From Deltaproteobacteria bacterium (lineage in GTDB: Bacteria > Desulfobacterota > RBG-13-43-22): a stretch of DNA of 39,893 bases. Each line of letters starts with the position of its first letter. Positions within the stretch are counted from its first letter, which is position 1. The stretch spans positions 1 through 39,893 of the forward strand of contig JACRBX010000245.1 of assembly GCA_016219225.1 (NCBI GenBank), read 5' to 3'. The notes under the pieces are model-generated. The model ran no database searches, had not been told where the DNA came from, and saw only the letters and a list, made by a program, of their open reading frames with translations. The position numbers and the translations under genes are program-made. Positions 1 to 39,893 of this stretch are shown here, piece by piece.

Positions 1-1
1 A

Positions 2-94
2 CATCTCCTTGAAAACATAAAGGGGCTTCTTAGCTTTGACAAGGTTGTTTATTACAACATGAGGCCGCCTATGGAAAAAGGCAATTTTGATTGA
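2..94 (+). CDS. C-terminal end of an unknown protein cut by the window edge
   Basis: An open frame enters from the left edge and stops at TGA 92-94, giving about 30 residues that end in MRPPMEKGNFD. The frame is uninterrupted from base 2, but 30 codons are too few to exclude chance. I do not recognise the family. It lies in a stretch of broken genes, so it may itself be a remnant. Confidence 0.3.
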   Translation, partial: HLLENIKGLLSFDKVVYYNMRPPMEKGNFD

Positions 95-175
95 AAATGA
101 ATAACACGGTACGACGATCAAGGGAGAGAAATGAGCAGGGGTGAGTTTATTGGCGGTAGCCGTGGAGGCGTTTCT

Positions 176-205
176 CGCTCCGGTGACACGAGGTCACCGG
201 GAGCG
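176..205. repeat. REP-like hairpin 1 in the RAYT N-terminal region
   Basis: CGCTCCGGTGAC (176-187), loop ACGAG, then GTCACCGGGAGCG (193-205): a 12-bp stem with one bulged base and a 5-nt loop. It lies inside the 5' reading frame of the transposase remnant. A smaller hairpin, GCGTC-CCT-GACGC, follows at 216-228. Confidence 0.7.
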
Positions 206-254
206 AACAGGGCCAGCGTCCCTGACGCGGGGGTATCTGGTATGAATGTACCCA

Positions 255-284
255 GCGTCCCGGCGACCTTGAGTCGCCGGACGC
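255..284. repeat. REP-like hairpin 2
   Basis: GCGTCCCGGCGAC (255-267), loop CTTGA, then GTCGCCGGACGC (273-284). It has the same design as hairpin 1: about 12 paired bases, one bulge, 5-nt loop, and an arm ending in GAC before the loop. Confidence 0.7.
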
Positions 285-736
285 AAAATGTCAGTGCAGA
301 TACAAGGTCATCGGGATCCCTATACACTGTTTCCGAGAGATCATGCGCCAGTTCACGATTGTCTGCGATGATGTGTGGCTGGCCAAGCCGTCGGAATCCA
401 ACAGCGGGCGGTACTGGTACGACCTGCATCTCGTCCTGGTAGTAGCCGGTCGGTTCAGGATCACCGTCCCCGAGCAGTTTGGACGGATTCGCGACGCGGC
501 TTTGACCGCGGCGGGGGAGGGCGGCCACCGGATCGCGGCTTTGTCGGTGATGCCGGACCATGTCCACATGGCTTTGCGCGGGAATATTGAACGGTCGCCG
601 GAAGAGATTGCCTTGGCGTTTCAGAATGGGCTGGCGCGGGCCGCGGGGTGCCTGGTTTGGCAGGATAGGTTCTACGTGGGAACGTTCAGTGAATATGATT
701 TGGACGTCATTCGCCGCATTGCCAGGCAGTCGTGAT

Positions 737-761
737 CTCCTGTCGGACAAGCCGGCAGGAG
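737..761. repeat. REP-like hairpin 3 directly after the RAYT stop
   Basis: CTCCTGTCGG (737-746), loop ACAAG, then CCGGCAGGAG (752-761), with one G-T wobble. The loop is close to that of hairpin 1 (ACGAG). It starts two bases after the stop codon, so hairpins occur at both ends of the transposase remnant. Confidence 0.6.
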
Positions 762-816
762 GATATCTAGTACATGGCTTATCAAAACACATGGGCTGAA
801 AGGAAATGCGATTAAC

Positions 817-1106
817 ATGCCGACACACGACATAATCGATAATCGTTCAGAAAAACTGGTTGACCATCTCAGCCAAATGCAAGGCAATATCAACATTTTG
901 GAAAAAGTTTTCAGGGGTACTCTGACCGGAGCGGTCAAACGAGAGTTGAACCAGTTGCGGCGGAATGCGTCACCGGCGAGGGGCTCTACAAGAATCTGAT
1001 CCGAATCTATGACCAGCATAACCTGAAAGACTTAACGACCCGACGAAGTTTGGAATTTGAGAACAAACTTATTCCCCGTATCGTATGCAGCGAAGCATTG
1101 GTTTGA
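817..1106 (+). pseudogene. Scar of a PLD/SNF2-type helicase gene (N-terminus fused to C-terminus)
   Basis: The frame from ATG 817 starts MPTHDIIDNRSEKLVDHL, which resembles the start of large helicases with an N-terminal PLD-like domain. After about 25 codons it jumps to what looks like the far C-terminus: LEKVFRGTLTGAVKRELNQL, then, after a one-base slip near 965, VTGEGLYKNLIRIYDQH and PRIVCSEALV, ending at TGA 1104-1106. The whole helicase core is missing, so an internal deletion plus a frameshift left only the two ends. Family assignment is from memory of the terminal motifs; the broken state is clear from the frame change. The intact family is common in defence islands. Confidence 0.5.
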
Positions 1107-1113
1107 ATGAACA

Positions 1114-1241
1114 GCCTATTATATCCAGACCCGCTATCCGGAAATAATCGCTGATAGGGTAGGGAGGTGGAGGAGGGGACAACCCGAGAAATATTGGTAA
1201 AAACGGAGGTGGTGGTCATATGGCTTTCGTCGATGAAATGA
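1114..1241 (+). pseudogene. C-terminal scar of a HEPN-domain gene
   Basis: Eight bases after the helicase scar one frame reads AYYIQTRYPEIIADRVG, and after a frame change near 1162 a second frame reads EVEEGTTREILVKTE and ends IWLSSMK with TGA 1239-1241. The pattern YYIQTRYPE...ILVKTEEVV.WL is typical of the last third of small HEPN proteins, which pair with MNT nucleotidyltransferases as toxin-antitoxin modules. The N-terminal part with the catalytic RxxxxH region is gone and the rest is frameshifted, so it should be inactive. No MNT partner is adjacent here; one occurs at 26980-27312 beside a second HEPN scar. Confidence 0.5.
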
Positions 1242-1278
1242 TTGAAGCCAAAGATCGGAAGGCCATGCAAGTACGGAT

Positions 1279-1578
1279 ATGGAGCAGTGGGATAAAGAAT
1301 ATATCGACATGATCGTACCAGGCCACCTGACTATTAAAAACGACGGCACGGGTTTGCTTCAATTCGGCGTTGTGGAGGCAGAGGTTGACTGCCGCCTGGA
1401 ATCGATTAATAGCGTTGAACGCCTCGATTTTTCTTTAATGGGATCGGATGAGGGGGAGGAGGTATGCGGCCGGGGATGGGCCGAGGTCGTCGGTCAAAAC
1501 ATGAAGGGAAAGATTTACTTTCACATGGGAGACGATTCATCCTTTAATGACCCGAGACTTACTTCTCTCCTGATCTGA
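1279..1578 (+). CDS. Small hypothetical protein (99 aa)
   Basis: Frame from ATG 1279 (MEQWDKEYIDMIVPGHL) to TGA 1576-1578. The protein looks like a compact beta-rich family seen as singletons in many bacteria: a W-x-x-E-Y-I start, a glycine-rich block (NDGTGLLQFGVVEAEVDCR), then GRGWAEV and a C-terminal FHMGDDSSF. No catalytic motif or membrane segment is visible and the function is unknown. The start is uncertain because no ribosome site precedes ATG 1279; the stronger GGAGGTGGTGGTCATATG at 1204-1222 opens a different frame that stops at about 1310. The gene may be real but have lost its own translation start. Its neighbours are pseudogenes. Confidence 0.5.
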   Translation: MEQWDKEYIDMIVPGHLTIKNDGTGLLQFGVVEAEVDCRLESINSVERLDFSLMGSDEGEEVCGRGWAEVVGQNMKGKIYFHMGDDSSFNDPRLTSLLI

Positions 1579-1652
1579 TAGGACCGTCCAAAATCCACCG
1601 GACACTTTTTGAGAAAAAACAAATAATTTTAAGAGAGTAGAAACCTAAGCTT

Positions 1653-3857
1653 ATGATCTCCCAAGGCTGGCTATTGGATTTATATGCCCATGAGGATTCC
1701 CTGGTCCTCTGGTTCCGCCTCCGGTCGGGGGAGATCCTTCGCCTGACTGATTTTTTCAGTTATCGCTTTTACGCCCAAGGCTCGATGCCCGATCTTCGCA
1801 TTTTGGGAAAAAGACTGGCCCCTTATGTGCGCCGGACGGCCTGGACCCACCGAGTTGAATTTTGGAGCGGTAAGACGATTCGGGTGTTGGAAATAACCCT
1901 TCGATCCCTGGAAAAACTTCCTGAAGTCCAGCGGGTCCTTAGCGGCGCTCCTTCGGGACTTACTTTCTACAATTGCGACCTGGGCATCCCCCAGTACTAT
2001 GCCTGGGAAAAGGGCCTTTACCCGCTTTGCTTTTGCGAAATAGAATGGGAAAGGACCCGCCTGCGGGGTATGGCGGCCTTGGATTCTCCCTGGGACCCGG
2101 ACGCACGACTACCCGATTTAAAGATCATGGAATTGGAGTTGACAGCCCATCCCCAGATCCCCCTGGACCGGGGGAACTCCCTGAGAATCAGCGTAGAGGG
2201 CCTTTTTTTTGAATTGGAGGCGACGGATAAAAGAGAATTTCTCCATGAAATAAACCGTCTCCTGAAACGCTTTGATCCGGACCTGGTCCTCTCCCGTCAT
2301 GGGGATGAGCGCATCTTTCCTTTTCTCTGGCATTCGGCCCAAAAAGAGAAGATAGCTTTGGCCCTGGACCGGGACCCTTGTCCTCCCGGCAGAGGGAAAA
2401 TAGGGCAGGGGCGCTCTTATTTTTCCTATGGGCAGATCCTTTACCAAAGCGCCTCTTTCCCGCTTTACGGACGGCTTCATCTGGATCAGAACAATTCTTT
2501 TTTTTACAAGGAATCGGGCCTGGAAGGGACCCTTTTTCTCTCCCGTCTGACCAAACTGCCGGTTCAGACCCTGGCCAGGGCCACGCCGGGCACGGCCATC
2601 ACCTCCATGCAACTGGATCTGGCCGTCCAAAAGGGAATCCTCATCCCCTGGAAGAAGGGACGCCCCGAAACCTTCAAGACCGCCTGGGACCTTTTAGTAG
2701 CGGACAAGGGAGGGCTGGTCTTTCAGCCCCCTATCGGGGTCTGGGAAGAGGTGGCCGAGATCGACTTTGTTTCCATGTATCCCACAATCATGGTCCAACA
2801 TAATATTTCTCCTGAAACCATGCTCTGCCGCTGCTGCCCGGAGCCGGTGGTCCCGGAGGCCGGTTATAATATCTGCCGGAAGCGGGAAGGGTTGGTGCCC
2901 CAAACCTTGCGCCCCATACTGAAATTGAGGAATGAGTTGAAAGACCGGATCACCGCCGGTCATCCCCAAGGGCCTCTCTATAAGACTATGCGGCAGGCCC
3001 TCAAATGGATCCTGGTTACCTGTTTCGGCTATATGGGCTACAAAAATGCCCGTTTCGGCTGCATCGAGGCCCATGAAGCCATCACTGCCTTCGGGCGGGA
3101 TAAACTCCTGTCGGCTAAGGAATGCGCCGAAGAATATGGGTTCCAGGTCCTTCATGGCCTGACTGATTCCCTTTGGATCAGCGGTCCGGAAGTTACCCGG
3201 GAAAAAATAGAGGCCCTTTTGGAGGAGATCGGAAAACGGACCGGGGTGCCCATCAGCCTGGAAGGGATCTATCATTGGATCATCTTTCTTCCTTCAAAGG
3301 TTCGGTCCGATCGGCCGGTAGCCAATCGTTATTTCGGCCTTTTTAATGATGGGACGGTCAAAATCCGGGGGATCGACTGCTGTCGTCGGGACACGCCGCC
3401 TTTTATCAAGAAAGCCCAAAAGGAACTTCTGTTGACCCTGGCCATGGCCAAGAATAGGTCCGGCATAAAAAAACAGATACCCGATATTTTGGACCGCCTG
3501 GGGGATTATGCGGCTTGTCTGAAAGAAGGGCGGGTTCCTTCTCAGGACCTGGTCATTACCAGAAGGCTTGGAAAGACCTTGGAGGAATACAAGGTCAGCA
3601 CACCGACGGCCGAGGCCCTTCAACAATTGGAGACCGCCGGCCTTACTCTTTATCCGGGTCAACATATCGGCTATCTTTTGACCGACCGGCCCCAATCTCT
3701 TTCATTACATGAAAGGATCATCCCCGATCCATTTTTAAACGGAAACGAGGGTTATGATCAAAAAAAATATCTGGATCTGCTTCTTAAAGCAGCCCATGAA
3801 GTGCTTGTATCTTTTGGTTTTAGTATCAAAAGGTTACAATCTGATTTTAATAATTAA
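1653..3857 (+). CDS. Divergent family-B DNA polymerase (734 aa)
   Basis: DNA polymerase of the B family with a polymerase core over residues 370-510. Motif A is intact (D371-FVSMYPTIM). Motif B is RQALKWILVTCFGYMGYKNARFG-like at 447-469, keeping the basic residues but with V455 where most family members have Asn. Motif C is HGLTDSLWI at 501-509: the catalytic D505 is present but the preceding Asp of the usual DTDS is Leu503. In the N-terminal half the exonuclease motifs look eroded (MELEL at 159-163 in place of D-x-E), so proofreading is doubtful. It is shorter than E. coli Pol II (783 aa). Translation start is weakly supported (purine-rich AAGAGAGTAGAAACC upstream). The gene stands alone with no replication or repair partner beside it. 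A repair or mobile-element role is possible; PolB2-like is my best guess. Confidence 0.8.
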   Translation: MISQGWLLDLYAHEDSLVLWFRLRSGEILRLTDFFSYRFYAQGSMPDLRILGKRLAPYVRRTAWTHRVEFWSGKTIRVLEITLRSLEKLPEVQRVLSGAPSGLTFYNCDLGIPQYYAWEKGLYPLCFCEIEWERTRLRGMAALDSPWDPDARLPDLKIMELELTAHPQIPLDRGNSLRISVEGLFFELEATDKREFLHEINRLLKRFDPDLVLSRHGDERIFPFLWHSAQKEKIALALDRDPCPPGRGKIGQGRSYFSYGQILYQSASFPLYGRLHLDQNNSFFYKESGLEGTLFLSRLTKLPVQTLARATPGTAITSMQLDLAVQKGILIPWKKGRPETFKTAWDLLVADKGGLVFQPPIGVWEEVAEIDFVSMYPTIMVQHNISPETMLCRCCPEPVVPEAGYNICRKREGLVPQTLRPILKLRNELKDRITAGHPQGPLYKTMRQALKWILVTCFGYMGYKNARFGCIEAHEAITAFGRDKLLSAKECAEEYGFQVLHGLTDSLWISGPEVTREKIEALLEEIGKRTGVPISLEGIYHWIIFLPSKVRSDRPVANRYFGLFNDGTVKIRGIDCCRRDTPPFIKKAQKELLLTLAMAKNRSGIKKQIPDILDRLGDYAACLKEGRVPSQDLVITRRLGKTLEEYKVSTPTAEALQQLETAGLTLYPGQHIGYLLTDRPQSLSLHERIIPDPFLNGNEGYDQKKYLDLLLKAAHEVLVSFGFSIKRLQSDFNN

Positions 3858-4042
3858 AATTATTATATAATAAATAGTTTTTTATTTTAAAATCATATAG
3901 TTTAACAATAAATATCATTTAACTAATTAATATATACAAATAACATATATATAATCAATTAATTATAAAATTATTTAAAATTAAAAGATTATATTTTATC
4001 TCATAACAATGCGAAAACTGGTTATTTAAAATAAGTTAAATT

Positions 4043-4072
4043 CCCTGGATTCCGGTTTTTGCCGGAATGACG
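4043..4072. repeat. Single GGATTCCGG-type palindrome
   Basis: CCTGGATTCCGG, short T-rich loop, then CCGGAATGACGG. Stem arms ATTCCGG (4049-4055) and CCGGAAT (4062-4068). Same class as the copies at 4513-4614, 24597-24628 and 24737-24815. Confidence 0.7.
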
Positions 4073-4512
4073 GCTAAGGACAACTTTCGACCTTACAAAT
4101 CCATTCAAAAAGGGAATCCGGTCTTAGCGAATCCACGAAAAGACGTTTTCGGATATTTTTACATTCGCTGCCAAGATCAGGAGAAACAATAACGACCCCA
4201 AATTAATTTCTTTTAATCCGGCCATTCCATTCAATTAGTATCAAGTCAAATAAAAAGGAAGTAGGTTAGGGACTTAATGGTTTTAATCTTTTGATTTTTT
4301 AATAATTTTTATTTTAGTTTACATAATATACCTTATCAGACATAATTAAATAAAGGAAAAAAGAGGTTTTTGTTGCAATAGATCTTAATTGCACAGAAAA
4401 AAGGCTTAAGGTTAAGATTTGATCTCTGACGCGGAAAAGCTAAATGGCGCTACAACAATGCCCGGGATGGCGTCACGAGGCATGAAAATATTGCTAAGAC
4501 GTGGAGTTAGCA

Positions 4513-4614
4513 CGTCATTCCGGCGAAAGCCGGAATCCAGGTTAAAGAAAGTCCGATCCCCCTGGATTCCGGATCGGGCCTGCCCCGTACTTGATACGGG
4601 GTCCGGCATGACGG
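4513..4614. repeat. Composite repeat: two GGATTCCGG-type palindromes head to head
   Basis: CGTCATTCCGGCGAAAGCCGGAATCCAG (described here as its two arms ATTCCGGC and GCCGGAAT, 4513-4540) is followed after about 19 bases by CCTGGATTCCGG ... CCGGCATGACGGA (4559-4614) in opposite orientation. The second half carries an extra nested hairpin (CCCCGTA-CTTGA-TACGGGG, near 4583-4601). The head-to-head arrangement recurs at 24737-24815. Confidence 0.7.
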
Positions 4615-4651
4615 AGAACACACAAGCATGGAGGTTAATCCAGGGTTAGTT

Positions 4652-5410
4652 TCAAACTAAAGATTTTCTGAAAAAAACCGTTAAGGCATTAAGATCAGGG
4701 AAGACTTTTTGGGCTTTGGATAGTTTTTCTTCGGGAAGCGTCGAGGCAATGGCAAAGCAGGTAATCCCGGCCGAACAGGCGGATTGAATACCGGCCGGAG
4801 CATTTTCAATAACCAGACAGCTTTGGGTCTCCTGTCCTAATGCATTCATGGCCTTAAGATAAGGATCCGGGTAGGGTTTAAAACGTTCGGTTTCATCGGC
4901 GGTAACAATCGTATCAAAAAATATCAGATCTTTTTCATCCCATATCTCTTGGACCAGATTTCTGCGGGAACTGGTGACCAGTCCAAGTAAAAGGCCTCTT
5001 GATTTTAATTGTTCCAATAAGGGCAGCGCATGCGGATAGAGGCCCACACGGGGTAAATACTGCTCTTGAAACAGGGTATTTTGTTCCAAATAAATTTCTT
5101 TAATTTGATTATCTTCAATCAAATAGCCATATTCTTTAAATAAATCCTTTATAATTTCCGGGGCCATGGCCCCTTCATGGTCATATATAAATTCATCTGT
5201 AACGGTAATATTAAAATTTTCAAGTAATTGCTTCCAGGATTTAAGGTGATAGTTCATGCTATCCACCAACACCCCATCCATGTCAAACAAGACTGCTTTC
5301 AAGCCGTTATTTTTCTTAATTTGTTTAAGGTTCATGGAGGGATTTATATTAGAAATGGATTTATTTTTCAAGATAAATCCGTTGTAATTTATTGGTAAAT
5401 TAATTGACAC
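4652..5410 (-). CDS. HAD-superfamily hydrolase, beta-phosphoglucomutase-like (252 aa)
   Basis: Haloacid-dehalogenase phosphatase or phosphomutase. Motif I is FDMDGVLVDS with nucleophile D43 and acid-base D45; motif II is the VTSS stretch near 145-148; motif III Lys is K178 in FKPYPDPY; motif IV is VIENAPAGI at 200-208, with Asn203 where many relatives have Asp. The helical cap between motifs I and II marks the subfamily that includes beta-phosphoglucomutase and phosphoglycolate phosphatase; the substrate cannot be told. The frame begins at a GTG (5410) preceded by AGAGGGTAGG. An ATG at 5335 (MNLKQIKKN) lies closer to the conserved domain but lacks a ribosome site. It is divergent from threonine synthase with a 52-base gap, so the two promoters must be close together. 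Confidence 0.8.
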   Translation of the reverse strand: MSINLPINYNGFILKNKSISNINPSMNLKQIKKNNGLKAVLFDMDGVLVDSMNYHLKSWKQLLENFNITVTDEFIYDHEGAMAPEIIKDLFKEYGYLIEDNQIKEIYLEQNTLFQEQYLPRVGLYPHALPLLEQLKSRGLLLGLVTSSRRNLVQEIWDEKDLIFFDTIVTADETERFKPYPDPYLKAMNALGQETQSCLVIENAPAGIQSACSAGITCFAIASTLPEEKLSKAQKVFPDLNALTVFFRKSLV

Positions 5411-5462
5411 CCTACCCTCTTTTAGTTAAAAATAGAAAAACCACTCAGGAAGGATTTATAAA

Positions 5463-6932
5463 ATGGAACTTTCAGAATTTCCTAAAAACATTCGTCCCCA
5501 TATCATACCCCCTATTGGCGGAGCTTTGGAGTATCGCTGTCTGGGATGCCATAAGGCCCATTCTATCGATAATCTTTTATATACTTGCCCGGATTGCGGG
5601 GGAGTCTTGTTGATCCATGATCTGGAGGAAAAAAAGAACTATAAACGACCGGGTAAATTCTGGCGGCAACTATTTGATTATAGACGGATGGGAACCATTC
5701 CAGCCTTAAAGGGCATTTTTTTATTCCACGAATTGATCGCCCCGGTGATCCCCCTGGAGCATATCCTTTATTTAGGGGAAGGCCATACGCCTTTAGTTGC
5801 GGCCAATCAGAAACTTGAAGAGCAGATAGGCCTGCCCTTCTATTATAAAAATGAAGGCCAGAATCCGAGTGCCTCTTTCAAGGATCGCGGTATGGCTTGC
5901 GCCTTAAGTTATTTAAATTATTTGATCTCGAAAAATAAACTTAAAAATGTCCTGGCCGTATGCGCCTCCACAGGCGACACTTCGGCCTCGGCCGCCCTCT
6001 ACGCCTCCTACCTGGGTGAGACCGTCCGCTCGGCTGTTTTGCTCCCCAAAGGCAAGGTCACCCCCCAACAATTATCTCAACCCCTGGGCAGCGGAGCAAC
6101 CGTGGTGGAAATTCCAGGGGTATTCGATGATTGTATGAAAGTAGTGGAATACCTCTCGGAGCATTATCCGGTGGCCCTTCTTAATTCCAAAAATGCCTGG
6201 AGGATTTTGGGGCAGGAATCTTATTCTTTTGAAGTGGCTCAGGCCTTGGATTATCAATTAGAGGATACGGTTTTGATGGTACCTATTGGAAATGCCGGAA
6301 ATATTACCGCCATCATTTCAGGTTTTTTAAAGCTCTATCGCTATGGGATGATTTCCCATCTGCCTAAAATCATCGGGGTCCAATCGCATCATGCCAACCC
6401 GGTTTATCGCTATTATCTGGAACCGCGTCCGGAAAAACGGCTTTATAAACCCGTTCCGGTCCGGCCCAGTGTGGCCCAGGCCGCTATGATCGGGAATCCA
6501 GTCTCCATGCCCAGGGTTATTGAAATGGTAAAACAATACAATGAGATAGAAGGAAAACAAAAAGTATTTGTTGTAGAAGTTAAGGAGCAGGCCATCATGG
6601 ATCATATGCTTCTGGCCAACCGTAACGGTCATATTGCCTGCACCCAGGGCGGTGAAAGCCTGGCCGGGCTGGTCAAGGCCCTGGCTGAAAAAAAGATCCA
6701 TTCCCGGGAAAGGGCAGTGGTCAATGCTACGGCCCATTCGTTAAAATTTGCCGGCTTTCAGGAAATGTATTTCAATAATTCTTTTTCCCCTGATTTCGAG
6801 GTCCGGCCAAAGAAAAAATTTAAAAACAAGCCAATATCCGTAAATATAAATAAATTTAATAGGTCGTCTAATAAATATAATGTTTTAGTTGAGAAAGCTG
6901 GAATAAAAATAGCAGAAATATTAGGAATGTAG
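5463..6932 (+). CDS. thrC: Threonine synthase (489 aa)
   Basis: Pyridoxal-phosphate enzyme that converts O-phospho-L-homoserine to L-threonine. An N-terminal zinc-ribbon-like segment has C26/C29 and C42/C45 (CLGC...CPDC). The PLP lysine is K140 in NPSASFKDRG, and a glycine-rich phosphate loop (PIGNAGNITA, about residues 274-283) follows. GEGHTPL near 105-111 is another family signature. ATG 5463 follows CAGGAAGG with good spacing. The last 50 residues are Lys/Asn-rich and not obviously conserved. Cysteate synthase and threonine dehydratases share the fold, but the length and the GEGHTPL/zinc-ribbon architecture favour ThrC. Confidence 0.88.
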   Translation: MELSEFPKNIRPHIIPPIGGALEYRCLGCHKAHSIDNLLYTCPDCGGVLLIHDLEEKKNYKRPGKFWRQLFDYRRMGTIPALKGIFLFHELIAPVIPLEHILYLGEGHTPLVAANQKLEEQIGLPFYYKNEGQNPSASFKDRGMACALSYLNYLISKNKLKNVLAVCASTGDTSASAALYASYLGETVRSAVLLPKGKVTPQQLSQPLGSGATVVEIPGVFDDCMKVVEYLSEHYPVALLNSKNAWRILGQESYSFEVAQALDYQLEDTVLMVPIGNAGNITAIISGFLKLYRYGMISHLPKIIGVQSHHANPVYRYYLEPRPEKRLYKPVPVRPSVAQAAMIGNPVSMPRVIEMVKQYNEIEGKQKVFVVEVKEQAIMDHMLLANRNGHIACTQGGESLAGLVKALAEKKIHSRERAVVNATAHSLKFAGFQEMYFNNSFSPDFEVRPKKKFKNKPISVNINKFNRSSNKYNVLVEKAGIKIAEILGM

Positions 6933-6988
6933 TTTTATAAATTAAAAGAGTAGCAGTAAAAATATTAAATTAACTTGTTACATAATAT

Positions 6989-7459
6989 ATGAAATTTGTA
7001 ATAGTTACAATTGGAAATATAAAGAAAAACTTTATATTATCTGGGATCAAGGAATTCAAGGAACGCATAGATCGATATACCGATTTGAATTTTTATCCGG
7101 TAAAAGAGGAACGCCTGATCAAAGGGATGTCGGAGCCCCTGATCTTACAAAAGGAGGGGGAAAGAATATTAACCAAAGTCCCGCGGGATGGCTCATGGGT
7201 GGCCCTGGATCGTCAGGGACTGGAAATGGATTCCAAACAACATTTTCAATTCCTGAATAACCAGGGCCAAACCGGAATAAAAAAAATCTATTATCTGATA
7301 GGAGGGCCTTTGGGGCTCTCCCCCGAAGTTCTGCACCAATCGGACAAGATCCTTTCCCTCTCCCGGATGACCCTGACCCATGAAATGAGCGCCCTTTTTT
7401 TAGTTGAACAAATCTACCGATATCTGAATTTTATGGCCGGGGAAAAATACCATAAATAA
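6989..7459 (+). CDS. rlmH: 23S rRNA (pseudouridine-1915-N3) methyltransferase RlmH (156 aa)
   Basis: Small SPOUT-class, SAM-dependent methyltransferase acting on helix 69 of 23S rRNA in the assembled 70S ribosome. The trefoil-knot signature is clear: YLIGGPLGLSPEV, LSLSRMTLTHEMSALFLVEQ and the C-terminal YRYLNFMAGEKYHK. The length of 156 residues matches the family (about 155). The start ATG 6989 gives the normal N-terminus MKFVIVTIG; no clear ribosome site is seen in the AT-rich leader. It follows thrC by 56 bases on the same strand and converges on the NifU-like gene. Confidence 0.93.
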   Translation: MKFVIVTIGNIKKNFILSGIKEFKERIDRYTDLNFYPVKEERLIKGMSEPLILQKEGERILTKVPRDGSWVALDRQGLEMDSKQHFQFLNNQGQTGIKKIYYLIGGPLGLSPEVLHQSDKILSLSRMTLTHEMSALFLVEQIYRYLNFMAGEKYHK

Positions 7460-7476
7460 AAGGTGCCGTGGCTTAA

Positions 7477-7701
7477 TTAACACGATTCCACACAAGTCAC
7501 TTCCGGAATCTGTTGTTTAAGGAATTTTTCAATGCCCATTTTAAGGGTCATTTGCGACATAGGACAACCCCCGCAAGCCCCGGTCAAACGGACCTTAACC
7601 AGTCCGCCCTCAGTAACATCCACCAATTCTACATCCCCCCCATCGGCCTGAAGCTGGGGTCTGATCTTGTTTAAGGCCTCTTGTATCTGTTCTTTCGTCA
7701 T
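7477..7701 (-). CDS. NifU-like Fe-S scaffold domain protein (74 aa)
   Basis: Stand-alone C-terminal NifU domain that binds an Fe-S cluster and passes it to client proteins. The family core is present: [17 protein letters not shown] and the cysteine pair in GACGGCPMS. Start chosen at ATG 7701 ([10 protein letters not shown]), preceded by AAGGAGA; a longer reading to 7755 adds an unconserved basic leader. The length fits the small NifU/NfuA-core proteins. It has its own likely promoter (7773-7801) and lies just downstream of the TRAP permease gene. In this context it could serve the many Fe-S enzymes of an anaerobe, including the Mo enzyme at 12602-14710. Confidence 0.9.
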
Positions 7702-7772
7702 GGCTCTTCTCCTTGTATAATATTTATTTATTAACGGTCTCACAGTAAATAACAATTTGTTTATAAAAAAAT

Positions 7773-7801
7773 ATTATACTGGATCTGGTCATATTTCGCA
7801 A
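7773..7801 (-). promoter_or_regulatory. Sigma70-like promoter of the NifU-like gene
   Basis: On the minus strand TTGCGA (7801-7796), a 17-base spacer and a perfect TATAAT (7778-7773). Transcription would start near 7766, leaving a leader of about 65 bases before ATG 7701. Confidence 0.55.
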
Positions 7802-7834
7802 ACCAAAACCGGCAACCCGACTTAATCCCCTGCC

Positions 7835-9736
7835 CTACTCGATCCCTTTTTCATTTTTCAGGGATTGAGAGGCTTCCCTCAGTTTGTTTTGCTTGGCGCG
7901 GTATCTCTGTCGCAAATAAATGGCGCTGATCGCCGCATAGCCCAATACGTTGGCCCACCATATCTGGGAAATAAGGCAAACACAGGCCATCAGAAGAAAG
8001 AGTCTTTCAATCAGGTTAAGCTGGCGATTGGCGAATCCGAGGAAAGCCATGGATAGACCACTGATGGCTACAAAGGCCGTCAGGATCCGAAAAGCGGTAT
8101 AAATTATGGAGCCTTTCATCATCAATTCCGGGGAGTAGACCAACAGGAAAGGGACGATAAAAGTAGGTGCGGAAATCAGGAAGGCCAGGTTGGTCGTTTT
8201 CATCGGATCCGTTTTGGCGATACCCGCTGCAGCAAAGGAACACGGTGCCGAAGGCGGTGTAATATTACCCAAGACACCGAAATAAAAAATAAACAGATGG
8301 GCTCCCATGGGATCCACGCCGCTCTTGATCAGGGCCGGGGCAGCCAGAATAGCCAAAATCAGATAGGCGGTAACCGGAGGCAGGGGTAAACCGATAATCA
8401 AAGAGGCTATCATGGTCAGGATAAGGAGATAAATAATATTTCCGCCAGCCACATAGATCAGGATCTCTGAAAATCGGAGGCCCAATCCGGTCAGGTTGAT
8501 AACCCCTTCGATTAATCCGGCGGAGGCGCAGGCCATGGCCACGACCAAACTCGTTTTGGCCCCGTTCTGCATGGCGGTCAGGATTTTCGAGAAGGTCATA
8601 CGGGTGTTCTTTCGCACCATGCTGACTACTACCAAAGCAATAACCGCCCAGAAACCGGCCTTTTTCGGGGTGGCATCCTCCCAGATCAGAAGGTACAATA
8701 TGACGAATATGGGGACGAAGAGGTGTCCGTTTTCTTTAATAATAGGCCATATCCGGGGAAGATCTTTTCTGGAGACCTTTTGGATGCCCAGTTTATTGGC
8801 CTGAACCTGAATAAAGGTGAACACCGTTGAATAAAATAGAAGCCCGGGGATGAGGGCTGCCTTCATCACGTCTATATAACTGACCCCCAATATTTCCGGA
8901 ATAATAAAAGCGGCCGCTCCCATGACCGGGGGAACCAGCATGCCCCCGGTCGAAGCCAAGGCTTCTATAGCCGCAGCCATGATATTTTTATAACCGGCAC
9001 GAATCATCAAAGGGATGGTCAGAGTGCCTACTGCGGCTACGTTGGCCGTCTGGCTGCCGGTAAACATACCGAAAAGACAGCTTCCCAAAACTGCGGCTTT
9101 GGCCGCACCGCCCTTGAACATGCCGAATAATCCATAACCGATGTTGGTGAAGGCCAGGCTTCCTCCCGATTGTTCCAGAAAAGCTCCGAAGATCAGAAAG
9201 ACAATGATGACCGTGGCCGAGACGCTCAAGGCCACGCCTAATATGCCGTCGGTAGTCAAAAACATATGGTTGACAACCCGCTCAAAGGTGTAGCCGCTAT
9301 GGGCGAATATGGGCGGCAGATAGGCACCGAAGGCCACATACCCCAGAGCCACCAGGACGATAATGCCCATGGTTAGTCCCATGATTCTCCTGGTGGCTTC
9401 GGTTACCAGGACGATAGCCACCAGACTGGAGGTGGTATCCCAAAAAGAGCGGGATATTTCCCGGCCCGAGATGCCCTCATAGTCGACAAAAACATAAAGG
9501 CCGAGCAACAGGCTGGCAACAACCAAAAGGATATCCACCCAGGAAAAAAACTTTGAAGCCGGTTTGTCTTCTTTTACCGATGGATATAACAAAAAGACCA
9601 GCATCATGGCAAAGGCCAGATGGGCCACCCGCTGCTGCATGGCCGGAAATTGACGAAAACCGGCGGTATAGAGGTGAAAAAGCGACATACAGATGGCAAT
9701 GACCGCCACGGCCAGGCCCTTTATTCCACTTTTCAT
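7835..9736 (-). CDS. TRAP transporter permease, fused small and large subunits (633 aa)
   Basis: Inner-membrane permease of a TRAP transporter: the 4-TM small subunit (first about 130 residues) fused to the 12-TM large subunit, the form that partners TAXI-type binding proteins. The chain is hydrophobic throughout, with DctM-type blocks such as GSCLFGMFTGSQTANVAAVGT, STGGMLVPPVMGAAAF and GNITPPSAPCSFAAAG. Ion-coupled uptake of an organic acid is expected from the family. GAGG precedes ATG 9736. It is the last gene of the long minus-strand cluster, 60 bases after the TAXI receptor gene. Substrate unknown; context suggests a carboxylate or the same compound as the TctABC system. Confidence 0.9.
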   Translation of the reverse strand: MKSGIKGLAVAVIAICMSLFHLYTAGFRQFPAMQQRVAHLAFAMMLVFLLYPSVKEDKPASKFFSWVDILLVVASLLLGLYVFVDYEGISGREISRSFWDTTSSLVAIVLVTEATRRIMGLTMGIIVLVALGYVAFGAYLPPIFAHSGYTFERVVNHMFLTTDGILGVALSVSATVIIVFLIFGAFLEQSGGSLAFTNIGYGLFGMFKGGAAKAAVLGSCLFGMFTGSQTANVAAVGTLTIPLMIRAGYKNIMAAAIEALASTGGMLVPPVMGAAAFIIPEILGVSYIDVMKAALIPGLLFYSTVFTFIQVQANKLGIQKVSRKDLPRIWPIIKENGHLFVPIFVILYLLIWEDATPKKAGFWAVIALVVVSMVRKNTRMTFSKILTAMQNGAKTSLVVAMACASAGLIEGVINLTGLGLRFSEILIYVAGGNIIYLLILTMIASLIIGLPLPPVTAYLILAILAAPALIKSGVDPMGAHLFIFYFGVLGNITPPSAPCSFAAAGIAKTDPMKTTNLAFLISAPTFIVPFLLVYSPELMMKGSIIYTAFRILTAFVAISGLSMAFLGFANRQLNLIERLFLLMACVCLISQIWWANVLGYAAISAIYLRQRYRAKQNKLREASQSLKNEKGIE

Positions 9737-9796
9737 AACGGAGCCTCACTTTATAGACTGTCTTTATGCTCGATAGGGAAATTTTCCGGAGTTCAC

Positions 9797-10762
9797 CTAT
9801 TTCTTCGTCTCACGCTCCTTAAAATATTGTTCAACACCGGGATGGACCGGGAATGTAATGGTCAGCTTTCGATTTTCCACGGTCATCTCCTTGGCCACCG
9901 GATGGATTTCTATCAGTTCATTGATGTGGTCATAAATAGCCTTGGTAATTTTATACATCAGGTCGGAACTCACCTTGCTGTGGGTTAGAAAAACAGCGCC
10001 ACTGACCAGGATCGGGGCCTCTTTATCCATGCCTCTATAGGCACCGGCCTTCAATTTGCCGGCATAGTAGTAAGGTTCATCATCCGTCAGTTTTTTCAAA
10101 ACCTTTTCATCCACCGGGATGACCCGCACTTCTTTTCTGACGGCCAGTTCCTGTATGGCCGGTATGGGGTAGGACCCGGCGACGAAGCCCCCGTCAATGC
10201 TGCCGTCCTGTAACCCTTCAATCACTTCCCTGTAACCGAGATGCAAGGGCTTGTAGGCATCTTTGGATATTTTGAAAGCATTCATGAGTTCCAGGGAGAC
10301 TTCATAGACACCGCTGCCGGCCGCACCCAAGGCAATTCTTTTTCCTTTGACATCATAATAGGTCTGGATAGGCGAGTTCTTGAGGACCAGCAAGGGCTGT
10401 TCTACGCCATACAAAAATGATATGGCCCTTAGATTGGTGTAGGCTTTGGTAAAGGGGGGTTTCCCGGCATAGGCGAACGCGAAGGATTTTGAAATGCCCA
10501 GCCCGAGGGCCGGTTGCCCTTTGGCATATTTTTCATCCAGAAGTTTGACCATGGCCGGCGCGCCGCCTGTTGCTTCAACCATTATCTGCACCTCCGGGAC
10601 ATATTTGTTGACCACTTTAGAGATGGCCCCTCCCAGGAAATAAGCCGTTCCGCCTGATCCCGGCGTATAGAGCGGAACGATTTCCTTGGGTGCCGAAAAA
10701 ACCTGACTGCTTACCATTAAACAAAGAGCGATTGCCACGAGAAGAATTCTTAGTGTTTTCAT
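9797..10762 (-). CDS. TAXI-family TRAP substrate-binding protein (321 aa)
   Basis: Periplasmic receptor that delivers substrate to the fused TRAP permease encoded next. A signal peptide is visible (MKTLRILLVAIALCLMVSSQ, cleavage likely after VFSA near residue 24). TAXI-family features follow: LYTPGSGGTAYFLGGAIS near the mature N-terminus, and IALGAAGSGVYEVSLELMNA in the middle. AGGGGGA precedes ATG 10762. Pairing with the fused permease (60-base gap) matches the usual TAXI-TRAP arrangement. This is the second binding protein of the cluster, alongside TctC at 20151-21137. Confidence 0.88.
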   Translation of the reverse strand: MKTLRILLVAIALCLMVSSQVFSAPKEIVPLYTPGSGGTAYFLGGAISKVVNKYVPEVQIMVEATGGAPAMVKLLDEKYAKGQPALGLGISKSFAFAYAGKPPFTKAYTNLRAISFLYGVEQPLLVLKNSPIQTYYDVKGKRIALGAAGSGVYEVSLELMNAFKISKDAYKPLHLGYREVIEGLQDGSIDGGFVAGSYPIPAIQELAVRKEVRVIPVDEKVLKKLTDDEPYYYAGKLKAGAYRGMDKEAPILVSGAVFLTHSKVSSDLMYKITKAIYDHINELIEIHPVAKEMTVENRKLTITFPVHPGVEQYFKERETKK

Positions 10763-10862
10763 TGGTCCCCCTTATTTATTTTAAAGATAATAAAGTATGA
10801 CTGTCATTTTACCTCTGGGCCCTCTCTCACCTCCTTTATTGGGAATACGATCGATTGTTCAG

Positions 10863-12524
10863 TCAGAGATTCCCTTCCCTTTTCATTTTTTCATGAAGAT
10901 CTTTTTGCAATTCTATCTTGGCTACTTTTTGATACCCCCTGAGCGGCAATTCCTCCAGGACCTCGAGCCGTTCGGGTATTTTATAAAGGGCGATCTTCTT
11001 TTCTTTCAGGAAGACCACCATTTCTTCAAAGGTAAAGTGTTCTCCGGGATTCAGGGCCACATAGGCACAGGGTTTTTCTCCCATGACGGGATCAGGCATG
11101 GGAATGATGGCCACGCTTTTGACCTTGGGATGGTTAAGCAGCAATCCTTCGACTTCCACCGGATAGATATTCTGCCCGCCCCGAATAATAACGTCCTTTT
11201 TGCGGCCCATGAGGAGCAAATTACCCGATGCATCTAATCGTCCCAAATCTCCGCTCCTGAACCGGCCCTCCAATCCGAGGCTTTTCCAGGCCTCCAGGGT
11301 CGATCGGACGTCTTTATAATAACCGCCGCTGGTTGTCGGTCCGGAATAGACGACCTCGCCGGAAGAATCCTCCCGCCCCTCTTCGTTGATAAACTGGATG
11401 ACCATCCCGCGGGCCGGTTTCCCCACGGTTAAGCGCCGGACTTCAGGGATATCATCAATGGCCGTATAGGAAACGACACCCCCGTCCAGTTGACCATAGG
11501 TATTGACCACGGGGATCTTCATGGTTTCTTCGACCTCTATGGCCAGACTGGTCGGCAAAGGAGCGGTTCCGACACTGACGCATCGAAGGGAACTCAGGTC
11601 AAACTGTTTAAGGCTAGGAGCCCGGACGATTTGGGTTAATTGGGCGGGGACACAGACCAGGACCGTGGCCTTCTCCCTTTCAATCAGCCGCAAGGTCTCC
11701 TCCACCTCCCAGATCTCCAGCAATACGCTCTTGGCTCCCGCCAGAGGGGCTGCGCCGTTGTAATTAAATCCGGCGCCCAGTCCGGCGACGCCACTGATGA
11801 TATTCAATACCACGTCATCACCGGACAAGCCGACCTGATCGCGATAGCAATGGGCCACGGCCATGCGGGCGCATTGGGCATGCTCCACCCCTTTGGGGGC
11901 CCCGGTGGTTCCACTGGTCATGGCGATGACCGATATCTCCGTAGCCGTTATTTCGGTTTTACTGAAATCTTCCGATCCGTATTTTTTTTCCAGGGGCGGG
12001 TCCATCATTTTTTCAAAAGAAACCGTTCCCGGCACTTCCTCATCTCCGGTGAGAAGGATATGTTTTAATTCCGGGGTCCTTGTCCGGATCTCTTTGACCG
12101 CCGAACAATAATCAAAATTTCTGAATTTCCGGGGAATGATGATCCCGGTCACCCCGAAATTTTTCAATATATATTCTATCTCGCTTTCCCTCACCGTCAT
12201 TAAGGCGGTCGCACAAAGGATACCCGCCTTTTCACAGGCGACGCGAACCAGATAGGACTCAAAACAATTGCCCAGGAGGACCAGAAGCATCTCGCCTCTT
12301 TTCAGGCCCATTTCCACCAGTCCCCAGGCCACCCGGTCCGACATCATTTTGACCTGGGACCAGGTCAGCCTCCTCTCAGCCGACACGAAGGCCTCCCTGT
12401 CGGGGTAGAGCCTGGCATTCTTCGTCCAAAGACGGGAAGTGGTATCGTCTGTCCAATACCCTTTGGCGAAATAGTCTTCAATCATTTCCTGGGTGTATCG
12501 TATGGGTCTATTTAATTCCGCCAT
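10863..12524 (-). CDS. AMP-forming acyl/aryl-CoA ligase B (553 aa)
   Basis: ANL-superfamily ligase: activates a carboxylic acid as acyl-AMP and transfers it to CoA. The ATP loop MTSGTTGAPKGVEH is at about 202-215, the YGQLDGG (A5) block near 343, SGDLGRLD near 424, the hinge RKKDVIIRGGQNIYP at 441-455, and the C-terminal catalytic Lys about K533 in RGYQKVAKI. ATG 12524 is chosen for its strong GGAGGAGGAAGG site; reading from 12557 adds an unconserved leader. It is a clear paralogue of ligase A (22680-24332), sharing RYTQEMI near the start and the whole C-terminal domain. It stands between the Mo enzyme and the TAXI gene. Aryl or alicyclic acids (benzoate- or cyclohexanecarboxylate-type) are plausible substrates, by context only. 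Confidence 0.87.
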   Translation of the reverse strand: MAELNRPIRYTQEMIEDYFAKGYWTDDTTSRLWTKNARLYPDREAFVSAERRLTWSQVKMMSDRVAWGLVEMGLKRGEMLLVLLGNCFESYLVRVACEKAGILCATALMTVRESEIEYILKNFGVTGIIIPRKFRNFDYCSAVKEIRTRTPELKHILLTGDEEVPGTVSFEKMMDPPLEKKYGSEDFSKTEITATEISVIAMTSGTTGAPKGVEHAQCARMAVAHCYRDQVGLSGDDVVLNIISGVAGLGAGFNYNGAAPLAGAKSVLLEIWEVEETLRLIEREKATVLVCVPAQLTQIVRAPSLKQFDLSSLRCVSVGTAPLPTSLAIEVEETMKIPVVNTYGQLDGGVVSYTAIDDIPEVRRLTVGKPARGMVIQFINEEGREDSSGEVVYSGPTTSGGYYKDVRSTLEAWKSLGLEGRFRSGDLGRLDASGNLLLMGRKKDVIIRGGQNIYPVEVEGLLLNHPKVKSVAIIPMPDPVMGEKPCAYVALNPGEHFTFEEMVVFLKEKKIALYKIPERLEVLEELPLRGYQKVAKIELQKDLHEKMKREGNL

Positions 12525-12601
12525 AACCTTCCTCCTCCCGGTTGACAGTGCAGCCACCTTTGTGATTTAATACAACTCATTTCCCTCCCTTTTAAAACCA
12601 A

Positions 12602-14710
12602 TCAAGCTTTAGACACCCGGCAGGGAATGCCTTTTATTTCCGGGGTGCCCACAGGCGGCGCCATCACTTTGTAATCCGTCAGAACATTAAAGTTCGATTT
12701 CTTCCAGCCATACATAGTCTCCGGACCTTCTTCAGGAAACCACCATCCCCAGGAGGCGTTGACTGTTTGCGGATAGGTATACGCATCGTATTGGAGCTTC
12801 TGGGTTATCTTGCCCTTCGGCGTTTCGATGGTGATCCATTCGCCATCCACGAGGCCATATTTTTTGGCCGTATCCGGGTGCAAGCGGACTAGGGGATCCG
12901 GAACCACTTTGCGCAAGGCGCCAATCATCTTGAATCCGGTAAGCATAAACATGTTCTCTTTATAACTGGTCAGGATCAGGGGATATTCTTCCGTCGGCTT
13001 GGGAAACCGGGTGATCCCTTCCCAGGTGGGCATGGGAGAGAGACCTTCTTCCGCCAATCGTTCGGAGTAGATCTCTACCTTGCCTGAGGGGGTTTTAAAG
13101 GGTTGTTCTTCCGGCTTCTTATATTCCTTTTTGGGATACAGTTTCCGGGTGACCAGGAAATCCTTGAAAGTGATCCCGGAACCCTGGAGAAGCTCCTCCA
13201 GGGCTTCATGATCATCTTTCCAGAAGTATTGCCCCAACCCCAGTTTTTTCCCCAATTCGTTGAAAATTTTAGCATCCGTCCAGGCTTCCCCCGGCGGAGG
13301 GACTACCTGCTTATAAGAACGGTACTCCTCCCAGCGTCCGCCCCAATAGCCTATAGTCGTGTCTTCCCAGGTCCAGGCAGCAGGCAGCACATAGTCGGCG
13401 ACGGCGGTCGTGGGGGTATGAAACAGTTCCTGGACCACAATCAGGTCCATTTTCATAAAGGCGTTGTAAGTGGCCACAGAATCCGGATAACTGACCAGGG
13501 GGTTGGTCAGACAGCACATGACCGCCCGGATGGGATAATGATACCCTTCATCCAGGTTGGCCTTCACCAGCGCCTGATAGGGAACGAATGACCAGCGCTG
13601 CACGCCTCGCAACTCCCTGCCGAGCATCTTGCCTTTATCACGGCCGACTTTCCCCAAAAGCATAAGGCTGCCCGGCCTGGCATGTTTGGCCGGGGTTAAA
13701 AATACATCCCCGCCGGGGACGTTGAGGTTTCCGGTTATGGTGCGTAATATGGAGGTCACCCGGAAGGTATCGAAACTGTTTTCCATGAATTCGAGGGAAT
13801 TCCCCTCCTGAATGGAAGCCGGCTTGGTGGTGGCATACATCCTGGCCAGTTTCAGGATATCTTCCTTGGGTATCCAGGTCATCTCGGCGACATCGTCGAG
13901 AGTGAATTTCTTTATCTCCTCCCGGAACCGCTCAAACCCGACCGTCCATTTGGCCACGTAATCTTTATCGTAAAGACCTTCTTCAATGATGATTTTCAAC
14001 AGCCCCATGGCCAGGGCACCGTCGCTGGCCGGCCGGGGACGGACCCACCAGTCGGCATGGTTTTCAACCACCCAGGTCCGCATGGGGTCGATAACCACGA
14101 TCTTCATGTCGTTGGCCGGGTCCTTTTTCATTTTAAGGACGTGCCGGCCCAAATAACGCCGCCCGTCGGCTCCCCAGAAGATCAACAGCTTGGGCAGCGG
14201 ATCATCCGGTTTTTTGACAGCCTCAGGGCAATCCGGCAATGGGGACCGCCCCATGGTATAGTAATAGGCTTCCTGCCTGGGTACGCCGCAGAGACCGCCC
14301 GGGGTTATCACATTGGGGGTTCCGAAAACGGTGGCCAGCCGATGGGCAAAAATCGTTTCCATGCTCTTGGGTTCACCGAGGAGAAAAGCAATACTCTCCG
14401 GACCGTATCTGGCCTTGATAGCCAAAAATTTTTCGGCAATGGCGTCCAGGGCTTCATCCCAGGAAACCCGTTCATATTTGCTCTCCCCTCTTTTCCCCAC
14501 CCGCCTCAAGGGGTGCTTCAGACGATCGGGGTGATTTTCCACTCCCAGGGTAGTCAGCGGGCCCTTGGCCTGGGGACAAATCTCATGGCGGAAATTACTA
14601 TTCTTATCCGGCCGTATCGAAATGAGTTTCCCGTCTTCAACGGTGGCGACGACGGCACAGGACAGATGACAGACCCCGCAAAAATTATGGATCTCTTCAC
14701 GCTTTCCCAT
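12602..14710 (-). CDS. Molybdopterin (bis-MGD) oxidoreductase, DMSO-reductase family (702 aa)
   Basis: Mo- or W-dependent enzyme with an N-terminal [4Fe-4S] site: C11-x2-C14-x3-C18 and C45. A likely metal ligand is C141 in TPGGLCGVPRQEAYY. Later blocks (IVVIDPMRTWVVENHADWW, LRTITGNLNVPGGDV, the DYVLPAAWTWE stretch, and a C-terminal molydopterin dinucleotide-binding domain) are standard. No Tat signal is present, so it is probably cytoplasmic. No electron-transfer or membrane subunit lies nearby, which is unusual for a reductase and recalls single-subunit members such as acetylene hydratase or the transhydroxylase-type enzymes. Its place between a CoA ligase and a thiolase-fold protein suggests hydroxylation, hydration or dehydrogenation of the pathway substrate. 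AAAGAGG precedes ATG 14710. Confidence 0.85.
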   Translation of the reverse strand: MGKREEIHNFCGVCHLSCAVVATVEDGKLISIRPDKNSNFRHEICPQAKGPLTTLGVENHPDRLKHPLRRVGKRGESKYERVSWDEALDAIAEKFLAIKARYGPESIAFLLGEPKSMETIFAHRLATVFGTPNVITPGGLCGVPRQEAYYYTMGRSPLPDCPEAVKKPDDPLPKLLIFWGADGRRYLGRHVLKMKKDPANDMKIVVIDPMRTWVVENHADWWVRPRPASDGALAMGLLKIIIEEGLYDKDYVAKWTVGFERFREEIKKFTLDDVAEMTWIPKEDILKLARMYATTKPASIQEGNSLEFMENSFDTFRVTSILRTITGNLNVPGGDVFLTPAKHARPGSLMLLGKVGRDKGKMLGRELRGVQRWSFVPYQALVKANLDEGYHYPIRAVMCCLTNPLVSYPDSVATYNAFMKMDLIVVQELFHTPTTAVADYVLPAAWTWEDTTIGYWGGRWEEYRSYKQVVPPPGEAWTDAKIFNELGKKLGLGQYFWKDDHEALEELLQGSGITFKDFLVTRKLYPKKEYKKPEEQPFKTPSGKVEIYSERLAEEGLSPMPTWEGITRFPKPTEEYPLILTSYKENMFMLTGFKMIGALRKVVPDPLVRLHPDTAKKYGLVDGEWITIETPKGKITQKLQYDAYTYPQTVNASWGWWFPEEGPETMYGWKKSNFNVLTDYKVMAPPVGTPEIKGIPCRVSKA

Positions 14711-14755
14711 CTAACCTCTTTATCCTTTCTATAAACGCAAACAATCTCAATCGTT

Positions 14756-15901
14756 CTATTTTTTCATTATCGTAACCGCGCAATTTCCGCCGGCGCCGAT
14801 CACATGGGCCAGCCCGACTTTACAGTCTGGAACTTGCCGTGCGCCGGCTTCGCCCCGCAGTTGCAACACCACTTCAAATACCTGTCCCAGATGGGAAGCT
14901 CCGACCGGCTCTCCTTTGCAGATCAAACCGCCACTGACATTAATGGGAATCCTGCCCCCGATCTCGGTCTCTCCCTCATCGACCAGGCGCCCGGATTCGC
15001 CCGGTTTACAAAAGCCTAACTCTTCATAAACTTCCATCTCACAAAAGGCATCCGTATCCTGCACTTCGGCGATGTCGATATCTTCTGGGCCGACACCGGC
15101 TTCTGCATAAGCCTTCTTCCCGGCCACAGCGGTTGGGCCGGGGTTGACGATTTTTGTGCTCATACTTTCGCTCGGTACCCGAAAATCAGAAGCATACTGA
15201 GCAATAGTATGGATGCAGGAGGAGAGCATAATCGGTTTACTGGTATACCGGCGCGCCTTTTCTTTGGGACACAGAACCACAGCGGCTGCACCTTCATTGG
15301 GAGCACAGATCTCCAATAAATGAATGGGATCGCAAACCATGGGTGAATTCAGGATCTCTTCGATCGAAAAGGCTTTCTGATACATGGCATAGGGATTAAG
15401 CACACTGTTTTTATGGTTCTTATAGGCCACTTTGGCTATATGCAAATCGGTGGTTCCGTATTCCTCCATATGTCGGCGTGCTTTCATCGCCCAGTAACTC
15501 GGGTTGGTACTCAGGCCCATCTGGATCTGCCATTTTTCATAAAGCATCGAAGGGTCCATAAATCCCCGGGTCATTTTTTCCACCCCCAGCACCAGGACAT
15601 TGTCAAACTGACCGGATTGTATACCGATAATTCCTTGTCTCAGAGCGACTCCACCGCTGGCGCAAGCGGCTTCCACGTCGGCGATCGGGATTCCCGTTCT
15701 CCCCAGAGGGGCCAGGATTCTTGCTCCCGAGGTGGCCGGCAGGTACATTTCGGCAACGTAGCCGGCTTCTATATCCCGCCAGGACATATTGGCATCTTTC
15801 AGGGCCATTCGGGCGGCTTCTCGTCCTATTTCCGCATAGGGCTTTCCATCGAATCTTCCAAATTTGTGGATACCTATCCCCACGATAGCTATTTCTCTCA
15901 T
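14756..15901 (-). CDS. Thiolase-fold protein of the Ltp/SCP2 type (381 aa)
   Basis: Thiolase-superfamily member of the lipid-transfer-protein/SCP-x branch. The nucleophile-position Cys is about C80 in EAACASGGVALRQ. The C-terminal motif reads GLICKGEPVGASHLGQ, so the His of the usual GHPxGA is replaced by Glu; GLAHVIGAGGNCAV ends the chain. Relatives paired with DUF35 proteins include Ltp2, which carries out retro-aldol side-chain cleavage of steroid CoA esters rather than thiolysis. A DUF35 gene lies directly upstream (12-base gap), supporting such a complex. ATG 15901 (MREIAIVGIG) has AGGAAGGAG at proper distance; a GTG at 15907 would add two residues. Actual reaction, aldolase or thiolase, is not settled by sequence. 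Confidence 0.85.
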   Translation of the reverse strand: MREIAIVGIGIHKFGRFDGKPYAEIGREAARMALKDANMSWRDIEAGYVAEMYLPATSGARILAPLGRTGIPIADVEAACASGGVALRQGIIGIQSGQFDNVLVLGVEKMTRGFMDPSMLYEKWQIQMGLSTNPSYWAMKARRHMEEYGTTDLHIAKVAYKNHKNSVLNPYAMYQKAFSIEEILNSPMVCDPIHLLEICAPNEGAAAVVLCPKEKARRYTSKPIMLSSCIHTIAQYASDFRVPSESMSTKIVNPGPTAVAGKKAYAEAGVGPEDIDIAEVQDTDAFCEMEVYEELGFCKPGESGRLVDEGETEIGGRIPINVSGGLICKGEPVGASHLGQVFEVVLQLRGEAGARQVPDCKVGLAHVIGAGGNCAVTIMKK

Positions 15902-15913
15902 AACCACTCCTTC

Positions 15914-16351
15914 CTAAACCGGTTTAAACTTGAAGGACATGACTTCATTTCCCGCGTCATCGACATAGAGGACGTCTACAACCAGCTTCCATACCGACCC
16001 GATCGTTACCTGATCAATGTCACAGCCGGTCAGCGGTGATAAAACCCTGATCCCTTCCGGCAGTTCAATCAGCCCTTCGGCAAAAGGAACAAAAGGCTCC
16101 GGGCCTTTATAATCGCCCGGTGGGCGGTTCCTGATAACCGTATAGGTCCACAATGTGCCCTTATCCCCAAGAATTATTTCTCCCATATCCTCGTTGGCGC
16201 AGTTTCCGCAGGACAGATGTTTTCCTAAAAAAACCTCCCCACAGACGTGACATTGACACCCCTTCAATCTCACCTGGTCTGATGGAAAAAGCGGGTCCGT
16301 AAAAATATCATCCCTGACAGCAACCCTGTTTCGCTGCTTTGTCTCACTCAT
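15914..16351 (-). CDS. DUF35 zinc-ribbon/OB-fold protein (145 aa)
   Basis: Small acyl-CoA-binding partner of thiolase-like enzymes. The rubredoxin-like zinc ribbon is complete: C34-x2-C37 and C48-x2-C51 (CHVCGEV...SCGNCAN). The C-terminal OB-fold includes GTLWTYTVIRNRP and PFVPFAEGLIELPEG. These proteins stabilise and complete the active site of the adjacent thiolase-fold subunit, as in ChsH2-Ltp2 and in archaeal HMG-CoA synthase/thiolase complexes. GGGAGGT precedes ATG 16351. It is followed immediately by its presumed partner and preceded by the regulator gene. Confidence 0.9.
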   Translation of the reverse strand: MSETKQRNRVAVRDDIFTDPLFPSDQVRLKGCQCHVCGEVFLGKHLSCGNCANEDMGEIILGDKGTLWTYTVIRNRPPGDYKGPEPFVPFAEGLIELPEGIRVLSPLTGCDIDQVTIGSVWKLVVDVLYVDDAGNEVMSFKFKPV

Positions 16352-16425
16352 CAGTTACCTCCCTATTCTATCCGCACGGGTTCTTTATTGACCTTTGAAA
16401 ACAACCTATTGACCACACCACTGAT

Positions 16426-17106
16426 TCATTTAAAAATGGATGAAAAAATATATTCTTTGCCTGTCCGGATGTGATCCCGGACCAAGTCCTTGGCCTTCTT
16501 TTGATCCCCAGAGACGAAGGCGTTAAAGATTTGTTGATGCTCTATAACAACGTTTCGTGCCCGGCCGGCCCTTAAACCTTCGATGCGATGGCGTAAGAAA
16601 ATCCTTTGATAGATCTCCCGGAAGTAGTCGGTCAGGTAAGGGTTTTCAGCCATATGGACATAGGTCGCATGAAATTCCTGATCGAGGGTAAATCTACCCC
16701 GGCTCACTTGTTCGGCGACTGCCTCTTCATAGAGCCTTTTCTGCTCCTCCAATACCTTTAATTTCTGGGGCGTTTGCTTCTGAATGGCATTTTCGATGGC
16801 TCCCAATTCTAAAATTTCTCTTATTTCGTAAAGACAGGTCGCCTCTTCTTTAGAAATCTCGTGGACGGAGTATCCTTGATTAGGAACAAAATCCAAAAAT
16901 CCTTCATTGGCCAAAATGCTCAAGGCATTATTCACCGGCGTCCGACTGACCCCCAATCGTTTGGCTAAATCAATAAAAACAAGCCGTTGCCCTGGAACGA
17001 TCTGATAGTCAAACATCATCTCTTTGATATGCCGGTAAACCACCTGGGTCAGATTTTCATCACCGATCCAGTTTGAATCTATTTGCATTTTTTTTTCATA
17101 CCCCAT
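16426..17106 (-). CDS. GntR-family regulator with FCD domain (226 aa)
   Basis: Transcription factor with an N-terminal winged helix-turn-helix (residues about 18-85: LTQVVYRHIKEMM, RLGVSRTPVNNALSIL, NEGFLDFVPNQGY) and a C-terminal all-helical FCD ligand domain with metal-site residues (DQEFHATY, the EH pair in VVIEHQQIF, DHIRTG). FadR-subfamily regulators usually repress catabolic genes and respond to a CoA ester or organic acid. It is encoded inside the cluster between tctA and the DUF35 gene, so it is likely the local regulator. Candidate operators of the TTGYATRCAA type lie ahead of the cluster and of the Old Yellow Enzyme gene, and a related half site precedes its own gene. ATG 17106 is preceded by a modest AGGA. 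Confidence 0.88.
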   Translation of the reverse strand: MGYEKKMQIDSNWIGDENLTQVVYRHIKEMMFDYQIVPGQRLVFIDLAKRLGVSRTPVNNALSILANEGFLDFVPNQGYSVHEISKEEATCLYEIREILELGAIENAIQKQTPQKLKVLEEQKRLYEEAVAEQVSRGRFTLDQEFHATYVHMAENPYLTDYFREIYQRIFLRHRIEGLRAGRARNVVIEHQQIFNAFVSGDQKKAKDLVRDHIRTGKEYIFSSIFK

Positions 17107-17127
17107 GATTTAAATCCTGTTTTGAAA

Positions 17128-17157
17128 TTTAATTAAATATAGCATTATCCATGCAAT
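17128..17157. promoter_or_regulatory. Possible regulatory site ahead of the GntR gene
   Basis: Directly upstream of the regulator gene lies TTTAATTAAATATA followed by GCATTATCC and ATGCAAT. The first 14 bases, plus most of the next seven, repeat the sequence at 24459-24479 ahead of ligase A, and ATGCAAT is half of the palindrome found there. It overlaps the tctA stop codon. Confidence 0.4.
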
Positions 17158-18650
17158 CCGTCCGTTTTGGACAGTCCTTTTTTTATGAGTGGTAAAACCA
17201 GAAGGGCTATAAGGATGAACGCTGTTATCATCAGAACAAGGGCAATGGGGGGGCGGAGGAAGATCAAGAACCCTCCATTAGACATGGCCAGGGACTGGCG
17301 GAAAGCCCTCTCCAAAAGCGGCGTTAAGATAAAGGCAAAAACCAAGGGGACCGGATCATACTCAAATTTTCTCATCAGATACCCGATGACGCCGAAGATG
17401 GTCATGATCATAATTTCCTGGTAGTTGGACGACGTACTATAAGATCCGATTAAACAGAAGAGGAGAATGAGCGGGAATAAGACGGCGTAGGGAACCTTCA
17501 GCAATTTTACCCAAATGGCAATCAGGGGAAGATTCAGGACCACCAGCATAACATTGCCTACATACATGCTGGTGATAATCGCCCAAAAGACATCAGGCGA
17601 TTTCGTCAAGAGAAGAGGGCCTGGCTGAAGCCCATGGCATAACAGGGCGGCCAGGACCAGGGCCATGACCGGGTTGGCGGGGATTCCAAGGGTTAACATG
17701 GGGATAAAGGCTGAACTCGTTGCGGCGTTGTTTGCCGTTTCCGGCCCAGCGACCCCCTCAATGGCCCCTTTTCCAAATTGCTCAGGGTGCTTCGAAATCC
17801 GTTTCTCCACGGCATAGGAGGCAAAAGAGGAAAGCGTCGCGCTCCCCCCCGGCAAAAGCCCCAAGAAAAAACCGAGTATCGTCCCCCTTCCGATAGGGCC
17901 CAGTGAAGCCTTCCAGTCCGCAAGATTCGGAAGCAGATTCTTTACCCTGGTGGTAAAAAGAATCCGTTCGAAGGTCGATTCAAGGTTCGTCAGGACTTCT
18001 GCGATCCCGAATAAACCCATGACCATGGGCACCAAAGGCACGCCATCCATAAGGGTCAGGTTTCCAAAGGTAAACCGTGATTCCCCGGTCACCAGATCGT
18101 TGCCGATTTGCCCGAGGAATAACCCCAAAAAAATAATCAGCAAGGCCTTGAGTCTCGACCCCGATCCTATATAAATCAGGATGGAAAACCCGCAAAGAAT
18201 CATGGCAAAATACTCCGGCGGGCCGAATTGAAGTGCGAATTCAGCCAGCGGCGGTGCCAGAAGCATAAGGCCCAGGACACCGATTGTGCCGCCGATAAAT
18301 GATCCGAAGGCCGACATGCCCAGGGCCACCCCGGCTCTCCCCTGCCGGGCCATCTGGTAGCCGTCTATGCAGGTGACCACCGAAGCTGACTCACCTGGAA
18401 TGTTGACCAGAATAGAGGTAGTCGATCCGCCATACATCGATCCATAATAGATGCCCGCCAGCAAAATCATCGCATCAGCCGCACTCATGCCGATGCTCAC
18501 CGGAAGAAGTATGGCGACGGTTGCCGATGGCCCGATACCGGGAAGAACACCTATCAGGGTTCCGATCAGTACCCCAAGGAAACAAAAGAGTAACGACCCG
18601 GGCTGCAAGACAATTGAAAAGCCATAGAGAATATTATGCACTATATCCAT
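17145..18650 (-). CDS. tctA: Tripartite tricarboxylate transporter, large permease TctA (501 aa)
   Basis: Large membrane subunit (about 12 segments) of a TTT carboxylate transporter. Family signatures are near the N-terminus: GTLIGVLPGIGPSATVAILLP and YYGSMYGGSTTSILVNIPGE. The matching C-terminal-half repeat GFFLGLLPGGSATLSSFASY and TANNAATSSAFIPMLTLGIP is also visible. It works with TctB and the periplasmic TctC. It follows tctB with a one-base gap, and AGGAATATA precedes ATG 18650. Substrate is not set by sequence: the family imports citrate, aromatic acids, dicarboxylates and others. Confidence 0.93.
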   Translation of the reverse strand: MDIVHNILYGFSIVLQPGSLLFCFLGVLIGTLIGVLPGIGPSATVAILLPVSIGMSAADAMILLAGIYYGSMYGGSTTSILVNIPGESASVVTCIDGYQMARQGRAGVALGMSAFGSFIGGTIGVLGLMLLAPPLAEFALQFGPPEYFAMILCGFSILIYIGSGSRLKALLIIFLGLFLGQIGNDLVTGESRFTFGNLTLMDGVPLVPMVMGLFGIAEVLTNLESTFERILFTTRVKNLLPNLADWKASLGPIGRGTILGFFLGLLPGGSATLSSFASYAVEKRISKHPEQFGKGAIEGVAGPETANNAATSSAFIPMLTLGIPANPVMALVLAALLCHGLQPGPLLLTKSPDVFWAIITSMYVGNVMLVVLNLPLIAIWVKLLKVPYAVLFPLILLFCLIGSYSTSSNYQEIMIMTIFGVIGYLMRKFEYDPVPLVFAFILTPLLERAFRQSLAMSNGGFLIFLRPPIALVLMITAFILIALLVLPLIKKGLSKTDGLHG

Positions 18651-18651
18651 A

Positions 18652-19113
18652 TTATATTCCTAATGACCCCACCGGAAGCTGGACCTTCAGCCATACCTTA
18701 AATAAAAGATAGGTGATGGCAGCAGTCAGGATTGCCCCTCCCAGGGATATTTTTAAGCTCAGCCCCCCAACCGCCTTGTATAATATAAATAAAATCAAAA
18801 GGGTGACCGGGAGAAAACCCAGCCAATCAATGGTGAGGGCATAAAGGAACATGATCACCACGGTAATAACACACTTGTAGTGCCATAACCTCTTGTCCTT
18901 ACCAAGCGGTTCTCGACCCGCGGGGGTGGACATCAGGAGAAACTTGATAAACATTCCACCGGAGATGATGCCCATCAGGATTCCAGTAATGAGAGGGAAT
19001 AATCCCGGACCGGGGTCTCCGAATGTTCCCACATGGATTCGCAGGGAAACACCGGTGATAAAAACCCCGCAACCCAGAAAGACGAGGCTGCTAATCAGGT
19101 CGTATCTTCGCAT
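18652..19113 (-). CDS. tctB: Tripartite tricarboxylate transporter, small permease TctB (153 aa)
   Basis: Small membrane subunit with four predicted segments. The family opening DLISSLVFLGCGVFI and the GTFGDPGPGLFPLI loop are characteristic. AGGAG precedes ATG 19113. It is nearly fused to tctA (one base between the genes), consistent with coupled translation. The gene for the third component, tctC, is separated from it by the crotonase gene, an uncommon order. Confidence 0.88.
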   Translation of the reverse strand: MRRYDLISSLVFLGCGVFITGVSLRIHVGTFGDPGPGLFPLITGILMGIISGGMFIKFLLMSTPAGREPLGKDKRLWHYKCVITVVIMFLYALTIDWLGFLPVTLLILFILYKAVGGLSLKISLGGAILTAAITYLLFKVWLKVQLPVGSLGI

Positions 19114-19131
19114 GGCTTTCGCTCCTAATGA

Positions 19132-19211
19132 AGCCTTCAGCAGTTAGCGATCAGCATTCGCCTAACCCACTATCATCAAAAGGTTTTGCTGAAAGCTAAA
19201 AGCTGATGGCT
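19132..19211. repeat. 24-bp imperfect inverted repeat between the crotonase and tctB genes
   Basis: Arms 19132-19155 and 19188-19211, separated by 32 bases. Read on the same strand the arms share the pattern GCTGA-NN-GCTAA-NN-GCTGA-N-GGCT with about five mismatches. The 137-base gap between the genes is otherwise empty. It could form a large stem-loop in the mRNA or be a dispersed repeat. Confidence 0.5.
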
Positions 19212-19250
19212 GACCGCTCCATCCGGAAGGGTGTATTTTCGGGATGGATA

Positions 19251-20066
19251 CTATCGACCCTTGAATTTCGGCTGGCGCTTTTCACGCCAGGCGTTCATGG
19301 CTTCGTTACGATCTTCGGTGAGGTGAGCGACCGTCTGGACCGCCCCGGCCAGCTCTACCCCGGTACGGAATTCCATATTAAGACCGCGATAGACCATCAT
19401 CTTGGCCAGTTTTATAGCGATCGGCGGGTTGGCCGTATAACTTTTCGCCATCTTTAGGGCTTCCATTCTCAGGCTGTGTGCGGGGACCACTTTGTTAAAT
19501 ACGCCGATCTTTTCCCCCTCTTCAGCCTCAATAAAACGGCCGCTGAAAATAATGTCCAGCGCACGTCCCAGACCCACGATCCTGGGCCAGAGCCAAAATC
19601 CACCCGCAGCAGGAATAACGCCACGCTTTATCCAGATGGAAGCGACCCTGGTGTTTTCGCAGGCTATCCGGATATCGCAGGAGAGGGTCAAATCACAGCC
19701 CATCCCAATGGCCAGGCCATTGATGGCGGCTATGGTCGGGATTTTAAGACCCTGCAGTCCGCACATCAGGGGGACGACGGAATCCCGGTATCCTTGCAGG
19801 AAAGCCTCAGGAGGGGCCGTGTCCTTATCCCATTCGAGCGCCTGGTCGTCTTTTTTGACATCGGCTCCGGCACAAAACGCTTTGTCGCCGGCGCCGGTTA
19901 TGATCAAGGCCCTGATGCTATCGTCTTTGTTAAGGCCATCCACGACAGAAAAAACCTCCCGGACCAATGTGTCATTGACGGCGTTGAACCGGTCAGGGCG
20001 GTTCAGGGTAAGGATGCCGATATCCTCCACCTTTTCCCAAATAATAGTTTCAAAATTCTTCACCAT
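19251..20066 (-). CDS. Enoyl-CoA hydratase/isomerase (crotonase) family (271 aa)
   Basis: Crotonase-fold enzyme acting on a CoA thioester. Both oxyanion-hole segments are present: KAFCAGADVKK at 62-72 and NGLAIGMGCDL at 116-126. The active-site acids are not standard: aligning GVIPAAGG with the hydratase block GTIPGAGG puts W145 at the position of catalytic Glu144 (rat numbering) and D171 at Glu164. A plain syn-hydratase is therefore doubtful, and isomerase, ring hydrolase or C-C lyase activity is possible. AAGGTGATTC precedes ATG 20066. It lies between tctC and tctB, inside the transporter genes, which suggests selection for joint expression. Confidence 0.85.
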   Translation of the reverse strand: MVKNFETIIWEKVEDIGILTLNRPDRFNAVNDTLVREVFSVVDGLNKDDSIRALIITGAGDKAFCAGADVKKDDQALEWDKDTAPPEAFLQGYRDSVVPLMCGLQGLKIPTIAAINGLAIGMGCDLTLSCDIRIACENTRVASIWIKRGVIPAAGGFWLWPRIVGLGRALDIIFSGRFIEAEEGEKIGVFNKVVPAHSLRMEALKMAKSYTANPPIAIKLAKMMVYRGLNMEFRTGVELAGAVQTVAHLTEDRNEAMNAWREKRQPKFKGR

Positions 20067-20112
20067 GAATCACCTTCATAGTTCCTTATATTTTAAGAAT
20101 GATAAAACCGGG

Positions 20113-20143
20113 TGGCCCTCCCGGCGGAGCCGGGAGAGGGCCA
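20113..20143 (-). terminator. Strong stem-loop just after tctC
   Basis: TGGCCCTCCCGGC, loop GGA(G), then CCGGGAGAGGGCCA: a 13-bp GC-rich stem with a two-base bulge, 7 bases past the tctC stop. Only a short T run follows after several bases, so it is more likely an mRNA-protecting or partial attenuating hairpin than a full terminator. Such hairpins often follow binding-protein genes, which need higher expression. Confidence 0.5.
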
Positions 20144-20150
20144 GGGGAAT

Positions 20151-21137
20151 TTAACGATTCGGCACATAAATGCCCATCCCCTTGGTAATTTTACGGAATT
20201 CATCCCTTCGATAATTATTCTGTTTAATGACTTCTTCGGCACTTAAAAAGCTGGATAACATTTCAAATTTTTGAAGCAGCTCCTCTATCTCCTGGCCATA
20301 TTTGGCAAAAACCTTCTGGTTAACCTCAGTAAGTTTGTTTATAATCTCCTTAGGGGTTCCCTTGGGGGCACACAAAAAATAATAGGAGTTCATAAATATC
20401 GGGTAACCTAATTCAGCCAGAGTGGGTATGTTTGGATAATCCTTAAGGCCTTTCTTTTCGGCAATCGCCAAAACGTCCATTTTCCCCGCCTTATAAAGCC
20501 CGGATGTCCCCGCAACGCAGACCAGATCTATGTGCCCTCCCAGAAGTGCGGTCAGGGCCTCCGCGTTCCCGGGGAAGGGGACCATCTTTAAATCAATGCC
20601 CGCCTGCTCACAGAGCAGCTTCATGACGAAATGGTTAAAGCTGTTGACGCTTTGGGTTGAGTAGGTATACTTTCCGGGATTTTTCTTCGCATCGGCGATC
20701 ATGTCTTTCAATGAATGCCAGCGTCCCTTCTTGCAGCTTATGGTTGTGGGGGCGTAGCCATATCCGACAATCGGGATGAAGTCTTCCAACGTATAGGACA
20801 AGTCGCGGTTTATCAATGGGGCTATCAAAAGAGGACTGTCCGACCCCGTGAAAAGAGTGTATCCGTCCGGTTTGGCTTTAGCCACCGTGGTGGCTGCCAG
20901 GGTAGCGCCCCCTCCGGGCTTGTGTTCAACCGTAATGGGGTGTTCCATAAACTCCGACATCCTTTTGGCTATCAGCGTGGAGACCGTACTCGCCGGCCCT
21001 CCCGGGGGAAAACCCACTATCAGCTTAATCGGATGGTTTGGATAGGTTGCTGCCATGGAACCCTGAGCTCCGAATAAACAACCGCAGACCATGGCCATGA
21101 TCAGCACCGAGGCATTGACCCTTTTTCCTTTTTTCAT
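20151..21137 (-). CDS. tctC: TTT-family (Bug) periplasmic substrate-binding protein TctC (328 aa)
   Basis: Receptor of the tripartite carboxylate transporter. A signal sequence is seen (basic MKKGKRVNAS, then a hydrophobic stretch, cleavage probably after GSMA). The mature start YPNHPIKLIVGFPPGGPAST is the Bug-family signature, and later blocks AKAKPDGYTLFTGSDSP and CAPKGTPKEIINKL agree. ATG 21137 is preceded by AAAGGAG; reading from 21203 would overlap the upstream decarboxylase gene and place the signal peptide internally. Bug proteins bind a wide range of carboxylates, including phthalate-type aromatics. Confidence 0.92.
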   Translation of the reverse strand: MKKGKRVNASVLIMAMVCGCLFGAQGSMAATYPNHPIKLIVGFPPGGPASTVSTLIAKRMSEFMEHPITVEHKPGGGATLAATTVAKAKPDGYTLFTGSDSPLLIAPLINRDLSYTLEDFIPIVGYGYAPTTISCKKGRWHSLKDMIADAKKNPGKYTYSTQSVNSFNHFVMKLLCEQAGIDLKMVPFPGNAEALTALLGGHIDLVCVAGTSGLYKAGKMDVLAIAEKKGLKDYPNIPTLAELGYPIFMNSYYFLCAPKGTPKEIINKLTEVNQKVFAKYGQEIEELLQKFEMLSSFLSAEEVIKQNNYRRDEFRKITKGMGIYVPNR

Positions 21138-21186
21138 CTCTTGATCTCCTTTCCCGCTATTAAGTTTATGAAGACACACTTTATTT

Positions 21187-22623
21187 TTAAGCCCAAAGTT
21201 CACACCATTTCTTTCGGATGGCCTTCAAGTCCTCGGGGGGACTCTTGGTGGCCTTGGCGAATTTATCCTTCCAATGCCAGGGACGGCAGGCGATGATTTG
21301 CGCCGTGGAATGGGTTAAGTCGCCCTTCTCACGTTTCTCCGGTGACATCATGGGGTTGGTCTCCGAACATCGGGTATGGGTGGCGATGTCAATGGACTCG
21401 ATCGGATTGGTCCTGGTGCCGAGGGCCCAGAGGAGCTCGGAGAGGTTGGAAGGGTCGATATCCTCATCGACGACAATGCAGTAACGCATGTGCAGCGACG
21501 TGGCTTGAAAGGCATTCAAAAGCTGCAGCGTCTGCTTGGCGTGTCCGGCATACTCCTGCTTTATGGAGGCGGCAATAATGGAGTTGGCACCCCCCTCCCC
21601 GACAACCCATACGCCCTGTACACCGGGAACCTGCCTTTCCAATTCCGACCAGACCAGCGCTGAGCGCCAGAGATGACGGCCCAGAGTCCAAATTCTGGGG
21701 TGTACCATGGCCAGGGTCCCCTGGATAATGGGTTGGTTGCGGTGCAGCACGGCCTTCACGCGGAAGATCGGCTGCGGCCGCTGGCCGCCGGCATAATAGC
21801 CGGCCCACTCACCGAAGGGCCCCTCTAACACCGTTCCGGCCTCCGGCGGCAGGAGTTCGCCTTCGAAAACAATCTCGGCAGTGGCCGGGATAGGAAGGTC
21901 GGTGGTGATACCCTTGACGACCTCAATGGGCGCCCCCTTGAGACCACCGGCAAAGTCAAGTTCCGGAACTCCCCAGGGTAAGGTCCAATCGGCACCGGCA
22001 AAAACCAGCGGCTCCTGCCCGAAGGTAATGGCTACCGGACACCCCTGGCCCTTAGCCCAATATTTCCGTCTCATCATATCACCGTGGTGTCCCCTGGCCA
22101 TGAAGACCGTAGCCGTGTTGCGGTCATGCACCTGGACCCGCTGCGAGGCGAGATTGACCCAGCCCTCGTCAGGATCACGGGTGATGGTTACCGCCATGGT
22201 GCCGATGTATCGTCCGCCATCCCCCGGGCGCCACCAGGGTGTCGGAAATTTCAGGATGTCCACCTCGTCACCGGTGAAAACATTCTCCAGCACCGGGCCG
22301 GTCTTGACCTCAACCGGCGGGAGATGGGGCACCCCCCTGCCCAATCGTTCCTTGATGGCCCGCACCAGCCCCATGCCCCTGAGTTCTTCAGGGAGGCCAA
22401 AGCACATAGCCACCCGGTGGTCCGTACTGAACAGGTTGGTGGCTACCCGATAGCCCGGCTCGCTCCCCTTAATATTGTCGAAGAGCAGTATTCTCGGGCT
22501 GGGTAATCCGGCCTCGACTTCGGTGATCCAACCGATCTCAAAGTTCCAATCAGCGCCATCGACCCGCCTAACCTCACCGGATTCTTCAGACTTGGCAATA
22601 AACCCACGAAGATCGTTGAACAT
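21187..22623 (-). CDS. UbiD-family prenylated-FMN decarboxylase (478 aa)
   Basis: Reversible (de)carboxylase of the UbiD family using prenyl-FMN and a divalent metal. Candidate cofactor and metal residues: N157 and R162 in VNLASQRVQVHDR, H179/H180 in ARGHHGDMM, E234 in APIEVVKG. The AEIVFEGELLPPE block at 249-261 carries the catalytic glutamates, followed by LEGPFGEWAGYY. The length (478) is typical. ATG 22623 has GAGG upstream. No UbiX prenyltransferase gene is in the window, so the cofactor must come from elsewhere. The gene directly follows CoA ligase A (56 bases). Ligase-UbiD pairs are known for phthaloyl-CoA and isophthaloyl-CoA decarboxylation in sulfate reducers and Syntrophorhabdus, which is the leading hypothesis but not proven. 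Confidence 0.92.
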   Translation of the reverse strand: MFNDLRGFIAKSEESGEVRRVDGADWNFEIGWITEVEAGLPSPRILLFDNIKGSEPGYRVATNLFSTDHRVAMCFGLPEELRGMGLVRAIKERLGRGVPHLPPVEVKTGPVLENVFTGDEVDILKFPTPWWRPGDGGRYIGTMAVTITRDPDEGWVNLASQRVQVHDRNTATVFMARGHHGDMMRRKYWAKGQGCPVAITFGQEPLVFAGADWTLPWGVPELDFAGGLKGAPIEVVKGITTDLPIPATAEIVFEGELLPPEAGTVLEGPFGEWAGYYAGGQRPQPIFRVKAVLHRNQPIIQGTLAMVHPRIWTLGRHLWRSALVWSELERQVPGVQGVWVVGEGGANSIIAASIKQEYAGHAKQTLQLLNAFQATSLHMRYCIVVDEDIDPSNLSELLWALGTRTNPIESIDIATHTRCSETNPMMSPEKREKGDLTHSTAQIIACRPWHWKDKFAKATKSPPEDLKAIRKKWCELWA

Positions 22624-22679
22624 CGATCATTTCCTCTCTTGTTTTGATAGGTATCGTCCCTACAGAGGGGGACTGGCGA

Positions 22680-24332
22680 TTATCTTTTCTCCTCGGCCTT
22701 AAGCTTCCTGACGACGTCCGCGCGGAGCACCTTTTTGAGGATCTTGAAGTTCTCCATCGGTATTTCATCAACATACTCGAGCCGTTCCGGTATCTTGTAG
22801 GGAGCAATCTTTTTGCTCTTCAGGAAGTCCTTCATTTCTTCAAAGGTCAATTTCTCTTGCCCCTTAACAACGACATAGGCGCAGGCCTTTTCCCCCATGA
22901 TGGGGTCCGGCATGGCCACCACCGCGGCCTTGTCCACATTAGGATGAGTGACCAGCAACTCCTCAATCTCGATGGGGTAGATATTCTGCCCTCCCCGGAT
23001 AATGACGTCCTTCTTGCGCCCGGATATGACGAGGTTTCCGTTTTTATCCATTTTGACAATATCGCCGCTGTGGAACCAGCCTTCCTTGCCCAGAGTCCCC
23101 CAAGCCTCGAGGGTTTTTGCCAGGTCACGGTAATAGCCCGCCGTGGTCAAGGGCCCACGATAAATCAATTCCCCTTCCTGTCCGGCCGGGACCTCGTTAC
23201 CATTGTCATCGACTACTTTCAGTTCCACCCCGGGGTAGGGTTTGCCCATGGTCGTGCGACGGGTTTCAACGTCATCATCTATCGCCGTCCCGGAAACCCC
23301 ACCGCCATCGAATGAACCGTACCCGTTGAGGATAGGCACCCCTAATTTTTTCTCCGCCTCAATAATCAAAACTTGATCCAGCGGAGAAGTGGAACAGACA
23401 ACGCATCTCAGAGACCTGTGGTCGTATCGGTCAAAATCGGGATGGTTAACCACCATGGCTAGCTGGGCCGGAGCGGTAAACAAGATCGTGGCCTTCTCAC
23501 GCTGGAGCAGCTTGAGAGCTTCTTCAGCATCCCAAATCTCGAGGCAAATCGTTTTGGCGCCTATCTCCGGCTGGGAATAGCAAAAGGCCCCGCCCCGTCC
23601 GGCGACCGCATTGATACAATTCAGAACGATGTCATCACCCGTTAACTTGACCGCCCGCTGATAGGCGGTTCCCGTTGCTATTCGATTCGCCGGCATATGC
23701 TCGGCTGTCTTCTGGAGGCCGGTCGTGCCACTGGTCAGCCCAACGGTTACGACTTCGGTTGACGTGAACCTGGTTTTCGCCAGCAGCGACACGGGAAATT
23801 CCTTGGTTTCAGCCTCGCGTTTCATCTCTTCGATAGAATGCGTTCCAGGCGGCACTGGGTCTCCGCTCACAAAGATATCTTTTAAACTGGATAATTTCGA
23901 ACGCAGGTCGGTTACAGCTTGATAGTAGTCAAAATTTCGGAACTGCCACGGGAGGACAATCCCCTTTACTTCAAAAGTCTTGATGACATACTCAAGCTCA
24001 GCTTCCCGTAAAGTCATTAACGAGGTCAGGGCCACAATCCCGGCTTTTTCACAGGCAAGACGAACGACAAAGGAGTCATTGCAATTGGGCAAGATGACAT
24101 GAATGACATCATCTTTCTTATAGCCCCTTTTCAGAAAGCTCAGAGCGATGTTATCTGAGAGTTCTTTCACCTGCAACCAGGTCAACCGACCTTTCGAATC
24201 AATAAGGGCCTCTTTTTGGGGAATTAATTTGGCATTTTGGTCCCATAAATCGGCAATCGATTCTTTACGCCATAACCCCTTGCTTAAATACTCATCAATC
24301 ATCTCTTGTGTGTACCGTGTTGGTTTAGCCAT
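22680..24332 (-). CDS. AMP-forming acyl/aryl-CoA ligase A (550 aa)
   Basis: ANL-superfamily ligase, first gene of the cluster, paralogous to ligase B at 10863-12524. The ATP loop is LTSGTTGLQKTAEH at about 199-212. The usual PKG at its end reads QKT, keeping the Lys but losing Pro and Gly. The YGSFDGGG (A5) block, the HSGDIVKMDKNG segment, and the hinge RKKDVIIRGGQNIYP follow; the C-terminal Lys region is FKILKKVLR. GGAGGAAT precedes ATG 24332. Its position next to the UbiD gene suggests it makes the CoA thioester that the decarboxylase uses. Substrate unknown; an aromatic dicarboxylate such as phthalate is a reasonable test case. Confidence 0.88.
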   Translation of the reverse strand: MAKPTRYTQEMIDEYLSKGLWRKESIADLWDQNAKLIPQKEALIDSKGRLTWLQVKELSDNIALSFLKRGYKKDDVIHVILPNCNDSFVVRLACEKAGIVALTSLMTLREAELEYVIKTFEVKGIVLPWQFRNFDYYQAVTDLRSKLSSLKDIFVSGDPVPPGTHSIEEMKREAETKEFPVSLLAKTRFTSTEVVTVGLTSGTTGLQKTAEHMPANRIATGTAYQRAVKLTGDDIVLNCINAVAGRGGAFCYSQPEIGAKTICLEIWDAEEALKLLQREKATILFTAPAQLAMVVNHPDFDRYDHRSLRCVVCSTSPLDQVLIIEAEKKLGVPILNGYGSFDGGGVSGTAIDDDVETRRTTMGKPYPGVELKVVDDNGNEVPAGQEGELIYRGPLTTAGYYRDLAKTLEAWGTLGKEGWFHSGDIVKMDKNGNLVISGRKKDVIIRGGQNIYPIEIEELLVTHPNVDKAAVVAMPDPIMGEKACAYVVVKGQEKLTFEEMKDFLKSKKIAPYKIPERLEYVDEIPMENFKILKKVLRADVVRKLKAEEKR

Positions 24333-24479
24333 TCTATTCCTCCAATTTTGTCGTACCAGGCGTTAACCGGAATGGGCTTTCCCCTCGAGGAAGTTTCTAA
24401 ACAACGTTTTCCTGGATATTGTTATCATCTGCCAGTGTTTGGGAAAAACAACGGGTTTTTTAATTAAATATATCATTCT

Positions 24480-24517
24480 ATATTGCATGCAATATTACAT
24501 TTAATATTTTATGTCAA
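24480..24517 (-). promoter_or_regulatory. Promoter with 16-bp palindromic operator ahead of the catabolic cluster
   Basis: On the minus strand TTGACA (24517-24512) is followed after 16-17 bases by the perfect palindrome ATATTGCATGCAATAT (24495-24480), whose first part (TATTGC) would lie at the -10 position. An operator there would block RNA polymerase. The core ATTGCATGCAAT closely matches ATTGTATGCAAT at 26041-26052. Confidence 0.55.
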
Positions 24518-24596
24518 GCAGATAATTTTTTAATTTATTTTGTTTCCTATACAGATTCCATCCGGGAACTTTTGGTTTTCGGATGGTGCGATCATT

Positions 24597-24628
24597 TGGA
24601 TTCCCGATAAAGACATTCGGGAATGACG
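24597..24628. repeat. Single palindrome of the GGATTCC class
   Basis: TGGATTCCCGA, 9-base loop, TCGGGAATGACG. Perfect 8-bp stem ATTCCCGA/TCGGGAAT (24600-24607, 24617-24624). It is a diverged copy of the element at 4043-4072. Confidence 0.6.
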
Positions 24629-24736
24629 TAAAAAGTTTCGCGATATTGTTAAGTTAAAACGATTAGTTAAAAAAATGAGCGGGTTTAGAGAAGGGTTATG
24701 TCAATTTAGCTTTTAAAAAAGCGTCGGTAACTTCCC

Positions 24737-24815
24737 CATCATTCCGGCGAATGCCGGAATCCAGAAATTATCCTGAAAGGAAAAGACCCTGGATTTCGGT
24801 TTTCACCGGAATGGC
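24737..24815. repeat. Composite repeat: two GGATTCCGG-type palindromes head to head
   Basis: CATTCCGGC-GAAT-GCCGGAATCCAG (24740-24764), about 22 bases, then CCCTGGATTTCGG ... CCGGAATGGC (24787-24815) in opposite orientation. Same composite plan as 4513-4614, with a different spacer sequence. Confidence 0.65.
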
Positions 24816-24912
24816 AAGAGAGAAAGTCAACATAATTCGGATTCAGCATCAGATTTTTCATGGGGCTAAAGTTTTGCAAGGGCTTGGGATGAACAACTTT
24901 TTTAACTCAATT

Positions 24913-26013
24913 TTACCCATTTTTTTTATCAACGACACAATAGATTCCCTCTCCGGCCATGGCCGGGACGAAACACTGGTTATCAGAAAGGCAGGTCGCT
25001 TTGCTAAGGTCTCCGGACATCCACCGTTTAATCAGTCCTGGTTCTCGAATGAACGGCCGGCTCATAGAGAGATAATCGGCAATACCTTGATCAATAATCT
25101 TTTCCGCTACCGCCAAAGAGCGAATTCCCCCTACCAATATCAAGGGAATTTCCAGATTCTGCCTAAAGGCCCTGGCCGCTTCCAGGAAATAGGCCTCTTT
25201 ATCTTCGCTGGTAATTCCGGCCCTGGAAGGGGATAACTTGCCCGATTTTACTGTTCCACCACTTAATTCTATAGCATCGATTCCATCTTTTTGGAGCAGG
25301 ATCCCGATTTTCAAAGAATCTTCCAAACGAAGCCCACCCTCCAGATAATCTTCAGAGTTCAGTTTGACCAGAACAGGGAAATCATTGCCCACTGTTGATC
25401 GGACTTTTTTTAAAACTTCTCTTAAGACCTGGTATCGGTTCTCCACCGAACCTCCATAAGCATCGGTGCGCCTATTGAAAAGAGGAGATATAAATTGGCT
25501 CATCAGATAGCCGTGGGCCGAATGGAGCTGAACCCCGTCAAACCCGGCCTCCTTGGCCCTTCGGGCCCCTTGGCCAAAGGCTTCGACAAGCTCTTGGATG
25601 TCTTGAAGGGTCATGGCCTTACAGGGAGACTTGGAAAATCCCTCGACGCTTGAAGGACCCATCGGATCCTGACCGGTGAGATCCGGGTTTGCCAGACAGC
25701 CGGAATGGGCTATTTGGAGAACGATCCGACCACCCTGCCCGTGAACGGCCTGGGTCATCTGCTTGAGCCCGTCGGTCAGTTCATCCTTATAGACGCCTAA
25801 CTGTCTGGGACCGGCCTGGCCCTCCTTCCTGACATAGGCATGGCTGGAAATGATCAGGCCGACCTGGCCTTCGGCCAACCGGGCCATGAGGTCTATCAGG
25901 GCCGGGGTTACTGATCCGTCGTCACCGGCCATCCCTTCCCAGGTCGCCGAACGCACGAATCGATTGGCCAGTTTCATTCCATTGATTTCGGTCGCTTCGA
26001 ATAGTGTAGACAT
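24913..26013 (-). CDS. Old Yellow Enzyme-family NADH:flavin oxidoreductase (366 aa)
   Basis: FMN-dependent ene-reductase with the TIM-barrel OYE fold. Visible motifs: NRFVRSATWEGMA near the N-terminus, QLHSAHGYLMSQFISPLFN with the His pair that binds substrate, RTDAYGGSVENR, and LVGGIRSLAVAEKII with DYLSMSRPFI for FMN phosphate binding. The C-terminus has a short cysteine group (CLSDNQCF, then IYC) but no second flavin domain, so it is the single-domain form rather than the 2,4-dienoyl-CoA reductase type. ATG 26013 has AAAGGAG; starting at 26028 adds five residues. It shares the operator type of the catabolic cluster and may reduce a C=C bond in the same pathway. Confidence 0.88.
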   Translation of the reverse strand: MSTLFEATEINGMKLANRFVRSATWEGMAGDDGSVTPALIDLMARLAEGQVGLIISSHAYVRKEGQAGPRQLGVYKDELTDGLKQMTQAVHGQGGRIVLQIAHSGCLANPDLTGQDPMGPSSVEGFSKSPCKAMTLQDIQELVEAFGQGARRAKEAGFDGVQLHSAHGYLMSQFISPLFNRRTDAYGGSVENRYQVLREVLKKVRSTVGNDFPVLVKLNSEDYLEGGLRLEDSLKIGILLQKDGIDAIELSGGTVKSGKLSPSRAGITSEDKEAYFLEAARAFRQNLEIPLILVGGIRSLAVAEKIIDQGIADYLSMSRPFIREPGLIKRWMSGDLSKATCLSDNQCFVPAMAGEGIYCVVDKKNG

Positions 26014-26040
26014 TTTTTCTCCTTTCAAGGCTCCTCTTAT

Positions 26041-26093
26041 ATTGTATGCAATTAACTTGTATACAAGTTATATAATTCATTTCATAGTGTCAA
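26041..26093 (-). promoter_or_regulatory. Promoter with two palindromic operators ahead of the OYE gene
   Basis: Minus-strand TTGACA (26093-26088), 17 bases, then the 18-bp perfect palindrome TAACTTGTATACAAGTTA (26070-26053), followed by ATTGTATGCAAT (26052-26041). TATAAC overlapping the spacer and palindrome is a candidate -10. The geometry copies that at 24480-24517. TTGTATACAA-like sites are typical of GntR/FCD regulators. Confidence 0.55.
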
Positions 26094-26113
26094 GAATTTT
26101 TTTACCCCCTGCC

Positions 26114-26905
26114 CTACTTTATTTTAGTCTTCCCTTGGTTTTGCGGTGTTCGTTTGGAAATCAGCGGCAGCAAATATTCGGGCCGGCAGTGACTTAAGGC
26201 ATGAAAGATATTGCCCCTGATCTTCTTGTTGCGGGCATAAAAGACCGACAGAAACTCTTTGATCTCTTTCCGGGAAGAATTCTGGGCGCTGGGACAGGGG
26301 TTGGGAATTTCGAAGAGATTCATCCGCCGGGCAAACCCTTTGATTTTGGATTCTTCCAAGAGGGCCAAAGGACGAATAATGGTTAACCGACCTTCAAACA
26401 GAGACTGCCTGGGGAGCATGGTGCTGAGTTCTCCGCTGAAAAACATATTCAGAAATAAAGTCTCTATGATGTCATCTTTATTATGGCCGAGGGCGATTTT
26501 GGTAAAATTCAGAACCTTGGAAAGTTGAAAAAGGTGTTTCCGCCTGAGCCAGGAACATAAAAAACAAGGGTTTTCCTTATTTTCAGGTCCATGGGCCAAT
26601 ATTCCGTAGTCGGTTTTTTCGAAATAGAAAGGCACCCCCATTTCCCGGCATGCGGCTTCAATCCGTTGAGGCTGGGTCCCCTCAAACCCCATGTCCAGAT
26701 GGATAGCCAGCAAATCATAGCGTATAGGCACCCATTTCAGGCGCTCCTTCAGCATAAAAAGCAAGGCCATACTGTCTTTTCCCCCGGAAACGGCCACGGC
26801 CAGATGATCGCCGTCGGCAATCATATCATAGTCCCGGATGGCCTTGCCCAGGAGTCCTTGGATTTTTTTATCGGCGGTGGTAATATTTCGGGACATGGGG
26901 ATCAT
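26114..26905 (-). CDS. TtcA-like PP-loop ATPase (tRNA thiolation family)
   Basis: N-type ATP pyrophosphatase of the TtcA/TtuA group. The PP-loop SGGKDSMALLF is present near the N-terminus, followed by a PCFLC pair (ENPCFLCSWLRRK) and a third cysteine in PNPCPSAQNSSR, which together bind an Fe-S cluster in TtcA. TtcA makes 2-thiocytidine-32 in tRNA; a related role in sulfur transfer is possible. The start is unsettled: the ATG at 26905 (MIPMSRN) or the one at 26896 (MSRNITT) fit the domain, while the longer reading to 26983 uses TTG, overlaps the next gene and adds an unconserved leader. No strong ribosome site distinguishes them. Confidence 0.8.
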   Translation of the reverse strand: MIPMSRNITTADKKIQGLLGKAIRDYDMIADGDHLAVAVSGGKDSMALLFMLKERLKWVPIRYDLLAIHLDMGFEGTQPQRIEAACREMGVPFYFEKTDYGILAHGPENKENPCFLCSWLRRKHLFQLSKVLNFTKIALGHNKDDIIETLFLNMFFSGELSTMLPRQSLFEGRLTIIRPLALLEESKIKGFARRMNLFEIPNPCPSAQNSSRKEIKEFLSVFYARNKKIRGNIFHALSHCRPEYLLPLISKRTPQNQGKTKIK

Positions 26906-26979
26906 AAAGATTCTTAAAAATAAAAAGGACTCCCGAAGGTCGGACAGAGTTCCCGGCCGGGCGATCAGGGGCAGACGGT

Positions 26980-27312
26980 TCAACCGGCGAAAACGACTTC
27001 CCCTTCATGGGCGTACTCAGCCATCAGGGTGGTTCTGTTTTTATATTCTTCCGGCGTCATGGTAATGATATCCAGGGGCACCATGAATTTTTTGATGGTT
27101 TGGATTTCGGCATTTTTTAATAACTCCACCCTCCGAAAGATATTTTTTCTTCTGAAATTTTCAGAAACCACCACAATATCAATATCACTTTCAGCGGTGG
27201 CATTTCCTTTCACCTGGGAACCAAAAAGGATGATTTTTGACACCCTTACATTTTCTTCCTCCAGTTTTTCCCCAAAGAATTTAGCTACCGCTCTTATTTT
27301 CTTTTTAACCAT
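26980..27312 (-). CDS. MNT-type minimal nucleotidyltransferase, likely antitoxin (110 aa)
   Basis: Nucleotidyltransferase-fold protein with the signature GSQVKGNATAESDIDIVV (31-48): the G-S pair, then D43 and D45; a third acid D80 (VPLDIIT) completes the metal site. In MNT-HEPN modules the MNT protein silences the HEPN RNase, often by adding AMP to it. The start codon overlaps the end of a HEPN remnant in the -1 frame, the usual gene order. Because the HEPN part is truncated, this copy is probably an orphan. The ATG has no strong ribosome site of its own, consistent with former translational coupling. Confidence 0.83.
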   Translation of the reverse strand: MVKKKIRAVAKFFGEKLEEENVRVSKIILFGSQVKGNATAESDIDIVVVSENFRRKNIFRRVELLKNAEIQTIKKFMVPLDIITMTPEEYKNRTTLMAEYAHEGEVVFAG

Positions 27313-27413
27313 TTCAAAAACCCTTTGCTTTTTTCAAGCATTAATTCCGTTTTTTTCCTGCTATAATCTTTCTTCATCTTCTCAATATCCTCAGGATACC
27401 TTGAAGGCTTAAA
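27294..27413 (-). pseudogene. C-terminal remnant of a HEPN toxin gene
   Basis: A frame too short to be called a gene reads KPSRYPEDIEKMKKDYSRKK and ends GFLKWLKRK with TAA at 27296-27294, overlapping the first codons of the MNT gene. RYPED...EKSKGFLKWL is the familiar end of MNT-linked HEPN proteins. An in-frame stop (27416-27414) lies just upstream and the catalytic part is absent, replaced by the AlbA_2 gene whose stop is at 27425. So the toxin was cut away, perhaps when the neighbouring island was inserted. Confidence 0.55.
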
Positions 27414-27424
27414 TTAATACTTCC

Positions 27425-28690
27425 TTAATCGGCCAGTTCCGCAAAGATAGTCAACTTGACGGCATCACCGATTCTTTTAATTTCCGGTCGTTTCCCGGAA
27501 AGTTCCCTACTATCCCGCACCAGGTTCAAAAACCCTTCACCTCTTGCCTCCATAAAACTGGTCCCAGTTAACGGACTCGGGAAATCACGCATGAAGCCAG
27601 CCAGTTGTTGATTGCGACGAACCGGCTGGCAGCCTGTGTAAAGAGCCTCCTCGGTCAAGGTATTATGTAACCCGCCCGGGTTTTGAATTTCAATGCGATC
27701 GGGGAAGATACGAATAATAATCTGAGAGCCGGTAATCTCATAGTCGCGATGGACCACCGCATTGACAACCGCTTCTTGAAGGGCAGTAGCCACGTATGCC
27801 GGAAGATCTCGCCGCCCTAAAACCTCTTTTTTAGATGCGGTGGCGATAAGGGGGGAGGTCTGAAAATAATGGAGAACCTGAAGAATCTGTTCCGGAAGAG
27901 GACCGGTTACTTTTTTTACATCGGCCGTTTCTCCATCAGCTATGTCATGCTTGTATGCCGCTATATCTATGAAAGCACCCCCTAGAACGGTATCGGGACG
28001 TTCTGAAAAAAGAAGAATACCAAGATGAGTCGGTATGGTTTGCTGTTGCATTTCTATGGCCAGTTTTAGATTGATCAATAGACGTTCATAGGTCAGTCCA
28101 TCCATTTGGAAAGATCTGGAAAAACGACGTTGGTAGTAAGCATCCACTCTTGATCGATCTATGAGAGATAATGTTTTTCCCAAGGCCGGTCTTTCTTCAA
28201 AAGGAATCAATAGGTTCCGGAGGGCAAGCAGTCGGCCCAATTGCTCTGGTGGTATCGGATGACGATGGCTCCCCACCCGTTTCAAAAAACGACCATCAAT
28301 TGTTTGATGAACGGAATAATAGGCTTTTGGAATATCTATCTTGAGACAAAGACGCGGATTCCGATCTTCGTCAGGCAGTTGAACCCAGTTTATAATGGGT
28401 TCAATCATGGGTTTGCAATTGTGGAGGCCTGTATTGACGACAAATTGCTCAAGGACAGGACGTTTATCAACAGGAATACCGACAACCGCGCTATCCTTTC
28501 GAACACCAAAAACAATAACCCCGCCTTCGGTGTTGGCCATGGAGCAAAAAACCTCGGCAATTTCGGGCGCTGCCCGTCCTGCTTCGCCGATACGGACCTG
28601 GTCCCCTTTAAAGATAACCTCTTTTAACTCCAGATAGGTATCTTCTCCGGCGGCCATTTCAGCCAATAGGGCTTGCATATCATCGTACAT
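27425..28690 (-). CDS. AlbA_2 (Schlafen-like) / HATPase_c_4 protein (421 aa)
   Basis: Two-domain protein of the COG2865 type. N-terminal AlbA_2 domain: YLELKEVIF, then EIAEVFCSMANTEGGVIVFGV. C-terminal part contains a GHKL-like block ATALQEAVVNAVVHRDYEI and IRIFPDRIEIQNPGGL. AlbA_2 proteins are related to Schlafen nuclease domains and are frequent in defence and regulatory islands; the activity of this one is unknown. ATG 28690 has GAGG upstream; an in-frame TTG at 28705 would add five residues. It follows the PHP-ATPase gene with a 15-base gap and is the last gene of the island on this strand. Confidence 0.82.
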   Translation of the reverse strand: MYDDMQALLAEMAAGEDTYLELKEVIFKGDQVRIGEAGRAAPEIAEVFCSMANTEGGVIVFGVRKDSAVVGIPVDKRPVLEQFVVNTGLHNCKPMIEPIINWVQLPDEDRNPRLCLKIDIPKAYYSVHQTIDGRFLKRVGSHRHPIPPEQLGRLLALRNLLIPFEERPALGKTLSLIDRSRVDAYYQRRFSRSFQMDGLTYERLLINLKLAIEMQQQTIPTHLGILLFSERPDTVLGGAFIDIAAYKHDIADGETADVKKVTGPLPEQILQVLHYFQTSPLIATASKKEVLGRRDLPAYVATALQEAVVNAVVHRDYEITGSQIIIRIFPDRIEIQNPGGLHNTLTEEALYTGCQPVRRNQQLAGFMRDFPSPLTGTSFMEARGEGFLNLVRDSRELSGKRPEIKRIGDAVKLTIFAELAD

Positions 28691-28705
28691 AAGAATCCTC
28701 GCCAA

Positions 28706-31567
28706 TTAAAAGTTATATTTCTCCTTGCGCTTTATGAATGCTTCTTTTGAGCCTTCCATGATGTCCAGAACTGCCCTGGTCACTTCGGAGCGATCAAGGC
28801 CCCCCTGGGCACGGCAGGTCCCCTTCCCCCCCCTGGCTTCAAGGGTATAGACTAACTCTGCGTCGCCATTTACCGGAAGATTGGCATTATGGGTAACAAT
28901 AATCAATTGCCGCTGAATCTTGGCTTTACGGAGCATAGGAACCAACTCCTGGTATAAAAATTCGCTGTCGAGCTCATCTTCGGGCTGGTCAATTAAAACA
29001 GGGCCGTGTCCCCGGGCAAGGAGAAGTGAAAGGATGGCCGTATTTTTCTGTCCGGTTGACAGATCTCCTTTCTGAAAAGAACCGGCTTCGGTGTCATCGC
29101 TGCGAAGTAAAACGAGATCGGCTGAATCCGGAATACGCGTCAGTAATAGATCGAACCATTTTTCAGCTTGTTCTTGCTGCACATTCTTGATTGCATCCAA
29201 ATGGTTCTGCACTATACCAGGAAGTTTTGTAGGGGTGCCCATATTCCTTTCCAACCATTGGATCGGATTTCCAGACATCAGAGACGTTTGAGAATTGTTG
29301 ATTTCCGACTGAAAAGCCTCAAAGAGATGTTCCCCAATATTTTCTCCACCTTCCCCGTCCCGGGATTCTCGGTCCCATACCCGGCCTGCCTGAGAACGGG
29401 CATCCGGGGATATCTCCTTCCATTTCTTCAAAAACGCTTCCTTATCTCCTGCGAATATAAGGGATGTTTTCAATATAGATTGTCGGCAGTTTGTGCGGGG
29501 CATGGTATCGCTCGAAACCATTTCATCAAGAATGGCTTTTCGTTTATTGGTTTCATTAAACCAACACTCCGTCAGGTTCTTCAATAGATCATCCCTGTCA
29601 GGCATTTGTTTCCTCTTGACACCAATTTCAGCCTCCTTAGCCCGCACGGCTGCTTGTTTAGCTCGGTGTTGAATTTCGGTCTCTCGCAGTTGTTCGGCCT
29701 CCAATGTGGTCAATCCTTTTTCACTGCAAGCTTGTTGAAATTGTTCTTCAGCCGTTAGGATAGCCTGCTGGGCTTTTTCCCAGTCAGGATGTTTGGTCAG
29801 GGCCTGATCCACATTCCTTCGAAAAGCCCTGGCGGCGGAGCGTATGGCTTCAGCCATACCCTGATAGGCAGCGGTAACTACTTCCTCAACCTGTTGGAAA
29901 TACCTTTTACCAGGAAAAGCGTCCAAACGACTTCCCAGGGGCAAGGGCTCGGTTTCCAATTCTTCGGTCAGTTCTAAAAGCCGGTTCTCCGTTTCAAGTG
30001 ATTTGTTTACCAATGAATCGAGGTACCTTTTTGATTCCTGAGCACCTCGGTGCCTTTTTAGCTCCTCCTGGACTTGTGCCTTAGCCGCAAGTTGGCGGGC
30101 AAGCTCTTCCTCTTTCTGCTTTAAGGAATTTAACTCGGCATCGAGACGTCTAATGGTTTCTTCCATTTTGTGCGCCAATTTCAACTGATCAATAAGTTCC
30201 AGCGATCTTGCCCGATAAGGCTCCAACCGATCAGCGGCCAGACTATCAATGAACTGCAGGAGAGATTGCTGCCGGTCAGCAAGTTGGGTAATTTCCTCCT
30301 GGCTGAAAATGATAGCAGCAAGCTGCCGGAAGACGGTTGGAAGGTCATCTACGTTTCGGCTCTCGATATGGGCTGGTTGTCCATAACCATCGACGACGAT
30401 ATGGTCTTCAAGACCTCCATGAACGACACCCAATTCGATCCGGGTTGAACCTCTAAATGTTCCTCGAAGCCGTTTGACTTGTCTGGCAGCCACATGGTCT
30501 CTTTCATCCATGCCTTCGAAGGTCATCTCCCCCCGCAAGCCAAGGCGCAAGCTTTCGAAAAGCAGGGACTTGCCACTCCCCCGGCCACCTATAATGCAAT
30601 TGAGGTGAGGTGAAAGGACAATGGCCTGGTTTTCTAAAAATTTATTATCTCTAATCCTGATAGTTCTCACCTGCGTATGGGTAACCTGTGGCGGAGTGGG
30701 ATTCAAACTGATCCGGGACTCCGGATCGAGAAAGGCCTGACGTAAAGCTTCGATGGAGGGGCGGGACATTTTAATCCAGGTAAAACGGCACCCCAAGTTA
30801 TTAGGAACACCGGAATTCTCCAATGACTTCCCATCCGATCCGCATATCGGTGCCGGCTGACGATTGGGCTTAGGCCGATTCCATTGTTCATATGAGCCAT
30901 TTAATATCAATCGGGCCTTTTCGGAAAGAGGCCAGGAGTTTACTTCAACACTATAAAGATCAGGATTGTTGATAAAATCCGATATGTTAACAGGATCATT
31001 ACAGATACCATCATTACTGAAAGCATGCGCCGCAATTACAATGCCGCCAATCTCTTTCTGCACTTTATCGAGGACTTCCCTTAAAGACCAGCATTGTCCA
31101 TGATGTTTTGGTTGTTGAGACACGCCGTTAATGAAACGGTCGTTAGCTGCCATACCCATATTCGTTAAAATATCACTAATCGTTTGAAGCCTTTTCCCTT
31201 CCTTAACCGGCTCAAAAAGGCAAAGAACGTGATACCGGATATCCAGCTCAAAGCCTGGAAAGATAACCAAAGGCGCACGTCCTGAGGAATCGGCCGCCGT
31301 CTTGTTTTGTTCGATCACATGGGTTAAAAACCATTTTCTATGGTCAGTTTCAGCACTGAAATTGTGATCCGTTACGGCAATACAATCCAACTCAAGGTCG
31401 TGGCAGTATCGAAGAAATCGGCGGGCCTTTTCCTGAAGGTCCTCCTCTGACCTTGGAGAAAGCAACCGGATGGATGAATCATTCCAATGCCCTGCATCTT
31501 CTGGGGTATGGACATGCAGATCGCACTTAAACCACCGCATGCCCTGATATTCCGGAGCCGTGTTCAT
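28706..31567 (-). CDS. PHP domain-SMC-like ATPase of the TrlF type (953 aa)
   Basis: Large two-part protein. The N-terminal PHP phosphoesterase has DLHVHT (D16, H18, H20), TDHN (D67, H68), E107 in FPGFELD, H113, H181 and CGSDGK near 242-247. From residue 300 follows an SMC/RecF-like ATPase: Walker A GGRGSGKS (327-334), a long coiled-coil region (about 440-720), signature LSTGQKN (837-843), Walker B VLIDQPEDELD near 857-867 and IIVTHNANLP. The PHP domain could hydrolyse phosphodiesters under ATPase control, as in several anti-phage ATPase-nuclease proteins. AAGGAGG precedes ATG 31567. It is linked to type I restriction genes, a common setting for this family. Confidence 0.85.
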   Translation of the reverse strand: MNTAPEYQGMRWFKCDLHVHTPEDAGHWNDSSIRLLSPRSEEDLQEKARRFLRYCHDLELDCIAVTDHNFSAETDHRKWFLTHVIEQNKTAADSSGRAPLVIFPGFELDIRYHVLCLFEPVKEGKRLQTISDILTNMGMAANDRFINGVSQQPKHHGQCWSLREVLDKVQKEIGGIVIAAHAFSNDGICNDPVNISDFINNPDLYSVEVNSWPLSEKARLILNGSYEQWNRPKPNRQPAPICGSDGKSLENSGVPNNLGCRFTWIKMSRPSIEALRQAFLDPESRISLNPTPPQVTHTQVRTIRIRDNKFLENQAIVLSPHLNCIIGGRGSGKSLLFESLRLGLRGEMTFEGMDERDHVAARQVKRLRGTFRGSTRIELGVVHGGLEDHIVVDGYGQPAHIESRNVDDLPTVFRQLAAIIFSQEEITQLADRQQSLLQFIDSLAADRLEPYRARSLELIDQLKLAHKMEETIRRLDAELNSLKQKEEELARQLAAKAQVQEELKRHRGAQESKRYLDSLVNKSLETENRLLELTEELETEPLPLGSRLDAFPGKRYFQQVEEVVTAAYQGMAEAIRSAARAFRRNVDQALTKHPDWEKAQQAILTAEEQFQQACSEKGLTTLEAEQLRETEIQHRAKQAAVRAKEAEIGVKRKQMPDRDDLLKNLTECWFNETNKRKAILDEMVSSDTMPRTNCRQSILKTSLIFAGDKEAFLKKWKEISPDARSQAGRVWDRESRDGEGGENIGEHLFEAFQSEINNSQTSLMSGNPIQWLERNMGTPTKLPGIVQNHLDAIKNVQQEQAEKWFDLLLTRIPDSADLVLLRSDDTEAGSFQKGDLSTGQKNTAILSLLLARGHGPVLIDQPEDELDSEFLYQELVPMLRKAKIQRQLIIVTHNANLPVNGDAELVYTLEARGGKGTCRAQGGLDRSEVTRAVLDIMEGSKEAFIKRKEKYNF

Positions 31568-31637
31568 TTGATTGCCTCCTTAAGGTCCAGATACTCTATT
31601 ATATTCTTTCTCATTTATACCTGCCGTAGTTGTCTTT

Positions 31638-32576
31638 TTAAGGAACTCTGAATCTTCCTTTCAGACTATGCCTATTTGAAGCTGGATCGAATTCTTTCTG
31701 GATATCGTCCCTGTCTTTTCGCCCCAATCGCGTCCAGGTGGTTTGGGAATTCGGGGCCGTAGTGGTATCAAATCCATTTTGCATTCCAATACCAACCAGA
31801 TTGCTGATCAGGTGGCGATCATGAAAATCATCCCAGATAAAAACTTCGATGTCCAATCCAATCTGCTTTAAAGTCTCTGATAACTTTTTTCTGAACGTTT
31901 CCTCCAGATCGGATAGGTTTAATATCTGACGTTGTGATCCTGAACCCCGATAACAGACACGATGTATCTCTATTAAAGGAACAGGGGTCCTACCACCAGC
32001 CTCCTCCAGAAGTTTAATGAACTCTTGGTAATGGCCCCGACCTGGGTCCAGGTGGGGATCAATAAACATGATGGAATTGGCATGTTTCAGCACAAGATTT
32101 AAGGCATTCTTATAATCTTCTATTCTTCTATGTGGCCTGATTGAAGGGCTTCGGCTGGACCACCATGAGGTTGTGGATAGTTTCTGAACCGGAGCTATAA
32201 TGGGTTGGCCTTTGAATAAACCGGAGATACAATCCGTAACGATAATTCCGTTTAGAGGGATTGTCTTGTGACTGGCCAAGGCTTCCTCGCACCATTCCGA
32301 ATCATTAGACGGGAGATTTTGGCCAATGCCCGTATGAAAAATAAGTCGTTTTTGAAGAGCTAATTTTTTAATCAACTCTTTGCCGCGGGGGTGCCATGGT
32401 CTGTGATCATTTACGAATGTTTGAGCCCATTCTCCATTCCAAAGGTTCCGAACGAGCCCTTCCTGAATCAAAACCTCTTTTATATTTTGAAGATGTAAGC
32501 CGCAGGTTTCGACACTTCCATATGAAGTGCCGTCAATAACATCCGGAGTAAAGGCATACTCTGACAACAAGGCCAT
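31638..32576 (-). CDS. PLD-like protein coupled to the AAA ATPase (312 aa)
   Basis: Partner gene of the upstream ATPase: its ATG overlaps the ATPase stop as TAATG (32574-32578), a sign of coupled translation and fixed stoichiometry. The C-terminal half looks like a degenerate phospholipase-D fold: SIMFIDPHLDPG at 168-179 and WDDFHDRHLISNLVGIGMQ at 248-266, where HDRH stands for the HxK part. The N-terminal 150 residues (VETCGLHLQ, FVNDHRPWHPRGKEL) are unfamiliar. PLD-type domains in such pairs can act as nucleases, but I cannot see a full HKD motif, so it may be a binding or sensor subunit. Confidence 0.6.
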   Translation of the reverse strand: MALLSEYAFTPDVIDGTSYGSVETCGLHLQNIKEVLIQEGLVRNLWNGEWAQTFVNDHRPWHPRGKELIKKLALQKRLIFHTGIGQNLPSNDSEWCEEALASHKTIPLNGIIVTDCISGLFKGQPIIAPVQKLSTTSWWSSRSPSIRPHRRIEDYKNALNLVLKHANSIMFIDPHLDPGRGHYQEFIKLLEEAGGRTPVPLIEIHRVCYRGSGSQRQILNLSDLEETFRKKLSETLKQIGLDIEVFIWDDFHDRHLISNLVGIGMQNGFDTTTAPNSQTTWTRLGRKDRDDIQKEFDPASNRHSLKGRFRVP

Positions 32577-34225
32577 TAAAAAATCTCCCGAAGTCCCTCT
32601 TCAAAAAAGCCACCAGGCCAGGCTTTGACCAGCTCCCCATTTTCATTCAAAGGCATCTCTCTGACGATACTCCGGGAGCCATCCGGCTCTACAAACAGGA
32701 CCATCACGTCTTCGGGGCAGACCGGTAAACATCCCTTAGGCAATTTTCCTGCATTTGTTTCCCGCATCCGACGCATAATCCGCAACAACAAATGTTCGCT
32801 ATGGGTCTCAATCAGAAAGCGGTTTCTATTCTCGCCAAGGGCCGATTGAATAAAAACATCGCCAAGATCAGCTTGAATGGCCGGATGAAGATGAATTTCG
32901 GGTTGTTCAATGGCGATAATTTTGTTGTGCGAAGCATAGGCTCCAACAAGGACAGGCAAAACTTGGCTTACCCCAATACCCACATCTCGATGGCTTACCA
33001 CTGTTTTGCTCCGGCGATCAATTAAAATAACTTCTTGAATATCTGACAATTCTTCCTGATTATCTTTCAGTCTATCAAGAATTGAAGGTACTAATTCTCC
33101 AAAGAGATCCCCTTTATAATCCATACCTTCGTATTTTCCAATTCCTGTATATTGCGCTTCGATATCAATAAGGTGATCCCAAAAGTCACGATTTAAATCG
33201 TCTATAGTTAATAAATTCCGAATTGTTAACTCGTAAGGTGTCTGTAGTCGATTCTGGGAAGTAAGCCACTCGTTAACCTTTTCTCGAACTTTTGAATCTT
33301 GTCGGACTACATCCCAGGCATAACCACCGCCAGCAAACCAATTGGGATCATGATGTTGAGAAAAAGCAAGATGCCTGGGTGGATAGGATCTAAGGGGGCC
33401 CAAATATTGAAGACGCAGAAGTTCAGATTCAATATAACTGCTAACCCCCCGGATTAATTCATTAATTGTCCGAGGAATAAAGAACCGCACAGCCGCCGCA
33501 AGATCTTCCTGTCGCCGACCTTTACTAACAGGAAAAAGAGAAGGCTGAGCATCAGGTGTAAAAAAGTCGGTTTTATTTATCCCCGCAGGAAGGAATTTTT
33601 CAACAGAAGCCTCAAGTTCTGGAACGATTTCCGAAATAGCTTCTTCTAGACCTTCATAGTCGGAAGGACGAAAGGTTTCCGTTGTTGTAGACGTTTCCAC
33701 GATAGCCTTTATAACTTCCCTGAAAATCGGATTGTCATGTTCCAGGCGATCCAGTTTCAAGGAACCATCTCTGCGTCTGCTCATGCGAAGAAGGCTATTG
33801 TTATCCCCAAACAGCTCATAAGCAATGATCTCAGGTTTAGCCCCAGATAATGGTCGGCCTTGATCGTCGAGGCTGATCCCAATTGTAACAGTAATCATGG
33901 CCTTTTTAACGGGAGCCAGTAATTCCTGCAAACGCCCTTTAAAATAAGCTGTATCCAATTCTGCAGACCATTCCAACCTGCGGCTTACTTCACGCCTATG
34001 AACAAACTGCCGAAAACCCCCTAAATCTACAGCATCCCCGCCCAAGTTGGACCGATGGACATCAAGTTCCCCGGTCTCCAAGGCATAATGGGCAAAAATC
34101 AGACTATGGAGAATACTCGATTTGCCGGAGCTATTCGCCCCATAGATAAGGGTCAAAGGGCGAATAGGGATGCGTTGGGTATCGGCAAAGGCTTTAAAAT
34201 TTCCGATTGAGATACTTAGCATCAT
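32576..34225 (-). CDS. AAA/ABC-type ATPase with DUF3696-like end (549 aa)
   Basis: ATPase related to the OLD/RecF group. Walker A is GANSSGKSS at 29-37, Walker B-like IIAIEQPEIHLHP at 436-448, and THSEHLLLRI at 474-483. The C-terminal segment ending WPGGFFEE is typical of DUF3696 proteins. No TOPRIM nuclease domain is visible, so nuclease action would have to come from a partner, perhaps the PLD-like protein with which it is translationally coupled. It begins 8 bases after the reverse transcriptase stop. Similar ATPases occur in Gabija-, Septu- and retron-type defence systems. Confidence 0.8.
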   Translation of the reverse strand: MMLSISIGNFKAFADTQRIPIRPLTLIYGANSSGKSSILHSLIFAHYALETGELDVHRSNLGGDAVDLGGFRQFVHRREVSRRLEWSAELDTAYFKGRLQELLAPVKKAMITVTIGISLDDQGRPLSGAKPEIIAYELFGDNNSLLRMSRRRDGSLKLDRLEHDNPIFREVIKAIVETSTTTETFRPSDYEGLEEAISEIVPELEASVEKFLPAGINKTDFFTPDAQPSLFPVSKGRRQEDLAAAVRFFIPRTINELIRGVSSYIESELLRLQYLGPLRSYPPRHLAFSQHHDPNWFAGGGYAWDVVRQDSKVREKVNEWLTSQNRLQTPYELTIRNLLTIDDLNRDFWDHLIDIEAQYTGIGKYEGMDYKGDLFGELVPSILDRLKDNQEELSDIQEVILIDRRSKTVVSHRDVGIGVSQVLPVLVGAYASHNKIIAIEQPEIHLHPAIQADLGDVFIQSALGENRNRFLIETHSEHLLLRIMRRMRETNAGKLPKGCLPVCPEDVMVLFVEPDGSRSIVREMPLNENGELVKAWPGGFFEEGLREIF

Positions 34226-34233
34226 ATTTTTAC

Positions 34234-36333
34234 CTAAATTGAGTTTGCTTCTACCAACTCAGCAATTCTATCCAGTGAATTCTTAACTACCAAAGCTAAA
34301 TCATCCCGTTCTTTTCTCAAAAGCCAGCGGTTTTTTGCTCCCCCTCTGTTATCGTATGGATGAGAGCCGGGAAGTAGGTTACGTCTATTGTGAATTTGGC
34401 GTAACAAAACCGCTTCAGTTGGGTAGTGTCTGTCAAATGGTGATCCAACGGCAATCAGTGTGCCATATCCCACCAACCGGCCACCACCGCTAAGTCTTGA
34501 ATGACCTGGCAGACCTTTTGATTCGAGGAAACTAAAAAACTGACGAACGGTTATGTCATTGAAGCTATCCTGTAAAGCAAGCCACTCTGAGTATGCTGCG
34601 GGAAAACGCGCTTCTGCCTCTATGAGAATTTGTAATGCGTGTTCGTATTCAGTCCCTAAAAGCTGCCTCCAAATTTGAATATTTGCACAACTGTAAAGAG
34701 ATATTAGCCTTTCAGCAACCCAGTCGGTTTCAGTTTGTTGACGGCGGTGGATAACCCCAAGTGATCTTAAAGAATTTCTACATATCGGTGATAAATCGCT
34801 CTGCCGTATTTCCAAGATATTCAGGGATATTCTTCGACGTTGAAGTTCACGGGCTGCTGCAAGCTGCTCCTCCACTGTACCGATCAATAAAGTTTTCGCC
34901 AGACCGTTCGGTTTGAACTCCTTGTCAGGGAAGAAAGGAGCAAGCAATGCCCGACTAATGGGGAGTTCAGAAGCCAATCTTCTTCCTAATCGTGATAAAC
35001 CTTCCACTTCACATCGCATTAGATAATGCATTACACCCCAAGATAGGGCCATGCAAGCCTTACGTTTTTTTACATCGGCACGGGCAAGCTCCAACCCCAA
35101 ACTCAGTTCATTTCGGCATCCCAGTAAGGAAATAACATGCCATATTTCTCCACGTACATACGAGTATGGCAACCCACTTGCCAAGTACTGCAACGCCACG
35201 CGGACAATCTTTCGGCGATAGCCGAAATTAGAAAAGTAAGCGAGAAATGCATCGATGTGTTCCGGATGCCTTGGTAATAGTTTTAGCACTATATTTAGAA
35301 ATTTTCCATCCACAGGAGCACGATACATAACATACCGAAAGCGCGATTTGTCCTTAATCTTTAGCGGCTTGCCTCCAATAGCTGATTTAAGAATTTCGCG
35401 CGCATCTGAAATTGTCATCTCAGGGTCCGAATCTCTTTTCCCTTCAGTTGGGGCGAGACTGGGGAGGGCGCCCATTGCATCTCCCGGAGATTCAAGTTTT
35501 TTAATTTCGAATTTCTTGCTCTGCGGAATCAAGCCTCGGTGACGGCATAGCTGTTCCAACATAATAGCAGTTTGACGTACCTCATTTTCCGTCTTCCCAA
35601 ATAGACGAATATCATCTACATATCGAATATAATTACAACCTGCCTTCAAGAGTTCGATGTCAATCGGCAAAAAGAATGCTTCAGCAAGAAAATCAGAGGC
35701 TATAGGCCCTTGTGGAATACCGTGACCCGTCATTGCAGAACTATCAGCTGCCGACCATTTCTGCAACCATTTACTCACGATATCCCAAGTTTCCGGATGG
35801 GGGTTATGAGGCGACGCGATCCGGATTAAAAGGTCATGGGAAATCGTATCGTAATAGGCTGAGAGATCGAAATGGGCCGCCCATCTATAGCCCTTTGTGA
35901 AGTATTCCACACATTTATCTTGGAAAACACTGTAGGTGGACTGCCATCGCTCTGTAAAGAAGATCGAATCCCCGGGTTCAGTAAGCTTATTGCTAAAGAC
36001 GGTATCAAGCTCAACCCTCTGTCGTTTTGTGCGTAATTTTTGGGCAAATACATTCGCAATTACTTGCAGGAGAATCTGGTCTTCGATACAAAGCAGCGAT
36101 ATCGGACGCTGAAGGCCAGATGGCTTTGGAAGGTAAATTCGTGTGGAATGATTTGGCTGCCATGCCTTCGCGATAAGCTTCTTATGTAAATCCCGAATAT
36201 TCTCATCGACAGCGCTTTCATATACAAGATATAATTCACGGAAAAATCTCTTATATTGGAGATTTAAGCCAGTATTTATCCGCCTCCATGCAAGCTTCAG
36301 ATTCGGAGTTGATACAAAAGATTTCCAGTGCAT
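34234..36333 (-). CDS. Abi/UG-type reverse transcriptase with long C-terminal domain (699 aa)
   Basis: RNA-directed DNA polymerase of the defence-associated (Abi/UG) class. The RT core is in the first 300 residues: RIYLPKPSGLQRPISLLCIED, motif A AHFDLSAYYDTISHDL (D156), GIPQGPIASDFLAE (205-218) and YVDDIRLF (YVDD 238-241). The GIPQGP form and lack of retron (VTG, NAXXH) or DGR (SQ) motifs separate it from those classes. Residues 300-640 are mainly helical and unrecognised. Near the end R-N-L-L-P-G-S-H (about R651-H658) followed by P-Y-D fits a HEPN-type Rx6H motif, as in AbiA. The gene starts 10 bases after hsdS and ends 8 bases before the ATPase gene, so it is carried in the restriction operon. 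Confidence 0.87.
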   Translation of the reverse strand: MHWKSFVSTPNLKLAWRRINTGLNLQYKRFFRELYLVYESAVDENIRDLHKKLIAKAWQPNHSTRIYLPKPSGLQRPISLLCIEDQILLQVIANVFAQKLRTKRQRVELDTVFSNKLTEPGDSIFFTERWQSTYSVFQDKCVEYFTKGYRWAAHFDLSAYYDTISHDLLIRIASPHNPHPETWDIVSKWLQKWSAADSSAMTGHGIPQGPIASDFLAEAFFLPIDIELLKAGCNYIRYVDDIRLFGKTENEVRQTAIMLEQLCRHRGLIPQSKKFEIKKLESPGDAMGALPSLAPTEGKRDSDPEMTISDAREILKSAIGGKPLKIKDKSRFRYVMYRAPVDGKFLNIVLKLLPRHPEHIDAFLAYFSNFGYRRKIVRVALQYLASGLPYSYVRGEIWHVISLLGCRNELSLGLELARADVKKRKACMALSWGVMHYLMRCEVEGLSRLGRRLASELPISRALLAPFFPDKEFKPNGLAKTLLIGTVEEQLAAARELQRRRISLNILEIRQSDLSPICRNSLRSLGVIHRRQQTETDWVAERLISLYSCANIQIWRQLLGTEYEHALQILIEAEARFPAAYSEWLALQDSFNDITVRQFFSFLESKGLPGHSRLSGGGRLVGYGTLIAVGSPFDRHYPTEAVLLRQIHNRRNLLPGSHPYDNRGGAKNRWLLRKERDDLALVVKNSLDRIAELVEANSI

Positions 36334-36343
36334 TATAAATCAC

Positions 36344-37600
36344 TCATCCTAAAACCTTAGCCTGCGCCTCCATTTCAGCCAGGAGTTCTTCCATATGGAC
36401 TTCGCGCCATTTGTGCGTGAGATCACCTGTGAAGGCTTGATGGAGAATGGTTGCAAACAGATTATCTAACATGTTCGAAGAGTTCCTTCGAGAATCTTGT
36501 AATTCAATAAGCCGTAAAATCACATCATCAAATTGTTTTATTTTGGAATTATCCGTGGGATATGAAACTCTAAACCCAAGCACGTCATTGTCCGTGACCG
36601 CAGGATAGGAAGCACCTCTAGCCATGCTGTTCAATGATTCGGTGAACCATCGAAGTCGAGATAAAGTGTAGAGATAGCCAAACCCCTTGTTGTTTCTGGC
36701 TCGGAGTACGCAGAATCCCGTGCTGCAAATCTCGTTGTCAAGCTCAGCAGGAACCAGTGCCGTCGCCCTCAAATAAGGCCTAACCGTTGAAATCAAAATG
36801 TCATTCGTTCGGATGACCTGCCGTGCCCGACTCGGTGCTTCCCGCCCGGCCAATTCCTTAAATTCAACAATTTTGCCCGACTCACCATCTACACCGGAAA
36901 TGTCAACATATTTAAAGGTATTGTCTGGAGAATCAGTAGGGTTTCGCCGCTGAATCCGCTCAACGAGTTCTCCCACAGACACTTTAGGATAAGCATGGGG
37001 ATTCGTGACCTGATCGCCAATTATTTTATAGAAAAGGGCGGGGAGGATGCGGGCGGCTTTGGCATCGGCTTCGGCGCGCTTCTTTCGCAAGGTATCTGCT
37101 TGGTCAAGAATTTCCACAATCCGTCTCTGTTCGGAGATACAAGGTAATGGAATCAGAACATCTTCAAAAAAATCTTGAGGCACTCTTTGTTGTCCAGCGG
37201 CCCCCCTCATCCGCAATTTAGCTTCTTTTCGAAATGTTTGACGGCGGATAAAGTAATGAAGAAATCGAGGATCCAATACGTTCTGGTTGGCTCGAAGTAC
37301 ATGAAACTCGGTCGAACCGAAACCAATATTATTTTTTAACCCGAACGCAAGCGCAGATTTTCCATTTTCCATACATGGAGTAATCTTGGCAAAAAGAACA
37401 TCTTTATTCTCAAAGTATGTAAATCCTTTTTTCACCTCTCCATATGGACGTACCTCTGCCGCTTCAATGACGGCATTTTTTTCTGAAACAGCCATCATGG
37501 GAACGAATGTTATCGGATCATCATCAATTAACTTAATTGATTGGGGACGACGAGGATTAATATCTACAACTTCCGGCATTGGAAACATAGTCCAATTCAT
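36344..37600 (-). CDS. hsdS: Type I restriction-modification specificity subunit HsdS (418 aa)
   Basis: DNA-recognition subunit with two target-recognition domains and two conserved spacer helices. TRD1 ends in IPLPCISEQRRIVEILDQADTLRKKRAEA, the usual hinge; TRD2 begins near PKVSVGELVERI and ends in the helix before LFATILHQAFTGDLTHKW, the normal C-terminal repeat. The ATGA overlap with hsdM (37597-37600) is typical. Both half-repeats are present, so the subunit looks intact and should read a bipartite site. Its target sequence cannot be predicted. RT follows at 10 bases. Confidence 0.92.
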   Translation of the reverse strand: MNWTMFPMPEVVDINPRRPQSIKLIDDDPITFVPMMAVSEKNAVIEAAEVRPYGEVKKGFTYFENKDVLFAKITPCMENGKSALAFGLKNNIGFGSTEFHVLRANQNVLDPRFLHYFIRRQTFRKEAKLRMRGAAGQQRVPQDFFEDVLIPLPCISEQRRIVEILDQADTLRKKRAEADAKAARILPALFYKIIGDQVTNPHAYPKVSVGELVERIQRRNPTDSPDNTFKYVDISGVDGESGKIVEFKELAGREAPSRARQVIRTNDILISTVRPYLRATALVPAELDNEICSTGFCVLRARNNKGFGYLYTLSRLRWFTESLNSMARGASYPAVTDNDVLGFRVSYPTDNSKIKQFDDVILRLIELQDSRRNSSNMLDNLFATILHQAFTGDLTHKWREVHMEELLAEMEAQAKVLG

Positions 37601-39285
37601 CTTACCGTCTCTATTTCCTGAAGTAGCTTTTTCAAACCGGTAGCGATGTCGTTTTCAAGAGCCAGGGTTTCCCTGATTAGATCAGCCGGGTCTTCCTCAT
37701 GAGCTTTTTCGGTAATTTGCGGCTTGTAACGGCCGGCAGCCAAGTTGTAATCGTTCTCCGTAATGACTTCCAATGTTGTCCACCAGCATCGAGATTCATC
37801 GCTTTCTGCTGGTAGAAGGGTCCCGGCTTCCACACCGGGAGGGTTCTTAAAGCTGGATTTTTTATATTTTGTCCATTGAAGCAAAAGGTCAGGAATATCA
37901 TTCCGTTCCGGTGTCTCGGGCCGTCCACCTCCGGAAATTTTGTCCGGGTCATATCCATCGGCCCGGATTTCGTAAAACCAAACCTTTTTATTTTCGCTTG
38001 GATTCTTTTGTTTTGAAATCTTCAATCCTCGATCTGCAATCGACATTGGTTTCCTGAAAACTATGATACCAGTTTTGACACCGGCGTATGGTTTGAAAAC
38101 ACCGGCAGGTAGGGATACCACAGCCAGAAGATCAAAATCTTCCACCAGTTTGCGCCTAAGCTCCAAGTGAGCCGAGGTCGATCGGAAGAGCAAGCCTTCA
38201 GGCACTACCACTGCGCATTGCCCACCGGGGACGAGGGCCTCCATCATTACCCCCAGGAAAAGGAGTTCGCTCTTTTTGGAGTTTGTAGGCAAATCCTTGC
38301 GGATGGATTCTTTAGGGAGCACGCCGGCAAAGGGCGGATTGGAAAGGATCACCTTGTAGCGGCGGATCAAATCATCTTCTGACAGGCCACCCATGTCCGA
38401 TAGGGTGTTAGCCCTTTTGACATTCGCCTGGCGGATACCATGGAGCACCAGATTCATCATGGCTATGCGCATCATTTGGCGGGATACATCGTTGCCGTAG
38501 ATGGATCGTTCCAGGACACCCCAATCAGGGATTTTTTCTCCCGGGCCTTTATGATAGGTCTGAATGGTCGGTATTTCTTTCTTGGCCTCCTCTATTGATT
38601 GCCCCCTTTTCTCCAGCCATTCTTCTCCGTAGATAGGCACTTCCTGGGGTTCCGTTGAATATTTGGCCAGAATGTATTCCACCGAATCGATGAGAAAACC
38701 GCCGGTGCCGCAGGCTGGATCGTATATCGTGTCTCCCAGGTCTGGATCGAGCATGGCTACCATCATAGTCCTGATTTGCCGGGGGGTGCGGAATTGACCG
38801 TTCAGGGCCGATTGTCCCAGGTGAGTCAGGAGATATTCAAAGATATCGCCTTTAACATCCGTTCCGAGTTTTGCAAAGTCGATTCCATCGATTTCATCCA
38901 CCACCTGCTTGAGTACATTGGGATCCATAATTTCCAATATGGCATCCCGGAAATATTCGGCGATTTGGGGTTCCTCCTTAACCAGGGAGGCCATATAAGG
39001 AAAAACCTCGTCCCGTACATAATCGCGAAGATCAGGGCCGCTCTTGAACCGCCACTTGGTCCAGCGATAGCGTTCGGCTTGTTTAGGGAAAAGAAGTCGG
39101 CCATTACCATTGGCGGACTTGCCCAAAAGGCGGGATTTTAATTCCCGGCTCGACTCCTCTTCGTCGAGCAACTTCAAGTAAATCAGATAAGATATCTGTT
39201 CAATATAAGTTACCGGATTGGTAACACCACCGGCCCAGAGGATGTCGGTGATCCGATCCAATTTTCTCCGTAAATCCTGGTTCAT
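37597..39285 (-). CDS. hsdM: Type I restriction-modification methyltransferase HsdM (562 aa)
   Basis: N6-adenine DNA methyltransferase. The SAM motif DPACGTGGFL (189-198) and catalytic NPPF (316-319) are present. The N-terminal helical domain (MNQDLRRKLDRITDILWAGG...YLIYLKLLDE) is the standard HsdM_N. Additional family marks are QFRTPRQIRTMM and IYGNDVSRQMMRIAMMNLVLHG. AAGGAGC precedes ATG 39285, the ribosome site overlapping the hsdR stop, and a 4-base overlap joins it to hsdS. The length (562) is within the family range. With HsdS and HsdR it would form the complete type I enzyme. Confidence 0.95.
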   Translation of the reverse strand: MNQDLRRKLDRITDILWAGGVTNPVTYIEQISYLIYLKLLDEEESSRELKSRLLGKSANGNGRLLFPKQAERYRWTKWRFKSGPDLRDYVRDEVFPYMASLVKEEPQIAEYFRDAILEIMDPNVLKQVVDEIDGIDFAKLGTDVKGDIFEYLLTHLGQSALNGQFRTPRQIRTMMVAMLDPDLGDTIYDPACGTGGFLIDSVEYILAKYSTEPQEVPIYGEEWLEKRGQSIEEAKKEIPTIQTYHKGPGEKIPDWGVLERSIYGNDVSRQMMRIAMMNLVLHGIRQANVKRANTLSDMGGLSEDDLIRRYKVILSNPPFAGVLPKESIRKDLPTNSKKSELLFLGVMMEALVPGGQCAVVVPEGLLFRSTSAHLELRRKLVEDFDLLAVVSLPAGVFKPYAGVKTGIIVFRKPMSIADRGLKISKQKNPSENKKVWFYEIRADGYDPDKISGGGRPETPERNDIPDLLLQWTKYKKSSFKNPPGVEAGTLLPAESDESRCWWTTLEVITENDYNLAAGRYKPQITEKAHEEDPADLIRETLALENDIATGLKKLLQEIETVR

Positions 39286-39294
39286 TAATGCTCC

Positions 39295-39893
39295 TTAAGC
39301 GACTTCCTTTATAAAAACCGATTCATTCATATCTTCGATAATCTCCTTAAGCCCCTTTTCTCCAAATAGCTCTACCCCAAGCCCGGCCGCATTCAGAATA
39401 GACAATGGAGGCTGAAATAAATCCTCCAGCTCGATTCGGCCGCGGGCAATTCCACGGTTTTTGATCAATGAAAGATACTGGGCCTGATTGGGAGTGAGTG
39501 ACTTGGATACCAGCCAGGCCTGAAAATTTTCGGTCAACTCCTCTTCCCGTGGCTTCATTTTCAGGCGGCCCAGGGCGGCCTTGATAAAATCGATCAGGTT
39601 CCCGCCCGGCTTGCGGTAAGCTCGTCGGAGGTTTTCCTCGTTGAAATACATCTCAGGGCGGTTAAGCTTATCGGAAAGTATTTTTTCCTCTTCTTCCGAC
39701 AATAAATCATCCTGCTGAACTTTCTGAATAATCGGGTCCTCTTTTTCAGCGGACCGGATTGTCTTTTCCCAGTTGGTGACATATTCTTTCTTATCGACAC
39801 GCTCTCCTATCGGACCCACGTCAACGTAGGTCACGGCATAAAGCCATTCATCTTCCAGGCCGAGTTCGACAAGGTCACCAGGGTGTTTGGATG
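39295..39893 (-). CDS. hsdR: Type I restriction endonuclease HsdR, C-terminal part (cut by window edge)
   Basis: Open frame from the right edge to TAA 39297-39295, about 198 codons. It has the EcoEI-type C-terminal domain: YVDVGPIGERVDKKEYVTNW, LNRPEMYFNEENLRRAYRKP, GNLIDFIKAALG, LVSKSLTPNQAQYLSLIKNRG and the FQPPLSILNAAG region. Upstream residues (LVELGLEDEWLYA) stay in frame to the window edge, so the apparent GTG start at 39834 is internal. The nuclease and helicase domains lie outside. The gene precedes hsdM with 9 bases between, giving the order R-M-S. Confidence 0.85.
   Translation of the reverse strand, partial: SKHPGDLVELGLEDEWLYAVTYVDVGPIGERVDKKEYVTNWEKTIRSAEKEDPIIQKVQQDDLLSEEEEKILSDKLNRPEMYFNEENLRRAYRKPGGNLIDFIKAALGRLKMKPREEELTENFQAWLVSKSLTPNQAQYLSLIKNRGIARGRIELEDLFQPPLSILNAAGLGVELFGEKGLKEIIEDMNESVFIKEVA

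Follow-up and report, generated by a model that had tools for sequence, protein, structure and literature searches.

A probable HEPN-type C-terminal domain in a UG19-family reverse transcriptase encoded directly behind a type I restriction specificity gene

Described systems closest to the locus

The UG reverse transcriptases (RTs) are an active field, in which both the UG19 family and RTs bearing a HEPN domain (AbiA) are already known. HEPN active sites have been described as an Rx4-6H motif accompanied by an upstream acidic residue, and the AbiA HEPN domain is listed together with restriction-modification (R-M) operons (PMC3710099). In AbiA, the HEPN domain is needed for polymerase activity and dimerisation, shows no RNase activity on the RNAs tested, and leaves phage defence unaffected when its motif is altered (R581A/H588A) (PMC11077055). 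Untemplated synthesis by Class 1 UG RTs is summarised in PMC13174585. The anticodon nuclease PrrC is silenced by its linked type I R-M enzyme (PMC2610378). No functional paper on UG19 was found in the literature searched, where the family stands without a described function.

Family assignment and gene neighbourhood

In this study, we analysed a stretch of 39,893 nucleotides (the window) in which a single open frame, running from ATG through stop, encodes an RT of 699 aa (Table 1). The preliminary description of this gene had recognised a normal RT core with YVDD and GIPQGP, followed by about 400 extra residues. YVDD and GIPQGP were verified in the sequence at residues 238-241 and 205-210, and the coordinates, the residue numbers and the length of the extension given there were all correct.

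Table 1. Positions in the window of the RT gene, its modules and motifs, and the adjacent genes
Feature	Position	Strand	Evidence
UG19-family RT gene, 699 aa (RT, helical-repeat and HEPN-like modules)	34234..36333	(-)	ORF, PADLOC, AlphaFold
RT core, residues ~60-290	35464..36156	(-)	RVT_1 match at residues 69-278, E 2.6e-17; D156, D240, D241 in 74/74
YVDD catalytic box, residues 238-241	35611..35622	(-)	Y238, D240, D241 in 74/74; V239 in 73/74
Helical-repeat (alphaRep/HEAT-like) region, residues ~308-547	34693..35412	(-)	consecutive helices in AlphaFold model
HEPN-like C-terminal domain, residues 555-699	34237..34671	(-)	AlphaFold of residues 536-699
R651-x6-H658 motif (RNLLPGSH)	34360..34383	(-)	R in 73/74, H in 74/74
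H648, 3 residues ahead of R651	34390..34392	(-)	covaries with D589
D589, second long helix of end domain	34567..34569	(-)	covaries with H648
hsdS, type I R-M specificity subunit, directly upstream of RT	36344..37600	(-)	Methylase_S E 2.4e-14; Specificity_I E 8.9e-79
hsdM, type I R-M methyltransferase	37597..39285	(-)	N6_Mtase E 5.9e-49; HsdM_N E 4e-16
Type I restriction subunit, C-terminal part, off window end	39295..39891	(-)	EcoEI_R_C E 6e-28 on 39295-39834; 5'-open frame
AAA_15/DUF3696 ATPase, begins 8 bases past RT stop	32576..34225	(-)	AAA_15 E 1.1e-22

The PADLOC model RT_UG19 (PDLC03756) matches the RT over residues 2-680 (E 7e-134, 445.9 bits), far better than any other UG model (RT_UG21, 210 bits; RT_UG32, 144 bits), and on this profile evidence the window protein belongs to UG19, a known family of RTs associated with defence. 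The same model was matched by all 46 relatives scanned, and 10 distant relatives match it nearly end to end. Membership in AbiA was rejected, since the AbiA model TIGR04499 scores no more than 25.5 bits (cut-off 250), and this over the RT part only, the two RT cores being very distant. In the RT tree the AbiA branches are extremely long and AbiA could not be placed; a search for AbiA in the phylum of the window gave nothing. Genome searches returned 74 distinct full-length UG19 proteins, which are spread over many bacterial phyla and include some from a few MAGs that are labelled archaeal; these formed the conservation sample, in which the C-terminal segments have a median identity of 21%. Viral contigs (IMG/VR) carry two clear UG19 copies (L089, L090) and one weak RT match; the two clear copies have upstream genes of ~113 and 177 aa, with spacing as in a Polynucleobacter locus (L054).

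In the window, the operon order is hsdM, hsdS, RT, AAA_15/DUF3696 ATPase and a gene for a 312-aa protein, all on the (-) strand, with gaps of 10 bases between hsdS and the RT and 8 bases between the RT and the ATPase. UG19 is linked to hsdS repeatedly, though not obligatorily. Of 82 UG19 loci, many of which are on short contigs, 11 have HsdS immediately upstream in the same orientation; among the 38 loci flanked by 3 kb or more on each side, HsdS is immediately upstream in 8, some Hsd gene was found in 15 and none was detected in 23. The hsd-linked RTs range from close to distant relatives: L013 and L041, for instance, share 64% and 24% identity with the window protein in alignment A2. Other UG19 neighbours are MmeI-type, BsuBI/PstI and GmrSD restriction genes, an OLD-like ATPase, Fic and AbiEi. 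One Desulfofustis MAG carries three UG19 copies (L018, L025, L076), each right behind hsdS and each with a match that stops at residue ~405-410; these are broken copies and may reflect an hsd locus that undergoes rearrangement. An obligate partnership between the ATPase and the RT is unsupported: an ATPase similar to it (62% identity) follows the UG19 RT in one other locus only (L010), many contigs being short.

Further genes of the window deserve mention. The 312-aa protein (31638-32576, (-)) overlaps the ATPase stop, has a weak PLD-like match (MIT_C, E 0.039) and might make up a two-gene module together with the DUF3696 ATPase. A TrlF-family PHP/AAA-like protein of this defence island (28706-31567, (-); NF045780, 507.6 bits, cut-off 350) is also similar to anti-phage Ppl. 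An MNT-type nucleotidyltransferase (26980-27312, (-)) is flanked by an AlbA/Schlafen protein and a TtcA-like PP-loop protein; none of the adjacent genes examined was recognised as a HepT partner. An Rfam scan of the window found no RNA family.

The C-terminal domain and its conserved motif

The motif RNLLPGSH occupies residues 651-658, ~40 residues from the C-terminus of the RT, and is followed by PYD. The preliminary description had offered it as a candidate HEPN-type Rx6H site and had left its conservation to an alignment. Taken from a single sequence the motif proves nothing, because composition alone leads one to expect ~1.0 R-x6-H in residues 301-699, and an R-x6-H in one sequence is no more than chance. 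After residue 300, the UG19 family averages 1.9 R-x6-H per protein, and chance Rx4-6H motifs are common enough that a UG21 protein without the end domain (L101) has three of them near its end. For R651-x6-H658 itself, a chance origin is ruled out by near-invariance across the 74 UG19 proteins. H658 is invariant (74/74), R651 is present in 73 proteins with the one exception (L030) having its Arg one residue later, and an Rx4-6H ending at the H658 column is present in all 74, so that the alignment proved the pair essentially invariant. Beyond the RT core, identity of at least 93% is reached only by W555 (74/74), G624 (72/74), R651 and H658, and R651/H658 is the sole R-x4-6-H column pair in the whole protein in which both letters reach at least 40%.

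The acidic residue upstream of the Rx6H is D589 in 56 of the 74 proteins and is replaced by N in the remaining 18. Its covariation with H648 is perfect (56 sequences D/H, 18 N/N, 0 mixed), with four changes of each residue on the tree, which amount to only 3-4 independent pairs, too few for a sign test to become significant (p 0.25). The pattern suggests that D589 and H648 are likely in contact at the active site.

AlphaFold predicts the full chain (47 sequences) with a pLDDT of 91.9 and residues 536-699 with a pLDDT of 96.7 and a pTM of 0.91. In the full model the helical-repeat run lies between the RT core and the end domain, and the end-domain model is all-helical, with helices at 555-576 and 581-605, a small hairpin, and helices at 638-652 and 673-698. 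The Rx6H spans the final residues of the third long helix and the loop that follows, a position between the two terminal long helices of the domain; as modelled, the helix order and the placement of the motif are HEPN-like. Foldseek with the full-length model gave AbiK as the best match (E 1.2e-10), with DRT9, DRT4 and AbiA 8oz7 (E 5.8e-8) also matching. The isolated end domain gave no match with E <= 0.001. Its highest PDB probability shown was that of sacsin HEPN (3o10_C, prob 0.38, TMt 0.50), the highest listed in the viral library was an RNaseLS-like protein (prob 0.66), and HEPN/MNT toxin-antitoxin (HepT complex) chains were also among the matches listed, none of the three being significant. 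RnlA/RNase LS carries a HEPN fold. The matches of the isolated domain are thus consistent with HEPN and are no proof of it. Among 47 UG19 members no Pfam HEPN family was matched at E <= 10, and a search of 35 UG19 genomes with PF18732 found nothing; the absence of a Pfam match does not exclude a HEPN fold because the Pfam HEPN models are narrow subfamilies.

With no significant Foldseek or Pfam HEPN match, the end could instead be the last part of the helical repeat or an unrelated bundle, in which case the Arg and His would assist the polymerase, for instance in binding its DNA product or a priming site. Other UG RTs (L101, L102, L108, L113) do finish in helical repeats without such an end. 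We regard this alternative as quite improbable in view of the helix order with a loop-borne Rx6H, the HEPN or RNase LS-like folds among the highest-probability Foldseek matches, and the AbiA-like H..RN..P.SH signature. The HEPN-like end domain suggested in the preliminary description stood as a predicted helical bundle with a HEPN-like helix order, whereas neither Foldseek significance nor a Pfam HEPN match was obtained. The tail of the UG19 RT is most likely a HEPN-type domain.

The preliminary description had also pointed to AbiA-type RTs. The AbiA motif RNSNPVSH (PMC11077055) and the UG19 motif are nearly the same, each with a preceding H, and hhalign aligned the H-x2-R-N-x2-P-x-S-H of the two in register. 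The AbiA C-terminal domains available for comparison were a thin sample from one genome (L097), a Lactococcus plasmid (L098) and the 8oz7 sequence, the last two near-identical; with query A5, the score was 26.8 for the AbiA profile and 23.1-23.5 for single AbiA sequences, against 21.1 for the highest-scoring of 400 decoys. The margin is smaller with the 74-sequence query, for which one decoy scores 22.58, on a level with single AbiA sequences (22.6-23.2). The resemblance of the motifs is, at the level of the aligned letters, real. The match to the AbiA profile vanished when residues 649-661 were masked, and the two HEPN domains have no detectable similarity outside the motif region. The likeness thus holds for the motif in register and is lost with it; a common origin with the AbiA HEPN domain is unsupported by sequence, as the match rests on the motif region only.

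In the Pfam, PADLOC and NCBIfam scans, no library labelled the UG19 C-terminal end as HEPN. UG19 may not have been annotated with a HEPN domain before, as such a label was absent from these outputs and from the papers searched, a search outside which the main UG classification paper (Mestre et al. 2022, NAR) lies.

Proposed mechanism and comparison with known systems

We lean, at somewhat better than even chances, towards one joint reading in which UG19 is an anti-phage RT that combines an RT, a helical-repeat and an active HEPN domain, acts by RNA cleavage and is guarded by R-M. The protein would be built of three modules, with an RT polymerase core followed by a helical-repeat domain and, at the C-terminus, a HEPN-like domain whose Rx6H is intact. 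It is most likely an RT of the Abi/alphaRep type in which DNA synthesis and the HEPN domain work together. Upon infection, the RT would synthesise DNA; an encoded RNA template is probably not involved, since the flanking genes leave hardly any room for an ncRNA, and synthesis would be untemplated as in other Class 1 UG RTs (PMC13174585). The HEPN domain would pair protomers and, once released, would cut RNA and stop the infection. The linked R-M partner, where present, would restrain the enzyme or trigger it, as type I R-M does for PrrC. Such a PrrC-like guard role is plausible because UG19 genes recur directly behind hsdS, and it is from gene order that we infer regulation of UG19 by R-M.

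The function of the HEPN-like domain could also be structural. As in Lactococcus AbiA, it could be a dimerisation or nucleic-acid-binding module that is needed for DNA synthesis and cuts no RNA, with the polymerase alone providing defence. We consider this possible though doubtful. AbiA, with the same domain order and a near-identical motif, offers the precedent, since its domain showed no RNase activity and was needed for polymerase activity and dimerisation, and since defence was kept with R581A/H588A (PMC11077055). In UG19, however, R and H are among the best-kept C-terminal residues at a median identity of ~21%, and the covarying polar pair D589/H648 adjoins the motif; a purely structural module would be unlikely to keep just these residues. 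The near-invariance of R and H speaks for a role of the site in UG19, whereas the corresponding AbiA residues are dispensable; on the joint reading of an RT with an active, R-M-guarded HEPN domain, the UG19 domain would be an RNase.

A more specific version of that joint reading is rather unlikely, namely a dual-activity defence enzyme whose single chain holds both a DNA polymerase and a live HEPN ribonuclease. The RNase would be controlled by DNA synthesis or by the DNA made, a linked type I R-M complex would act as sensor or lock, and the HEPN site would be essential, unlike that of AbiA. The function of the tail is directly testable, as its two presumed catalytic residues are kept in essentially all 74 relatives: a family-wide HEPN site predicts that H658A kills defence, in contrast to AbiA, where the same motif is dispensable. 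Should this prediction hold, UG19 would be an RT with its output tied to RNA cleavage within one chain, and it would join DNA-synthesising defence with the HEPN toxins guarded by restriction systems.

Compared with known systems, UG19 resembles AbiK, DRT3b and other Class 1 UG/Abi RTs with alphaRep in having an RT core followed by a helical-repeat solenoid, and differs in that the AbiK/DRT3b-type RTs are without a HEPN domain (for AbiK: PMC11077055). In the next-best family, the UG21 representative (L101) is without a corresponding end domain, and judged on very few UG21 sequences the HEPN-like end looks like a UG19 feature. What UG19 has in common with PrrC is a HEPN-type RNase, presumed in the case of UG19, whose gene belongs to a type I R-M locus; PrrC differs in having an ABC-ATPase part and no RT. 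AbiA (Lactococcus, PDB 8oz7) shares with UG19 both the R-M neighbourhood and the order of RT, helical and HEPN domains, an order that is predicted on the UG19 side.
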